This document shows, one piece after another, positions 1-64,000 of a stretch of DNA of 64,000 bases. This DNA is from Deltaproteobacteria bacterium (GTDB lineage Bacteria > Myxococcota_A > UBA9160 > JAFDDA01). The notes beneath the pieces were generated by a model, which saw only the letters and a program-made list of their open reading frames with translations, was not told the DNA's origin and made no database searches. Location of the stretch: NCBI GenBank assembly GCA_019311105.1, contig JAFDDA010000018.1, positions 1 through 64,000 of the forward strand. Direction: 5' to 3'. The translations under genes and the position numbers were made by a program. Within the stretch, counting starts at the first letter, position 1; the number at the start of each line of letters is the position of its first letter.

Positions 1-602
1 GTCGGCACGCGCGCTGCTCGGGCCGCTCGGCGGTACGGTGGTCGCGGTGTTCGTGCTGGCCTCGATCCTCGGCACGCTCAATGCGACGGTGCTCGTGGGC
101 CCGCGGATCCCGTACGCCATGGCCCTCGACCGTCTCTTCTTTCGGGGCGTCGACGCCACGCACCCGCGCTTCGGCACGCCCCACATCGCCATCGTGCTCC
201 AGGGCCTGGTGTCAGTGGTGCTGCTGGGAATCTTCCAGGGCTTCCCGGATTCGCTGTTCGCCAGCGCCCTCGACTACACCGTATTCGCCATCGTGCTCGC
301 CACCATGGCCGACACCCTGGCCCTCTACCGCCTCCGGCGTGCTCGCCACCATGGCCGACACCCTGGCCCTCTACCGCCTCCGGCGTCTCCAGCCCGACCG
401 CCCGCGCCCGTACCGGGCCTGGGGCTACCCGTGGGTGCCGGCGATCTACATCGCGGTGAATGCCTGGATCGCCTTCGAGATGCTTCGCCAGCGGCCCTTC
501 GAGTGCGCCGTTGGCCTCGCCGTGGTGGCCACGGGCTGGCCCTTCTACGTGGCCTTCCGCAGGCGCGCCAGTGGCCCCGGAGAGGCCCCAGCCGATGCCT
601 GA
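1..602 (+). pseudogene. APC-family amino acid permease, C-terminal part, frameshifted by a 46-bp tandem duplication
   Basis: Frame 2 gives ...NATVLVGPRIPYAMALDRLFF...FAIVLATMADTLALYRLRR; after the duplicated 46 bp (292-337/338-383) the protein continues in the frame of ORF 81..602 (VLATMADTLALYRLRRLQPDRPRPYRAWGYPWVPAIYI). 5' end outside window. Confidence 0.75.
292..383. repeat. 46-bp perfect tandem duplication (2 copies)
   Basis: cgtgctcgccaccatggccgacaccctggccctctaccgcctccgg occurs twice back to back; 46 is not a multiple of 3. Confidence 0.95.
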
Positions 603-680
603 GAGCCACGCTGGACGAGGCCCGATTTCTCTAATATTCTGAGTGGGTTACAAGCATCGGCCCCCGCCGAGGTGCGCGAG

Positions 681-1889
681 ATGGCGTCCCGATTCCAACA
701 CGATTTCAACAAGCTCAACCGGCTGCCGCCGTACATCCTGTCCGAGGTGACGGAGATGATGCGCGCGGCCCGGCGCGCCGGCGAAGACGTCATCGATCTC
801 GGCATGGGCAACCCCGATCTGCCGACACCGGACCACGTCGTCGACAAGATCTGCGAAGCCGCGCGCAACCCGAAGAACCACCGCTATTCGGCGTCGCGCG
901 GCATCCCGAACCTGCGCGCGTCGATCTGCGAGTGGTATCAGCGCAACCACGGCGTCGAGCTCGACCCCGACGGCGAGGCCATCGCCACGATCGGCGCGAA
1001 GGAAGGCCTCTCGCACTTCGTGTTGATGACGATCGGTGCGGGCGACGTCGTCCTGTGTCAGGACCCGGCGTACCCGATCCATCCCTACTCGGTGATCATC
1101 TCGGGCGGCGACCTGCGCAACGTCCCGCTCACCGGCGACACCGACTTCATCGAGAACCTCGAGCAGGCGGTGGCGCGAACCTGGCCGAAGCCGAAGATGT
1201 TGATCCTGTCGTTCCCGGCGAACCCGACCACCCAGGTCGTCGACCTCGCATTCTTCGAGCGGATCATCGCCTTCGCCAAGGAGCACGACCTGATGGTGCT
1301 CCACGACTTCGCCTACGCCGAGATCTGCTTCGAGGGCTACAAGCCGCCGAGCATCCTCGAGGTGCCCGGTGCGCGCGACGTGGCCATCGAGTTCGTGTCG
1401 CTTTCGAAGAGCCACTCCATGGCGGGCTGGCGCGTGGGTTTCGCCTGCGGCAATCGCGACATGATCCACGCCCTGACGCGCATCAAGAGCTACCTCGACT
1501 ACGGGATGCCCCAGTCGATCCAGATCGGAGCCATCGCGGCTCTGCGCGGCCCTCAGGACTGCGTGGACACGAACGTCGCCGAGTACAAGGCCCGCCGCGA
1601 TGCCCTCGTCGAGGGCCTCGGTCAGACCGGGCCCGGCCAGTGGAAGATCGAGAAGCCCCTGGCCACGATGTTCGTCTGGGCGCAGCTGCCCGAGGAGTGC
1701 CGCAGCATGGGCTCGCTCGAGTTCTCGAAGCGGCTGCTCACCGAGGCGGGGGTCGCCGTCTCGGCCGGCATCGGGTTCGGTGAGACGGGCGAGGGGCACG
1801 TGCGCTTCGCGTTGATCGAGAACGTGCACCGGACCCGCCAGGCCGTGCGCGGGATCCGCCGCTTCTTGCGGCAATTCCAGGAGTCCTAG
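681..1889 (+). CDS. alaC: PLP-dependent aminotransferase, AlaC-like alanine transaminase
   Basis: [61 protein letters not shown] closely follow the AlaC family pattern; followed directly by hom. Confidence 0.85.
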
Positions 1890-3251
1890 ATGGGCAAGGA
1901 CGTTCGCGAAAGTGACGCCGATGTGCTTTCCGGTGCCGTCGGCGTCGGATTGATCGGTTTCGGCACCATCGGGGCCGGGGTGGCGAAGGTGTTGCGCGAC
2001 AACGCTTCGGTGATCGAGCAACGCCTGGGCTTCCCCTTGCGTCTGGCTCGCATCGCGGACCTCGACCTCGAGACCGACCGTGGCGTCGACGTGTCGGGCA
2101 TCGTGTTCGACCGCGACACCGAGGGGCTGATCGCCGACCCGGCCGTGGAGATCGTGATCGAGCTGATCGGCGGCTACGACGTGGCGCGCCGGTTCATGCT
2201 CGCGGCCATCGACGCCGGGAAACATGTGGTCACCGCGAACAAGGCGCTGCTCGCCCTCCACGGTGCCGAGATCTTCGCCGCCGCCGACGCGAAGGGCGTC
2301 GACGTGGCGTTCGAGGCGAGCGTCGGCGGGGGGATCCCGATCCTGCGCTCCCTGCGTGAAGGGCTCGCCGCCAACCGCATCGAGAGCCTCCACGGCATCA
2401 TGAACGGCACGACGAACTACGTCCTCACCGAGATGGAGAAGACCGCCGAGGACTTCGACGTCGTGCTCAAGCGGGCCCAGGAACTCGGCTACGCCGAAGC
2501 CGACCCGACCTTCGACGTCGACGGCATCGATGCTGCGCACAAGCTGGCGCTGCTCGTCGGCATGGCCTTCGGCGCGAAGCTCACCTACAAGGAGATCCCC
2601 ACCGAGGGCATCCGCGGCCTCACGCCGGTGGACTTCGAGGCCGCCGAGGAGTTCGGCTACCGCTTCAAGCTGCTCGGCATCGCGAAGTCGCGCAGCGAGG
2701 GGGGCGAGGAGCGCATCGAGGCGCGTGTGCAGCCCACGCTGATCCCGTCCGACAGCTTGCTCGCGAAGGTCGATGGCGCGATGAACGCGATCGCCGTCCA
2801 CGGCAATGCCGTCGGCCCGACGCTCTTCTACGGCGCGGGCGCTGGCGAGCTGCCGACGGCCAGCGCCGTGGTGGCAGACCTGATGGAGATCGCTCGCGAG
2901 ATCCGCCGTGGCCGCGCCGGCCGCGTGGCCCCGCTTTCCTACGCGCCGGGCGAGCTTCGCGAGAAGCCCCTCGTTCCGCTCGGCGAACTCGAAGGTCGCT
3001 ACTTCCTGAATTTCACGGCGGCGGACGAGCCGAATGTCCTCGCCCACATCACCGGCGCCCTCGGCGAGCACGGCGTCTCCATCGAGTCCGTGCTCCAAAA
3101 GCGGAGCGGCGAAGAACGTGGCTCGGTCCCCGTGATCGTGCTGACCCACCCGGCGCGCGAGGCCCACGTGCGCGCCGCTCTCGAGGCGATCGATGCGCTC
3201 GAGGACGTGACCGCGCCCACCCGGCTGGTCCGTGTCGAAGAGGAGCTGTAG
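1890..3251 (+). CDS. hom: homoserine dehydrogenase with C-terminal ACT domain
   Basis: GLIGFGTIGAGV, VTANKALLALHG, GGGIPILRSLREGLAANRIESLHGIMNGTTNYVLTEM; C-terminal ACT-like segment. Confidence 0.95.
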   Translation: MGKDVRESDADVLSGAVGVGLIGFGTIGAGVAKVLRDNASVIEQRLGFPLRLARIADLDLETDRGVDVSGIVFDRDTEGLIADPAVEIVIELIGGYDVARRFMLAAIDAGKHVVTANKALLALHGAEIFAAADAKGVDVAFEASVGGGIPILRSLREGLAANRIESLHGIMNGTTNYVLTEMEKTAEDFDVVLKRAQELGYAEADPTFDVDGIDAAHKLALLVGMAFGAKLTYKEIPTEGIRGLTPVDFEAAEEFGYRFKLLGIAKSRSEGGEERIEARVQPTLIPSDSLLAKVDGAMNAIAVHGNAVGPTLFYGAGAGELPTASAVVADLMEIAREIRRGRAGRVAPLSYAPGELREKPLVPLGELEGRYFLNFTAADEPNVLAHITGALGEHGVSIESVLQKRSGEERGSVPVIVLTHPAREAHVRAALEAIDALEDVTAPTRLVRVEEEL

Positions 3252-4604
3252 ATGTCATCCAAGCCCGTCCACCGCGCCTGGTTCGAGAACTTCAACGACC
3301 CGAGCGAGCGCTACGAGCTCGACGAGGTGGTCTACACCGCCCGCGATGGCAGCCTGCTGCAGGTCGTCCACGACATGGACGAGCTGCGGAAGACCTCCGG
3401 CGAGGAGTGGAAGGCGCTGTTCGAGCAGCGCGTCCACAAGAGCGAGTGGCCCTACGGCTCCGGTGTCTGGGGCCTGAAGGAGTGGGTGCTGCCCGAGATC
3501 GACAACCAGAACGTGGTGTCGATGTACGAGGGGCACTCGAACCTCTTCTGGGCCGAGCGCTACGGGCGCGAGATCGGCCTCGAGGATCTGTGGATCAAGC
3601 TCTGCGGCAACTCCCACACCGGTTCGTTCAAGGACCTAGGGATGACGGTGCTCGTCTCGCAGGTGAAGGAGATGATCGCGCGCGGCGTCGAGATCCCGGC
3701 GGTGGCCTGCGCCTCCACCGGCGACACCTCGGCGGCGCTCGCGGCCTACGCGGCGGCCGCCGGCATCCCCGCGGCGGTGTTCCTGCCGCGTGGCAAGATC
3801 TCCGTGGCTCAGCTGATCCAGCCGGTGGCCAACGGCGCCATGGTCTTTGCCCTCGACACGGACTTCGACGGCTGCATGGAGATCGTGAAGGAGGTCGCCC
3901 AGAAGGACGGCATCTACCTCGCGAACTCCATGAACAGCCTGCGCGTGGAAGGCCAGAAGACCGTCGGCGTCGAGATCATCCAGCAGTTCGACTGGGAGGT
4001 GCCCGACTGGATCATCATCCCGGGCGGCAACCTCGGGAACGTGTCGGCTCTCGCGCGCGGCCTCGACCTGCTGGTCGAACTCGGCCTCGTCACGAAGCGG
4101 CCCCGGATCGTCTGCGCCCAGGCCGAGAACGCGAACCCCCTCTACCGGGCCTACCAGCGCGACTTCAAGGTCTTCGAGCCCATCGCCGCGCGGACGACCC
4201 TCGCATCGGCGATCCAGATCGGGAACCCGGTCTCCTACGAGAAGGCCGTGGACGCGCTGCGGCGCTACGACGGCATCGTCGAGCAAGCGAGCGAGGTCGA
4301 GCTAGCCGAGGCCTGCGCCGAGGCCGACCGCACGGGCTTGTTCAACTGCCCGCACACGGGTGTGGCCTTGGCGGCCCTGCGGAAGCTCCAGAAGCGCGGC
4401 GAAGTGAAGTCGAGTGATCGCGTCGTGGTGATCTCGACCGCCCACGGTCTCAAGTTCGTGGACTTCAAGCTCAACTATCACCAGATGCAGCTCGAGGGGA
4501 TCGTCTCCGAGTTGGCGAACCCGCCGATCGAGCTCGACGCGGACTACGGCACCGTGCGTGACGAGCTGCTGCGTCAGATCGACACGCGCTTCGGGCGGGC
4601 CTAG
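3252..4604 (+). CDS. thrC: threonine synthase
   Basis: [20 protein letters not shown] (PLP Lys), [31 protein letters not shown]; immediately follows hom. Confidence 0.95.
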
Positions 4605-4606
4605 GC

Positions 4607-5212
4607 GTGTTCACGGGCATCATCGAGACGATCGGGGTGGTCACATCTCTCGAGCGGCGAGGTGAACTCGCCCAGTTCGAGGTCGAGGCGCCCGCGATCC
4701 TCGAAGGCGTGAAGATCGGTGACAGCGTCGCGGTGAATGGCACCTGTCTCACCGTGACCCGCATCGACCCTCCGCGCCTCGCCTTCGATGCCGTGCGTGA
4801 GACGCTGGAGAAGACGGCGCTTGGCGCACTCGAGGCCGGTTCACGCGTGAACCTCGAGCGTGCCATGCGGGCCGACGGCCGCTTCGACGGCCACATCGTC
4901 CAGGGCCATGTGGATGCCACGGGGACCGTGCGCGCCGTGGAACGTGCCGGCACCGACGTCCGCGTCGTCGTCGACACCGGTGAGGCGTTCGCGAACGAAC
5001 TCGTCCCCAAGGGTTCGGTCACCATCGACGGCGTTTCACTGACGGTCGTGGACGTCACCGACGACGGCTTCGACGTCGTCTTGATCCCGCATACCTTGAA
5101 GGAGACGACCCTCGGCGAGCGTCAGCCCGGCGATGCGGTGAACCTGGAAGCCGACGTGCTCGGCAAGTACGTGAAGCGCTATCTCGAACGGATTGGACCT
5201 CGTCAGAGCTAG
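4607..5212 (+). CDS. ribE: riboflavin synthase alpha subunit
   Basis: MFTGIIETIGVV start and duplicated lumazine-binding motifs (GDSVAVNGTCLTV, GSVTIDGVSLTV, GHIVQGHVDATG); GTG start. Confidence 0.95.
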   Translation: MFTGIIETIGVVTSLERRGELAQFEVEAPAILEGVKIGDSVAVNGTCLTVTRIDPPRLAFDAVRETLEKTALGALEAGSRVNLERAMRADGRFDGHIVQGHVDATGTVRAVERAGTDVRVVVDTGEAFANELVPKGSVTIDGVSLTVVDVTDDGFDVVLIPHTLKETTLGERQPGDAVNLEADVLGKYVKRYLERIGPRQS

Positions 5213-5257
5213 CCCGGGTGGGGCAGGGCTTGCGCGGATGCGTGGGCCGTACTATAG

Positions 5258-5271
5258 ACTGACTGGTCGGT
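5258..5271. promoter_or_regulatory. candidate TetR-type operator ACTGACTGGTCGGT
   Basis: Near-perfect 14-bp palindrome (ACTGAC-TG-GTCGGT) just downstream of a TACTAT -10-like hexamer (5250-5255), upstream of the tetR gene. Confidence 0.45.
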
Positions 5272-5339
5272 TTGAAACGAAAGCGCCCGGATTTAATGAC
5301 TCTTTGGCCCTTTACCTCGCAGTCTCGATCCCGCCCCTG

Positions 5340-5939
5340 ATGCCCGCTCCGACCCGCGAGCGGCGGCGCATGGCGCCCGAGGCGCGCCGAGCCCAGATCC
5401 TCGAGGCGGCCTTTCGCTGCTTCGCCGAACGCGGCTACCACGCCGCCCGCATGGACGATCTCGTTCGTGAATCCGGCCTCTCCAAGGGAAGTCTCTACTG
5501 GCATTTCGAGAGCAAGGAAGACGTCTTCCTGGCCGTCTTCGATGCGTTGGAGGTCGAGATCTTCAAGGCTTGGGACGCCGAGGAGACCCACGACCACTCG
5601 GTGATGCGGATGCTCCAGCGCGAGGGCGAGATCGTGCTCGAGCGCATGGTCGGCCAGCGTGCCGCACTCGGCGCCTGGATGGAGTTCCTGGTGCACCCTG
5701 CAGCGCGCGAACGGCTGCAAACCACCTACGAGCGCTCGCGAGGGCGGCTCGCGGAGTTGATCCGCCGCGGGATCGATGAGGGAGAGCTCCACCGCAGTGT
5801 CTTCGTCGAGGACACGGCGGTCCTTCTGACCGGGGCGATCGAGGGCCTGGTGCTCCAGAGTTTCGTTGCGCCCGATCTCGACGCCGTCGCCGCATGGGCC
5901 CGCGCCTGGCCCGTCTTGCAGAGAGGACTCGAACGATGA
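5340..5939 (+). CDS. TetR/AcrR family transcriptional regulator
   Basis: RRAQILEAAFRCFAERGYHAARMDDLVRESGLSKGSLYWHFESKEDVFLAVFD helix-turn-helix. Confidence 0.9.
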   Translation: MPAPTRERRRMAPEARRAQILEAAFRCFAERGYHAARMDDLVRESGLSKGSLYWHFESKEDVFLAVFDALEVEIFKAWDAEETHDHSVMRMLQREGEIVLERMVGQRAALGAWMEFLVHPAARERLQTTYERSRGRLAELIRRGIDEGELHRSVFVEDTAVLLTGAIEGLVLQSFVAPDLDAVAAWARAWPVLQRGLER

Positions 5940-6760
5940 AGTCGTGGATGAAGCTCAGCCTTGCGCTCGCCCTCCTGGCCTTGCCCGTCGTCGCCGCGGC
6001 GGTCGACGTGAGCGTCGACGCCCGACGCGGCGACGACCCGATTCCGGATGCCCGCGAGATCGCCCGCAGGACCGAGGATGTCCTGCGGGGGGAGAGCGCT
6101 TTTACCGAGGGGGAAATGACGATTGTCTCGCCGCGTCTGCCGGCGCCCCGCACGGTGCGCTTCCGGTCCTGGGACGACCGGGGGGGCGACCGATCCTTCA
6201 TTCGCATCCTCCAGCCGGCCAAGGATCGCGGCACGGGGTTCCTGAAGCTTCATCCGAACCTCTGGATGTTCATTCCGCGGGTCGAACGGACGATGCGGAT
6301 TCCGCCCTCGATGATGCTCCAGTCGTGGATGGGCAGTGACTTCACGAACGACGACCTCGTCCGCGAGTCGAGCCAGCTCGACGACTACGACCACGAGTTG
6401 CTTCGCGTCGAAGAGGCCTTCGAAGGCCTCGAGGGCACGGGGCCGTACCGCGCGTACGTCGTCGAGTATCGGCCCCACGAGGATGCGCCGGTGGTCTGGG
6501 GGCGGATCGTGACGTGGATCGAGGCCGAGCGCTGGTCGCCGCTGCAACAGGAGTTCTACGACGAGGACGATGTGATGCTCCGGCGCATGGAGTTCGGCGA
6601 CATCCGTGAGACCGACGATCGCTACGTCCCCCATCTGTGGGTGATGACGCCCCTGGACAAGGACGGGCATCAAACGCGGATCCGAATCCACGAGATCGAT
6701 TTCGACGAGGAGTTCGATGACTCGATCTTCACCACCCGCAACCTGAAGCGGCGGAAGTAG
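5936..6760 (+). CDS. outer membrane lipoprotein-sorting (LolA-like) family protein
   Basis: ATGA overlap with tetR; signal peptide; ...RFRSWDDRGGDRSFIRILQPAKDRGTGFLKLHPNLWMFIPRVERTMRIPPSMMLQSWMGSDFTNDDLV typical of this family. Confidence 0.8.
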   Translation: MKSWMKLSLALALLALPVVAAAVDVSVDARRGDDPIPDAREIARRTEDVLRGESAFTEGEMTIVSPRLPAPRTVRFRSWDDRGGDRSFIRILQPAKDRGTGFLKLHPNLWMFIPRVERTMRIPPSMMLQSWMGSDFTNDDLVRESSQLDDYDHELLRVEEAFEGLEGTGPYRAYVVEYRPHEDAPVVWGRIVTWIEAERWSPLQQEFYDEDDVMLRRMEFGDIRETDDRYVPHLWVMTPLDKDGHQTRIRIHEIDFDEEFDDSIFTTRNLKRRK

Positions 6761-6762
6761 CC

Positions 6763-7992
6763 ATGCGACTGATCCTACGACTCGCCTGGCGCAACGTCTG
6801 GCGCAACCCGCGTCGGACCGGGCTGACGGTCTCGGCCACCGTGTTCGCCGTGCTTCTCGTCATCGTGTTCGTCTCGATGGGGGCCGGGATCCACGAACAG
6901 ATGATCGAGGATGCCGTGCGGCTGTCCTCGGGCCACGCCTCGATTTCGGGCCGCGGGTACCTCGAGAACCGAACGCTCGAGCAGTTCATCGACTTCGACC
7001 CGGAGCTGGCGCGGCAGCTCGACGCGACCGAGGGCGTCGTGGGTTGGGCGCCTCGCGTCGTCGGCTTCGGGCTCCTTTCGAGCGGCCCCGACACCCACGG
7101 AATCGCCGTGCTCGGCGTCGACCCCGATCGCGAAAGGTGGGTCACGACGCTGCCCGAGCGCGTGAGGGACGGCCGATTCATCGGTCAGCCCGGAGGGCGC
7201 GAGATCGTCCTCGGCGCGCGGCTCGCAAAGTCGCTGGAGGTAGGGCTCGGCGACGAGGTCTTGCTCTACTCCGTCGCCTACTCCCTCGAGATGGCCTACG
7301 AGCTGTTCACGGTGGTCGGGACGATGAAGCTGCCGGACTCGGCGATGGAGCGAGGCCTCGCGGTCGTCCACATCGCCGACGCCCAGGCCTTCTTCGTCTA
7401 CGGCGACCGCGTCACCGAGGTGGCCATCCTGGCGGGCAGCGCCGACGACACGGCGCAGATCGTCTCGGCGGTGTCGGCGGGCGTCGGCGACGAGGTCGAG
7501 GTCCACGGCTGGCCCGAGATCATGCCCGAACTCGTCCAGTTCATCTTTCTCGATGACGCCGGCATGTACATCATGCTCCTGATCCTCGTCGTCGTCGTTG
7601 CTTTCGGGATCCTGAACACGCTGCTGATGTCGGTGCTCGAGCGCCGTCGCGAGTTCGGTGTGGCTCTTGCGCTCGGTCTGAGGCCGCGAGCGATCTTCGT
7701 GCTCGTCTATCTCGAGTCGATGGCGCTGGCTGCGCTCGGGCTGGCCCTCGGGCTCGGCATCGCCCTCCCGCTGGTCTTGTATCTGGTCGGCCATCCGATC
7801 GACCTCGACAACGAGGCGATGAAGGGTGCCTACGAGATGCTGGGCTTCGAGCCCCGCATCAGCTGGAAGCTGAAGCCGACCCATCCGCTCGGGTCCGCCA
7901 TCACCATCTTCGGAGTCGCAGCGCTCGCGGCTCTCTACCCGGCTTTCAAGGCCAGTCGCGCCCGTCCGGTCGACGCGCTGCGGAGCGTGTGA
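6763..7992 (+). CDS. ABC transporter permease (FtsX/LolC/MacB-like)
   Basis: LAWRNVWRNPRRTGLTVSATVFAVLLVIVF and C-terminal FtsX-like TM region. Confidence 0.85.
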   Translation: MRLILRLAWRNVWRNPRRTGLTVSATVFAVLLVIVFVSMGAGIHEQMIEDAVRLSSGHASISGRGYLENRTLEQFIDFDPELARQLDATEGVVGWAPRVVGFGLLSSGPDTHGIAVLGVDPDRERWVTTLPERVRDGRFIGQPGGREIVLGARLAKSLEVGLGDEVLLYSVAYSLEMAYELFTVVGTMKLPDSAMERGLAVVHIADAQAFFVYGDRVTEVAILAGSADDTAQIVSAVSAGVGDEVEVHGWPEIMPELVQFIFLDDAGMYIMLLILVVVVAFGILNTLLMSVLERRREFGVALALGLRPRAIFVLVYLESMALAALGLALGLGIALPLVLYLVGHPIDLDNEAMKGAYEMLGFEPRISWKLKPTHPLGSAITIFGVAALAALYPAFKASRARPVDALRSV

Positions 7993-9290
7993 TGGGGCGC
8001 ACCCTCGGCCGTTTCGAAAACCGCTTCGAGTCGCTCCGGCTCACCGCCCAGATGGTGCCGCATCTCCTCGATCGCACTCTGCTGCGCATCGCCTGGCGAA
8101 ACGTCTGGCGCAATCCACGTCGCACGGGGATCGTGGTGACGGCGGTGGCCGTCGGGATCGGCGGAGCCGTGCTCACGATGGCCATCAACTTCGGGATGGT
8201 CGTTCAGATGGTCGAGACCGCCATCTCAACGGATCTCGGCCACGTCCAGGCCCACGCCGTGGGCTACGCGGACGATCCGGGCATCGACCACCGGCTGCCG
8301 GCGGGGGGCGCCGCCGTGCTCGCTGCATTGGAGGGTCGGGAGCACGTCGCCGCGTTCGCTCCACGGGTCCGCGGCCAGGCCCTGGTCTTCTCGCCGCGCG
8401 CGAGTTCGGGCGTTGGACTCATCGGCGTCGACCCCGAACGCGAGGCGAGCGTCACGGTGCTAGCCGACTCGATCACCGCCGGCAGCTATCTCGACGACAC
8501 GAAGCGACGTCTCCTTGTGGGCGAGGCCCTCGCGCGCAGGCTGCACGTCGACGTCGGCGACAAGGTGGTGATCTCGGTCCAGGACATCCACGGCGACCTG
8601 ACCGGCGAAGCCTTCCGCGTCCAGGGCCTCTTCCGGACGGCGTCCCGTGATTTCGATGCGGGCCACGCCTTCGTCCGGCTCGAGGAGGCCCAGTCGCTGT
8701 TCGGCATTTCGGACGACGTCTCCGAAGTCGTCATCGTCGCTGACCACCGTCGGCGTGTGGACGGGCTCCGCGATGGCCTCGCCGCGACGGTGGGCGACGC
8801 TGCGCTGATCCGCTCCTGGGACCAGAGCCAGCCGCTCCTCCGCTACATGGTGGATCTCTTCGACCAGGTCGGGTGGATCGTCTACGCCGCCGTATTCGTC
8901 GCGATGGCCTTCGGCATCGCAAACGTCATGCTGATGGCGGTGCACGAGCGGATTCGAGAGATCGGTATCATCACGGCGATCGGCATGCACCCCGACCGCC
9001 TGGTTGCCCTGGTCTGCATCGAGTCGGTCTTCGTGACGTCCTTGGGCCTGCTGACGGGCCTCGCGATCGCCTTCGGCAGCGTCGCCGCCCTCGGCGAGGG
9101 CATTGACCTGTCGGCCTGGGCGGACGGGCTCGAGGCGCTCGGTGTCGGCACGCGGATCGTGCCCACGCTGCGACTCGACGACCTGACCGTCCCGGTATTG
9201 GCCGCCACGATCACTGCACTCGTCGCGAGCCTCTGGCCGGCCATGCGCGCGGCGCGGCTCCGCCCGGCCGAAGCCGTCCGCCACATCTAG
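7989..9290 (+). CDS. ABC transporter permease (FtsX/LolC/MacB-like)
   Basis: RIAWRNVWRNPRRTGIVVTAVAVGIGGAV; GTGATG overlap with previous permease. Confidence 0.85.
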   Translation: MMGRTLGRFENRFESLRLTAQMVPHLLDRTLLRIAWRNVWRNPRRTGIVVTAVAVGIGGAVLTMAINFGMVVQMVETAISTDLGHVQAHAVGYADDPGIDHRLPAGGAAVLAALEGREHVAAFAPRVRGQALVFSPRASSGVGLIGVDPEREASVTVLADSITAGSYLDDTKRRLLVGEALARRLHVDVGDKVVISVQDIHGDLTGEAFRVQGLFRTASRDFDAGHAFVRLEEAQSLFGISDDVSEVVIVADHRRRVDGLRDGLAATVGDAALIRSWDQSQPLLRYMVDLFDQVGWIVYAAVFVAMAFGIANVMLMAVHERIREIGIITAIGMHPDRLVALVCIESVFVTSLGLLTGLAIAFGSVAALGEGIDLSAWADGLEALGVGTRIVPTLRLDDLTVPVLAATITALVASLWPAMRAARLRPAEAVRHI

Positions 9291-9303
9291 GAAGCGAGGA
9301 ACG

Positions 9304-9987
9304 ATGGCCATCCTGGAAGCTCGAAACGTGACCAAGGTCTACGAGACCCGCGGTGTGGAGACGCCGGCTCTGCGCGGCGTCGACCTCGAAGTCGAAGCCG
9401 GTGAGTTCTCGGCCCTCGCGGGGCCGAGCGGCTCGGGGAAGACGACCCTGCTGAACCTGTTCGGCGCCCTCGACGAGCCGACCACGGGGAGTGTGATCTT
9501 GGAGGGGCAATGCCTGGGCGAGCTGTCGGCGATGGAGCTGGCGGATCTGCGCCTCCACAAGCTCGGTTTCGTGTTTCAGGCCTACAACCTGATCCCGGTC
9601 CTCACGGCCCGCGAGAACGTGGAGTTCGTGATGGAGCTCCAGGGTGTGAAGCCGCGCGAGCGTCAGGAGCGCGCCGAGAAGCTGCTCGCCGAAGTCGGCC
9701 TCGCCGACCTCGGCGCCAAGCGTCCGCTCGAGATGAGCGGAGGCCAACAGCAGCGCGTCGCCGTTGCCCGCGCCATCGCCAGTGGCCCGCGAATCGTCCT
9801 GGCCGATGAGCCCACGGCCAACCTCGACTCCAAGACCGCCGGGCAGTTGCTGGATCTGATGCACACCATGAACCGCGAGCGCGGCGTGACGTTCCTCTTC
9901 TCGACGCACGATCCGATGGTGATCGACAAGGCCTCGCGGGTGGTTCGGCTCGTGGATGGACGGATCTCTGCGGACGAGCGCCGTTGA
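9304..9987 (+). CDS. ABC transporter ATP-binding protein (LolD/MacB-like)
   Basis: Walker A GPSGSGKTT, signature MSGGQQQRVAVARA, Walker B IVLADEPTANLDS. Confidence 0.95.
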   Translation: MAILEARNVTKVYETRGVETPALRGVDLEVEAGEFSALAGPSGSGKTTLLNLFGALDEPTTGSVILEGQCLGELSAMELADLRLHKLGFVFQAYNLIPVLTARENVEFVMELQGVKPRERQERAEKLLAEVGLADLGAKRPLEMSGGQQQRVAVARAIASGPRIVLADEPTANLDSKTAGQLLDLMHTMNRERGVTFLFSTHDPMVIDKASRVVRLVDGRISADERR

Positions 9988-11378
9988 GGCAGCTCCTCGG
10001 GGCCCTCGCGTTGCTCTGGCTGGTGGGCGCTGCGCCCGCCCAGGCGCGCGAACTCCTGCGCCGAGGCGACCTCTCCCTCGACGTCACCGGCTCCGTCCGC
10101 GAGATCGTCGTCTTCACCCAGGGGACGGAGCAGGGCCGCTTCGAAGAGCGACTGCTCGAGACACTGCCCTCTACCACCTGTGTGAGGGCGGCAAGCTTCG
10201 CCGACTGCCCCGCCTTCGACGCCCTCGGTCGCCGCGACGTCTGGCAGAGCCTCACCCGCGTGCGCACACGCTTCGATCTCCAGGCGACGCCCCAGGTCTC
10301 GGCGGTCGTCACCTGGGACCACGAGCTGCTCGCGGGCATCCTCGACACGTTCGAAGGCAGCCTCGGCCGAAGTCTGGCCACCGAGGCCTTCTTCGATCTC
10401 GGCGGCGACGTCGACCTGTTCGGCCTGCAGGAGGAGGGCCACCGCATGCGTTGGCGCCACGTCCTCTACCGCGGCTATGTGAAGGTCGAGACCGACCGCA
10501 TCGATCTCGTGGCAGGCCGTCAGCGCATCCCGTGGGGTGTGGGCCGCCTGTGGAACCCGATCGACCGCTTCAACGCGATCCCGCCGCTGGCCATCGAGGG
10601 CGACCAGTCGCCGGGCATCGATGCCCTCGATCTCAAGATTCGCGCGAGCGGCTTCAGCTACCTCGAGTTGGCCTGGGCGCCGGCGGATGGCCCGAACGAT
10701 CTCTACGCCGCCCGTTGGCACGGCGTCCTGCACGACATCGACTACTCGCTGGTGGCGGGGTTCTTCGAAGAGGCGTGGACCTTCGGCGGGGACCTGGCAG
10801 CGAACGTGGGCGGCGCCGCTGCGCGGCTCGAACTCGTCTACGCCGACCCCTCCCGCAAGTTCTGGCCCCTCGGGACGCCCGAGCCGCGGGAGGTGCCCGC
10901 GTACGTTCAGGTCGTGGCCTCCATCGACTACAACCTCGATGTCGGTACGGGCCTCTACGTGCTGCTCGAACACTTCTACAACGGCAACGCCACGGGCTTC
11001 GGGAGCGGGAACGCGGGGGGGCTCGAGCCCTTCTTCGAGAGCACGAGCCAGGCGCCGCCCGGCACGCCGGCCTTCCTGGCGGGCCCATTCCCCACCGCAG
11101 GTTCGACCGACCGCTTCGCCGGGAATCGGGTCGTCACGGCGGCCAAGCATCAGACTGGGTTCCAAGGGAGCTACGACGTGAATGCCGTCGTCAGCGCGAG
11201 CCTGCTCGTCCTCTACGACTGGAACGGGACGAGCGCGGCCTTCTTCCCCAGCGTCACGGCGACACCCCTCGACTCGCTCGAGGTCACCCTCGGCGCCCAG
11301 CTCTTCGCCGGCTCCAAGCGTTCGCAGTACGGAGCGGCAGAGCGGCTATTCTTCCTCGTCGCCGAATGGTTCTTCTGA
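9984..11378 (+). CDS. predicted outer-membrane beta-barrel protein
   Basis: Signal peptide, alternating-strand composition, C-terminal ...LFFLVAEWFF with terminal Phe; overlaps ABC ATPase by 4 nt (same operon). Confidence 0.7.
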   Translation: MRQLLGALALLWLVGAAPAQARELLRRGDLSLDVTGSVREIVVFTQGTEQGRFEERLLETLPSTTCVRAASFADCPAFDALGRRDVWQSLTRVRTRFDLQATPQVSAVVTWDHELLAGILDTFEGSLGRSLATEAFFDLGGDVDLFGLQEEGHRMRWRHVLYRGYVKVETDRIDLVAGRQRIPWGVGRLWNPIDRFNAIPPLAIEGDQSPGIDALDLKIRASGFSYLELAWAPADGPNDLYAARWHGVLHDIDYSLVAGFFEEAWTFGGDLAANVGGAAARLELVYADPSRKFWPLGTPEPREVPAYVQVVASIDYNLDVGTGLYVLLEHFYNGNATGFGSGNAGGLEPFFESTSQAPPGTPAFLAGPFPTAGSTDRFAGNRVVTAAKHQTGFQGSYDVNAVVSASLLVLYDWNGTSAAFFPSVTATPLDSLEVTLGAQLFAGSKRSQYGAAERLFFLVAEWFF

Positions 11379-11457
11379 GTCGCCGTCGCCGAAGGCGAAA
11401 TCGAAGATTGCCCCGCCCATCCAAGTCCTTCTGCCGACCCGCTTCCAAGGAGCCCCC

Positions 11458-12159
11458 ATGTTCCGCCCCCTCGACATCGCGACTTCCCTGGTCACCACCG
11501 TGTTGCGCGTCGGCGCCGGCTACGCCGTCGGAACGCCCGGCCGCCGGCCGGCGAAGCCTCTCGAACTCTACGAGTTCGAGGCCTGCCCCTTCTGCCGCAA
11601 GGTCCGCGAGGCGCTTTCGATCCTCGACCTCGATGCGGTCGTCCACCCGTGCCCGAAGGGCGGGCCCAACTATCGCGAATGGGTGAAGCGCGAGGGCGGC
11701 AAGGCACAGTTCCCCTACCTCGTCGATCCGAACACGGGCAAGGCGCTCTACGAGAGCGACGAGATCGTCCGCTACCTGTTTGCCGAGTACGGCGATGGCC
11801 GCGTGCCGGCCCTGCTCTCCGGCGGCCCGCTCACGGACCTCACGGGTTCGATCGCGTCGGCCTTCCGGCTGGGCGCCGGGATGCGCTACCAGCCTGCCCG
11901 AGCACCGGGAGTGCCGCTCGAGCTGTGGAGCTTCGAAGCCTCGCCCTTCTGCCGGATCGCGCGCGAGGCACTATGCAGCCTCGAACTGCCTTACGTGCTC
12001 CACAACGTGGCGAAGGGGAGTCCGGCGCGGGCCGTGCTCATCGAGCGGACGGGGAAGATGATGGTCCCGTATCTCGTCGACCCGAACACCGGCGCCGAGA
12101 TGTTCGAGTCCGCGGACATCGTGGCCTATCTCGAGAAGACCTACTCCACAGATTCCTAG
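11458..12159 (+). CDS. protein with two tandem glutathione S-transferase N-terminal/glutaredoxin-like domains
   Basis: LYEFEACPFCRKVREAL...QFPYLVDPNTG and LWSFEASPFCRIAREAL...MVPYLVDPNTG repeats. Confidence 0.8.
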   Translation: MFRPLDIATSLVTTVLRVGAGYAVGTPGRRPAKPLELYEFEACPFCRKVREALSILDLDAVVHPCPKGGPNYREWVKREGGKAQFPYLVDPNTGKALYESDEIVRYLFAEYGDGRVPALLSGGPLTDLTGSIASAFRLGAGMRYQPARAPGVPLELWSFEASPFCRIAREALCSLELPYVLHNVAKGSPARAVLIERTGKMMVPYLVDPNTGAEMFESADIVAYLEKTYSTDS

Positions 12160-13508
12160 GAGAGGCGCTCGATCAGCAGCGTCCCCATCCCCAGGAAGGT
12201 GATGAAGCCGACGACGTCGGTCACGGTCGTCACGATCACGCCCGAACCGAGGGCCGGATCCTGGTGCAGGGCCTTCAGCAAGAGCGGGACCGCGGCGCCG
12301 AGCATGCCGGCCACCCCGATCGTCACCACCATCGAGACGAACAGCACGCCGCCGAGCAGCGCGCTGCCCTGCCAGAGCGTCGCCATGGCGGCCGCCACGG
12401 CCCCGGCCACGGCGCCGATCGCCAAGGCGACGGCGAGCTCCTTCGCAACCAGTCGAAGGCCGCTCGAGAACTCGATCTCGCCCAGGGCGATGCCGCGCGT
12501 GATGACGGTCAGCGACTGGATGCCGCTGTTGCCGCCCATCCCGGCGACGACGGGCATGAAGAAGGCGAGGGCGACGAGCTGCTCGAGGGTGTGTTCGAAC
12601 AATCCGATCACCCACGCAGCCACGAACAGGGCGCCGAGGTTCAGCAACATCCACGGCAGCCGTCGACGGAAGGATTGCAGCGGCGTCGTGAAGACGCGGT
12701 CCGCCTCGTGGAGGCCCGCCAGGTTGTAGATGTCCTCGGTGGCCTCTTCGGTGATGACCTCGATGACGTCGTCCACCGTGATCACACCCAGGAGCCGGTC
12801 CTCCTCGTCGACCACCGGGATCGCGAGCAGGTTGTATCGGGCCACGGCCTGGGCGGCCTGCTCCTGGTCGTCGTCCGCGCGGCAGCGCACCGGGTCGTGG
12901 ATCATCAGCTCGGACAGAGCGCGTTCGGGCGGCGCCGAGACGAGGCGGCGGATCGGCACCACGCCGGCAAGCCTACCCTTTTCGTCCACGACGTAGAGGT
13001 AGAGGATGGCCTCGGTGTCGTCGCCCACGGCGCGGATGCGGTCGATTGCCTGCTGCGCGGTCATCTGCAGCCCGAGCCCCACGAAGCGCGTCGTCATGGC
13101 GCGGCCGGCGCTGTCCGCGGGGTAACGCTCCGCCTTGCGCAGCTCCGCCGCCTTCTCTTCGGGCAAGCGTGAGGTCACGGGCTGCCGCCGCTCTTCGGGC
13201 AGCCACTCCACCATCTCGAGCATGTCGTCGATCTCGAGGCGGGTGAGGATGTCGGCCAGCCTCTGGTCGCCGAGCGCGTCGAAGATCTGCGGGAAGATCT
13301 CGGGCGGAAGCTCGCGCAGCGTTGCCGCGGCGCGGTGCTGCCGGAAGAGGATATCCACGACCGTGCGGACCTCGTCGGCGTGGAGGTCGCCGAGCATCGG
13401 GGCGAGGTCGGCGGGGTGCGAACGCGCCAGCAGCCGTTCCGCACGCGTCACCAGGCCGTTTGCGAGCAGCCGGCGTAGGACGCGTGTTGTCAGCTGGGGG
13501 TCTGCCAT
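12156..13508 (-). CDS. mgtE: magnesium transporter MgtE
   Basis: MgtE N-domain, CBS pair, and FFMPVVAGMGGNSGIQSLTV TM signature. Confidence 0.95.
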   Translation of the reverse strand: MADPQLTTRVLRRLLANGLVTRAERLLARSHPADLAPMLGDLHADEVRTVVDILFRQHRAAATLRELPPEIFPQIFDALGDQRLADILTRLEIDDMLEMVEWLPEERRQPVTSRLPEEKAAELRKAERYPADSAGRAMTTRFVGLGLQMTAQQAIDRIRAVGDDTEAILYLYVVDEKGRLAGVVPIRRLVSAPPERALSELMIHDPVRCRADDDQEQAAQAVARYNLLAIPVVDEEDRLLGVITVDDVIEVITEEATEDIYNLAGLHEADRVFTTPLQSFRRRLPWMLLNLGALFVAAWVIGLFEHTLEQLVALAFFMPVVAGMGGNSGIQSLTVITRGIALGEIEFSSGLRLVAKELAVALAIGAVAGAVAAAMATLWQGSALLGGVLFVSMVVTIGVAGMLGAAVPLLLKALHQDPALGSGVIVTTVTDVVGFITFLGMGTLLIERLS

Positions 13509-14055
13509 GGTCGGGGCCCCGTGTTGCGCCCGAGGGGCGCCGGGGCCTCCTGCTAGAGGAGGCGGCTCAGGCGGCCCGCCGGGAGCGGATGGTCGTTTCC
13601 TGGCGCTCTGGCCAGTTCGCGCGGATGGAGGTTCGTTGACTCATCGAATCGGGCCCCACCATAACGAAGGCCAACGCGCCGGGCATCGAGCGCGATGGCT
13701 CTGGGCGAGCCCGCGGCGCTGGGGCCCCGCGCCACCGAGCCGGGGGCGGACTGAGGGTTCCATCGGTCTCCCGCGTGTGGAATTCCCCCGCTCGCTGAGC
13801 AACCGCCGCACGCGCCGCGGCCGAATGAATTCGGTTTTCGACGCTAGGACGGTGCCTTGCGAGGACAGTTTCCTCGTGTATTCCCCAACATACAGGCGTA
13901 CAATCGGACCGGTGTCGGCCCGGTGGCGGGGGGACAAGCGTCTCTCATCCGCCGTTTCCGACGATGCTGCAGGCTCTGGGAGCGGGTTTCCCGTAGCGCG
14001 GGGCATGTGGTTGCTGGCAGTGGCTCTTGCGGCTGTTGTCTTTGGGGAGGGCGGG

Positions 14056-14289
14056 ATGAAGGATCTGCTCGAGGCGATCGTGCATTCGCTGGTCGACAAG
14101 CCGGACGAGGTTCAGATCAAAGAGGTCCATGGTGACCACGCGCACGTGTTGGAGTTGACCGTCGCGAAGGACGACCTAGGCAAGGTCATCGGCAAGGGTG
14201 GGGCGCATGCCTCGGCAATCCGGACGCTGATGGCGGCCGCCAGCGGCAAGGAAAAGAAGCGCTACATCCTGGAGATCATCGAGCACTAG
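14056..14289 (+). CDS. khpA: KH-domain RNA-binding protein KhpA
   Basis: MKDLLEAIVHSLVDKPDEVQIKEV...VIGKGGAHASAIRTLMAAAS; typical size and motif. Confidence 0.9.
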   Translation: MKDLLEAIVHSLVDKPDEVQIKEVHGDHAHVLELTVAKDDLGKVIGKGGAHASAIRTLMAAASGKEKKRYILEIIEH

Positions 14290-14375
14290 GCTCGATCGGC
14301 TCCAAGCAGCGCCCGCCTCCCGAACGGAGGGTCTGATAGACTCCGCCGCCGAGCTTTCCCCAGCCCGGAGGCGCC

Positions 14376-16214
14376 GTGTCCGACCCCCAGCCCACACCCC
14401 TTGTCATCCCCAAGTTCGATGCGCCGCTGACCCTCGGTGCCCAGATCGAGGCGCGCGCGCTCCACCCCGACGTCGGCTCGCGGCCCTACCTGCGCCACGA
14501 CGATCGCCTCTGGACCTACCGCCAATACCGCGACGAGTCGGTCCGCCTCGCTCACTTCCTGCTCGAACGGCTCGGCACGGTCGATGACGCCCACCCGGGC
14601 CACGTCGCGATGATCATGGAGAACCACATGGAGCTGCTCGCCCTGTACGGGGCCTGCGGCTACGCCGGGCTGACGCTCTTCGGCGTCAACACCGGACTGC
14701 GCGGCGAGACCCTGGCTGGCGTCCTGAACCAGTCGCGTGCCCGTCTCCTGGTGGTGGACGAGCGCTTGCTGCCCCAGGTCGAGGCGATCCGCGCCCAGCT
14801 CGAGCACATCCCGGAGGCGAACATCCTGGTGGTTCCGACCGCGGGCGGCACCTTCGATGTGGAGGCCCTCCCGGTGGCCGTGGATGCGGTGGTCCAGAGT
14901 GAGGGCGCCGCCCTCGACCCGCCTCAGGTCGACGTCGGACCCGATACGAACCTGATGGTGATCTACACCTCGGGCACCACCGGGCTCCCGAAAGGCATCA
15001 ACAACAACCACTTCAAGCTCCTGGCCATCGGGATGGCGGTGTCGGGCAACCTGCAGCTCGATCCGAGTGCGGTGGGCTACGCCTGCATGCCGCTCTTCCA
15101 CTCCAACGCGCTCTTCCTGGGCGTGCAGCCCACCTTCCAGGTGGGCGGCTCCATCGCGATCCGCGAGCGCTTCAGTGCCAGCCGCTTCGTGCCCGACGTG
15201 CTGGCCCAGGGCGTGACGTACTGGAACTACGTGGGCGAGCCCGTCCACTACGTGCTCTCCGCCATCGAGAAGGAATACGGTGGCGATGTGGCTCGCATCC
15301 GGGCGGAGGTCGCCCAGCACCCGGACAACCACCTTGCCTACGCCATCGGCAACGGCGCCTCGCCGCCCGACCTCGACCGCTTCATCGATTGGCTCGGGCT
15401 CGAGGACATGTTCGAGCTCTACGGCTCGACCGAGGCCGCGATCAGCACGTTCCGCAAGCTCGGCGACCCGCGCGGGAGCGTCGGCGAGGTGACGGACGAG
15501 GCCGTCCAGATCGTGAACGAGAAGGGCCAGCCGTGCCCGCCGGCCGAGCTGGACGAGGACGGCAAGATCCTCAACTACGCCGAGGCGGTGGGCGAGATCT
15601 GCCGCGTGGCGCCCGATACCTCGCTCTTCCAGGGCTACTTCGACAACGCGGACGCGAACGATTCGAAGTATCGCGACGGTGTCTACCACTCGGGCGATCT
15701 CGGTCACATCCTTGTGCGCGACGGCAAGCGCCACCTCTTCTTCGACGGGCGCACCGACGACTGGATCCGCAAGGACGGCGAGAACTTCTCTGCCGCCCAG
15801 GTCGGCCGCTTGCTTCAGGAAGACCCGAACGTCGACCTTGCGGCGGCGTACGGGGCACCGTGCGTCGTCTCCGACGAGCTCGTGATGGCAGCCCTGAAGC
15901 TCGTGCCCGGGGCCGAGTTCGACCCCCAGGCCTTCTTCGACTTCTGCGAGGGGCGGGTCCGCGACGGCGGAATGGACCGCAAGTGGATCCCCGACTACGT
16001 CCGGGTGGTGCTCGATTTCGAGTTCACCGGCACCCAGAAGATCCTGGTCCGCAACCTCAAGAAGGATCACTTCAACCGTCACCGGCTTCCCGATGAGCCG
16101 ATCTTCCGGCGGACCCGCGGGGACACCACCTTCCGCCCCTTCAGCAAGGATGACTACGAAGCCCTGCGCGCCGACTTCGTGGCGGCCGAGCGGGATGGCC
16201 AGCTCGATCGCTAG
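14376..16214 (+). CDS. AMP-dependent acyl-CoA synthetase/ligase
   Basis: NLMVIYTSGTTGLPKGINNNH, YGSTEAAIST, YHSGDLGHILVRDGKRHLFFDGRTDDWIRKDGEN. Confidence 0.9.
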   Translation: MSDPQPTPLVIPKFDAPLTLGAQIEARALHPDVGSRPYLRHDDRLWTYRQYRDESVRLAHFLLERLGTVDDAHPGHVAMIMENHMELLALYGACGYAGLTLFGVNTGLRGETLAGVLNQSRARLLVVDERLLPQVEAIRAQLEHIPEANILVVPTAGGTFDVEALPVAVDAVVQSEGAALDPPQVDVGPDTNLMVIYTSGTTGLPKGINNNHFKLLAIGMAVSGNLQLDPSAVGYACMPLFHSNALFLGVQPTFQVGGSIAIRERFSASRFVPDVLAQGVTYWNYVGEPVHYVLSAIEKEYGGDVARIRAEVAQHPDNHLAYAIGNGASPPDLDRFIDWLGLEDMFELYGSTEAAISTFRKLGDPRGSVGEVTDEAVQIVNEKGQPCPPAELDEDGKILNYAEAVGEICRVAPDTSLFQGYFDNADANDSKYRDGVYHSGDLGHILVRDGKRHLFFDGRTDDWIRKDGENFSAAQVGRLLQEDPNVDLAAAYGAPCVVSDELVMAALKLVPGAEFDPQAFFDFCEGRVRDGGMDRKWIPDYVRVVLDFEFTGTQKILVRNLKKDHFNRHRLPDEPIFRRTRGDTTFRPFSKDDYEALRADFVAAERDGQLDR

Positions 16215-16336
16215 CACCGGCAGGCAGGCAGGTAGGGAAGCGCGCCCGGAGTTGACGGCCGGGCGGGGAGGGGGTATCAAGCTCCTTCCCTTGAATTTCG
16301 GGCCTCCGGTTGGCCCCCAGCGAACGAGGCCCCACC

Positions 16337-16429
16337 GTGGGAAGCGTCATCAAGAAGCGCCGCAAGAAGATGCGGAAGCACAAGAAGCGGAAGCTTCTGC
16401 GGCGCGCGCGGCACAAGAAGAAGCGCTAG
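16337..16429 (+). CDS. AURKAIP1/COX24-domain small basic protein (bS22-type ribosomal protein), 30 aa
   Basis: GTG start; MGSVIKKRRKKMRKHKKRKLLRRARHKKKR* follows the bacterial bS22/AURKAIP1-COX24 signature MGSVIKKRRKRMxKKKHRKLLR; below the 60-aa cut-off of the ORF track. Confidence 0.85.
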   Translation: MGSVIKKRRKKMRKHKKRKLLRRARHKKKR

Positions 16430-16745
16430 CTCCCCGTGAGCAGGCGCTGCCGGCCGATCCACTCTGCCGCGCCGCCCTTTGGCCCCAAGACATCGAAAAG
16501 TTTCAGGTTCCACGCCGGCTTCCGGCGTTCGGGCCCGTTTGCCCGCCGTCGGATCGCGCGCGCTTCGTCGCCTCCGTTCGGGCATGCGCCCTCCTGCCAA
16601 GCTCGAAAGTGAGACGGTGTTCCCATCGGTCACGCGTCTGCGCGTGCTTCGATCACCGAAGATCCCAGCGGTCTCGCTGAACGAGAAATCGTCTCGACGC
16701 CCGCAGGTATGCTCTGCATCACATTGATTTTTTTGCGCTTCTTAC

Positions 16746-16775
16746 TTGACGGGCCAAAAATCTGGTTGTTAGTCT
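16746..16775 (+). promoter_or_regulatory. candidate sigma70-like promoter for the Lys/Arg-rich gene
   Basis: TTGACG in a local AT-rich island, about 17 nt upstream of a TTAGTC/TAGTCT -10-like element. Confidence 0.35.
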
Positions 16776-16974
16776 CGCGCGCAACAGTGGCCGTAGTCCC
16801 GCGTCGTGAGGATGGAAACGGGCAAAATGCCGTCAAGTTCAGCGAAACGAGTTCCGATGGTTGGCGGAAGTGCCGAGTTCGCGCGAGTGAACGAGGTGCA
16901 TTCCGTTGGTTCGTCGGAGCCGGTCCTGGTTGGACGGGACACTGCGATCCACACAACATGGGGGAAACCCAAGC

Positions 16975-17288
16975 ATGGCCGCTCGTAAGCGGAAGGCCGC
17001 CAAGAAGGCGACCAAGAAGGCCACGCGACGTCGCAAGACGAAGCGCAAGGCCAAGAAAAAGGCCACGAAGCGCAAGACCAAGAAAAAGGCCACGAAGCGT
17101 AAGACGAAGCGCAAGGCCAAGAAAAAGGCCACGAAGCGCAAGACCAAGCGCAAGGCCAAGAAAAAGGCCACGAAGCGCAAGACCAAGCGCAAGGCCAAGA
17201 AAAAGGCCACGAAGCGCAAGACCAAGCGCAGCGCAAGGCCAAGAGGAAGACTGCGAAGAAGGCAACGCGGCGCCGCCGCAAGGCCTGA
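16975..17288 (+). CDS. histone H1-like Lys/Arg-rich repeat protein, reading frame broken by a 5-bp duplication
   Basis: MAARKRKAAKKATKKATRRRKTKRKAKKKATKRKTK...; after AGCGC duplication (17225-17234) the K/R/A/T composition resumes in another frame as KAKRKTAKKATRRRRKA* ending at TGA 17286-17288. Confidence 0.75.
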
Positions 17289-17343
17289 TCGCCCGTCTTC
17301 GGGCCTCAAGCATGGCTCTCCATACCAGGAGGGCAGCTGCGGA

Positions 17344-17372
17344 CCCCGGCCGACGCAAGTCGGCCGGGGTTT
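17344..17372 (+). terminator. intrinsic terminator
   Basis: CCCCGGCCGAC-GCAA-GTCGGCCGGGG-TTT: perfect 11-bp stem, GCAA loop, short T tract. Confidence 0.8.
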
Positions 17373-17486
17373 CGTCCGTCTGGGGCTCGGTCCGCATTGG
17401 GCCCTTGGCGCAGGGGCCCGATGGGCGCACGGCGCCACCCCGGAGAGCCGGGTGGCCAAGCAGAATCGATTCGAAAGGGCGGGGTG

Positions 17487-18776
17487 CTAGCCCAGGGTGT
17501 GGACGGGCAGGCTGACCGTGACGGTCGTGCCCTCGCCGATCTCACTCTGGAGCGTCAGCGAGCCATCCAGCAGGGTCACCAGGTCGCGTACCAGGGCGAG
17601 GCCCAGGCCGGCGCCCCGGTAGCGGCTCGAACTCGCATCATCGACCTGGAAGAACTCGTCGAAGACGGCGTCCTTGTCGTCGGGTGCGATGCCGATCCCG
17701 GTGTCCCGGATCGAGCACTGCAGGCGACCGTCGGCCACCGAGCCTTCGATCTCGATCCGGCCCTTCGGCGTGAACTTCGCCGCGTTGTCGAGCAGCAAGT
17801 AGAGGATCTGGTGGAGCTTCGCGAGGTCGGTGCGGATCTTCGGGAAGGGCTCGTCGAGGTTCCGTTCGATCACGACCGGCTTGCCCTCGAAGGCGTCCTG
17901 GACACTGAAGGTGACCTCTTCCACGACCTCGCGGAAGTTCACGTCCTGGGCCTCGACGGGCAGCTCGCCCTGCTTGATGCGCCAGAGATCGAGGATGTTC
18001 TGGAGTGTGCGCAGGAAACCCGTGCCCTCGTCCAGGGCGCCACGCAGGCCCAGGCGGCTCTCCTCGGAGAGGCTGTCGGTCTCGCTTGCCAGCACCGAGA
18101 TGATCGCCTCGATGATGTTGTTGAGCGGCGCCCGCAGCTCGCGCGACATCTTCTCGATGAAGTCGTTCTTGAGCTTCTCGATCTTGCCGAGCTGCTCGCT
18201 CGAGCGGCGCAGCTCGATGTCCTGGGCGAAGAGGGCCTCGGAGAGCTTCAGGATCTCGTCGCTCTTGGCTTCCTTCTGGTCGGCCACGCCGTTCAGGGCG
18301 TTGAGTTGGCCTGCCAGTTGAGCATGGTCGAGGCGGATCGCGACGATCTCGGCCACATGGGCGAGGGCCTGGACGGCGGGGTCTCCGACAGCGGCCGGCG
18401 CGGCCACGATCAAGGCGCCGTGCCAGCGGTCGCCGAGGCAGAGCGGGATGCCGACGACGCCACCGGCTCCTCGCACGCCGAGGGAATCCACGGGGGCATA
18501 GGTGGTGGCGGCTCGGCGTTCGAGCAGGTCGCGCAGCACCGCCTGCAGGGCTTCGGCAGCCTGGCGGGCGGAGGTCGGCGTCGGGAAACCCGCCGCGGCG
18601 CGCAGCGGCGGCGGCGCGGAGTCACTGGCGTCGGTGCGGGCGAAAAGCAGGGCGAGGCCCCCGCCGACGATCTCGACGGAGCGCGAGGCGGCCGCCCGCG
18701 CGCCCTGGGCGATGCCCTGGGAGAGGTCGGGGGTGCCGGTCGGGGCGGTCTGTCGCGTCGCGTCGTTCATCGCCAC
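17487..18776 (-). CDS. sensor histidine kinase-like protein (GAF-like, HisKA, HATPase) with degenerate H-box
   Basis: NDFIEKMSRELRAPLNNII (HisKA without His), NAAKFTPKG N-box, DTGIGIAPDD G1, GAGLGLALV G2. Confidence 0.9.
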   Translation of the reverse strand: MAMNDATRQTAPTGTPDLSQGIAQGARAAASRSVEIVGGGLALLFARTDASDSAPPPLRAAAGFPTPTSARQAAEALQAVLRDLLERRAATTYAPVDSLGVRGAGGVVGIPLCLGDRWHGALIVAAPAAVGDPAVQALAHVAEIVAIRLDHAQLAGQLNALNGVADQKEAKSDEILKLSEALFAQDIELRRSSEQLGKIEKLKNDFIEKMSRELRAPLNNIIEAIISVLASETDSLSEESRLGLRGALDEGTGFLRTLQNILDLWRIKQGELPVEAQDVNFREVVEEVTFSVQDAFEGKPVVIERNLDEPFPKIRTDLAKLHQILYLLLDNAAKFTPKGRIEIEGSVADGRLQCSIRDTGIGIAPDDKDAVFDEFFQVDDASSSRYRGAGLGLALVRDLVTLLDGSLTLQSEIGEGTTVTVSLPVHTLG

Positions 18777-18779
18777 GCC

Positions 18780-19913
18780 TCAGTCCGACTCGATTTCGAG
18801 GGGTTCGGTGCGCGGCTCTTCGTCGCGTTCGCCGGCCACGGCCCCCTCGAGGGAAAGCTTCGTCTGGAAGTCCGCCGGGTTCGAGGCCGCGTTGAGCGCG
18901 GTCTCGACGGAGATCTTGTTCGCCGTGACCAGGTCGAGGAGATGCTGATCGAAGGTCTGCATCTTTTCCGTGCGGCCCCGGGCGATGAAGTCGGTGATGG
19001 CCTCGTTCTTCGACGGGTCCTTGATGCATTCGCGGATGCTGCGCGTGCTGCGCATGATCTCCACGGCCGGCACCCGGCCGGTCTTCTTCTTGTTGAGCAG
19101 GAGCCGCAGGGAAACGATGGCCTTCAGGTTGTCGGCCAAGCGGGCGCGGACCTGGGTCTGCTCTTCCGTCGGGAAGAAGGAGACCAGGCGGTTGATCGTC
19201 GAGGCCACGTCGTTGGTATGGATCGTCGAGAAGACGAGGTGGCCGGTCTCGGCGGCCTTGAGCGAGGTGTCGACCGTCTCGAGGTCGCGCATCTCGCCCA
19301 CCATGATGACGTCGGGGTCTTGGCGCAGGGCAGCCCGCAGGGCGTCCGGGAAGGATCCCGTGTCGGTGCCGATCTCGCGCTGGGTGATGATCGACTTGTC
19401 CGGTTTGAACACGAACTCGATCGGGTCCTCGACCGTCACGATCTTGCTCTTCCGGGTCAGGTTGATCTCGTTCATGATCGTGGCGAGGGTCGTGGACTTC
19501 CCCATGCCGGTGGCGCCCGTGACGAGCACGTAGCCGCGTCGCAGCTGGGCGAGATCCTTCACCGCCGCCGGGAGGTTCAGCTCCTCGGGCTGGTTGACCT
19601 CGAGCGGGATGACCCGCAGCACGATGTTGTAGAACCGCCGCTGGCGGGAGATGTTGACGCGGAAGCGGCCCTCGTCGGGCAGCTCGAAGGCGAGGTCCAT
19701 CTCGTTGAAGTCGAGGCCGATCTCGCGCGGGTCGTCATCCACCAGGATCTGGGCGATGGCCTCGGTGTCGCCGGGCTCGAGCACCTTGTAGCGGAGCTCC
19801 ACCAGCTCACCGTGGAAGCGGTAGAGCGGCAGATAGCCGACCTGGAAGTGGATGTCGGAGGCCCCTTTTTCGATGCCGAGTCGAAGGAGCCGGTAGAGCT
19901 TTTCTCGGTCCAT
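18780..19913 (-). CDS. pilT: type IV pilus retraction-type ATPase PilT
   Basis: MDREKLYRLLRLGIEKGASDIHF, GATGMGKSTTLATIMNEIN, TVEDPIEF, RAALRQDPDVIMVGEMRDLET. Confidence 0.9.
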   Translation of the reverse strand: MDREKLYRLLRLGIEKGASDIHFQVGYLPLYRFHGELVELRYKVLEPGDTEAIAQILVDDDPREIGLDFNEMDLAFELPDEGRFRVNISRQRRFYNIVLRVIPLEVNQPEELNLPAAVKDLAQLRRGYVLVTGATGMGKSTTLATIMNEINLTRKSKIVTVEDPIEFVFKPDKSIITQREIGTDTGSFPDALRAALRQDPDVIMVGEMRDLETVDTSLKAAETGHLVFSTIHTNDVASTINRLVSFFPTEEQTQVRARLADNLKAIVSLRLLLNKKKTGRVPAVEIMRSTRSIRECIKDPSKNEAITDFIARGRTEKMQTFDQHLLDLVTANKISVETALNAASNPADFQTKLSLEGAVAGERDEEPRTEPLEIESD

Positions 19914-20096
19914 TACGCGATCCCCTCGCGGAAGCCATGGAGGGCTGGGGCCCTGCCTGCGTATCGGCTTTTCGCCCCACGCCTTGACCGGTTCCGTGAA
20001 GGAGGGCGCGCGAATCTCCGGGCGGCGGCCGGCGTCCAATGCGCGGGGCGGGGCTATACTCCGCACCCCATCCCAGGAGGGCGATCGAGGCCGTGT

Positions 20097-20662
20097 CTCT
20101 GGTGAAAACGACCCCCTGCTCGCTGGGGAATTCGACCCAATCGCGCTCGGAGCTGGCTCTGCGGGCGTCCCGCGGCCTAGCCTTGGGGCTGGCTTTGCTG
20201 CTTCTCAGCCCCGTCACCCTCGCGGAGGAGGGCTCGGAGGTCGGGACGTCGAAGCCGGCTCCGGCACCCGTCGTCCCCCTCGATAAGCTCTTCGAGCTGC
20301 CCAGCGGCTTCGAAGTGCGCAAGGCGCCGAGCCATGCGGGCTTCGGCGCGACCGAGTGGCGCGCGCGGTTCAGCGAGGCGCGGCAGCGGGTCGAGCGTTC
20401 GACGGCGGCGCTGGCCGGGGCGAAGCGCGAGCTCGCCGAGCTGGCCGAGTCTTCGAATGCCTGGGCCGTGGCGCCGCCGGTGGGCGGGATCCCGAACAGC
20501 AAGGATTCGCCGCTCAACTATCAACTCAGCCAACGCATCAAGCAGGATCAGCGCGAGGTCGACGCCGCCAAGCGCAACCTGCTCGACCTCAAGGTCTCCG
20601 CGAACCTCGCGGGCGTGCCGGATGGCTGGCGCCGCGAGCGCGGGCCCGAACTTTCGGAGTAG
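20097..20662 (+). CDS. hypothetical secreted protein with C-terminal coiled-coil-like region
   Basis: N-terminal signal-like segment LALGLALLLLSPVTLAEE; no family recognised; exact start uncertain. Confidence 0.5.
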
Positions 20663-20669
20663 AGCGCTG

Positions 20670-20945
20670 CTCCCCGTTGACGCTGTCGACTTGCTCGCGC
20701 TGGCGCAGCGGACCCCCTTGGCGCGGGACATCGCGGAGACCGTCTTGAACCCGCCGGCGGACGCTGGGACGGCTCGCCTGGCGCGGGCGATCACGTCGGG
20801 GATGCTCTCGCCCCGCCTGCGCGAAGCCTTCGGCCTGCCCTGGGATGCCAAGCGCCAGCGTCGGCTCGAGACGATGATCGAGCAGGTGAGGGGGCTGCGA
20901 AGTGCCGCCGTCCCGCCGGAGCGCACCCAGAGCGGGAGCCGCTTG
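20670..20945 (+). pseudogene. possible remnant of a DUF2236/MpaB-type oxygenase C-terminus
   Basis: TPLARDIAETVLNPP...ARAITSGMLSPRLREAFGLPWDAKRQRRLETMIEQVRGL resembles the C-terminal helix region of that family but has no upstream domain. Confidence 0.4.
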
Positions 20946-21008
20946 CGACCCCACCGCCGATCAGTCACTCTCGGCGCCCGATCCAAGCCAGAGCCAGGAG
21001 CCGTGAGC

Positions 21009-21158
21009 ATGTCGAACGAACAGGGCGAGAACGAAGAGAACGAAGGAGGCGTCGTGGATGCCACCAGCATCCTCTACATCGTGGGTGGGATCCCGGCGAT
21101 GGTGACCTTCTTCGTGGTCCTGTTCCTGTTCGCGCAGAGCTGCAACATCGCAGCCTGA
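21009..21158 (+). CDS. small single-TM protein (49 aa)
   Basis: MSNEQGENEENEGGVVDATSILYIVGGIPAMVTFFVVLFLFAQSCNIAA; acidic N-terminus and one hydrophobic helix. Confidence 0.45.
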   Translation: MSNEQGENEENEGGVVDATSILYIVGGIPAMVTFFVVLFLFAQSCNIAA

Positions 21159-21378
21159 CCGGGGCCTTCCGGCCCTTCCGGCCTGGCGCGCCGGCGCCCT
21201 TGCCGGCCTCTTTCCTTCCCGTTTCAACACGATTGCTCGCGGCCCGCCGGTCGCTGTACCGGCAATTGGGGCTTCATACACCCGTCGGGATTGAGACCCG
21301 CCTGAGTCCAGAGAACTAATCGAAACAAAAACAGGGTGTTGGCTAAACGCCCCGGCCCCATGTCCCGAATCAAGGGCC

Positions 21379-22143
21379 ATGAGTGTGGTTTCCCCCCAAC
21401 ACCCTCACCGCCGCAGGCTCATGCTTGCGGCGGCCCTTCTGGGCCTCTTCGTGGTTGGCTGCGCGAATGGCCCCGGGATCGGTTTGCCCGACGTCGCGGC
21501 GGGCCCCGCCTACTCCTACTTCGAGCGGTCCTCACCCCTCGACCCGTGGACGCCCAAGATCCTCGGCTGGCAGCATCGCGAGCGGGCCCAGCCGAGCACC
21601 GAAGCCCTGGTGAAGGCTCCAGCGGTCTCGAATGGCCGCCGGCTCGCCGTCCCGGTGGATGGCGACACCCTGCGTCAGCGCTATTCGCGCTACCGCCAGG
21701 ACAGCAAGCGCGAGATGGCTCGCGAGCTGGCGGACTGGATGCAGTCCGTCGCCAAGCGCCACTACGTGGGCGACGGGCTGGTCGACCATTGGGCCACCCT
21801 CGAGGAGACCCTCGACCGCAACGGCGACGATTGCGACGGGCTCGAACTGCTGGCGTTCCACTTCCTGCGAGACCACGGCTTCGCCGCCGACGAGGTCTTC
21901 CGCGCCGTGATCTATCGCCCGAAGGACGGCCAACATCACATGGTGACGCTGTGGTTCGAGAACCCTCGCGACCCCTGGGTGATCGATCCGACCGGCGCCA
22001 TGACCTCGGGCATGCCGCGGATGTCGGACCGGCCCGATTGGGTGCCGTTGAAGCTCTTCACCGAGAAGGATCAGTTCACCGTGCGGCCCGCCGGCGCGAC
22101 GGCGTCCTCCGGCTACCGCCTCCCCCGCACGCCACGCCGCTAG
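21379..22143 (+). CDS. putative lipoprotein, transglutaminase-like cysteine proteinase-like
   Basis: Lipobox LFVVGC; TLDRNGDDCDGLELLAFHFLRDHGF and GQHHMVTLWFENPRDPWVIDPTG (Cys/His/Asp order). Confidence 0.6.
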   Translation: MSVVSPQHPHRRRLMLAAALLGLFVVGCANGPGIGLPDVAAGPAYSYFERSSPLDPWTPKILGWQHRERAQPSTEALVKAPAVSNGRRLAVPVDGDTLRQRYSRYRQDSKREMARELADWMQSVAKRHYVGDGLVDHWATLEETLDRNGDDCDGLELLAFHFLRDHGFAADEVFRAVIYRPKDGQHHMVTLWFENPRDPWVIDPTGAMTSGMPRMSDRPDWVPLKLFTEKDQFTVRPAGATASSGYRLPRTPRR

Positions 22144-22196
22144 ACCCTCGGCTCTTCCCTCGCTGCTAGACCAACGCGCGACCCTCGGGTAGGGTC

Positions 22197-23054
22197 GTGC
22201 CGGTGGACGCGTCCGACCTCGATCCGGCGAAGCTGCACGAACGACGCGAGCGGGTCTTCCTGCTGCTGGCGGGGGTCTTCCTCGGCACGCTCGCCTTCCT
22301 GAACATCCTCGGCATCAGCCGTTTCATCCACATCGGTTCGATCGGGAGTGGTGAGGCGACGAAGGTGTTCGCCGTCGCGGTCGGCGTCCTGCCGTACCCG
22401 ATCACCTTCCTCTGCACCGACTTCATCAGCGAGCTCTACGGGCGAAGGCGTGCGAACTTCGTGGTCTGGATCGGCTTGCTGCTGAACGTCTGGGTCGTGT
22501 TCGTCCTGTGGCTCGGTGGCGTGCTGCCGGGCTTTTCGGAGATCGACCCGACCACGGGCATGCCGCCGCCCGAGGCCGGCGACTGGGTCTTCTTCCGGAT
22601 CCGCCAGCTCACCTTCGGCGCCGTCACCGCTTCGATGATCGCGTACATGGCCGCGCAGTTCTGCGACGTCTACCTCTTCCACTTCTGGAAGCGGCTCACC
22701 GGCGGGCGGCACCTGTGGCTGCGCAACAACGGCTCGACCCTCGTCAGCCAGATGGTCGACACGACGGCCGTCATCCTGATCACGCACTTCTATGCGCACG
22801 CGCTGCCGGTGGACGGGGGCAAGGCGATCTGGCCCCAGCTCTGGCTCTTCATCGCGACGGGCTATGCGTTCAAGCTCGTCGTCGCCCTGCTCGACACCGT
22901 TCCGTTCTATGTGGGCGTGCACTACCTGGGGCGCTACCTGCGGATCGATCCCGCGAGCGAACACCGTGCCGACAGCGAGGAGATCCTTCTGGCCTTGCCG
23001 GTGGATGGCGAGAGGCTGGTCGAAACGCCACCGAGCGACCGGCCGCGCGTCTGA
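22197..23054 (+). CDS. queuosine precursor transporter (YhhQ/VUT family)
   Basis: Multi-TM; FLNILGISRF, ITFLCTDFISELYGRRRANFVVWIGLLLNV, VDTTAVILITHF. Confidence 0.85.
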   Translation: MPVDASDLDPAKLHERRERVFLLLAGVFLGTLAFLNILGISRFIHIGSIGSGEATKVFAVAVGVLPYPITFLCTDFISELYGRRRANFVVWIGLLLNVWVVFVLWLGGVLPGFSEIDPTTGMPPPEAGDWVFFRIRQLTFGAVTASMIAYMAAQFCDVYLFHFWKRLTGGRHLWLRNNGSTLVSQMVDTTAVILITHFYAHALPVDGGKAIWPQLWLFIATGYAFKLVVALLDTVPFYVGVHYLGRYLRIDPASEHRADSEEILLALPVDGERLVETPPSDRPRV

Positions 23055-23070
23055 GCGGCGTGCGGGGCCG

Positions 23071-25908
23071 CTAGTCGGTTCGGATCTCCCGCGCGAAGAT
23101 CGCCCGCAGGCGCTTCTGCGCATCCCGAATGGATTCCGCCAGGGTCGCCACGTCCTCGGCGCCCGCGAGTTCCGCCACGAGCGGAGCGAGGGGCCCCTCG
23201 AGGTCGAGAGCCGACTCCGGGCGGCCAGTGACGAGGCGGAGCGAGGTCTCGGCGCGGCGCAACCGTTCGAGCCCGCCGAGGACATCGGCGGAGTCGCGGA
23301 GCAGGCCGAGCCGGCCGGCAGCCTCGAGGACGGCCGGGACGGAGCCACCGCGTAGCTCGGGTCGCCGCGGGCCTTCTCGCAACGCGAGGTACTGCGCCAG
23401 GAACTCCGCGTCGACGATGCCACCGGGCGCATGCTTCAAGTCGAGCCAGTTGGGCCCCGTGCGCGCGAGTTCGCGCTCCATGCGGCCGCGCATGCGCAAG
23501 ACCTCTGGCGCGAGGTCCGGATACTTCAAGAATTCGAAGAGGGCCGAGTGGACGGTCTCCATCACCCGCGCGTTGAAGTCGGGGTCGCCCGCCACCGGTC
23601 GGGCGCGCAAGAGGGCCTGCGCTTCCCAGATCTGGGCGCGACGCTCGTGATAGAGGCGGAAGGACGCGAGGCTCGCCACCAGGGTTCCGCCATGGCCCGA
23701 CGGGCGCAGGCGCGTGTCGACCTCGTAGGCCCGCCCCGCGGCGGTCGGTGTCGTGAGGTAGAGGATCACCCGCTGGGTGAGCCGCGCCGCCCACTCCTGC
23801 GCGAGCGGCGCTTCGACGCCCTCCCGGGCTTCGTAGAGGAACACGAGGTCGAGATCGGAGTGGAAGGTCATCTCGCGAGAGCCGAGCTTGCCGAGAGCGA
23901 GGATGCACAAACTCGCGGGCTCGTGCCCCGGGTTGCGACCGCGGGAGCTGGGGTCGTGATGCTGGGCGAGAGCGAGGCCGCCGAGCAGCACCCGCTCGGC
24001 GGCGGCGGACAGCGCTGCTTCGAGTTCGGCCTCGCTGGCCTCTCCGCGAATCCGCCGGGCGGCAACCCGGACCGAGGCGTCGCGCCGGGCACTGCGCAGG
24101 GCGTCGAGCCCCGCTTCGAGGTCGTCGCTGGGTGTGAGGTCTTCGCTGGCCGGCGTCGAGGCGTCGTCTCCGGGCACGAAGGCGCGGAGCAGCGCGGGCC
24201 GGCGGATCAGGTGGGAAACGAGTTCCGGATCTGTCGCCAGGAAGAGGCCGAGCGCCGGGGCGGCGTCCGGAGCATCGGCGAGCTCTGCCGCGTCTCCGCC
24301 CTCTGCGAACACGGCGCGAGCCAGGCGTTCCGCCGCCGGCCGGGCCCGCTCGACGGCCGGCGCAGCGGCCGCGCGCACGATTTCCTGGGCAAAGGCTTCC
24401 GGCGAACCACAGGCCTGGCGCCAACGATCTGCGTCCGGGCCCTGCGCGGCCACCCGTACTTCGCGCTGGGTCAATAGGGACTCGAAGGCCCCTCGCACCC
24501 GGGCGCGTGTCGAGTCGAGATCGTGGACGAGCTGCCGCGCCGCCGCTTCGCCGTCGGGGTCGGCGCGACCGAGGCGGCGGGCGAGGCGGCGAAGGCCGTC
24601 GGCGTCGGCGGGGATCTCATGGGTCTGACGATCCTCGGCCATCTGGATCGCGTTCTCGGCCCGCCGCAGGAAGTCGTAGTCATCGGCCAACGTGCTGGCC
24701 ACGTCGGCGTCGAGGATGCCGAGCTCGGCCAGGTTCGAGAGCACCTCGGCCGTATTCGTTGCGCGCAGGGTTTCGTGCCGCCCGCCGTAGAACGCCTGGA
24801 GGCCCTGGACGACGAACTCGGCCTCCCGGATACCGCCCGGCCCGAGTTTGATGTTGCGGTCCGCGCCACGCGCGTCGACCTCGATCTTCTGCTTCACGTC
24901 GCGCACGTTCTGAACGACTTCATAGGAGCCGTAGCGGCGGTAGACGAAGGGGCGCAGCTCGGCCACGATGCGTTCGCCCAGCGCCAGGTCGCCCGCGCAA
25001 GGCCGGGCGCGGATCCACGCCACGCGTTCCCAGGTCCGGCCAAAGCGTTCGTAGAAGTCGACCAGGCCATCGGCGGAGTTCACCAGCGGGCCCGCGCGAC
25101 CCTCGGGCCGGAGCTCGAGATCCACGCGGAAGACGAAGCCATCCTGGGTCGTCTCTGACAGCAGGGTGCGCAGGCTCGTCACGGCACGTGTGAGCCGCTG
25201 GTAGCACGCGTCGTCGGCGTCGGGCACGCCGTGGGCGAACAACACGTCGATGTCCGAGGAGTAGTTGAGCTCGCGCCCCCCGAGCTTGCCCATGGCCACC
25301 ACGCTGAGCAAGCCCGCAACATCGTGCACGGCCTCGGTGGCCCGGAGTCCTGCGGCAAGGCTGGCGTCGGCGAGGTCCGAGAGCTCGCGTGTGGTCTCGG
25401 AAGCGGGCACGCCGGACAACGCCCGGGCTGTCAAACGGAACATCTCGGCGTAGCGGTTGCGGCGCAGCGCCTGCCCGGCGCGGTCGAGCCGCAGCGGGGT
25501 TTCGAGCTCGCGAAGTTGCGCTCGCGCCTCGTTCTCGCTGCGCGGCGGAAGGCTCGCGGCGGAGCACACCTCACGGACGGCGTCGGGCAGGCGGCTCGCG
25601 CGGCGTGCCAGGAAGTCGGCGCCGCCGAGTACGCGCGCCAGGCTTTCCGCGCCCGGGGCCTCGAGGTCCGCGAGCGGCCCGTCCCCCCCCGGGCCCGGCG
25701 TGCCCAGCTCCACGAGGGCATGAAGCGCCGCGTCCGGTCGTGCGGATGCGAGCACGGCCGGCGCGATGCGTCGCCGCGCGCGCTCGGATAGCGAGCCCGA
25801 CCCGTTCGACCACCCCTCGGTGAAGGTCGCCGGCTCGGCTACGCCCGCCCGCGCCAGGGCCTCCGGGCCGAGGGTGCCCTCGAGCAGGCTTGCGGCCAGC
25901 CCCGCCAT
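23071..25908 (-). CDS. glnE: bifunctional glutamine synthetase adenylyltransferase/deadenylase
   Basis: Two nucleotidyltransferase cores: GGRELNYSSDIDVLF and GSREMTFHSDLDLVFLYE; KQKIEVDARGADRNIKLGPGGIREAEFVVQ. Confidence 0.95.
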   Translation of the reverse strand: MAGLAASLLEGTLGPEALARAGVAEPATFTEGWSNGSGSLSERARRRIAPAVLASARPDAALHALVELGTPGPGGDGPLADLEAPGAESLARVLGGADFLARRASRLPDAVREVCSAASLPPRSENEARAQLRELETPLRLDRAGQALRRNRYAEMFRLTARALSGVPASETTRELSDLADASLAAGLRATEAVHDVAGLLSVVAMGKLGGRELNYSSDIDVLFAHGVPDADDACYQRLTRAVTSLRTLLSETTQDGFVFRVDLELRPEGRAGPLVNSADGLVDFYERFGRTWERVAWIRARPCAGDLALGERIVAELRPFVYRRYGSYEVVQNVRDVKQKIEVDARGADRNIKLGPGGIREAEFVVQGLQAFYGGRHETLRATNTAEVLSNLAELGILDADVASTLADDYDFLRRAENAIQMAEDRQTHEIPADADGLRRLARRLGRADPDGEAAARQLVHDLDSTRARVRGAFESLLTQREVRVAAQGPDADRWRQACGSPEAFAQEIVRAAAAPAVERARPAAERLARAVFAEGGDAAELADAPDAAPALGLFLATDPELVSHLIRRPALLRAFVPGDDASTPASEDLTPSDDLEAGLDALRSARRDASVRVAARRIRGEASEAELEAALSAAAERVLLGGLALAQHHDPSSRGRNPGHEPASLCILALGKLGSREMTFHSDLDLVFLYEAREGVEAPLAQEWAARLTQRVILYLTTPTAAGRAYEVDTRLRPSGHGGTLVASLASFRLYHERRAQIWEAQALLRARPVAGDPDFNARVMETVHSALFEFLKYPDLAPEVLRMRGRMERELARTGPNWLDLKHAPGGIVDAEFLAQYLALREGPRRPELRGGSVPAVLEAAGRLGLLRDSADVLGGLERLRRAETSLRLVTGRPESALDLEGPLAPLVAELAGAEDVATLAESIRDAQKRLRAIFAREIRTD

Positions 25909-25950
25909 GTCTTCGTGTTCGGTCAGGTCGGAGCCCTCTTCGCCGGGGCG

Positions 25951-28006
25951 CTAGGCCCCGTCCTCGTCGGAGCCGATCTGGATGTCGAGCTCCTTGCGTT
26001 GCTGCTCGGCGCGTTCGGCGGCTGCGGCCCGCTCTCGCTGGATCTCGATCTTGAGTTCCTTGCGCGCTTCTTCCGCGGCCTCGCGCTCGCTCGCAATCCG
26101 ACCGCGGCGAAGCTCGAGCAGCTTCCGCTCGAGCAGGCGGTTGCGTTGGGTCACGAGCTCGCGTGGCACAGCCGGATCGATCTCCCCGGGAGCATGCTGG
26201 AGTGTGATGTGTTCTGTGGCCGTGCGGCCATCCTCGGCGATCACCAGGACCTCGATCTCGTTGATTCCGATCGCCAGCGGGACGAGCGCGGTCCAGGAGC
26301 CGTCGGCATTGAGCTGGACGTGGTCGGCTTCCGTGTTGTTCGTGAGATTCTGGACGCGCAGGGTCTCGACGTCCGTGAAGCGGACCACCTCCACGACCTG
26401 GACCAACTCGCCGGGGTTTCGCACCGGCGTGAACTGGCCGTCCGTGCGGCCCGCCATCTCCACGGTGGCCATCGGGCCTTCGAGCGCATCCGGCCCGAGG
26501 GCAAAGGAGTGGATCGTGATCTCGCCCCGCCGCGCGCGGTCGGCCGCGCGGAGGACGGCTTCGACGTTTCCGCGGGACCCGCCGGAGTAGGGCAGGGTGG
26601 GCTGCCCGTCGGTGAAGAAGAGCACGACCTTCTCGGAGTCGGCGTCGCTCTGGGAAAGGCTCCCGCGGAGGCCGAGCAGCTCGATGGTGGCCCGGTCGAC
26701 GCCCGCGGCCATGTGGGTCCCGCCGCTCGGCCCGCGCCGGAAGATGCGGTTGAGTGCGTCCTCGATCCGGCCATAGTCGGCCGTGAGGGGCTCCTCGGTG
26801 ACGGCTGCGTCGGGGGCCCTGCGCATGAACCCCTCGTCCGGGGGCACGCCTGCGAAAGAGACCACGCCGACTCGGGTCGTGCGGGGGTCGAGCCCGTGAA
26901 GCAGATGGCGGGCCGCGAGGATTGTCGGCACCCGTCGGGACGACGGTCGAGCCCGACGTGTCGAGCACGAACACGACGTCGAAGCGCTGCACGTCGCCGA
27001 CGTCGACCATGGCGTGCCCCGCGAGGAAGCCGCCGCCGCGGTTCCCCACCACGGCGTCCGGGCCTGGGTACTCGATGGTCACCCGGAGCTCCGCCGGGCC
27101 CACGTCCTCGGGGCGCCCGACCCGTGGGGGCCCGGTCGCCTTGGGAGGGTGCCGTAGGGGCGGCGGTTCGGTGCGCGCGACCTTCGGTGCGTTCGGCAGC
27201 GGGTCGTCATCGCGCTTCTTGGCCTGCTGGGCCTTCTGCCCGAAGGGATTGCCGCGCGGTGGGTCGAGATCCCAGGCGTAGGCCTGGTAGAACGAAAACG
27301 GTTGGCCGAGCCCTTCGGCGAGCGGTGTCTCGAGCGCTTCGAGTACACCCGAGATCGGTGCGACGCCGACCCGGTACGTCCCGGCCACGGGCCACGCACC
27401 TTCGAGGATGCCGTGGAGCTGGCCCGTCTCGGCCGAAACGACGGGGGCTCCGCCCCAGCCGCGCAGGTCGCCGGGCACGTCGAGCTCGACCTCGATGCGC
27501 TCGGCACCGACCTCGACCACGGTCCCGAAAAGGTCGTCTTCGTCCTGAGCGATGGCGTTGGGGATGCCGAGCAGTCGGACGCGTGTGCCCGAGCGCAGCC
27601 GCCCGGGGTCCGGTTCGAGCACCGTCACGCCCGAGGGCGCGAGGTCGAGGGCGAACACGATGTAGTCGCTGCGCAGGGTGCCGCCCTTCATGCGAAAGGG
27701 CTTGCCGGGTTTCACGAGGTAGCGGCTCGAGATCGCGACCTGGCTCTTCGAGGCCGGCCGTTCGAAGCGCACCTCACCGGCGCGCCCGAGCTTCGCGAGG
27801 TCGAAGGAGTGGGCCGCGCCGACGGCCACCACGCCGACCTCGTCGCCCGGCGCCGGGATGAAGAAGACCGTGCTGTGGCTCTCGACCTTGCCGTCGAGCA
27901 CGTAGGTTGGCCGCGCGACCGAGGGCAGCGGGCTCGCTGCCGCGGGGCCAACCGCCGCGATCCACAGGCCGAGGGAGAGCGCGGAGGGCAGGAGCCGGCG
28001 CAACAT
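25951..28006 (-). pseudogene. VWA-domain protein with trypsin-like N-terminal domain, disrupted inside the VWA domain near 26930
   Basis: N-terminal frame reaches VVFVLDTSGSTVVPTGAD then loses homology; VWA resumes in another frame as PTILAARHLLHGLDPRTTRVGVVSFAG...FFTDGQPTLPYSG and ends at 25951. Confidence 0.75.
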
Positions 28007-28066
28007 GCCGGCCAATCTAGGTGAGGGCCCCAGGGCTGTCATCTCGTGTGCGGGGGCTGCCTCGCA

Positions 28067-28198
28067 TGGGCTGAGCTTGATCCCGGTGTCGAGTTCCTGT
28101 GGGCTGAGCTTGACCCCGGTGTCGAGTTCCTGTGGGCTGAGCTTGACCCCGGTGTCGAGTTCCTGTGGGCTGAGCTTGACCCCGGTGTCGAGTTCCAT
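28067..28198. repeat. 4 x 33-bp tandem repeat, each unit a hairpin
   Basis: tgggctgagcttgaccccggtgtcgagttcctg x4 (copy 1 has tccc, copy 4 ends ccat). Confidence 0.95.
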
Positions 28199-28290
28199 AG
28201 GATCGTCATCGCCCCTTCGTCCGTTCCTCCAGGAAGACCCCGCTCCTGGATTCGATACACGTCCCGCCGGAGCCCGATGCTCCGGGTACC

Positions 28291-29154
28291 TTGGATGCCG
28301 CTGCGACCCATGTGGATCGCACGCTCGATGGCTTGCGCCTGCGCGAGCAGCCGATTGCGGTGGCCGAGGTCGCCCAGGCCCTGCTGGCGAGCCCCGCGCC
28401 GCCGCCGGCGGCGGTCGCTCGCCAGGTGGTCGCCGCGGCGCTGAACCGCTCGCCCGACAGCCTGCCCGAGTGGCTCGTCCCCGAGGAGCTCACGCCCGCC
28501 GCCGACGCACCGCTCGGTGCGCAGACCCCGCTCGACCGCGCGGAGTTCCACGTGGTCGACCTCGAGACGACGGGGTTGTCGCACACGTGTGAGATCCTCG
28601 AGATCGGCGCCGTGCATGTGGCGGCGGGTCGACGTGTCTCGCACTTCTTCAGCTTGATCCGGCCGAGCGGCCGCATCCCCGCGAAGATCACCACGCTCAC
28701 GGGGATCGACGACCGGATGGTCCGCGACGCGCCGCGTGCGAGCGAGTGCCTGGCCCGGTTTCGCGCCTGGCTCGACCGCTCGCCCGACGCGCCCTTCGTG
28801 GCCCACAACGCGCCATTCGATTCGGGATTCGTGGGGCGGGCCTTTGCGCAGCACGGCCTGCGCCCGCTCTCGACGCCGATCCTGTGCACGCGCAAGCTGG
28901 GTCGGCGGGCGGTCCCGACGCTGACGCGCTTCAACCTCGACCTGCTCTGTCGGCACTTTGGGATCGACAACGGGGCCCGCCACCGTGCCGCGGGCGACGC
29001 TGCGGCCACCGCCGAGCTGTTGTTGGAGATGCTGGCGTGCGTGCGAACGGACGCCGGGGTGGAGACGCTGGGCGACCTGTATGCGCTGCTCGAGCGGCGG
29101 CCGCCGCCGCGGCCACGCAGTGCGGCTTCGCGGCGGGTGCGCGTCCGCTTCTAG
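28291..29154 (+). CDS. DnaQ-like 3'-5' exonuclease (DEDDh)
   Basis: FHVVDLETTGLSHTCEILEIGAV (Exo I), FVAHNAPFDSGFV (Exo II), HRAAGDAAATAELL (Exo III). Confidence 0.9.
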   Translation: MDAAATHVDRTLDGLRLREQPIAVAEVAQALLASPAPPPAAVARQVVAAALNRSPDSLPEWLVPEELTPAADAPLGAQTPLDRAEFHVVDLETTGLSHTCEILEIGAVHVAAGRRVSHFFSLIRPSGRIPAKITTLTGIDDRMVRDAPRASECLARFRAWLDRSPDAPFVAHNAPFDSGFVGRAFAQHGLRPLSTPILCTRKLGRRAVPTLTRFNLDLLCRHFGIDNGARHRAAGDAAATAELLLEMLACVRTDAGVETLGDLYALLERRPPPRPRSAASRRVRVRF

Positions 29155-29175
29155 GCGACGGGTAGACTTCCTCTT

Positions 29176-30549
29176 CTAGGGCTGGGGAGGGGGCGCTGCA
29201 ACGTCGGGGAGTGTCGCGCCGGCGGAGACGTCGAGCTCCTTCAGCTGACGCGCCGCACGTTCTTCGGCCTCGTGCCGGTCGCGGAGGAAGACCTCCACCA
29301 GCCGTTGCTGCTCGAGCCCGGTGCTGATCTCGAGCTGCTTCTCGCCGGTCAGCAATCGCAGCCGGCGCGCGGCCAGGTCGTCGGGGACGAAGGGCTGGGC
29401 CGACCCGGGCGCGTAGTGCACGAAACGCTCGGCCTCGGCCGTCACGTTGCCCACCTGGGCCCGGACGAAGATCCGGTTCTTGCCGGGCTTCAGCGGGACC
29501 AGGGCATCGAAGGTGCCGTCCTCCCCGAGATGGATCTTCCGCGCCCCCTCACCGAGGGTGACGTTGCGGATCTCGAGGGCGTCGAAGCGGGCGAAACGGA
29601 TCGATTTCACCGCCGCCGTCAGGTCGCGTGGGTTCTTGACCGGGGTGAACACACCTCCGGTGCGTCGCGCCATCTCGACCGCCGCAACCGGTCGGCCCAG
29701 CGCTTCGGGCCCGACCGCGAAGGAGAAGACCCGGACGCCGTAGGCCGCCGCGCGTTCGGCGGCGGTGATGACGGCGAGTTCGTTGGATTCGCTCTTGGTG
29801 TAGGGCAGGGTGGGCGTTCCATCCGTGAAGAAGACCACGACTTTCTGGGTCGCCCCGTCGTCCCGGGGACGCGAGCGGCCCCGGCCGATCAGTTCATTTA
29901 CCGCCTGGTCGAGGCCGGCAGCCATGTGGGTCCGGCCCGCCGCGCCCCGCCGATCGATGCGCTGCAGCCCGGCTTCGAGGGCGTCGAGGTGGCGCGTCAA
30001 CGTGACCTCGGTGCGCGCCGCCGCGAGTGTGCCGGGGGCGACGCCTTCGCCCTCGCCCGAGAAGCTCACGATCCCGAGGCGCGTGTTGCGCGGGTCGACG
30101 TTCTCGAGCAGCAGGCGGGCCGAGGCGAGCTCGGCGTCGAGGACGGTCTCGCTGGCTCGCGGGTCGGGCGGGTCACCCCGGACGCGTCGAACCACCTTGT
30201 CGATCTTGCCGCCCGAGAGGCGGGAGGTGGATCGCGACGTGTCGATGACCACCACCGCGTCGACGCTCCCGGGGACGCCGAAGGGCGCATCGAGCTGCCC
30301 GGCGAGGTAGGCATCGGAGCTGTCGCTGAAGATGGTGCCGTTCTCGGGGAAGGCGAGTTCCAGATCCACCCGCTCGGGAGGGCCGGGGACCCGCGGGGCG
30401 AGGGCGTGCTGGGCCGCCTCGGCCGGCTCCATCTCGACGTAGGCCCGGCCGTCCTGGTAGCCGATCGAGCGGGACGAACCGCAGCTTGCGAGCAGCGTGA
30501 CGAGCACCAGGGCGAGGGCCAGCTGAAGAGGGCGGCTCGGGGATTCCAT
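29176..30549 (-). CDS. VWA-domain lipoprotein
   Basis: Lipobox LLASC; MIDAS DTSRS; RTHMAAGLDQAV, VVVFFTDGTPTLPY; paralogous to the 26-28 kb VWA gene. Confidence 0.85.
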   Translation of the reverse strand: MESPSRPLQLALALVLVTLLASCGSSRSIGYQDGRAYVEMEPAEAAQHALAPRVPGPPERVDLELAFPENGTIFSDSSDAYLAGQLDAPFGVPGSVDAVVVIDTSRSTSRLSGGKIDKVVRRVRGDPPDPRASETVLDAELASARLLLENVDPRNTRLGIVSFSGEGEGVAPGTLAAARTEVTLTRHLDALEAGLQRIDRRGAAGRTHMAAGLDQAVNELIGRGRSRPRDDGATQKVVVFFTDGTPTLPYTKSESNELAVITAAERAAAYGVRVFSFAVGPEALGRPVAAVEMARRTGGVFTPVKNPRDLTAAVKSIRFARFDALEIRNVTLGEGARKIHLGEDGTFDALVPLKPGKNRIFVRAQVGNVTAEAERFVHYAPGSAQPFVPDDLAARRLRLLTGEKQLEISTGLEQQRLVEVFLRDRHEAEERAARQLKELDVSAGATLPDVAAPPPQP

Positions 30550-30668
30550 GGGGCGGAAGCTAGCAATCGAAGGCCGCTCAAGTCTCGTGCGGACGGGCTG
30601 AGGGGCAGGCGGGGCCCAGACGCGGCAGGCTGCCCGTCGGACGTAAACCGCCTGGCCCCCAGGCGCGT

Positions 30669-30695
30669 CCAACCCCTCGGAAACCGAGAGGTTGG
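30669..30695. promoter_or_regulatory. hairpin in the ECF sigma upstream region
   Basis: CCAACC-C-CTCGG-AAA-CCGAG-A-GGTTGG: 11 paired positions with one C/A mismatch. Confidence 0.5.
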
Positions 30696-30738
30696 CGCCC
30701 TGCGAGGCGGCTGGGAGATCCGGAGGTTGGAAGCGCCA

Positions 30739-31305
30739 ATGAGCGGCCGGGTGGAAGAGCTGGGCGCCCTCGAAGCCATGGCGAGGCCAGAGCTCGAAGG
30801 GGCCTTCGAAGCCTTCGTGGTCTCGCACCGCGAGCGTGCCCGGCGCCTCGCCTGGCGCCTGGTCGGAGGGGACCTCGGCGCTGCGGAGGACGTGGCCCAG
30901 GATGCGTTCCTGCGCGCCTACCGATCGCTCGGCCGATTCCGGCAGGAGGCAACCCTCTCGACCTGGTTCTACCGGATCCTGGTCCGGCAGGCGGCGAACC
31001 ACCGCCGCTGGCGGCAGCTGCGCGAACGGATGGGCGGCTGGGGCGACCCGGAGGCCGCCGACCCGAGGGTTGCGCCGCCGGGCGACCCGGCGCTGCGGCT
31101 CCGGATCTCGAGTGCCATGGAGGAGCTCACCGGGAGGCAGCGTGAGGTGTTCGTGCTGATCCACCTGGAAGGCTTCACCGTGCGAGAAACCGCGGCCCTG
31201 CTCGGGCGGCCGGAGGGAACGGTGAAGAGTCACCTGCATCGGGCGCTCGCGCGCTTGCGCCAGGAGCTGGCCGATCTGCGCGACCTGGAAGGAGCGAACT
31301 CGTGA
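30739..31305 (+). CDS. ECF RNA polymerase sigma factor
   Basis: Sigma region 2 (GGDLGAAEDVAQDAFLRAYRSLGRFRQEATLSTWFYRI) and region 4 (LTGRQREVFVLIHLEGFTVRETAALLGRPEGTVKSHLHRALARLRQ). Confidence 0.95.
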   Translation: MSGRVEELGALEAMARPELEGAFEAFVVSHRERARRLAWRLVGGDLGAAEDVAQDAFLRAYRSLGRFRQEATLSTWFYRILVRQAANHRRWRQLRERMGGWGDPEAADPRVAPPGDPALRLRISSAMEELTGRQREVFVLIHLEGFTVRETAALLGRPEGTVKSHLHRALARLRQELADLRDLEGANS

Positions 31306-31418
31306 ACGATCGAGGCGACCTGGAAGGAGAGAACTCGTGAACGATCGAGGCGACCTGGAAGGAGAGAACTCGTGAACGATCGAGGCGACCTGGAAGGAGA
31401 GAACTCGTGAACGATCGA
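31279..31418 (+). repeat. 4 x 35-bp tandem repeat containing RBS + TGA stop + GTG start
   Basis: gcgacctggaaggagagaactcgtgaacgatcgag x4 (copy 1 has gagcgaac); GTGs at 31302, 31337, 31372, 31407. Confidence 0.97.
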
Positions 31419-31763
31419 GAACACGACGGACGCGAGCCCTGGCTCGAAGAACTCGATCGACATTGGCGGCCCGAAGCCCTCGATGACGTCGGTCGCGCCC
31501 GCTTCGACGCCCGGCTTCGCGAGCGGATGGACGCGACGGCACGGCCCTCGCTGGTGCGTCGCCTCGCACCGGTGGCGATCGCGCTGGCCCTCATGGCCCT
31601 CGCGGGTCTAGCCCTCCGGTCGCCCGAGGTTCCGCCCGCCGACGAGACGCAGCTCGCAGCTTGGGAGTGGGAGTTGCTGCTCAGCGATGAATTGAATGAC
31701 GAGGATTCGAGCACCCTGCCCGAGGAGTACTCGGCCATCGCGAGTGCCTTCCTGATCCGCTGA
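31407..31763 (+). CDS. single-TM putative anti-sigma factor
   Basis: Directly downstream of ECF sigma; 118 aa with one TM (LVRRLAPVAIALALMALAGLAL). Confidence 0.65.
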   Translation: MNDREHDGREPWLEELDRHWRPEALDDVGRARFDARLRERMDATARPSLVRRLAPVAIALALMALAGLALRSPEVPPADETQLAAWEWELLLSDELNDEDSSTLPEEYSAIASAFLIR

Positions 31764-31787
31764 ATGCGCCCAAAGAGAGGACCCGAC

Positions 31788-32420
31788 ATGAGACGAAGCT
31801 CACTGACCCTTGCGACCTTGGCATGGCTCGCGATCACTGGAATCGCGGAGGCCCGCCCACCGCATGGCCCGATGGGCGCCGGCCCGCCGCCGGGCGCCAT
31901 GCTCGACTTCCACGCCGACGAGCTCGGTCTGGACGAAGACACGCGTGAGACGATCCGAGAGATCGTCGAGGAGTCCCACACCGAAGGCCGCGCCCTGCAC
32001 GGTGAGGTCCGAGAGGCGCGCGAGGCACTCCATCGGGAGCTGAAGGCGGAGCCGGTGGACCACGATGCCGTAATGGCCTTGGTCGAGCGCGCCGGCGCCC
32101 TCGAGACCGAGATGGAGAAGCATCGCATCGAGACGATGCTCGAGATCCGCGACCAGCTTTCGCCCGAGCAGCGCACCGCGTTGGTGGAGCTCCGCGGTCG
32201 GATGCGAGACCTCCACGTGAAGCCGATCCTGGACGCCTGCGAGGCGGACGCGGAGGCGTTGTGCGAGGCCGGCAATCCGCGAGCGATCCACTGCCTGATG
32301 CGCCAACGGGGGGAGGTCTCCGAACAATGCGCGGCGGCTCTGGACGGGTTGCCTCGTCGCTTCGGTCGGGGTCACGAAGGCGAGGGGCACGGCCCGCCGC
32401 GTTTCGGGCCCGGCCGGTGA
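31788..32420 (+). CDS. Spy/CpxP-like periplasmic protein with C-terminal Cys-rich repeat
   Basis: Signal peptide; ELGLDEDTRETIREIVEESHTEGRALHGEVREAREALHREL...IRDQLSPEQRTALVELRGRM; then CEADAEALCEAGNPRAIHCLMRQRGEVSEQC. Confidence 0.75.
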   Translation: MRRSSLTLATLAWLAITGIAEARPPHGPMGAGPPPGAMLDFHADELGLDEDTRETIREIVEESHTEGRALHGEVREAREALHRELKAEPVDHDAVMALVERAGALETEMEKHRIETMLEIRDQLSPEQRTALVELRGRMRDLHVKPILDACEADAEALCEAGNPRAIHCLMRQRGEVSEQCAAALDGLPRRFGRGHEGEGHGPPRFGPGR

Positions 32421-32878
32421 CCCGAGGTTTCGCGTTCGGAAGAGCACGGGCCGTGGGCTGGCTCGCGGTTCTTGCGTGGTGGGCGGTGCCTTGCGTCGCC
32501 GCGGCGGAGGGCGTCGCTGCGGGTTCGATCGCGAAGGCCTGCCAACTCGACGTCCAGCTCTTCTGCTCCGATCTCGACCGAGAAAGCCCGAAGCGCGAGT
32601 TCGTGGCCTGCCTCGTCGAGGAGCGGGAGGTGCTGACGGAGGCCTGTCGAATCGCCATCGACCCGGACTCCGGGCCTCCGCTTCATCGCCCCGGCCGCGG
32701 AGCCGTAGCCGACGCTTGCGACGAAGACTTCCGCCGCCTGTGCGGCGACGAGAACGATCGCATGGGGTTCGCTCGCTGCGTCCACAGTCGCCGCGGACAG
32801 TTCTCGGACGCATGCCGCGACGCACTGGACGCTCATCAGCCCGGCGCGGGCGGAAAGCGGTCGCGGCGGCTGCCCTGA
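32417..32878 (+). CDS. secreted Cys-rich repeat protein (GLG1/Cys_rich_FGFR-like repeats)
   Basis: GTGA overlap with upstream gene; two C-x7-C-xn-C-x11-C repeats. Confidence 0.65.
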   Translation: MTRGFAFGRARAVGWLAVLAWWAVPCVAAAEGVAAGSIAKACQLDVQLFCSDLDRESPKREFVACLVEEREVLTEACRIAIDPDSGPPLHRPGRGAVADACDEDFRRLCGDENDRMGFARCVHSRRGQFSDACRDALDAHQPGAGGKRSRRLP

Positions 32879-32888
32879 AGCGATCTTC

Positions 32889-33992
32889 CTAGCTGCGGCT
32901 CACGCTCGCGTAGAGGCGGGTGAGGGCGAGGCCCTGCGAATGGTGGGCGAGATGCAGGCGGTAGCCAGGGAAGTCGTCCTTCAGGTACGTCGGGATCTCC
33001 CAGAGGTCGCTGGGCGAGATCGAGAGGTCGACCGATAGGCGAGGGCGGTGCTCGCTCAAGGTGGCCGAGGCACCGTCGAGGATCGCCATGGCGTCGCACC
33101 CAGAGACCTCGAGGCGATCGAGCCGGCCGGAGGTCGTGTCCCATACGAACTCGTCCACGGTCACGCCGGGGACCGGGTCGCTGCCGTCGTCGCCGGGTTC
33201 GTGGCAGCGAGCGCCGCATGCCAGGGCATGGATCGAGAGGCGGGCGCCGAGGTGGCTCGTCGCGGCGACATCCCGGAGCGCCTCGAGGCGCATCGGGTCC
33301 GGCTCGAGGATGTGGACGCAGCCCTCGGGTCCGACTGCCTCGGCGAGCGCCAGACATTCGTCCTCCTCGGCACCGGTCACGAGAGCCCAGTCGCCATCGG
33401 TCCCGGGCACGGCCGGGTGGCCGAGGTCGGGGGGTGCGGGCGGAAGGTCGCCCGGGTCGAGCTGCTGGCGGTAGCGGAGGAGCCCGTCGAAGACCTCGCG
33501 CGAGCCATCGTCCTCGAAGAGATTTCGCGCACGGCCGATGGCGCCCGCCGCGCCGGCGAGCCGAACGTCGTCGAACCAAGCCGCAGCCCGATCGTCATGG
33601 GCGGCCGTCAGGTCGAGGACCGGGCCCTCGAAGCCGTCCGCGCGCAACTGCACCGTCATGTCCCGTGCATCGCCGCCGGCCGTCACCACGAGGTCGAGGC
33701 CCAGGGCCTCCTCGGGAGGAAGGATCGCAAGGCCGAGGATCTCGCCCGTACGGTCGGCGTCGAGGAATGCGTTCGGCTTCAGCCCGTGTTCGGCGAGCGC
33801 ACGAAACGTCGCCTCGGCCACCTCACCGGTGCCGTAGATGGCGAAGCGTCTCGGTGCGGTCAGGAAGTGGGAGACGGTCTGGTTGCGAAGATTCCGCATG
33901 GTTCGCCTCGGGTCGGAACTCGACGTCGCTTCATCGGCCGTTGGCGTGGTCGGCTTGAACGGGCGGCTGAGGCGGTGGGTTCGAGTCATCAC
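32889..33992 (-). CDS. FkbM-like methyltransferase-domain protein
   Basis: LEVSGCDAMAILDGASATLSEHRPRLSVDLSISPSDLWEIPTYLKDDFPGYRLHLAHHS matches FkbM C-terminal pattern. Confidence 0.6.
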   Translation of the reverse strand: MMTRTHRLSRPFKPTTPTADEATSSSDPRRTMRNLRNQTVSHFLTAPRRFAIYGTGEVAEATFRALAEHGLKPNAFLDADRTGEILGLAILPPEEALGLDLVVTAGGDARDMTVQLRADGFEGPVLDLTAAHDDRAAAWFDDVRLAGAAGAIGRARNLFEDDGSREVFDGLLRYRQQLDPGDLPPAPPDLGHPAVPGTDGDWALVTGAEEDECLALAEAVGPEGCVHILEPDPMRLEALRDVAATSHLGARLSIHALACGARCHEPGDDGSDPVPGVTVDEFVWDTTSGRLDRLEVSGCDAMAILDGASATLSEHRPRLSVDLSISPSDLWEIPTYLKDDFPGYRLHLAHHSQGLALTRLYASVSRS

Positions 33993-34044
33993 TCAACACT
34001 GGGAGCCAACCTGCCGTTTGTTAAGGTCGACGCGGGGGAAACAC

Positions 34045-34875
34045 GTGAGACTGCTTGGGCCCATGGCCCTCTGGGTCGCCCTTTCGATCGGGGCGCCGCC
34101 GGTGGGCTTCGCACGCGCTGACGCGCTGGACGCCGTTGCGGCGGCCGGCCGCTTCGACACGATCGTGATCGACGCCGGGCACGGCGGCCGCGATGAAGGC
34201 GCCCGCGGCCGCGACGGCCTGATCGAAAAGACGGTCGTGCTCGACGTGGCTCACCGCTTGCGCGACCGCCTGGTGGGGTTCGGCTACCGAGTCGTACTGA
34301 CCCGCGAGGCCGACGACCGCGTTTCGCTGCGCGATCGCGTGGCCAGCGCCAACGAAGCCCGCGGCGACCTGTTCGTCTCGGTTCACGCCAACTCGGCCCC
34401 ACAGAACTGGGTGCGCGGCGTCGAGACCTTCTTCCTCTCCCTGGAGGCCAGCGACGACGCGGCCCGGGCCCTGGCCCAATCGGAGAACGAGGCGTTCGAG
34501 GAGGCCGGAGTCGAGCCCCAGGCCGACTCGAGCGCGCTGCTCGGCATCCTCGGCGACCTGATGATGAGCGAACACATGGTCGAGTCGAACGAGTTTGCGC
34601 GCATGGCCCAGCAGACCCTGGCGCTCCGCGACTCGGTGCGTTCACGCGGTGTGAAGCAGGCGCCGTTCCACGTCCTGATGGGCGTCCACATGCCGGCGTG
34701 CCTGGTCGAGATCGGATTCCTGTCGAACACCCGCGACGAGCGCGAACTCGGGAGCGCCGCGCGGCGCGCGGAGATTGCCGAGGCTCTCGCCGTTTCGATC
34801 GTCCGCTTCGGTGAGCGCTATGATGCCCGGCGCGGTCTGGAGGCTCGGCCTCCCGTGGCCGCGCAAGGAGGCTAG
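34045..34875 (+). CDS. N-acetylmuramoyl-L-alanine amidase (Amidase_3)
   Basis: [54 protein letters not shown]. Confidence 0.92.
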
Positions 34876-34876
34876 T

Positions 34877-35593
34877 TTGCGTCACGACGGCCGGGCACCC
34901 GACGCCCTGCGCCCGCTCCGGATCATCCCCGATTTCACTGACAACCCTCTCGGCTCCGTGCTGTGCGAGATGGGCCGAACCAAGGTCCTCTGCACCGTGT
35001 GCCATGAGAACTCGGTCCCGCGCTTCCTGCAGGGCACGGGACAGGGGTGGGTGACGGCGGAGTATTCGCTGCTGCCGGGCTCGACGGACACGCGCAGCCA
35101 GCGCGAGGCGGCCCGGGGCAAGCAGAGCGGTCGGACGCTCGAGATTCAACGCCTGATCGGGCGCAGCCTGCGCGCGGTGGTCGACCAGAAGGCCCTCGGC
35201 GACCGCACGCTCTGGGTGGACTGCGACGTGCTCCAGGCCGATGGCGGTACGCGCACGGCCTCGATTACCGGCGCGTGGGTGGCGCTCGCCATCGCCATCG
35301 AGCGGCTGCAGCTGAAGCAGAACGCCCTGGTCGACTCGGTCGGGGCCATCTCGGTGGGTGTGGTGGCCGGCGATCTGCTGCTCGACCTCGACTACCGCGA
35401 GGACGCCCGCGCGGATGTCGACATGAACGTCGTCATGACGGGCCAGGGCAACTTCGTCGAGGTCCAGGGCACGGCCGAGCAGGGCACCTACGACCGCGAT
35501 CAGCTGATCGCGCTCACCGACTGCGCCGCGTCCGGGATCGCGGAGATCACCCGCCTTCAGCAGAAGGCGGTAGGCGAAGCGCGCCGGACTTAG
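34877..35593 (+). CDS. rph: ribonuclease PH
   Basis: [69 protein letters not shown] start. Confidence 0.95.
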
Positions 35594-35598
35594 CCGCC

Positions 35599-36201
35599 GT
35601 GCCGGCGCCTCGGAAGCGGATCGTCGTGGCGACCGGCAACGCCGGCAAGTTGCGAGAGATCAAGGCTCTGCTCTCGGACCTGTGCGAGGTCGTCGGGCTC
35701 GATGCCTTCCCCGGAGTGAGCTTGCCCGACGAGGGTGAGGACTACCGCGAGAACGCGGCCGAGAAGGCCCGCGTCGCGGCGCGCGCCACCGGGCTGCCGG
35801 CTCTGGGAGACGATTCCGGCATCGAGGTCGCGGGTCTCGGGGGCGCGCCCGGCCCGCTCTCGGCCCGCTATGGCGGGGCCGAACTCGATGCGGCCGGGCG
35901 GAACGCACGGCTGCTCGAGGCGATCTCCGGCGTTGCGGCCGAGGCCCGCGCTGCCCGCTTCTACTGCGTCGCCGCCGTCGCCTGGCCCGATGGCCGGGTC
36001 GAGACGGCCGAGGGCGAGTGTCGCGGGCGCATCCTGGACACACCGTCCGGGGGCGGGGGCTTCGGCTACGACCCGGTGTTCCAGCCCGACGGCTATGACG
36101 TGTCGATGGCCGAACTCCCCGAGGTCGAGAAGAACCGGCTCTCTCACCGCGGCCGCGCCCTGGTGGCGCTGCGCCCCGCGATCCTGCGTGCGCTGGCGTG
36201 A
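35599..36201 (+). CDS. rdgB: XTP/dITP diphosphatase (RdgB/HAM1)
   Basis: VVATGNAGKLREIKALL, ALGDDSGIEVAGLGGAPGPLSARYGG, FGYDPVFQP; GTG start. Confidence 0.95.
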   Translation: MPAPRKRIVVATGNAGKLREIKALLSDLCEVVGLDAFPGVSLPDEGEDYRENAAEKARVAARATGLPALGDDSGIEVAGLGGAPGPLSARYGGAELDAAGRNARLLEAISGVAAEARAARFYCVAAVAWPDGRVETAEGECRGRILDTPSGGGGFGYDPVFQPDGYDVSMAELPEVEKNRLSHRGRALVALRPAILRALA

Positions 36202-36227
36202 AGGCCGAGCCGTCGGTCGAGCGGGGC

Positions 36228-36824
36228 CTAGGCTTCGCCCAGAAGGGCTTCGAGGTGGCGCCGAGCGCGGAAGGCGCGGCTTTTGGCCGCGGCGGGGTGG
36301 ACCCCGCGGTCGGCGGCGTAGTCCGCGTAGCTGCGGCCCGCGAGCACGCAACATTCGATCACGTCGCGCTCTTCGTCGCCGAGCCGAGCGATGCCCTTGC
36401 GGAGTCGGCGGGCCGCCTGATGGTGGGCGAGCCCGGCGAGCGCATCGGGCGCCGGGTCGGTCAGGGCCTCGGGGGAGGCTTCGCTCAAGCTTCCGGTGCG
36501 GCGTGCGCGTCGCCGTTCACTGCGAAGCCACATGAGGGCCTCGTTGGCGACGATCCGATGCACCCAGGTCGAGACCCGAGCCTGGCCGCGGAACTGATCA
36601 CGGTGTCGCAGGGCCTTCTCGAAGGCACTCTGCACGACGTCGTGAGCGATCTCGGGGTTGCGGGTGTAGCGGAGGGCCACTGCGACCAGCCGGGGTCGCA
36701 GCTCTTGAAGGAGCGCGCCGAGCTCGCGATCGCTCGCGGGCAGGCATCGCGCAGCGACCGTGCCCGCACCGGCGAGCGAGGCCGGGGGGGCGGGCGGGTT
36801 CGGGGCCGGGCGTTCCTGGTACAC
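36228..36824 (-). CDS. ECF RNA polymerase sigma factor
   Basis: RYTRNPEIAHDVVQSAFEKALRHRDQFRGQARVSTWVHRIVANEALMWLRSERRR; GAAGGAG RBS before GTG at 36824. Confidence 0.85.
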   Translation of the reverse strand: MYQERPAPNPPAPPASLAGAGTVAARCLPASDRELGALLQELRPRLVAVALRYTRNPEIAHDVVQSAFEKALRHRDQFRGQARVSTWVHRIVANEALMWLRSERRRARRTGSLSEASPEALTDPAPDALAGLAHHQAARRLRKGIARLGDEERDVIECCVLAGRSYADYAADRGVHPAAAKSRAFRARRHLEALLGEA

Positions 36825-36860
36825 GGTTCGCGTCTCCTTCGTCCTGTTCCGACGGGTGGG

Positions 36861-36887
36861 ATACGATTCGCGTGTGCTGCCGGTTAC
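36861..36887 (-). promoter_or_regulatory. ECF-type promoter GTAACC-N16-CGTAT (minus strand)
   Basis: Reverse complement gGTAACCggcagcacacgcgaatCGTATccc, about 37 nt upstream of the GTG start. Confidence 0.65.
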
Positions 36888-36946
36888 CCAGTGCTGCAGG
36901 CCCGAAGGCGGGGCGAAACCGTGGCCTCGGCGCCGGCATCGGGCTC

Positions 36947-36973
36947 GTAACCTCATGACGAATCGCACCGTAT
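36947..36973 (+). promoter_or_regulatory. ECF-type promoter GTAACC-N16-CGTAT (plus strand)
   Basis: cGTAACCtcatgacgaatcgcacCGTATgaag, about 34 nt upstream of GTG 37007. Confidence 0.65.
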
Positions 36974-37006
36974 GAAGCACGAGCGGTCCATCTCCAACGG
37001 CTCCGA

Positions 37007-37573
37007 GTGCGCGCGTTGAGCGCGGCCGAGGAGCGGCAGGCCCGCGAGGAACGTTGGCGCACCTCCATGGCTGCGGCCCAGGACGGCGATGCCAAGGCCT
37101 ACGAGAGCCTGCTGCAGGAGCTGTTGCCGGAGATTCGGAGCCTGGTGCGCCGGAGGCTTCCGGACGAGGCGGCCGTCGAGGACATCGTGCAGAACACGCT
37201 GCTGGCCATCCATCGTTCGCGTCATACCTACCGCTCGGAGCGTCCCTTCGGGCCGTGGATGCGGGCTGTGGCGCGCAACGCGTTCCTCGATCACGTGCGG
37301 GTGCGCAGCCGTCGCGTGGAACGCGAGGTTCCGCTCGACGCGGTCCCCGAGCCGGCGGACGACCCGGCCCCGATGCTCGAGCGGGTCGGCCTCTCGCCTG
37401 AGCTCGAACGTGCCCTCGCGGAGTTGCCCGCGATTCAGTTGCGCGGCCTTTCGGTTGCGGAAGCCGCCGTGAAAGCCGGTGTGTCGATGTCGGCGGTGAA
37501 GGTCCGGGCCCACCGTGGCTACCGCGCGTTGCGCGCACGATTGGAAGGCGTGGAAGGATTTCGAGATGGCTGA
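37007..37573 (+). CDS. ECF RNA polymerase sigma factor
   Basis: LPDEAAVEDIVQNTLLAIHRSRHTYRSERPFGPWMRAVARNAFLDHVR ... GLSVAEAAVKAGVSMSAVKVRAHRGYRALRARL. Confidence 0.9.
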   Translation: MRALSAAEERQAREERWRTSMAAAQDGDAKAYESLLQELLPEIRSLVRRRLPDEAAVEDIVQNTLLAIHRSRHTYRSERPFGPWMRAVARNAFLDHVRVRSRRVEREVPLDAVPEPADDPAPMLERVGLSPELERALAELPAIQLRGLSVAEAAVKAGVSMSAVKVRAHRGYRALRARLEGVEGFRDG

Positions 37574-38246
37574 GCCCACTCCCACCGAAGGCGAGACGAG
37601 CGACTTCGTGCGCGAGCTCTCGCGCGACCTCTCGCCGGTCGAACGCATCGCGCGGCTGCGCACCGGGGTGGTGCGCGTTCTGGCGCTGTGGGCAGGCGTT
37701 TCGTTGGTGGCCATTGCCGTGAAGGGCGTCACCGGGGACGTTTCGGACCCGGCGCGTATGCTGGGCGGGTTCGGCGCGATCCTCGCCGGGCTGTCGCTGG
37801 TCGGCGTTGGCGGCCTGGTAGCGGCCCTCTCCACCTCGGTCCCGGGCCGTGAGTCCACTGCCCGGGTCGCTTCGGGCCTGGTGGCCTTCGGGCTCCTGCT
37901 CGCGATGGGTCTCGGTGCCGTGTTGCTTCGCGCCGACCCGTCGGCCGCCGTGGCGGGGACGTTCCGGTCGGACATGATGTGCCTGACGCTTGCTGCGATC
38001 GTTGCGGTACTGCCGTCCCTGGGTGCACTTCTCTATGTCGTGCGAGCGGCGCCGGCGCGGCCGGTGCCGACGCTTTGGGGCGTCGGCCTGGGTTGTGTGG
38101 CCCTCGCTGCCTTCACGGTGCAGCTCGGGTGCATGGATCCCGCCTTCCGGCATCTGCTCGTGAGTCACGCCCTGGCGCCAGCCATCGGTTCGGCGGTGTT
38201 CCTGGCACCTCTCTGGCTCGGCTTTCGCCGTCTGCGCCAGGCGTGA
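37566..38246 (+). CDS. NrsF (DUF1109)-family anti-sigma membrane protein
   Basis: Six-TM layout after an ECF sigma; RELSRDLSPVERIARLRTGVVRVL and HLLVSHALAPAIGSAVFLAPLWLGFRR. Confidence 0.8.
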   Translation: MAEPTPTEGETSDFVRELSRDLSPVERIARLRTGVVRVLALWAGVSLVAIAVKGVTGDVSDPARMLGGFGAILAGLSLVGVGGLVAALSTSVPGRESTARVASGLVAFGLLLAMGLGAVLLRADPSAAVAGTFRSDMMCLTLAAIVAVLPSLGALLYVVRAAPARPVPTLWGVGLGCVALAAFTVQLGCMDPAFRHLLVSHALAPAIGSAVFLAPLWLGFRRLRQA

Positions 38247-38285
38247 CGCATTCGACGGCCCCGCTCTGCTAGCCTCCGCCGCCTC

Positions 38286-38822
38286 GTGGACACACGGCTC
38301 CTCCTGATTCGACATGGACAGTCCGTCTGGAATGCCGCCCGGCGCTGGCAGGGCCATTCCGATGCACCGCTCTCGCGGCTGGGCCACGAGCAGGCCGAGG
38401 AGGTCGCGCAAACCCTGGCCGGCGAAAGCCTCGACGCGCTCTACGCAAGCGACCTGAAACGCGCCTTCGTGACGGCCCAGTTCGTGGGTGCGCCTCACGG
38501 GTTGGTGCCCGTTCGAGACCCGCGCCTGCGCGAACTCGATGTGGGTGCATGGGGCGGCCTCACTCGCCACGAGATCTCGACGCGCTGGCCGGGCGCCCTG
38601 GCCGCCTTCGACGAGGGCGGGCCCGAGGCGAGGCCCGAGGGCGGTGAGACGGGAAGTGCGTTCCGGGCGCGAGTGACGGGCGTTCTCGACGATCTTGCGG
38701 ATCGCCACCGCGGTGAGACGCTGGCGATCGTGGCTCACGGCGGTGTGCTGGCCGCGGTCACCGGCGAGTTCGGCCACGCCAACTGCGCGGTGGTTCGGGT
38801 GACCTGGCCGCCGCTGGCCTAG
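38286..38822 (+). CDS. histidine phosphatase family protein
   Basis: LLLIRHGQSVWNAARRWQGHSDAPLSRLGHEQA (RHG), VAHGG. Confidence 0.92.
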   Translation: MDTRLLLIRHGQSVWNAARRWQGHSDAPLSRLGHEQAEEVAQTLAGESLDALYASDLKRAFVTAQFVGAPHGLVPVRDPRLRELDVGAWGGLTRHEISTRWPGALAAFDEGGPEARPEGGETGSAFRARVTGVLDDLADRHRGETLAIVAHGGVLAAVTGEFGHANCAVVRVTWPPLA

Positions 38823-38828
38823 GCGAGT

Positions 38829-40520
38829 TCAGGCGGCCTGCGTTTCCGCACTCGGCCCGTCGTGGCCGAACAAGAGGCGCAGACCTTCGAGCAGGATCCA
38901 GACGTCGCAGGCGAGGATGACGGTTCCGACCCCGGCCAGCAGCCACAGCTCCTTGGTGAAGTAGCCGAAGACCTCGCCGGTCATGGCGACCAGCGTCGCC
39001 GCTGCCACGAACACCATGGGCGCGGCGGTGTAGACGACCGGACGTCCGCGGCGCTTCAGCCAGATCGAGACCACCAGCAGGGTCACGCCCGCCACGAGCT
39101 GGTTCGTCGTTCCGAACAATGGCCACAGGATCAGGCCGCCCGTGCCGCCGGCTTGGGTGACCGCGAGGAGGAGTGCTGCGGCGATCCCTACGGCGCCGGC
39201 CGCGTAGCGGTTGGTCAGGGCCCGGACGCCGTAGTTCTCCGCGAGTTCCGCGATCACCAGGCGTTGGATGCGGGCACCGGTGTCGAGGGAGGTCGCGGCA
39301 AAAGCGATCACCATCACGGCGATGAAGGTCTTGGCCGTCTCGAGGGGTAGACCGAGGGCGGCGACGAACACGCCACCGCCCGTGACGAACGCGTCGAGCT
39401 TCGGCCCGAGACCCGAAGCCGCCGACCAGCTCGCGTAGTGGGAGTGCCACTCGGCGCCGCTCGCAAAGCCCGCCGTCGACGCCAGCACGGCCAGCAGCCC
39501 GAGCGCTCCCTCGCCCAACATGCCGCCGTAGCCGATGGGGCGGGCGTCGCTCATGCAGGCCACCTGTTTCGAGGTCGTGCCCGAGGCCACCAGCCCGTGG
39601 AAGCCCGAGATCGCGCCGCAGGCGATCGTGATGAACAGGAATGGGATCATCGGCGGCGCGCCTTCGGGGTTCATGCGCAGCATCGGGGCCTGGACCTCGG
39701 GGCGCAGCACGAGCAGGCCGGCGAAGAGCAGGACGAGGGCGGTGACGAGCTGGTGGGCGTTCAGATAGTCGCGCGGTTGGAGCAGCAACCAGACCGGCAG
39801 CACCGAGGCGACGAAGGAATAGAGGAGCAGGATCCAGACCCAGCCGATGACCGAGATCTCGGCCACGGCCGGGAAGGCCGCCGCGAAGTCGTTCCCATAG
39901 AAGACGGCCGCGATCAGGAAGGCGAAGCCGACCAGTGACGGCACGAGGATCGGCACGCCTCGGCGATAGACGAGCCAGCCGAGCCCGAGCGCCACGACGA
40001 TCTGCACGTTGATCGGGAAGATGGCGCCGGGGTTCGCCTTGAAGAGCGTCCCGATGATGAAGGCAAACACCGCGAGCACGATCCAGATCAGGATCGAGAT
40101 CACGAGCAGGAAGAGGGCGCGAACGCGTGGGCTGATGACGTCGCCCGCAATCTCGCCAATCGAGCTGCCGCGGTTGCGCAGGCTGATCACCAGGGCGGCG
40201 AAGTCGTGGACCGCGCCCATGAAGACCGTTCCCACCGTCACCCAGACCAGGGCAGGGAGCCAGCCCCAGATCACCGCGAGCGCCGGGCCGACGATCGGTG
40301 CGGCACCGGCGATCGAGGTGTAGTGGTGGCCCCAGAGCACCGACTTGCGGGTGGGGACGAAGTCGACGCCGTCCTCGAATTCGCGCGAGGGCACGGGCTC
40401 GTCGTCCGCGAGTTCGAAGATCCGCCGCGACAGGAAGGCGGAGTAGAAGCGGTAGCCGAGGGCGAAGACGACGAGCGTGATCGTCGCCAGGACGGCGGCG
40501 TTCAATGGAGGCTCTGGCAA
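38829..40520 (-). CDS. cstA: carbon starvation protein CstA family peptide/pyruvate transporter
   Basis: YRFYSAFLSRRIFELADD, GHHYTSIAGAAPIVGPALAVIWGWLPALVWV, FGTTNQLVAGVTLLVVS. Confidence 0.92.
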   Translation of the reverse strand: MPEPPLNAAVLATITLVVFALGYRFYSAFLSRRIFELADDEPVPSREFEDGVDFVPTRKSVLWGHHYTSIAGAAPIVGPALAVIWGWLPALVWVTVGTVFMGAVHDFAALVISLRNRGSSIGEIAGDVISPRVRALFLLVISILIWIVLAVFAFIIGTLFKANPGAIFPINVQIVVALGLGWLVYRRGVPILVPSLVGFAFLIAAVFYGNDFAAAFPAVAEISVIGWVWILLLYSFVASVLPVWLLLQPRDYLNAHQLVTALVLLFAGLLVLRPEVQAPMLRMNPEGAPPMIPFLFITIACGAISGFHGLVASGTTSKQVACMSDARPIGYGGMLGEGALGLLAVLASTAGFASGAEWHSHYASWSAASGLGPKLDAFVTGGGVFVAALGLPLETAKTFIAVMVIAFAATSLDTGARIQRLVIAELAENYGVRALTNRYAAGAVGIAAALLLAVTQAGGTGGLILWPLFGTTNQLVAGVTLLVVSIWLKRRGRPVVYTAAPMVFVAAATLVAMTGEVFGYFTKELWLLAGVGTVILACDVWILLEGLRLLFGHDGPSAETQAA

Positions 40521-40539
40521 GGGAGGCGATCGGGACGGC

Positions 40540-42246
40540 TCACGTCAGGTTCTCCGGGTCGAAGGGGACGTCGCCGGTTCCGCGCAACACGTTCTTCAGG
40601 ATCTTGCCGGCCGCGTTTCGAGGAAGCGGGTGGTCGATGAACTCGACGAACTCCGGGACCTTGAAGGCGGCCAGATGGTCGGCGACCTGCTTTCGTGCCG
40701 CGCTCTCCGAGAGCTCCGAGCCCGGCACGCGCCGGACGATCGCCTTCACGCGCTCACCGAATTCGGCGTCGGGGACGCCGACGATGGCGGCCTCGTCGAT
40801 CTCGGGGTGTTCGGCCAGACAGTTCTCGATCTCTACGCAGTACACGTTCTCACCGCCGCGAATGATCATGTCCTTCGCGCGATCCACGACGAAGAAGAAG
40901 CCGTCGGCGTCGCGGTAGGCGAGGTCGCCGGTGTGGAGCCAGCCGTCCTGGATCGCCTCGGCGGTGGCCTCGGGCCGGTTCCAATAGCCGGGCGTCACGA
41001 GCGGCCCGCGGATCCACAACTCACCGAGTTCGCCGTCGGGCACGGGCTCGCCGTCTTCGCCCATGGCCTCCATGTCGAGGAGCGGCATGGGGCGCCCGAT
41101 GGAGGTCTTCTTCTCGAGCAGATCCTTGCCGCCGTTCACCGTGGCGACGCCGTGAGTCTCGGTCAGGCCGTAGGCGTTGGCGAAGGTGGGTTCGATCGGC
41201 AGCACCTCGCGCGCGCGCTCGATCGTCTCGGGCGGCGTCGGGGCGCCGCCGAACGACACGCGCGCGATGCTCGAGAGATCGTACGCCTCCACCTTCGGGT
41301 GGTGCACGACCCGGTGGAGCATGGTCGGGATCGCGCCCCAGACGTTGATGCGTTCGCGCTCGATCAGCTGCATGACCTGCTCGGCGTCGAACTTGCCCTC
41401 GGTGAAGACCATCTTCGCGCCCGTGGTGAGGCCGGCGCACAGGTTCGAATGCAGCCCGCCCACGTGGAACAAGGGCGAGGTCAGCAGGCTCGCGGTCTGG
41501 GCGCCGTCGGCCGGCACCGGGGAGACGCCCGCCACGACGGCCCCGACCACGCCCGACAGAACGATCCCCGTGATCTGGGCGATGGTGCCGCGATGGGTGG
41601 TGATGCAGCCCTTCGGCCGACCCGTCGTGCCCGAGGTGTAGAGGATGATGAACGGGTCATCCTCGTCGATGGGCCCGTCCGGCGCGTCGTCGTGGGGGAC
41701 GAGCAGTTCGTCGATCGGCACGGTGCCCGGCGGCGGGTCGTCGCCGATGAAGAAGATCGTTTCGAGGCTCGGGAGCTTTCCCGCGAGGCTCTCGACCCGG
41801 GGGTAGAGCCGCTCGTCGACGACCAGGTAGCGCGAGCCCGAGTCGTTGATGCCGTACTCGATCTCTTCCGCGGTCCACCAGCCATTCAGGCCAACGCCGA
41901 CGCCGCCCAGCGACACCGCGCCGAACAGCGAGAGGATCCAATCCGGGGAGTTGTAGGCGAGGACGGCGAAGCGGTCGCCGCGCTCGAACCCGTGGGCGCG
42001 AGCGAGTTGCCGAGAGGCGCCGAACGCGAGCCGTCGCACGTCGCCGTAGCCGATGCGTCGCTCGCCCTGGACGAAGCAATCGAGATCCCCGCGTTCGCCC
42101 GCGTTCGTGATCTTCTCGCGCATGGAGCGTTCGCGGTTCTTGAACAGCCGCATGGGGCGGTCCACCACGGTCTCGGTCACGATTTCGAACGGCGCGCCGG
42201 GGGCGGTGAGGCCGGCGATGGCTTGCTCGTAGGTCGGCGTGGACAT
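40540..42246 (-). CDS. AMP-dependent acyl-CoA synthetase/ligase
   Basis: FIILYTSGTTGRPKGCITTHRG, TGDLAYRDADGFFFVVDRAKDMIIRGGENVYC. Confidence 0.92.
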   Translation of the reverse strand: MSTPTYEQAIAGLTAPGAPFEIVTETVVDRPMRLFKNRERSMREKITNAGERGDLDCFVQGERRIGYGDVRRLAFGASRQLARAHGFERGDRFAVLAYNSPDWILSLFGAVSLGGVGVGLNGWWTAEEIEYGINDSGSRYLVVDERLYPRVESLAGKLPSLETIFFIGDDPPPGTVPIDELLVPHDDAPDGPIDEDDPFIILYTSGTTGRPKGCITTHRGTIAQITGIVLSGVVGAVVAGVSPVPADGAQTASLLTSPLFHVGGLHSNLCAGLTTGAKMVFTEGKFDAEQVMQLIERERINVWGAIPTMLHRVVHHPKVEAYDLSSIARVSFGGAPTPPETIERAREVLPIEPTFANAYGLTETHGVATVNGGKDLLEKKTSIGRPMPLLDMEAMGEDGEPVPDGELGELWIRGPLVTPGYWNRPEATAEAIQDGWLHTGDLAYRDADGFFFVVDRAKDMIIRGGENVYCVEIENCLAEHPEIDEAAIVGVPDAEFGERVKAIVRRVPGSELSESAARKQVADHLAAFKVPEFVEFIDHPLPRNAAGKILKNVLRGTGDVPFDPENLT

Positions 42247-42273
42247 GGCCGCCTACCTTACCCGATGGCGCGG

Positions 42274-43605
42274 CTAGAGCGGCCGGGCTTCGGCCCCCGC
42301 CTGCCGGTTCATCCCATCCGCCATCCAGAGCGCGCCGAACAGGGGCAGGCGTCCTTCGGGGTGGAGCTCGTGGAAGCGGCCGTTGATCTGGAGCGAAGAC
42401 CCGCCCCAAAGGAAGCGGAAGGCGTAGGCCAAGGAGTCCGAGGCCAGGGTCACATCGCACTGCTCGCGGGAAAGGCCTGTGGCGGTGAGGCCTCGTCGAA
42501 GGTCGAAGAGCGCGGCGTGCCCGAGGTCGGTGATCCAGACCCGGCCGGGGCGAGGGGTCAGGAAGGCAAGAGCCAGGGCGGCCCGCAGGTGCCCGAGCAG
42601 CCCAGGGTGTGCCTGGCGTTGGTAGGCCGCGTTCATGCGGGCCATGCGGACGCGCAGGCGGAGCGGGCTCACCGCGCCGTTCAGCCGCGCCCGGTAGCGT
42701 TCCGCCATCTCCTGAAGCCCCGCCAGCGGGACGGTCTTCACCGTGCAGAGTTCGCGGGTCGGGAGTGTCTTGTACTCGGCGAGGTAGCGGTCGATGGCCT
42801 CGGCGTTGCGATGCTCGTGGCCGACCTCCCAGCTGTCGCCCGGGTAGAGGACCACCGGCTGCGTGTCGGTGTCGTGGGCCACGGCCGCCGCGACCTCGTC
42901 GACCGGGACCGCGCCTGAATTCATGAAGTGGTTCTCTTCATGACAGAACCAGACGAAGCTCGCGAAGGGCACGACCCAGCGGGGCTCGAGTGCACGGCAC
43001 TGCCGCACCGTGCGATCGAGCTGGAGCTGGCCGCCCGCGCGGCGCCGCTCCTCCTCCTCGACGTTTCCGTCCCATGCGGCGATGGAGAACTGGGTCAGCA
43101 GCACGTCGACGGCGCCGGCCTCGGCCTTCACGCGCGCAATGTCCTCCGAGCTGTTGACCATGCAGTCGTTCAGGTTCAAGACCCGCGTGCCGCCGGCCTC
43201 GATGAGCAACCAGGAGTCGTCCGTGTGGTCCCAGCGTGAGCATTGCACGTGAAAGTCCGGACCGAGCTCCACGCGCTCGCCCCGGGCGAGCTCGCGGGTT
43301 GGGAAGCCGAGCCCTTCGCAATGCCGGATGATCTTGCGGTCATCGCTCTCGTGGAAGAGCACGGTGATTCCGGGCCGGAGGCTCTCGTCGACCTGGGCGA
43401 GGTTGTGCGGGCTGAAGTGATCCGGGTGTTCGTGGGAGAACCAGATGTGGGTCACGTGCTCGAAGTCCGCGGGCGTGAAAACCGATGGCGCGAGCAGCGC
43501 CCAGCCGTCGTTGAAGGCCGTGCCATCGAGCCACGGGTCGCAGAGCAACGCCACCTCGCCGTCGCGGAAAACGAGTGATGCGTGGTTCACGAATTCGAGC
43601 TTCAC
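42274..43605 (-). CDS. MBL-fold metallo-hydrolase (UlaG-like)
   Basis: HIWFSHEHPDHFSPHNL (HxHxDH variant), ALLCDPWLDGTAF. Confidence 0.8.
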   Translation of the reverse strand: MKLEFVNHASLVFRDGEVALLCDPWLDGTAFNDGWALLAPSVFTPADFEHVTHIWFSHEHPDHFSPHNLAQVDESLRPGITVLFHESDDRKIIRHCEGLGFPTRELARGERVELGPDFHVQCSRWDHTDDSWLLIEAGGTRVLNLNDCMVNSSEDIARVKAEAGAVDVLLTQFSIAAWDGNVEEEERRRAGGQLQLDRTVRQCRALEPRWVVPFASFVWFCHEENHFMNSGAVPVDEVAAAVAHDTDTQPVVLYPGDSWEVGHEHRNAEAIDRYLAEYKTLPTRELCTVKTVPLAGLQEMAERYRARLNGAVSPLRLRVRMARMNAAYQRQAHPGLLGHLRAALALAFLTPRPGRVWITDLGHAALFDLRRGLTATGLSREQCDVTLASDSLAYAFRFLWGGSSLQINGRFHELHPEGRLPLFGALWMADGMNRQAGAEARPL

Positions 43606-43710
43606 GAGGGCTTTTCCGAGTGGGCCGGACGGTGCCGGGAGTGTGGGGTGAGTGCTCCGGGGCGGCGTCCAGGTGACGAAATTTGCCGCTGGGTTGCGGG
43701 TCGGACGCGG

Positions 43711-44598
43711 TCAGGCTGCGGGGGTGCCGAACCCCCGGACGAAGAGCGCTTCGATGCCCTCCCGTTCGGCCAGGTCGCGCAGCTCTGGCTCCGGCGGGGC
43801 TGCGTCGAAACTCTCGGCCGCGTCGAGAACGAGCCGCAGCAGGTCGAGGTCGCTCGGCGTGTTCACGAAGATGCCGGGGCGTGCGAGGGCCCAGTGGATC
43901 GCCGTGCGCACGGCGTCCGGGTCGGTCAAGGGCTCGTACCAGGTCGATGAGTCCTCTCCTTGACCTTCGGGCCAGCGGCGGCGGGCCACGGACTTGATCG
44001 TCTGCATGGCGACGCCCCGATCGGCGCAGGTCGCGGCCAGCGTTTCGAACTCGTCCACGTAGCGAGCGTCCTGCCATTGGATCCAGCTGTAGGGCAGCAA
44101 CACGGAGTCGAAGGCGAAGCGTTCGAGGCTGCGGGCGTGCATGGCGGCCACGCGGGTGCCGTGGCCCGTGACCCCGATGAAGCGAACGAGCCCTTCGTCC
44201 CGGGCCTCGATCGCCGCCTCGAGGGCGCCGCCCGGGCTGAGCGCCTGCTCCCACTCGTTCTCCTTCACGAGGTTGTGGAGCTGCAGCAGGTCGACGCAAT
44301 CGACCTGCATGCGTTCGAGAGAGCGGCGGATCTCGTCCCGCGCGCCCTCGTAACTGCGCTCTTTCGTCTTGGTGGCCAGGAAGAACTCGCTGCGCAGGCC
44401 CCGCGCCATCGCGGGCCCGATGCGATCCTCGGCCTCGCCGTAGGACGAGGCGGCGTCGATGTGGTTCACGCCTCGTTCGAGCAGGAAGTCGAGGGTGCGG
44501 TCGGCCTCGTCCTGGCTGCAGCGCCACAGGGCGGCGGCGCCGAACAGGACCCGGCTGCTCTCATGGCCGGTGTTTCCGAAGGGGAGTGCAGGCAGCAC
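43711..44598 (-). CDS. aldo/keto reductase
   Basis: GVNHIDAASSYGEAEDRIGPAM, CVDLLQLHNL, RFIGVTGHG. Confidence 0.9.
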   Translation of the reverse strand: MLPALPFGNTGHESSRVLFGAAALWRCSQDEADRTLDFLLERGVNHIDAASSYGEAEDRIGPAMARGLRSEFFLATKTKERSYEGARDEIRRSLERMQVDCVDLLQLHNLVKENEWEQALSPGGALEAAIEARDEGLVRFIGVTGHGTRVAAMHARSLERFAFDSVLLPYSWIQWQDARYVDEFETLAATCADRGVAMQTIKSVARRRWPEGQGEDSSTWYEPLTDPDAVRTAIHWALARPGIFVNTPSDLDLLRLVLDAAESFDAAPPEPELRDLAEREGIEALFVRGFGTPAA

Positions 44599-44642
44599 GC
44601 GGCGATTGTGGGGGAGGGCGGAGCGTGGCGCCAGAGGTCCCG

Positions 44643-47276
44643 TCAGTCGGAGACGTCGGGGTCGGTGCCCTCGCGGACCTCCTGGGCGTCGGGGCGCCCG
44701 TCGCCGTCGCCATCGAAGAAGGGATCGAAGATCGTCGGGACGCCGTCGTCCACGGCGGTGCGGTAGAACGCCACGCGTTGGTCGATGGCCTCGGGTGCCC
44801 CCTGAGCGCAGTAGTGGCCTTCGACGCGGCTCCCGAGACAGCCCGGGGAAGCCGGCAGGGCGTTGAGCCAGGGCACGTACTGGACGAGGCCGGCGGTGGT
44901 CTCGGCATCGATGTTCGCCACGTTGATGGGGCTGTTCACCTGCTCGAGGACGGTGGCCGGCTCAGCGATGGGCGGCAGCTGGGGGATCGGGCCCGTGGAC
45001 CACGCCTCGCTGCGCGTGGAGTTGTTCGGCGAGAAGGAGTCGTCGATGCCTTCGATGATCAAGATGCTCGCCTTGCGCATCGTGCCGGCCACGGGGAAGC
45101 GGCGCGGGCCATAGGTGAACAGGGCGTGGATGTTCGGATCCTGATTGTCGTAGAGCGTCTGGAAGTACTGGAGGCCTACCCAGATGTCGCGGATCTCGAT
45201 GTTCGGGACCGCCCCCGGCAACGTGGTGAGGAGGAAACCGCCGGTGCCGAGCGGGTCGGTGACCTCCTGGAGGAAGAGCCGCTCACCGAAGTTCCCGCCG
45301 CCCGCGACCAAGGCCGCCGCGCGGATCTCCGGTGCGTAGGGCATCAACGCACCACCGTGGACGCCCCCGTAGCTGATCCCTTCGTAGGTGATCGGCAAGG
45401 TCGGATCGACGTCGGGGACGCCGTCGGGGGCCCCGTCGGGCAGCAGGTCGAGGGTGCTGAGGCTCTCGATCAGCTTCAGGAAGGCGAGCTGGTTCCCGTA
45501 GGTCTCGGTGTAGTACTCGGGCATCTCGCGATTGATCAGGATCACGCCGAAGATCGCGAGCCCTTGCTCGACGGTGTCGGCGAACGTGTCGTTCAGGAAG
45601 TCGGTGAAGCCGATCACCGCGAAGCCGGCCCCCGCGACGCGCCCGCCGGCGCCGACGACCTCGTTCGAGCTGCCCGGGTTCCCGTGCTGGTACATGAGGA
45701 TCGGCACGGGGCTGTCGAGGGCGGCGGCCGGAAGCGTCATGACGAAGGGCACCTCGCGTGTGCCGTTCTGCATGGGCACACCCGCGGCGTCCCGCTGCAG
45801 CACGGGGCCCACCAGCCAGTTCGGAGTGAACCAGCGGCCCCGGACCACGCGCTCGACGTCGCCGGTTCCGGCGTCGTTCGAATCGATCACGTAGGTCGGC
45901 GCCGGCAGGGCATCGACCAGGGCGCGCATGGCCAGCACATCGTCCGGGACGGTGTCGACGGAACGGACGGAGATCGACAGAGCGAGGGCCAGGTCGTCGC
46001 TCGGCAGGGGCGGGGAGATGTCCTCGGCGAGCACGGGCAGGATCTCGTCGAGCAAGCTGCGAGTCACCGGAAGCAGCGGGTGCTCGCTGCCCCCGGGCGC
46101 ACCGAGCGCATCCACGAAGTAGCCGTCGGCGCCGAAGGGTCGCAGGCCCGCCGCGAGAGCCCGGCGCGTGATCGCGAGGGCATAGCGGCCCTCGGGCTCG
46201 AGCGGACGCGACGGATAGAGCACCAGTTGATGGGTCGGCCCGGGGTCGCCCGGGAGGCTGTTGGCGCGATAGGAGAGCTCGAAGGGATGGCGCTCGCCGT
46301 AGCTCGGGCTCGCTGGGTCGACGTCGAACAGGCCGATCGACGCGAGCGGGTCGAGGGATTCCTCGGGCGTCTGCGGCAGCGAACTCACGTCCGGGGCTTC
46401 GGAGAGCAGGATCACGTGGGCGGCGATGGGGCTCCACCCGTCCAGGCGATTGGTGCCGATGAGCAGCCCTTGCGCGAGGTTCACGACATCCGCGGGTCGC
46501 GAGGTCGGCGGCGGCACGGCATTGCGCTTCCCGGTGGCCGTCGTCGCGTCCTCGACCTGCAGCGTGTCGTCGGGGAAGGGCGGGAACATCCCGTTGTCGC
46601 TGCGGTCGTAGACGATCGTCGCCGGCGCGCCCGCGGCCGCGACCTGGAAGGCCACGGATTCGGTGCCGCCCGGCCCCGTCCAGGAAAGCGAGCAGTTGGC
46701 ACTCGTCGGCAGGTCGCCCGTGGGGTTCAGCGCGACGCGCTCGGTCGAGACGAGGTGCGCAGCCAGCGAAATCGGGCCAGCGCAGTCGAGCGCGAAACTC
46801 AGGAGTGCGGCCGGAGATACACCCGCCGCAAAGTCGAGCACCGGCCAGGCACTCGGCGCGACCGTCTCGCCTGCCGACGGTGCGCTCGCGAGCAGCGCGG
46901 GCATCGTCACCGGCGTGAGGGTGAAGTCGAGCCCCGCCGGGTCGAAGGCGGCTCCCTGGCGGACGCGGAAGGCCGAGCTCGTGGGGACCGGCCCGGGCAT
47001 GGGGGCCGCGAAGCCGAGCTGCCCAGCCACGACCTGGGTGCCCGGGTCCACCGAGTGGGCCACGACCGCAACCGGCACCGCCGCACTGCCGCCGACCCGC
47101 TCGAGGGTCGCACTGAGGTCGTGGTAGTAGCCGGTCGGCGAGGCGGGCTGGCTGTGCAGCTCGCGATAGCGGAGGACGTAGTCGCCGAAGTCGACCTCGT
47201 GGACCGTATTCGGGATGCAGCCCGGGCCCAGCAGGAACGGGGCGGCGACGAGCAGCAGCAGGCGAAGGGGTCGCAT
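44643..47276 (-). CDS. large putative lipoprotein with alpha/beta-hydrolase-like domain and TSP3-like Ca-binding C-terminus
   Basis: Lipobox LLGPGC; ISYGGVHGGALMPYAPEIRAAALVAGG nucleophile-elbow-like; FFDGDGDGRPDAQEVREGTDPD. Confidence 0.6.
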   Translation of the reverse strand: MRPLRLLLLVAAPFLLGPGCIPNTVHEVDFGDYVLRYRELHSQPASPTGYYHDLSATLERVGGSAAVPVAVVAHSVDPGTQVVAGQLGFAAPMPGPVPTSSAFRVRQGAAFDPAGLDFTLTPVTMPALLASAPSAGETVAPSAWPVLDFAAGVSPAALLSFALDCAGPISLAAHLVSTERVALNPTGDLPTSANCSLSWTGPGGTESVAFQVAAAGAPATIVYDRSDNGMFPPFPDDTLQVEDATTATGKRNAVPPPTSRPADVVNLAQGLLIGTNRLDGWSPIAAHVILLSEAPDVSSLPQTPEESLDPLASIGLFDVDPASPSYGERHPFELSYRANSLPGDPGPTHQLVLYPSRPLEPEGRYALAITRRALAAGLRPFGADGYFVDALGAPGGSEHPLLPVTRSLLDEILPVLAEDISPPLPSDDLALALSISVRSVDTVPDDVLAMRALVDALPAPTYVIDSNDAGTGDVERVVRGRWFTPNWLVGPVLQRDAAGVPMQNGTREVPFVMTLPAAALDSPVPILMYQHGNPGSSNEVVGAGGRVAGAGFAVIGFTDFLNDTFADTVEQGLAIFGVILINREMPEYYTETYGNQLAFLKLIESLSTLDLLPDGAPDGVPDVDPTLPITYEGISYGGVHGGALMPYAPEIRAAALVAGGGNFGERLFLQEVTDPLGTGGFLLTTLPGAVPNIEIRDIWVGLQYFQTLYDNQDPNIHALFTYGPRRFPVAGTMRKASILIIEGIDDSFSPNNSTRSEAWSTGPIPQLPPIAEPATVLEQVNSPINVANIDAETTAGLVQYVPWLNALPASPGCLGSRVEGHYCAQGAPEAIDQRVAFYRTAVDDGVPTIFDPFFDGDGDGRPDAQEVREGTDPDVSD

Positions 47277-47300
47277 GGAAGGCTCCGACGGGGGCGACGG

Positions 47301-48863
47301 TCAGGGCGCGGGCAGGTACTCCAGGGGCCCAGCCGGCCCGAGTTCCAAACCCAACCCCATCCAGACTACCAGCATGATCACCCAGGCGACGGTGAAAACG
47401 AGGGCATAAGGCAGCATGAGTGCAACCAGCGTTCCGAGCCCGCCCTCAGGCGCGTAACGCCGCATGAAGACCAGCAAGATCACCATGTAGGGGTTCAGAG
47501 GGGTGATCACGTTGGAAACGGAATCCCCCACGCGATAGGTCACCTGGGTCAGCTCCGGGCTGATGCCGACCGCCATGAACATCGGCACGAAGACCGGGGC
47601 GAAGAACGCGTACTTGGCCGACATGGAGCCGATGAAGAGGTTTCCCACGGCCACCACGAACACGAACGCCACCATGAGGCCCGAGTTCGGGAGCGCCGCC
47701 TCGACCAGCCGGTCGCCGCCCGCGATGGCGAGCATCTCGCCGAGGCCGGTGTAGCGGAACCACGCGATGAACTGCGCGGCGAAGAACGAAAGCACGAGGT
47801 AGGGGCCCATGCCCGCCATGGTCTCGCCCATCATGCGCGCCACGTCTCGGTCGCTTCGGACCTCGCGTACGGCCACGCCGTAGGCGATGCCCGGGATCAG
47901 AAACGCGAAGAAGAGCAGCGGTACGATCACGGGGATCCAGCGCGCCGGCTCCCCCGGCGCCACGTGGAGTGGCGCGCCCGGGACCACCGTGGCGACGACC
48001 ATGACCGCGAGGCTCACGGCCAGAGCGATCATCGCGGCCCAGAGGCCCCGACGTTGCTCGGGCGTGAGGCGCTGGCTCTCGAGGTCCGACGTATCCACCG
48101 GCGTCGGGCCGCCTTCCTCGGGCGGCCGGTCGCTCCAGCGCGGCTCGACCCACAGCGAGGTCACACCCCAGCCAACGAAGGTCAGGAGGACGGTCGAGGC
48201 GATCATGAACCACCAGTTCGACGTGGCGGCCACCTGATAGGCCGGGTCGCGCAGCTGCGCCGCGGAGGTGGTGAACTCCGCGAGCATCGGGTCGAGGCTC
48301 GTGACGAACAGGTTCGCGCTGAACCCCGCCGACACGCCGGCGAAGACCGTCGCGAGGCCGACCAGGGGCGAGCGGCCGACGGCCTTGTAGAGCGCAGCGG
48401 CGACGGGCGGGAGCACGACGTAGCCGGCGTCGATTCCCATGGAGGAGAGCACGCCGACGAACATCAGCGTGGGCGCCAGGAGCCAGGACGGGACCGCCAG
48501 CATCACCGTCTTGAGCGCGGCCCCGATGAAGCCGCTGCGTTCCGCAACGCCGATCCCGAGCATGCCCACGAGCACGACGCCGAGCGGCGGGAACTGGACG
48601 AAGTTCTTCACCAGGTTCCGCAGGGCCCAGAAGATGCCGTCGGCCGTGAGCAGGCTCCGGGCGCTGAGGGCCACGTTCACGAGCTCGCCATCCTGGGCGA
48701 CCGTCTTCTCCACCGACCAACCCGCCGACGCCGCCCAATGGGCCACACCCACGACCAGCAGGGCGCCGAGCAGGAACAGAGTGGCCGGGTCGGGCAGCCG
48801 GTTGCCGAGGCGCTCGAGGACGCCGAGCCAGCCGGCGGCGCGTTCGTGTTTCGGGTCAGCCAT
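47301..48863 (-). CDS. AbgT-family transporter
   Basis: LERLGNRLPDPATLFLLGALLVV, FVQFPPLGVVLVGMLGIGVAERSGFIGA, AGVSAGFSANLFVTSLDPMLAEFT, YRVGDSVSNVITPLNPYM. Confidence 0.93.
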   Translation of the reverse strand: MADPKHERAAGWLGVLERLGNRLPDPATLFLLGALLVVGVAHWAASAGWSVEKTVAQDGELVNVALSARSLLTADGIFWALRNLVKNFVQFPPLGVVLVGMLGIGVAERSGFIGAALKTVMLAVPSWLLAPTLMFVGVLSSMGIDAGYVVLPPVAAALYKAVGRSPLVGLATVFAGVSAGFSANLFVTSLDPMLAEFTTSAAQLRDPAYQVAATSNWWFMIASTVLLTFVGWGVTSLWVEPRWSDRPPEEGGPTPVDTSDLESQRLTPEQRRGLWAAMIALAVSLAVMVVATVVPGAPLHVAPGEPARWIPVIVPLLFFAFLIPGIAYGVAVREVRSDRDVARMMGETMAGMGPYLVLSFFAAQFIAWFRYTGLGEMLAIAGGDRLVEAALPNSGLMVAFVFVVAVGNLFIGSMSAKYAFFAPVFVPMFMAVGISPELTQVTYRVGDSVSNVITPLNPYMVILLVFMRRYAPEGGLGTLVALMLPYALVFTVAWVIMLVVWMGLGLELGPAGPLEYLPAP

Positions 48864-49392
48864 GTGCTGCGTCCTTTCGGTCGGGTTCGTTCTCGCGTCG
48901 CCGCCCGCCGAGCCAGGGGACGAGCCACGGTGCGAGGCCGAGGCCGGCGCCACCGCCCGCCACGTCCAGGGCAACGTCGCGCGGCGAGCCCGTTCGTGAT
49001 TCGACGAGTGCCTGTCGGCCTTCGTCGGCGAGTGCCACGCCGGCCACCAGGCCGAGGGTCGGGAGGGCGGCCGCGAGCCGCGTGCTCGCGCGGCCGGTGA
49101 GCCACAGGGCGCGGTAGGTCAATACCGCTGCGATCGCATACTCGGTGACGTGGGCGCCCTTGCGGATCCAGCCGTGCAGGCCGGCGATGTCGGCGTCGCT
49201 CCAGTCGGGGAAGAGCCAATGCAGCAGCGGGCCGATGAAGCGCGACGTCTGGTCGTGTTGGAAGCCCGAGCTCCCGAGGCCCGCGATTACGGCGACCCAC
49301 AGGACGACGGGCACCCACGGTCTGATCGCGTTGTGCCTCGCCAACGGCCTCCCCTGGGCCCCGGGGATGGGCCGCTGCGGCGAACTTAGCAA
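48856..49392 (-). CDS. VanZ-like family protein
   Basis: HDQTSRFIGPLLHWLFPDW, HGWIRKGAHVTEYAIAAVLTYRAL, ADEGRQALVESRTGSPRDVALDVAGGGAG. Confidence 0.85.
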   Translation of the reverse strand: MLSSPQRPIPGAQGRPLARHNAIRPWVPVVLWVAVIAGLGSSGFQHDQTSRFIGPLLHWLFPDWSDADIAGLHGWIRKGAHVTEYAIAAVLTYRALWLTGRASTRLAAALPTLGLVAGVALADEGRQALVESRTGSPRDVALDVAGGGAGLGLAPWLVPWLGGRRRENEPDRKDAAHG

Positions 49393-49442
49393 CCCGCTTC
49401 GGGCAGGATGGGATCAGTGGCCATGGCCTACGATCCCCCGCC

Positions 49443-50459
49443 ATGAGCGCCCTGGCCATCGGTCTCGTGTACGACGTCTTCGGCAGCTACCGGCCGCGGC
49501 CAGGCGACCCGCCTGACGCAGAGGCCGAGTACGAGCCCGAAGCCACCGTCGATGCACTGGCGGCGGCCCTCGCGCTGCTCGGCCACGAGCCCATCCGCAT
49601 CGGCAACGCCCACGCCTTGCTCGCCGCAGCGCAGGGCGGGTCGCTTCCGCGGCTCGACGCGGCGCTCTCCATCGCCGAGGGCTACGGGACCCGCAACCGC
49701 GAAGCCTGGGCGCCGGTGCTGCTCGATCTGCTGGAAGTCCCGCTGCTCGGCTCCGATGCGTTGTCGCTCTCGCTCTGCCTCGACAAGGCCTGGACCCACG
49801 CCGTGGTTTTGGCCGCGGGCGTTCCGGTGCCCGAGCATGTCTCAGTGGAGTCACCCAGGGAACTCGAAAACGTCAAACTTCCCGGCCCGTTCCCGCTCTT
49901 CGTGAAACCGCGCTGGGAGGGGACGGCGAAGGGGATCGACGCGGGCTCGCGGGTGGAAGACGCGGCCGCTCTTGCGGCGCGGGTCGGCCTCGTGACGGAG
50001 CGGTATCGCCAGCCCGCGCTGGTGGAGAGCTTCCTCCCCGGCGCCGAGTACACGGTGACGCTCGTCGGGAACGACCCGCCCGAGGTGTGGCCCACCCTCC
50101 AGCGCGCTCTCGCCCGAGACAGCGGAATCGGGCTCCACGCGGTCGAGGCCGAGGGCGCGCCCGCACCCCCGCACCACGCGCCGGGAGAACTCGGCGGAGC
50201 CCTCGAGGCGGAGCTCGGGCAGCTCGCTCTGCGCGCCTTCTCGGCCCTGCGTTGCCGCGACTTCGCTCGGCTCGACTTCAAGCTCGACGCGGAGGGCCGC
50301 CCGCGCTTTCTCGAGATCAACCCCCTGCCGACGTTCGCTCCGGACGGCAGCTTTGGGATCCTGGCCGAGCTGCAGGGGAGGGCGTTCCCCGAGCTGTTGG
50401 CCCAGGTGCTGGGCCACGGCCTCGCGCGGCTCGGTCTCGCGCGCCTCGGTCTCGGCTAG
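49443..50459 (+). CDS. D-alanine--D-alanine ligase-like ATP-grasp protein
   Basis: LPGPFPLFVKPRWEGTAKGIDAGS, LVESFLPGAEYTVTLVGN, FARLDFKLDAEGRPRFLEINPLPTF. Confidence 0.88.
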   Translation: MSALAIGLVYDVFGSYRPRPGDPPDAEAEYEPEATVDALAAALALLGHEPIRIGNAHALLAAAQGGSLPRLDAALSIAEGYGTRNREAWAPVLLDLLEVPLLGSDALSLSLCLDKAWTHAVVLAAGVPVPEHVSVESPRELENVKLPGPFPLFVKPRWEGTAKGIDAGSRVEDAAALAARVGLVTERYRQPALVESFLPGAEYTVTLVGNDPPEVWPTLQRALARDSGIGLHAVEAEGAPAPPHHAPGELGGALEAELGQLALRAFSALRCRDFARLDFKLDAEGRPRFLEINPLPTFAPDGSFGILAELQGRAFPELLAQVLGHGLARLGLARLGLG

Positions 50460-50505
50460 GCAGACCGCCCGGGTCGCCTCGCGGGAGATCGTTATCTTCC
50501 CGCCC

Positions 50506-51594
50506 ATGCTCGCGACGCGTGACGATCAAAGCCGCCCCGAGTGGCGCGATTGGGCCTGGCAGATGCGCCACCGCGTGCGCAGCGCCGAAGGCCTCGCGGA
50601 GTTCGTCGACCCGGTCGTCGACGAGGTGGCGGCGGTCGCCGCGCTGGCCGACCGCTTCCGGTTCGTCATCACGCCCTACTACGCCTCTCTGATGGATCCG
50701 AACGACCCCGAATGCCCGATCCGCCGGCAGGTCGTCCCGCGCGGTGCGGAACTCGACGACCCGGCGGGCCTCGCCGACCCGCTCGACGAGATCGCCCACT
50801 CGCCCGTGAAGAACGTGATCCGGGTCTACGCAGACCGGATCGCCTTCTGTGTGAACAACGAGTGTGCGCTCTACTGCCGGTATTGCCTGCGCAAGCGCAT
50901 GGTCGGCGACGAGGATTGGACGATGAGGCGGCGCGAGCTCGAGACGGCGCTCGCGTGGATTCGCGAGACGCCGTCGATCCGCGACGTCCTGCTCACGGGC
51001 GGCGATCCGCTCGTCTTCTCGGACGACAAGCTCGCGTGGCTGCTCGGCGAGCTGCGCGCCATCCCGCACGTCGAGATCGTGCGGCTCGGAACCCGGCTGC
51101 CCGTGACGCTGCCCTTCCGCGTGACGCCCGAACTCTGTGAGATGCTGGCCGAGCATCATCCGGTCTGGGTGAACACCCACTTCAACCATCCCCGCGAGCT
51201 GACCGCCGAGGCAGCCGAGGCCTGCGATCGCCTCACCCGCGCGGGCATCCCGGTGGGTAACCAGAGCGTCCTGCTGCGCGGCATCAACGACGACACCGCC
51301 ACGATGAAGGCCCTGTGCGAGGGGCTCGTTCGCATGCGCGTCCGCCCCTACTACTGCTACCAGGCCCAGCTGCTCGAAGGGACGGGGCACTTCCGCGTCC
51401 CGATCGAGGACGGCATGGCGCTCTTCCGCGGCCTGCGCGGCCGCACCAGCGGCTTCGCGATCCCGCTCTACGTGCTCGACACGCCCCACGGCAAGGTGCC
51501 TCTGACCCATCCTCACGTCCGGGGCCGTGAGGGCGACGACGTGGTGGTGGAGACCTTCGAGGGCAAGCTCTGGCGCGAGCCGAACCCTCTGTGA
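50506..51594 (+). CDS. kamA: lysine 2,3-aminomutase family radical SAM protein
   Basis: NNECALYCRYCLRKRMVG (Cx3Cx2C), LLTGGDPLVFSDDKL, THFNHPRELT, RPYYCYQAQLLEGTGHF. Confidence 0.9.
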   Translation: MLATRDDQSRPEWRDWAWQMRHRVRSAEGLAEFVDPVVDEVAAVAALADRFRFVITPYYASLMDPNDPECPIRRQVVPRGAELDDPAGLADPLDEIAHSPVKNVIRVYADRIAFCVNNECALYCRYCLRKRMVGDEDWTMRRRELETALAWIRETPSIRDVLLTGGDPLVFSDDKLAWLLGELRAIPHVEIVRLGTRLPVTLPFRVTPELCEMLAEHHPVWVNTHFNHPRELTAEAAEACDRLTRAGIPVGNQSVLLRGINDDTATMKALCEGLVRMRVRPYYCYQAQLLEGTGHFRVPIEDGMALFRGLRGRTSGFAIPLYVLDTPHGKVPLTHPHVRGREGDDVVVETFEGKLWREPNPL

Positions 51595-51652
51595 CGACAC
51601 TGTGAGCGAAGGGGGCCGCCCTCTGTGACGACACCATGAGCGAAGGGGGCCG
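51585..51652 (+). repeat. 2 x 34-bp tandem duplication of the kamA/murJ junction
   Basis: ccctctgtgacgacactgtgagcgaagggggccg / ccctctgtgacgacaccatgagcgaagggggccg; two mismatches turn GTG into ATG. Confidence 0.92.
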
Positions 51653-53189
51653 CCGGCAGATCGGCGCCGCGGCGTTGCTGCTCTCGGGCAGCATCGTGGC
51701 ATCGCTGTTGCTCGGCTTCGTGCGCGAGGCCGTGCTGGCCTACCAGGTCGGCGCCGGCGCCGAGACCGACGCCTACAAGGCGGCATTCCAGATCCCCGAC
51801 TGGATCAACTACATGCTCGCGGGCGGGGCGCTCTCGGTCGCCTTCATTCCGCTCTATACCCGGCGGCTCGAAGAGAGCGAGGAGGCGGCCGAGCGGCTCG
51901 TCGGCGTCGTGCTCGGCACGGCATTCGTGGCGGTCACCGTGCTGACCGCCTTGCTCTGGTGGCAGACGCCCGCGTTGGTCGATCGTGCGTTTGGCGGCTT
52001 CGATGCCGAGACGCGCGCGCTGACGAGCCGCCTCACGCGGATCGTGCTGCCGGCTCAGATCTTCATCGTGGTGGGAAGCATCTTGCGCGGCGTCCTGATG
52101 GCGCGTGGCAGCTTCGCCTCCCAGGCGGCGGCGCCCCTCCTCTACAACCTCTCGATCATCGCCGGCGGCCTGCTGCTCGCGCCGCGCATGGGGATCGAGG
52201 GCTTCTCCTGGGGGTGCCTGGTCGGCGCGGTGGTCGGGCCCTTCCTGCTGCCGCTGTGGGACGTGTTGCGGCGGGGCTTCCGCCTCCGGATGCGCTTCTC
52301 GCTCCGCGACCGCGACTTCCTCCAGTACGTGGCCCTCGCGGCGCCCCTGACCCTCGGCGTGACGCTGCTGACCGTGGACGAGTGGTACGACCGGCTGGTG
52401 GGCAACCATCTGGCCGAGGGCACGATCGCGCTGCTCTTCTATGCACGGTTGTTGATGCAGGTCCCGATCCGGGTCGTCGGGCAGGCGACGGCAACGGCCG
52501 CGATGCCGACCCTTTCGCGCTTGTTCACCGAGGGGGATGTCAGCGGCTTGAATCGCATCCTGCTCGACACGTTGCGGGTGGCGGTCGGGGTGGCCGTGCT
52601 CGCCGCGACCGGGCTGGCGGTGCTGGCCGAGCCGGTGGTGAGGCTCGTCTACGAGCGCGGTGCGTTCGGGGCCGAGGACAGCGCGAACGTCGTGGTGATC
52701 CTGCGCATCATGACCCTCGCCGTGCCGGCGTGGGTGATCCAGCAGATCGCCGTGCGCGGCTTCTACGCCCGGGCCCAGATGTGGAGCCCGATGATTCTCG
52801 GCACCGTCGTGGCCTTGCTCGCGATCCCGCTCTACGTCGCTCTCGGTCGCGAGTCGGGCGCCGAGGGGCTGGCGGCGGCCGGGGTCTTTGCGATCTGGGC
52901 GAACGCGTTGGCGACCCTCGCGCTGGGGCGCAGCCTGCATCGTGCGCCGGAGTTCGCGGCCCTGGCGGCCTCCTTCGCCCGGGCCGCCTTGATCGCGGTG
53001 GCCGCGGGCGCCGCGGCGGCGTGGGTTCCAGCGGGTGAACCCAGCATGCTCGGTGCGCTGGCCCAACTGGGGCTCGGGGGCGCGGTGTTTGGCGTCATCA
53101 CGGGGCTGGGCATCCTGACCGTGGGCGACGCGCCGCTCCGCGGCGCGATGCTGCGTTTCGTTCCGGGCCGTTCGGCGGGTGCGGGTTGA
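51636..53189 (+). CDS. murJ: lipid II flippase MurJ
   Basis: GSIVASLLLGFVREAVLAYQVGAGAETDAYKAAFQIPDWINYMLAGGALSVAFIPLY. Confidence 0.92.
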   Translation: MSEGGRRQIGAAALLLSGSIVASLLLGFVREAVLAYQVGAGAETDAYKAAFQIPDWINYMLAGGALSVAFIPLYTRRLEESEEAAERLVGVVLGTAFVAVTVLTALLWWQTPALVDRAFGGFDAETRALTSRLTRIVLPAQIFIVVGSILRGVLMARGSFASQAAAPLLYNLSIIAGGLLLAPRMGIEGFSWGCLVGAVVGPFLLPLWDVLRRGFRLRMRFSLRDRDFLQYVALAAPLTLGVTLLTVDEWYDRLVGNHLAEGTIALLFYARLLMQVPIRVVGQATATAAMPTLSRLFTEGDVSGLNRILLDTLRVAVGVAVLAATGLAVLAEPVVRLVYERGAFGAEDSANVVVILRIMTLAVPAWVIQQIAVRGFYARAQMWSPMILGTVVALLAIPLYVALGRESGAEGLAAAGVFAIWANALATLALGRSLHRAPEFAALAASFARAALIAVAAGAAAAWVPAGEPSMLGALAQLGLGGAVFGVITGLGILTVGDAPLRGAMLRFVPGRSAGAG

Positions 53190-53208
53190 GCGCGGTCGGG
53201 GGCGAGAC

Positions 53209-56880
<3,672 letters not shown>

Positions 56881-56957
56881 AGCCTTCGCGTCTCGGGGCG
56901 CCCGACGCGCGCCGACACACCCTTGCCGCGTCGAGCTTCGCGTTCTAGCTTGCACCT

Positions 56958-57033
56958 GGGCGCGTAGCTCAATTGGCAGAGCAAGTGGCTCTTAACCACT
57001 AGGTTCGGGGTTCGATTCCCCGCGCGCTCACCA
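56958..57033 (+). tRNA. tRNA-Lys (anticodon CTT), CCA encoded
   Basis: GGGCGCG acceptor pairs CGCGCTC; anticodon stem AGTGG/CCACT with loop CTCTTAA; T-arm CGGGG-TTCGATT-CCCCG; ACCA end. Confidence 0.96.
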
Positions 57034-57042
57034 GCCCAATCC

Positions 57043-58449
57043 ATGACGGCAACCCCACTTCAAGGTTTCCGACGCTCGAGATCCCGGCCCGCTTCGGCCG
57101 TCGTCGCCGCAGCGTTGGCCGCCTTGGTGTGCGTTTCGGCCTTGGTTTCGGCCTCGGGTTGCGGCTCGGAGCCCGCCGATGCCCTGCGCGGCGTCGTGCT
57201 CGTCTCGGTGGACACGCTTCGCCCAGATCACCTCGGCGCCTATGGGCACCCGCGCCCGACTTCACCTGCGCTCGACCAGTGGGCCTCCGAGGGCACCCTG
57301 TTCGAACACGCGATGTCGGTTTCGCCGTGGACCCTCCCGGCACACGCTTCGCTCTTGACCGGCCTCTACCCGCGCCGTCACGGAGTCTTGACCTCGCGAC
57401 AGCGGCTGGCGGCCACGACCCCGACGCTGGCCCAGCGGTTTCGCTCGATGGGCTTTCGTACCGCGGGCATCGTCAACTCGGTCTACCTGGGCTCGCGCTT
57501 CGGGTTGGGGCGAGGCTTCGAGGAGTTCCAGAACCTGCCCACGCCCGGGCGCGCCCCCTCGCAGGTCGTCGCGTCGGGTCTCGCCTGGCTCCGCACGCTG
57601 CCCGAGGACGGCGCACCGTTCTTCCTCTTCCTGCACCTCTACGACGTCCACAGTGACTACCACTCGTTGCCGGAGTTCGAGCGGGCCTTCGTCGGCTCCT
57701 ATCTCGGCGGAGTCGACGGCAGCACGGGTCAACTCCAGGAGGTGATGCGGGGCGAGCGCCAGCTCACGCCCGAAGACCGCGGGCACCTGACCGACCTCTA
57801 CGACGCAGGGATCCGTCAGGCCGACGCAGAACTCGGTCGCTTGGGCGAGGCGCTGGAAGCGCGGGGCTGGCTGGACCGCACGATCGTGGCCGTCACGTCG
57901 GACCACGGCGAGGAGTTCCTGGAGCACGGAGGCGTGCTGCATGCGCGAAGCCACTATGACGAGCTGCTGCGAATCCCGTTGGTCCTGCGCGGGCCCGGGG
58001 TTCCGGCCGGTGTACGGGTGGAGCGGCCGGTCTCGATCGTCGACGTGATGCCGACCCTGCTCGCGCTGGCCGGCGCCGCACCCGGCGACGTGGAGGGGCT
58101 CGACTTGAGCGTGTTGTGGGGGGCGAGCGCGGACGGGGCCAGCCTCGACCGCGATCTCTTTGCGCAAGGAGACCACGGGGGCGAGCGCCCGGACCGTCTG
58201 CGTTCGGTTCGCAGCCCACGCCACAAGTTGATCGAGGATGTCGCTTCGGGCCGCCGCGAGCTCTACGACCTCGAGAGCGACCCGGCCGAAGCGCACGAGA
58301 TTTCGGCGGTGGAGCCCGAAGTCGCGGCCGAACTCGCAGCTCGCCTCGAAGCCTTCCACGGTGGGGCTGTGCCGGCCGCTGCCGATGCCGCGCTCCCGTT
58401 GGATCCCGAGAGCGCAGAGCAACTCCGCGCGCTCGGCTACGCGGAGTAG
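57043..58449 (+). CDS. sulfatase/phosphoglyceromutase-superfamily lipoprotein (Thr-type, not Cys/Ser-type)
   Basis: VVLVSVDTLRPDHLGAYGHPRPTSPALD, SPWTLPAHASLLTGLYPRRHGV, VAVTSDHGEEFLEHGG; lipobox VSASGC. Confidence 0.88.
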   Translation: MTATPLQGFRRSRSRPASAVVAAALAALVCVSALVSASGCGSEPADALRGVVLVSVDTLRPDHLGAYGHPRPTSPALDQWASEGTLFEHAMSVSPWTLPAHASLLTGLYPRRHGVLTSRQRLAATTPTLAQRFRSMGFRTAGIVNSVYLGSRFGLGRGFEEFQNLPTPGRAPSQVVASGLAWLRTLPEDGAPFFLFLHLYDVHSDYHSLPEFERAFVGSYLGGVDGSTGQLQEVMRGERQLTPEDRGHLTDLYDAGIRQADAELGRLGEALEARGWLDRTIVAVTSDHGEEFLEHGGVLHARSHYDELLRIPLVLRGPGVPAGVRVERPVSIVDVMPTLLALAGAAPGDVEGLDLSVLWGASADGASLDRDLFAQGDHGGERPDRLRSVRSPRHKLIEDVASGRRELYDLESDPAEAHEISAVEPEVAAELAARLEAFHGGAVPAAADAALPLDPESAEQLRALGYAE

Positions 58450-58457
58450 GGGAGGGG

Positions 58458-59090
58458 CTAGCGGAGGGCCGAGTCGCCGTAGGTGCCCCGCACCCACAGG
58501 TCGCAGAGCTGGTCGAGGTCCTCTTCCCCGATCGCACGGTCTGCGGTGAGCCATTCGTCCGCGAAGCCCTCCGCCATGACCACGAAGGCCGAGGCCGCCA
58601 TCCGCGGGTTCACGCCCGGCGCCAACAGCTCGCGCGCGCCGTCCTGCATCAGGAGGTCGGCAATGGCGTCGATGATCGATTGGCGCACTCGGCTGCGGAC
58701 CTCTTCGACCTCGGGGTAGACGCCTTCGGCCTGGCGCCAGGTCCGCACCACATCCCAGTCGCGGCTGTAGGCTCGGACGAAGGCCCCCAGGCGTTCTCGC
58801 ACCACGCCGCGAAGCCCGCCGGCCACCCCCACGGGGGGCGAGACGGCCGTGCCGTAGAGGGTGCGGGCCACGTCCTGGGTGAGGCCCACGAGGATGTCCT
58901 TCTTGTCCTGGAAGTAGCGGTAGAACGTGCCGTGGCTCACGCCGGCGTGCTCGACGATGTCGTCCACGCGGGTGTGGACGAAGCCGAGCTTGCCGAATGC
59001 CTCGCGGGCGGCCTGGAGCAGGCGCTGGCGGGTGACTTCGGCGGAGCGACGCCCCGGCAGGGCGCCTTCGGGCGGGGGGGCGGAACCCAT
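58458..59090 (-). CDS. TetR family transcriptional regulator
   Basis: RQRLLQAAREAFGKLGFVHTRVDDIVEHAGVSHGTFYRYFQDKKDILVGL. Confidence 0.92.
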   Translation of the reverse strand: MGSAPPPEGALPGRRSAEVTRQRLLQAAREAFGKLGFVHTRVDDIVEHAGVSHGTFYRYFQDKKDILVGLTQDVARTLYGTAVSPPVGVAGGLRGVVRERLGAFVRAYSRDWDVVRTWRQAEGVYPEVEEVRSRVRQSIIDAIADLLMQDGARELLAPGVNPRMAASAFVVMAEGFADEWLTADRAIGEEDLDQLCDLWVRGTYGDSALR

Positions 59091-59132
59091 GGCGGGTCTC
59101 AGCCTACCAGCTTCGCCTCGGGTCCGCGTTTG

Positions 59133-59146
59133 TGACGTTCGTGTCA
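59133..59146. promoter_or_regulatory. candidate TetR operator O1 (TGACGTTCGTGTCA)
   Basis: Reverse complement TGACACGAACGTCA; matches O2 at 12/14 positions. Confidence 0.65.
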
Positions 59147-59180
59147 CTTTCTTCCCAGGTCGGCTCGGATCCGCCATCGC

Positions 59181-59209
59181 TTGACGCTCCAGGGTGGATT
59201 GGCTAGAAA
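59181..59209 (+). promoter_or_regulatory. sigma70-like promoter of the FAS operon
   Basis: TTGACG - 17 nt - TAGAAA, with O2 immediately downstream at the expected transcription start. Confidence 0.65.
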
Positions 59210-59210
59210 A

Positions 59211-59224
59211 TGACACAGACGTCA
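59211..59224. promoter_or_regulatory. candidate TetR operator O2 (TGACACAGACGTCA)
   Basis: Palindromic TGAC-N6-GTCA overlapping the predicted start site. Confidence 0.65.
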
Positions 59225-59377
59225 TTGTCATTCAAGGCGCAAATCAGTACAGAATCGGAACAGAACGAACCCGGGGAATGGATACGTTCCCAGGCAGGTT
59301 CTCGGGCCCGCGGCAGCTGCCAGCGGGCCTTCGCACGAGCGGTTGCCACGGAGCGTGGCGACCTCGGGAGGGATCGG

Positions 59378-60328
59378 GTGCATCGCTTCGAAGGCCACGA
59401 GTGGGCGGTCGTGCTGGGTGGGTCGAGTGGCTTTGGCCTCGCGACGGCCTCGGTGCTGGCCGAGCACGGAATGAACCTGTGTCTCGTGCACCGCGACCGG
59501 CGGGGTGCTCTCGCGCGCATCGAGCCCGAATTCGAGAAGCTGCGGGGCTACGGCGTCGAGGTTCGCACCTTCAACACGGATGCCCTGGCCGCCGACAAGC
59601 GCGGCGAGATCCTCGACTCCCTGGCCGAGGCGCTGGGGGAGAACGGGCGCGTTCGCGTCCTGCTCCACTCGATTGCCTTCGGGAACCTCAAGCTCGTGGC
59701 ACCCGAGCGCCGCCGCGACGGCAGCGAGCGGGCGCGCTCGGCCCTCGCGGCCTCGCTCGGCATCGACGAGGCGAAGCTCAGCGAGGCCGCCGATGCGCTA
59801 CTTGCCGAAGGCCACGACGCGCTCGTCGGGATCGCCACGCCGCCGGTCTACAGCGACAAGAACTTCCTCGAGGCGGAGGACTTCAGCAACACGATTCACG
59901 CGATGGGGACGAGCCTGCTCGACTGGACGCAAGACCTGCTGGCGCGCGGCCAGTTCGCGGAAGATGCCCGGGTGTTCGGCTTGACCAGCGAGGGCAACAC
60001 CGTGGCGTGGAAGGGTTATGCCGCCGTCGCGGCGGCCAAGGTCGCCCTCGAATCCGTGGCCCGCTCGATCGCCGTGGAGCTCGCGCCCTACGGCGTCCGC
60101 TGCAACGTCATCCAGGCCGGCGTGACCGAGACGCCGGCCCTGGCCGCGATCCCGGGGAGCGGCCATCTCAAGGCCCAGGCCAGGGCGCGCAACCCCTTCG
60201 GGCGGCTCACGACGCCGCGCGACGTGGCGCGGGTGATCTACCTGCTGTCCTGCGACGAGGCCGCCTGGATCAACGGCGAAGTGATCCGGGTCGATGGCGG
60301 CGAGCACGTCTCCGGGGTGACCGGATGA
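59378..60328 (+). CDS. enoyl-ACP-reductase-like short-chain dehydrogenase
   Basis: VVLGGSSGFGLATASVLAEHG, VLLHSIAFGNLKL, GYAAVAAAKVALES (Y-x6-K), PFGRLTTPRDVARVIYLLSCDEAAWINGEVIRVDGG; GGAGG before GTG 59378. Confidence 0.8.
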   Translation: MHRFEGHEWAVVLGGSSGFGLATASVLAEHGMNLCLVHRDRRGALARIEPEFEKLRGYGVEVRTFNTDALAADKRGEILDSLAEALGENGRVRVLLHSIAFGNLKLVAPERRRDGSERARSALAASLGIDEAKLSEAADALLAEGHDALVGIATPPVYSDKNFLEAEDFSNTIHAMGTSLLDWTQDLLARGQFAEDARVFGLTSEGNTVAWKGYAAVAAAKVALESVARSIAVELAPYGVRCNVIQAGVTETPALAAIPGSGHLKAQARARNPFGRLTTPRDVARVIYLLSCDEAAWINGEVIRVDGGEHVSGVTG

Positions 60329-61338
60329 CACTGCACCTGCACGGGTTGGGCCACGCCCACCCCGAAAACGAGATCGACAACCGCTTGCTCGAGAGCCTCG
60401 AGATCGGGACGGACGACGCCTGGATCGTCGAGCGGACGGGCATCCGCTCGCGCCGCACGGTGCTCGACCTCGAGTACATCCGGGCCACCCGCAATCGAGA
60501 CGTGCGCGCCGCGCGCGAGGCCCAGACGATCACGGCCGGCGAACTCGGGCGACGGGCCGCCGAGCTGGCCCTGGCCCGCGCCGGCCTCACGGCATCCGAT
60601 ATCGGCTGGGTCGTGGCGGGCAGCTCCGCCCCCGAGCGGCCGACCCCCGCGCTGGCGGGCTCCGTCGCTGGGGCCATGGGCGTCGAGGTGCCTGTCTTCG
60701 ACTTGAACTCGGCGTGCACGAGCTTTCTCGTCCAGCTCCACATGATGGCGGCGCTGCGCGACGACGCGGCACCCCGCTACGTCCTGCTGGTCGTGCCCGA
60801 GTTGATGACCCCGGTCGTGGACTATGACGATCGCACGACCGCGGTGCTCTGGGGCGATGGCGCGGCCGCGGCCGTGGTCTCGCTGACCGAGCCCGGTGTC
60901 GCCACCATCGAGAGCACGGAGATCGCCTCTTCGCCAGCCGGTGCCGACAAGGTCGTGATCCCACGGGCGGGCTACTTCGGTCAGGAGGGACGCCAGGTCC
61001 AGGTCTTCGCCATTCGCAAGACGCTCGAGGGCTGGGCCCGTCTGCGCGAGTACGCGGAGCAGGCCGGGCCGGAGCGTGCGCACCACTTCGTGGGACATCA
61101 GGCGAACCTGCGGGTCCTGGAGAACGTCTGTGAGCGTGGAGAGATCGCCGCCGACCGCCACCATCACAACGTCGAGTGGTTCGGCAACACCGCTGCCGCG
61201 AGCGCGCCGAGCGTGATGTCCCAGAACTGGGAGAAGTGGGCGGCCGACGACGACGTCGCCATGGTGGGCGTCGGAGCGGGCCTGACCTGGGGGAGTGCGC
61301 TGGTGCGCTTCACGAAGACGGTGGGAGTGCAGTCGTGA
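60325..61338 (+). CDS. 3-oxoacyl-ACP synthase III family (FabH-like)
   Basis: WIVERTGIRSRR, DLNSACTSFLVQL (Cys), HHFVGHQANLRVLENV (His), NVEWFGNTAAASAPSV (Asn). Confidence 0.9.
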   Translation: MTLHLHGLGHAHPENEIDNRLLESLEIGTDDAWIVERTGIRSRRTVLDLEYIRATRNRDVRAAREAQTITAGELGRRAAELALARAGLTASDIGWVVAGSSAPERPTPALAGSVAGAMGVEVPVFDLNSACTSFLVQLHMMAALRDDAAPRYVLLVVPELMTPVVDYDDRTTAVLWGDGAAAAVVSLTEPGVATIESTEIASSPAGADKVVIPRAGYFGQEGRQVQVFAIRKTLEGWARLREYAEQAGPERAHHFVGHQANLRVLENVCERGEIAADRHHHNVEWFGNTAAASAPSVMSQNWEKWAADDDVAMVGVGAGLTWGSALVRFTKTVGVQS

Positions 61339-61922
61339 AGTACGTCGATTTCCTCGCGCGCGAACGGTTCGAGCAGGAAGAGCTGCTCGCCTTCGGGCAC
61401 GGGACCCTGGTGGACGACCCGCCCGAGCACTTCGAGGCGCGCCTGCCCGTGCCGCCCATGCTGATGCTCGACCGCGTGACGGAGCTGCGCCGGGAGGGCC
61501 CGCGCGGCCGGATCGTGGGCGAGCGCGACGTGCGCCTCGACGACTGGTTCTTCCAGTGCCACTTCATCGGCGACCCCGTGCAGCCCGGCTGCCTGGGCGT
61601 CGACGGCGTCTGGCAGTTGCTCGGCTTCTTCTGCAACTGGGCCGGTGGTCTCGGCGCGGGCCGCGCCCTCGGCTGCGGCGAGATCGAGTTCTTCGGGCAG
61701 ATCCGGCCCCACGACGGCGTGGTCCGCTACGAGCTCGATGTCTTGCGCTACCGGGAGATGGCGAACTCCGGGGCCTCCATCGCCATCGCCGATGCCACGG
61801 TGCTCGTCGACGACGAGGCCGTCTACACGATCCAGCGCGCAAAGGTCGGCCTGTTCCGCGACCTCGTCTACGCCGACTACCCGCGCGCCTCCGAGCGCAG
61901 CCGAGGAGGCAAGCTCTCGTGA
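61335..61922 (+). CDS. fabA: beta-hydroxydecanoyl-ACP dehydratase/isomerase FabA
   Basis: PPMLMLDRVTEL, FFQCHFIGDPVQPGCLGVDGVWQLLGFFCNWAGG, GEIEFFGQIRPHD. Confidence 0.93.
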   Translation: MKYVDFLARERFEQEELLAFGHGTLVDDPPEHFEARLPVPPMLMLDRVTELRREGPRGRIVGERDVRLDDWFFQCHFIGDPVQPGCLGVDGVWQLLGFFCNWAGGLGAGRALGCGEIEFFGQIRPHDGVVRYELDVLRYREMANSGASIAIADATVLVDDEAVYTIQRAKVGLFRDLVYADYPRASERSRGGKLS

Positions 61923-62647
61923 GTGACGTGACCCCCATTGCCCTCGTGACGGGCGGTGCCAAGGGCATCGGCGCGGCCTGCTGCCGGGCGCTGGCCGGCG
62001 AGGGCTTCCGCGTTGCGGTGCACCACCGCAGCAGCGGCGCCGCCGCCGAAGAACTCGTGGCAAAGCTGCCCGACGCCTTCGGTGTGTGCGCCGACCTCGC
62101 CGAACCCGAGGCCATCGACGCCCTCGTGCGAGAGTTGAAGGAGCGCGCCGGCCGCATCGATGTCCTCGTGAACAACGCCGGCCACAACGTGAACGCACCC
62201 ATGGCCACCATGAAGCTCGCCGACTACGACGCCGTGCAATCCGTGGCGCGAGGCACCTGGTACCTGACCAAGCAGGTCGTGCGGCGGTTCATGTTGCGTC
62301 AGAGAAGCGGGCGGATCATCCAGATCTCGAGCGTGGTGGGCCATACCGGGAACCCCGGCCAGATCCCCTACACGATGGTGAAGGCCGGCCTCGACGCCCT
62401 GACGAAATCCCTGGGCCAGGAGGTCGCCGAGCGCGGGATCTTCGTGAACGCCGTGGCGCCGGGCTTCATCGAGACCGACATGACGGCAGAGCTGCCCGCC
62501 GAGGTGCGCGATGCGATCCTCGCCCGGATCCCGCTGGGCCGCATGGGGAGCCCGGAAGACGTGGCCGAGGCCGTGCGCTGGCTCGCCACCGCGGCGCCCT
62601 ATGTCCAAGGCAGCGTGCTTCACGTGAACGGGGGCATGCATGGGTAA
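61919..62647 (+). CDS. fabG: 3-oxoacyl-ACP reductase FabG-like SDR
   Basis: ALVTGGAKGIGAACCRAL, VLVNNAGHN, YTMVKAGLDALTKSLGQEVAERGIFVNAVAPGFIETDMT. Confidence 0.9.
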   Translation: MSDVTPIALVTGGAKGIGAACCRALAGEGFRVAVHHRSSGAAAEELVAKLPDAFGVCADLAEPEAIDALVRELKERAGRIDVLVNNAGHNVNAPMATMKLADYDAVQSVARGTWYLTKQVVRRFMLRQRSGRIIQISSVVGHTGNPGQIPYTMVKAGLDALTKSLGQEVAERGIFVNAVAPGFIETDMTAELPAEVRDAILARIPLGRMGSPEDVAEAVRWLATAAPYVQGSVLHVNGGMHG

Positions 62648-63098
62648 GGAACTCACGCCCGCCGAAGTGCTGGCACTCCTGCCGCAGCAAGACCCGTTTC
62701 GCTTTGTCGACGAGATCGTCGAGATCGACGAGGAGCACGTGGTGGCGCTCCAGTGCTTCCGCCCCGACGCCGACTTCTACCGCGGGCACTTCCCGGGCAA
62801 CCCCGTGACGCCCGGTGTTCTGTTGATCGAGGCGATGGCCCAGGCGGGCGTCGTCGCTCAAGGGATCTGGCTCGTGACGCGCGACGGGGGGCCCGAGGCC
62901 GCCGAGAAGCTCGTCACGGTCTTTACCGACGCCGACGTGGAGTTCAGTGGGATCGTTCCGCCGGGCGCACAGGTTCGCATCGAGGGCCACAAAGAGTTCT
63001 TCCGACGCAACAAGCTCCGTTCTCGAGTTCAGATGACGCTCGAGGACGGCAAGGTGGTCTGTTCCGGGACGCTTTCCGGCATGGGAGTTCCGAGATGA
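62640..63098 (+). CDS. 3-hydroxyacyl-ACP dehydratase, FabZ-like
   Basis: LLPQQDPFRFVDEIVEID, YRGHFPGNPVTPGVLLIEAMAQAGVV. Confidence 0.9.
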   Translation: MGKELTPAEVLALLPQQDPFRFVDEIVEIDEEHVVALQCFRPDADFYRGHFPGNPVTPGVLLIEAMAQAGVVAQGIWLVTRDGGPEAAEKLVTVFTDADVEFSGIVPPGAQVRIEGHKEFFRRNKLRSRVQMTLEDGKVVCSGTLSGMGVPR

Positions 63099-64000
63099 GG
63101 CGACGCGTGGTCGTGACGGGGATCGGGGTGCTCGCACCCAACGGGAACGGGGTGGCCGACTTCGAGTTGGCCCTGCGAAAGGGACGCTCGGGCCTGCGCG
63201 TGAACGAGGCGATGGTGGAGCACGGCTTCCGCAGCCACGTGGCCGGCGTGCCCCAGGGCGTGGACGAGCTGGCCGAGGCGACCTTCGAAGAAGACGAGCT
63301 GCTCGCCATGAACTCGAGCCACCGCCTCGCTTCGCTGGCCTCCCTCGAAGCCTGGGCGGATGCGGGGCTCGAACGCCCGGATCGTGGGGACGATCGCGTG
63401 GACTGGGATACGGGGGCGATCATCGGAACCGGCATCGGTGGCATGGACACGACGGCCGAGCTGGTCGTCCCGTTCGTGAATGCGAACAAGGTGCGCCGGC
63501 TCGGTGGCACCGCCGTCGAGCGTGTCATGGCGAGCGGGATCTCGGCGCGTGTCTCCGGCCAGCTGGCTCTCGGCAACCAGGTCACCACGAACTCGAGCGC
63601 CTGCAGCACCGGGAGCGAAGCCATCGTCATGGGGCTCGAGCGCATCCGCAGCGGCCAGGCCGAGCGCATGCTGTGCGGTGGGGCCGAGGGCGCGTCGCAC
63701 TACATCTGGGCGGGCTTCGACGCCATGCGAGTGCTCGCGAAGAATTGGAACGACCGGCCCGAGGCCGCCTCGCGCCCCATGAGCGCGAGCGCGGGCGGGT
63801 TCATCCCGGCGGCGGGCGCGGCGATCGTCCTGATCGAGAGCCTCGACAGCGCGCTCGAGCGCGGCGCGACCATTCGCGCCGAGGTCTCGGGCGGCTTCGT
63901 GAACTGTGGCGGCCACCGTCAGGGGGGCAGCATGACTGCGCCGAACCCCGAGAGTGTCCGTCGCTGCATCGGCGGCGCCCTTTCCGATGCCAACATCTCG
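63095..64000 (+). CDS. beta-ketoacyl-ACP synthase II (FabF-like), truncated by window end
   Basis: RRRVVVTGIGVLAPNGNG, NSSACSTGSEAIVMGLERIRSGQAERMLCGGAEG, SRPMSASAGGFIPAAGAA. Confidence 0.92.
   Translation, partial: MRRRVVVTGIGVLAPNGNGVADFELALRKGRSGLRVNEAMVEHGFRSHVAGVPQGVDELAEATFEEDELLAMNSSHRLASLASLEAWADAGLERPDRGDDRVDWDTGAIIGTGIGGMDTTAELVVPFVNANKVRRLGGTAVERVMASGISARVSGQLALGNQVTTNSSACSTGSEAIVMGLERIRSGQAERMLCGGAEGASHYIWAGFDAMRVLAKNWNDRPEAASRPMSASAGGFIPAAGAAIVLIESLDSALERGATIRAEVSGGFVNCGGHRQGGSMTAPNPESVRRCIGGALSDANIS

Follow-up and report, generated by a model that had tools for sequence, protein, structure and literature searches.

Three neighbouring genes lie on the forward strand of the window, by which we mean the whole stretch of 64,000 nucleotides that was analysed (Table 1). 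The first is certainly an ECF sigma factor gene (Pfam PF08281 and PF04542), and orthologues of its product, 70% identical, are present within the same order. The second codes for a protein of 118 aa with no match to any Pfam or NCBIfam family and no meaningful sequence match in the PDB. Relatives keep both its place and its pattern, which combines an N-terminal region with a single hydrophobic segment and, close to the C-terminus, an LPxxYxAIA motif. The third encodes a Metal_resist-like protein, and proteins of this kind come next in most orthologous loci, as judged there by eye rather than by a family scan. Given this CnrH/CnrY/CnrX-like layout, the label of anti-sigma factor for the conserved one-TM protein is reasonable but unproven, and the protein is referred to here as the putative anti-sigma.

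The sigma gene and the putative anti-sigma gene are joined by a tandem array. TRF run on the window placed it at 31280–31419, with a period of 35, 4.0 copies, 99% match and a score of 273. This agrees with an earlier note on the same DNA, which had described a 35-bp unit present four times, each with an RBS-like motif, a TGA and an overlapping GTG, except that the coordinates given there (31279–31418) are one base low. Array copies 2–4 are identical to each other, and copy 1 departs from them by one base (GGAGCGAAC vs GGAGAGAAC). The stop codon of the sigma gene (TGA, 31303–31305) falls inside the first unit, and the four GTGs are at 31302, 31337, 31372 and 31407. The first three each open a 12-codon ORF, VNDRGDLEGENS (M first if initiated), whose TGA overlaps the following GTG as GTGA, and the fourth is the start of the putative anti-sigma, a start backed by orthologue alignment; on all these points the earlier reading was correct. 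An SD-like GGAAGGAG stands 6–7 nt upstream of each GTG, with a predicted SD duplex of −8.0 kcal/mol in copy 1 and −8.8 kcal/mol in copies 2–4. The array-derived peptide stems from the sigma factor's own end (C-terminus RDLEGANS, giving RGDLEGENS). Shuffling the entire window 30 times by dinucleotides gave four arrays in total (period of at least 18, match of at least 88%), and a chance origin of the 35-bp array is excluded because the shuffled windows never scored above 77.

Table 1. Genes, arrays, mini-ORFs and frameshifting duplications (positions are those of the window unless another locus is named)
Feature	Position	Strand	Details
ECF sigma factor gene, 188 aa	30739..31305	+	PF08281, PF04545, PF04542; stop inside first 35-bp unit
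Tandem array, 35 bp x 4.0	31280..31419	+	unit: SD-like GGAAGGAG, GTGA stop/start overlap, next-ORF start
Mini-ORF 1	31302..31340	+	12 codons + TGA
Mini-ORF 2	31337..31375	+	12 codons + TGA
Mini-ORF 3	31372..31410	+	12 codons + TGA; overlaps anti-sigma GTG
Putative anti-sigma, 118 aa	31407..31763	+	one hydrophobic segment; conserved across orthologues
Metal_resist / LTXXQ (CnrX- or Spy/CpxP-like) protein, third gene	31788..32420	+	PF13801 E=2.9e-21, PF07813 E=1.5e-8
34 bp x 2.1 duplication, kamA-type / murJ-type junction	51585..51654	+	mini-ORF GTG 51602 to TGA 51628
32 bp x 3.8 array, response-regulator-like / PilZ-like junction	L245:9933-10055 (G000:C71)	-	ATGA four times
Perfect two-copy duplication, 46 bp	292-386		frameshifts a CDS
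Perfect two-copy duplication, 40 bp	L113:2473-2552		frameshifts a CDS
Perfect two-copy duplication, 31 bp	L147:12490-12552		frameshifts a CDS
Perfect two-copy duplication, 28 bp	L240:3508-3564		frameshifts a CDS

Orthologous junctions

The earlier note had proposed that the junction be aligned in close relatives; here it was read in genomes of the same order as the window genome, all from other genera and families. In each of the 25 distinct orthologous operons with a readable junction, the end of the sigma gene and the beginning of the downstream gene overlap directly. The overlap is RTGA at −4 nt in 19 operons and another short overlap, of 1 to 14 nt, in the remaining six, and a 35-bp-type array or spacer was found in none of the 25. 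Therefore, the array is private to the window genome. Since it is only there that the downstream start lies 101 bp past the sigma stop, the array arose in this lineage on an otherwise directly overlapped junction; judging from these orthologues, the ancestral junction would have been a direct stop/start overlap.

In another Myxococcota MAG (L036, just after 3510), a repeat of another kind, purine-rich and GAAGGAAGAGAA-like, occupies the same sigma/anti-sigma junction, where it is flanked by two in-frame ATGs belonging to the downstream gene.

Short tandem duplications in the genome

To survey short tandem duplications, TRF was combined with a simple gene finder based on codon usage, the gene calls of which are rough, and applied to a sample totalling 1.377 Mb and covering 29% of the genome (the window, L112–L191 and L232–L251 of G000). 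The sample contained 56 arrays with a period of at least 18 and a match of at least 88%, and the periods of those outside called genes cluster at 28–36 bp. Twenty-nine near-exact arrays of 26–46 bp were not inside a called gene; at least four of these shift the frame of a CDS and thereby split its gene call, so that about 25 are truly extragenic. A stop codon is covered by 17 of the 29, whereas 300 runs of random placement that avoided the inside of CDS gave 4.8 on average and 12 at most. No array of the 26–46-bp class was found in the two relatives that served as the only control for array density (0.4 Mb each, 0.8 Mb in total). Such an excess of duplications at the ends of genes is clearly a mutational signature specific to this lineage. 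The perfect two-copy duplications display 0–3 bp of microhomology, and the duplication process is therefore independent of pre-existing repeats.

Two candidate sources were rejected. Ku (PF02735), needed for Ku-dependent end joining, was not found in the genome, which is about 90% complete, and the relative G010 possesses Ku yet has no array of 26–46 bp in 0.4 Mb. A CTAG hotspot is likewise not apparent, as 6 of the 17 stop arrays contain CTAG and 366 of all 1205 gene stops end in CTAG, which leaves no clear excess. An apparently intergenic array of 33 bp x 3.9 was also seen in the window at 28067–28196, ahead of a DnaQ/exonuclease-like gene.

Two further arrays lie at stop/start junctions of the same genome (Table 1); the response-regulator, PilZ, kamA and murJ labels of their flanking genes were assigned from the sequences by eye rather than with a family library. 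The array at the response-regulator-like/PilZ-like junction contains three chained mini-ORFs (MTQIMQQGART, MTQIMQQGAQT and MTQIMQQGVRI, each followed by a stop) and derives from the QQGART tail of the regulator, giving MQQGART. Its copies have diverged, and every start, stop and SD-like motif is still present. No array of this type was seen in the stretches read upstream of PilZ-type proteins in relatives, where the loci are too diverged to reveal the ancestral spacing. The kamA/murJ junction has a unit of 34 bp, with stop and start 10 nt apart, and a mini-ORF of 8 codons (VSEGGRPL and a stop); the start is GTG in copy 1 and ATG in copy 2, and no SD motif was detected at this duplicated junction. 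The units of the three junction arrays are unrelated to one another in sequence. At each of the three junctions the mini-ORF closes on the following copy of the stop, and the units at the two RTGA overlaps, 35 and 32 bp, are both 2 mod 3. Closure in three out of three has a chance of 1/27, but the rule was noticed post hoc and is suggestive only.

The presence of similar arrays at unrelated gene ends speaks for a general mutational process rather than a device specific to the sigma operon. A further possibility is that a dispersed MIRU-like mobile repeat was inserted at the junction. The coupling geometry of −4 nt is that described for MIRUs (PMC12548453). However, a genome search with the array sequence returned a single location, its own junction, and the units at the other junctions are unrelated, each being built from its own flanking genes. 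The mobile-repeat reading is thus already contradicted, and we regard it as extremely improbable.

Alternatively, the junction might really have one or two units, the array of four being produced by errors in sequencing or assembly. The assembly is fragmented (258 contigs), and the frameshifts caused by at least four perfect two-copy arrays, which may be either errors or very recent mutations, would fit such an explanation. Random errors, however, should fall mostly inside CDS, which make up about 87% of the sample, whereas most 26–46-bp arrays are elsewhere; moreover, copy 1 of the sigma junction has a private base and the L245 units have diverged from one another. As most arrays avoid positions where they would frameshift a CDS, and one base differs between the copies, we consider an artefact quite unlikely.

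Origin and possible translation of the array

Taken together, the array probably arose when the native GTGA overlap was tandemly duplicated in this lineage, as one product of a genome-wide process duplicating segments of about 26–46 bp, and it has probably been tolerated, with a modest effect. On this reading, the most likely one, small duplications arose in a burst across the genome and the array is one that was tolerated. It would have survived because both flanking proteins stay intact when a stop/start overlap is duplicated and because, with a unit of 35 bp (2 mod 3), the frame opened by each duplicated start closes precisely at the duplicated stop that follows.

A chain of coupled mini-ORFs would then take the place of the single overlap. 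Ribosomes ending the sigma gene would reinitiate at GTG 31302, cross the three 12-codon ORFs via termination-reinitiation at each GTGA and only then enter the putative anti-sigma gene; each of the four SD motifs may, in addition, recruit fresh ribosomes. Of 14 overlapping pairs examined in published work, 13 were strictly coupled, and in E. coli coupling does not preclude new initiation (PMC6728339). By analogy with what has been proposed for mycobacterial MIRU mini-ORFs, the chain probably preserves termination-reinitiation coupling. The array could alter the amount of the second protein made, although the net change in the anti-sigma:sigma ratio would probably be modest.

A simple flow model illustrates the possible consequences of copy number. 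If S is the ribosome flow ending the sigma gene, p the probability of reinitiation at an overlap and d the amount of new initiation that each unit adds, the flow after n overlaps would be R* + p^n (S - R*), where R* = d/(1-p). More copies would push anti-sigma output towards R*, that is, down if R* < S and up if R* > S; the sign of any copy-number effect is thus unreadable from sequence. Folding predicted an opening energy of 11.7–13.6 kcal/mol at every GTG for 1 to 6 copies, and an attenuator based on RNA structure was rejected on account of these flat values.

These considerations apply to the tunable attenuator of the anti-sigma:sigma ratio suggested in the earlier note, the copy number of which could vary by slippage. 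In a fuller form of this suggestion, each added stop/start would shed ribosomes, copy number would fix the ratio, and slippage would vary it under selection, such as metal stress. Near-identical tandem units are a slippage-prone type of sequence. The suggestion accords with this property of the array, with mini-ORFs that are chained, closed in frame and provided with good SD motifs, and with the sensitivity of sigma and anti-sigma to stoichiometry; moreover, Cupriavidus metallidurans mutants that have lost CnrX or the anti-sigma CnrY are selected by zinc (PMC4803752). On the other hand, arrays of the same kind occur at unrelated gene ends throughout the genome and in none of the 25 other orthologous operons, predicted accessibility is unchanged by copy number, and with strong initiation at each SD added units need not cut output. 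The junction amplification and the closed mini-cistrons of that suggestion stand, whereas for its function nothing goes beyond anatomy and GTG accessibility is flat. Since the sign of an effect is unreadable and accessibility flat, we favour viewing the chain as a by-product that preserves coupling, with attenuation, which we hold to be unlikely, as a minority view. It is rather unlikely, too, that junction arrays in this lineage are kept as ribosome relays, in which duplications obeying the closure length rule would set the stoichiometry of coupled genes by small heritable increments, a route of dose tuning distinct from promoter or RBS mutation.

Some points speak against the by-product explanation that we favour. 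Stop codons are struck more often than simple tolerance predicts (17 vs about 5 expected), and therefore something beyond tolerance may act at gene ends. In addition, a reading frame is disrupted by no fewer than four of the perfect two-copy duplications, the gene calls are rough and the density control consists of two relatives. If the chain is translated, its four near-identical stop-start steps on one transcript would constitute a natural test of multi-step termination-reinitiation, which would reveal the loss per step and whether short duplications retune operon stoichiometry.

Comparison with known systems

The operon resembles the CnrH-CnrY-CnrX system of Cupriavidus in the clustering of an ECF sigma factor, a short membrane protein and a Metal_resist periplasmic-type protein. 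An ECF sigma gene (PF08281/PF04542) adjoins one for a Metal_resist protein (PF13801) in the window, and this recurs in most orthologous loci. The gene order differs, however, being cnrYXH in the former and sigma first in the latter, and the membrane protein of the window has no sequence match to a known anti-sigma family. With VNTRs and phase-variable repeats the array shares near-identical tandem units whose number could change; unlike in those, gain or loss of 35 bp disrupts neither protein.

RTGA termination-reinitiation pairs (PMC6728339) have a stop/start overlap with the SD inside the upstream gene, and all the sigma/anti-sigma orthologues overlap in a comparable way. The array differs from such pairs in having four overlaps in series, three of them opening 12-codon ORFs, rather than one. 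Each of its four GTGA overlaps is accompanied by the SD-like GGAAGGAG, from which coupling is predicted.

MIRUs, exemplified by the senX3-regX3 case, are likewise short repeated units at gene junctions with a mini-ORF coupled downstream at −4 nt, the geometry that mini-ORF 3 has with GTG 31407. Such coupling is proposed to let a MIRU insertion precede a gene with little effect (PMC12548453). MIRUs are, however, a dispersed and apparently mobile family, whereas the array has one genome location and units differ between loci. What is new in comparison to MIRUs is that each array comes from the junction at which it lies and not from a dispersed family.
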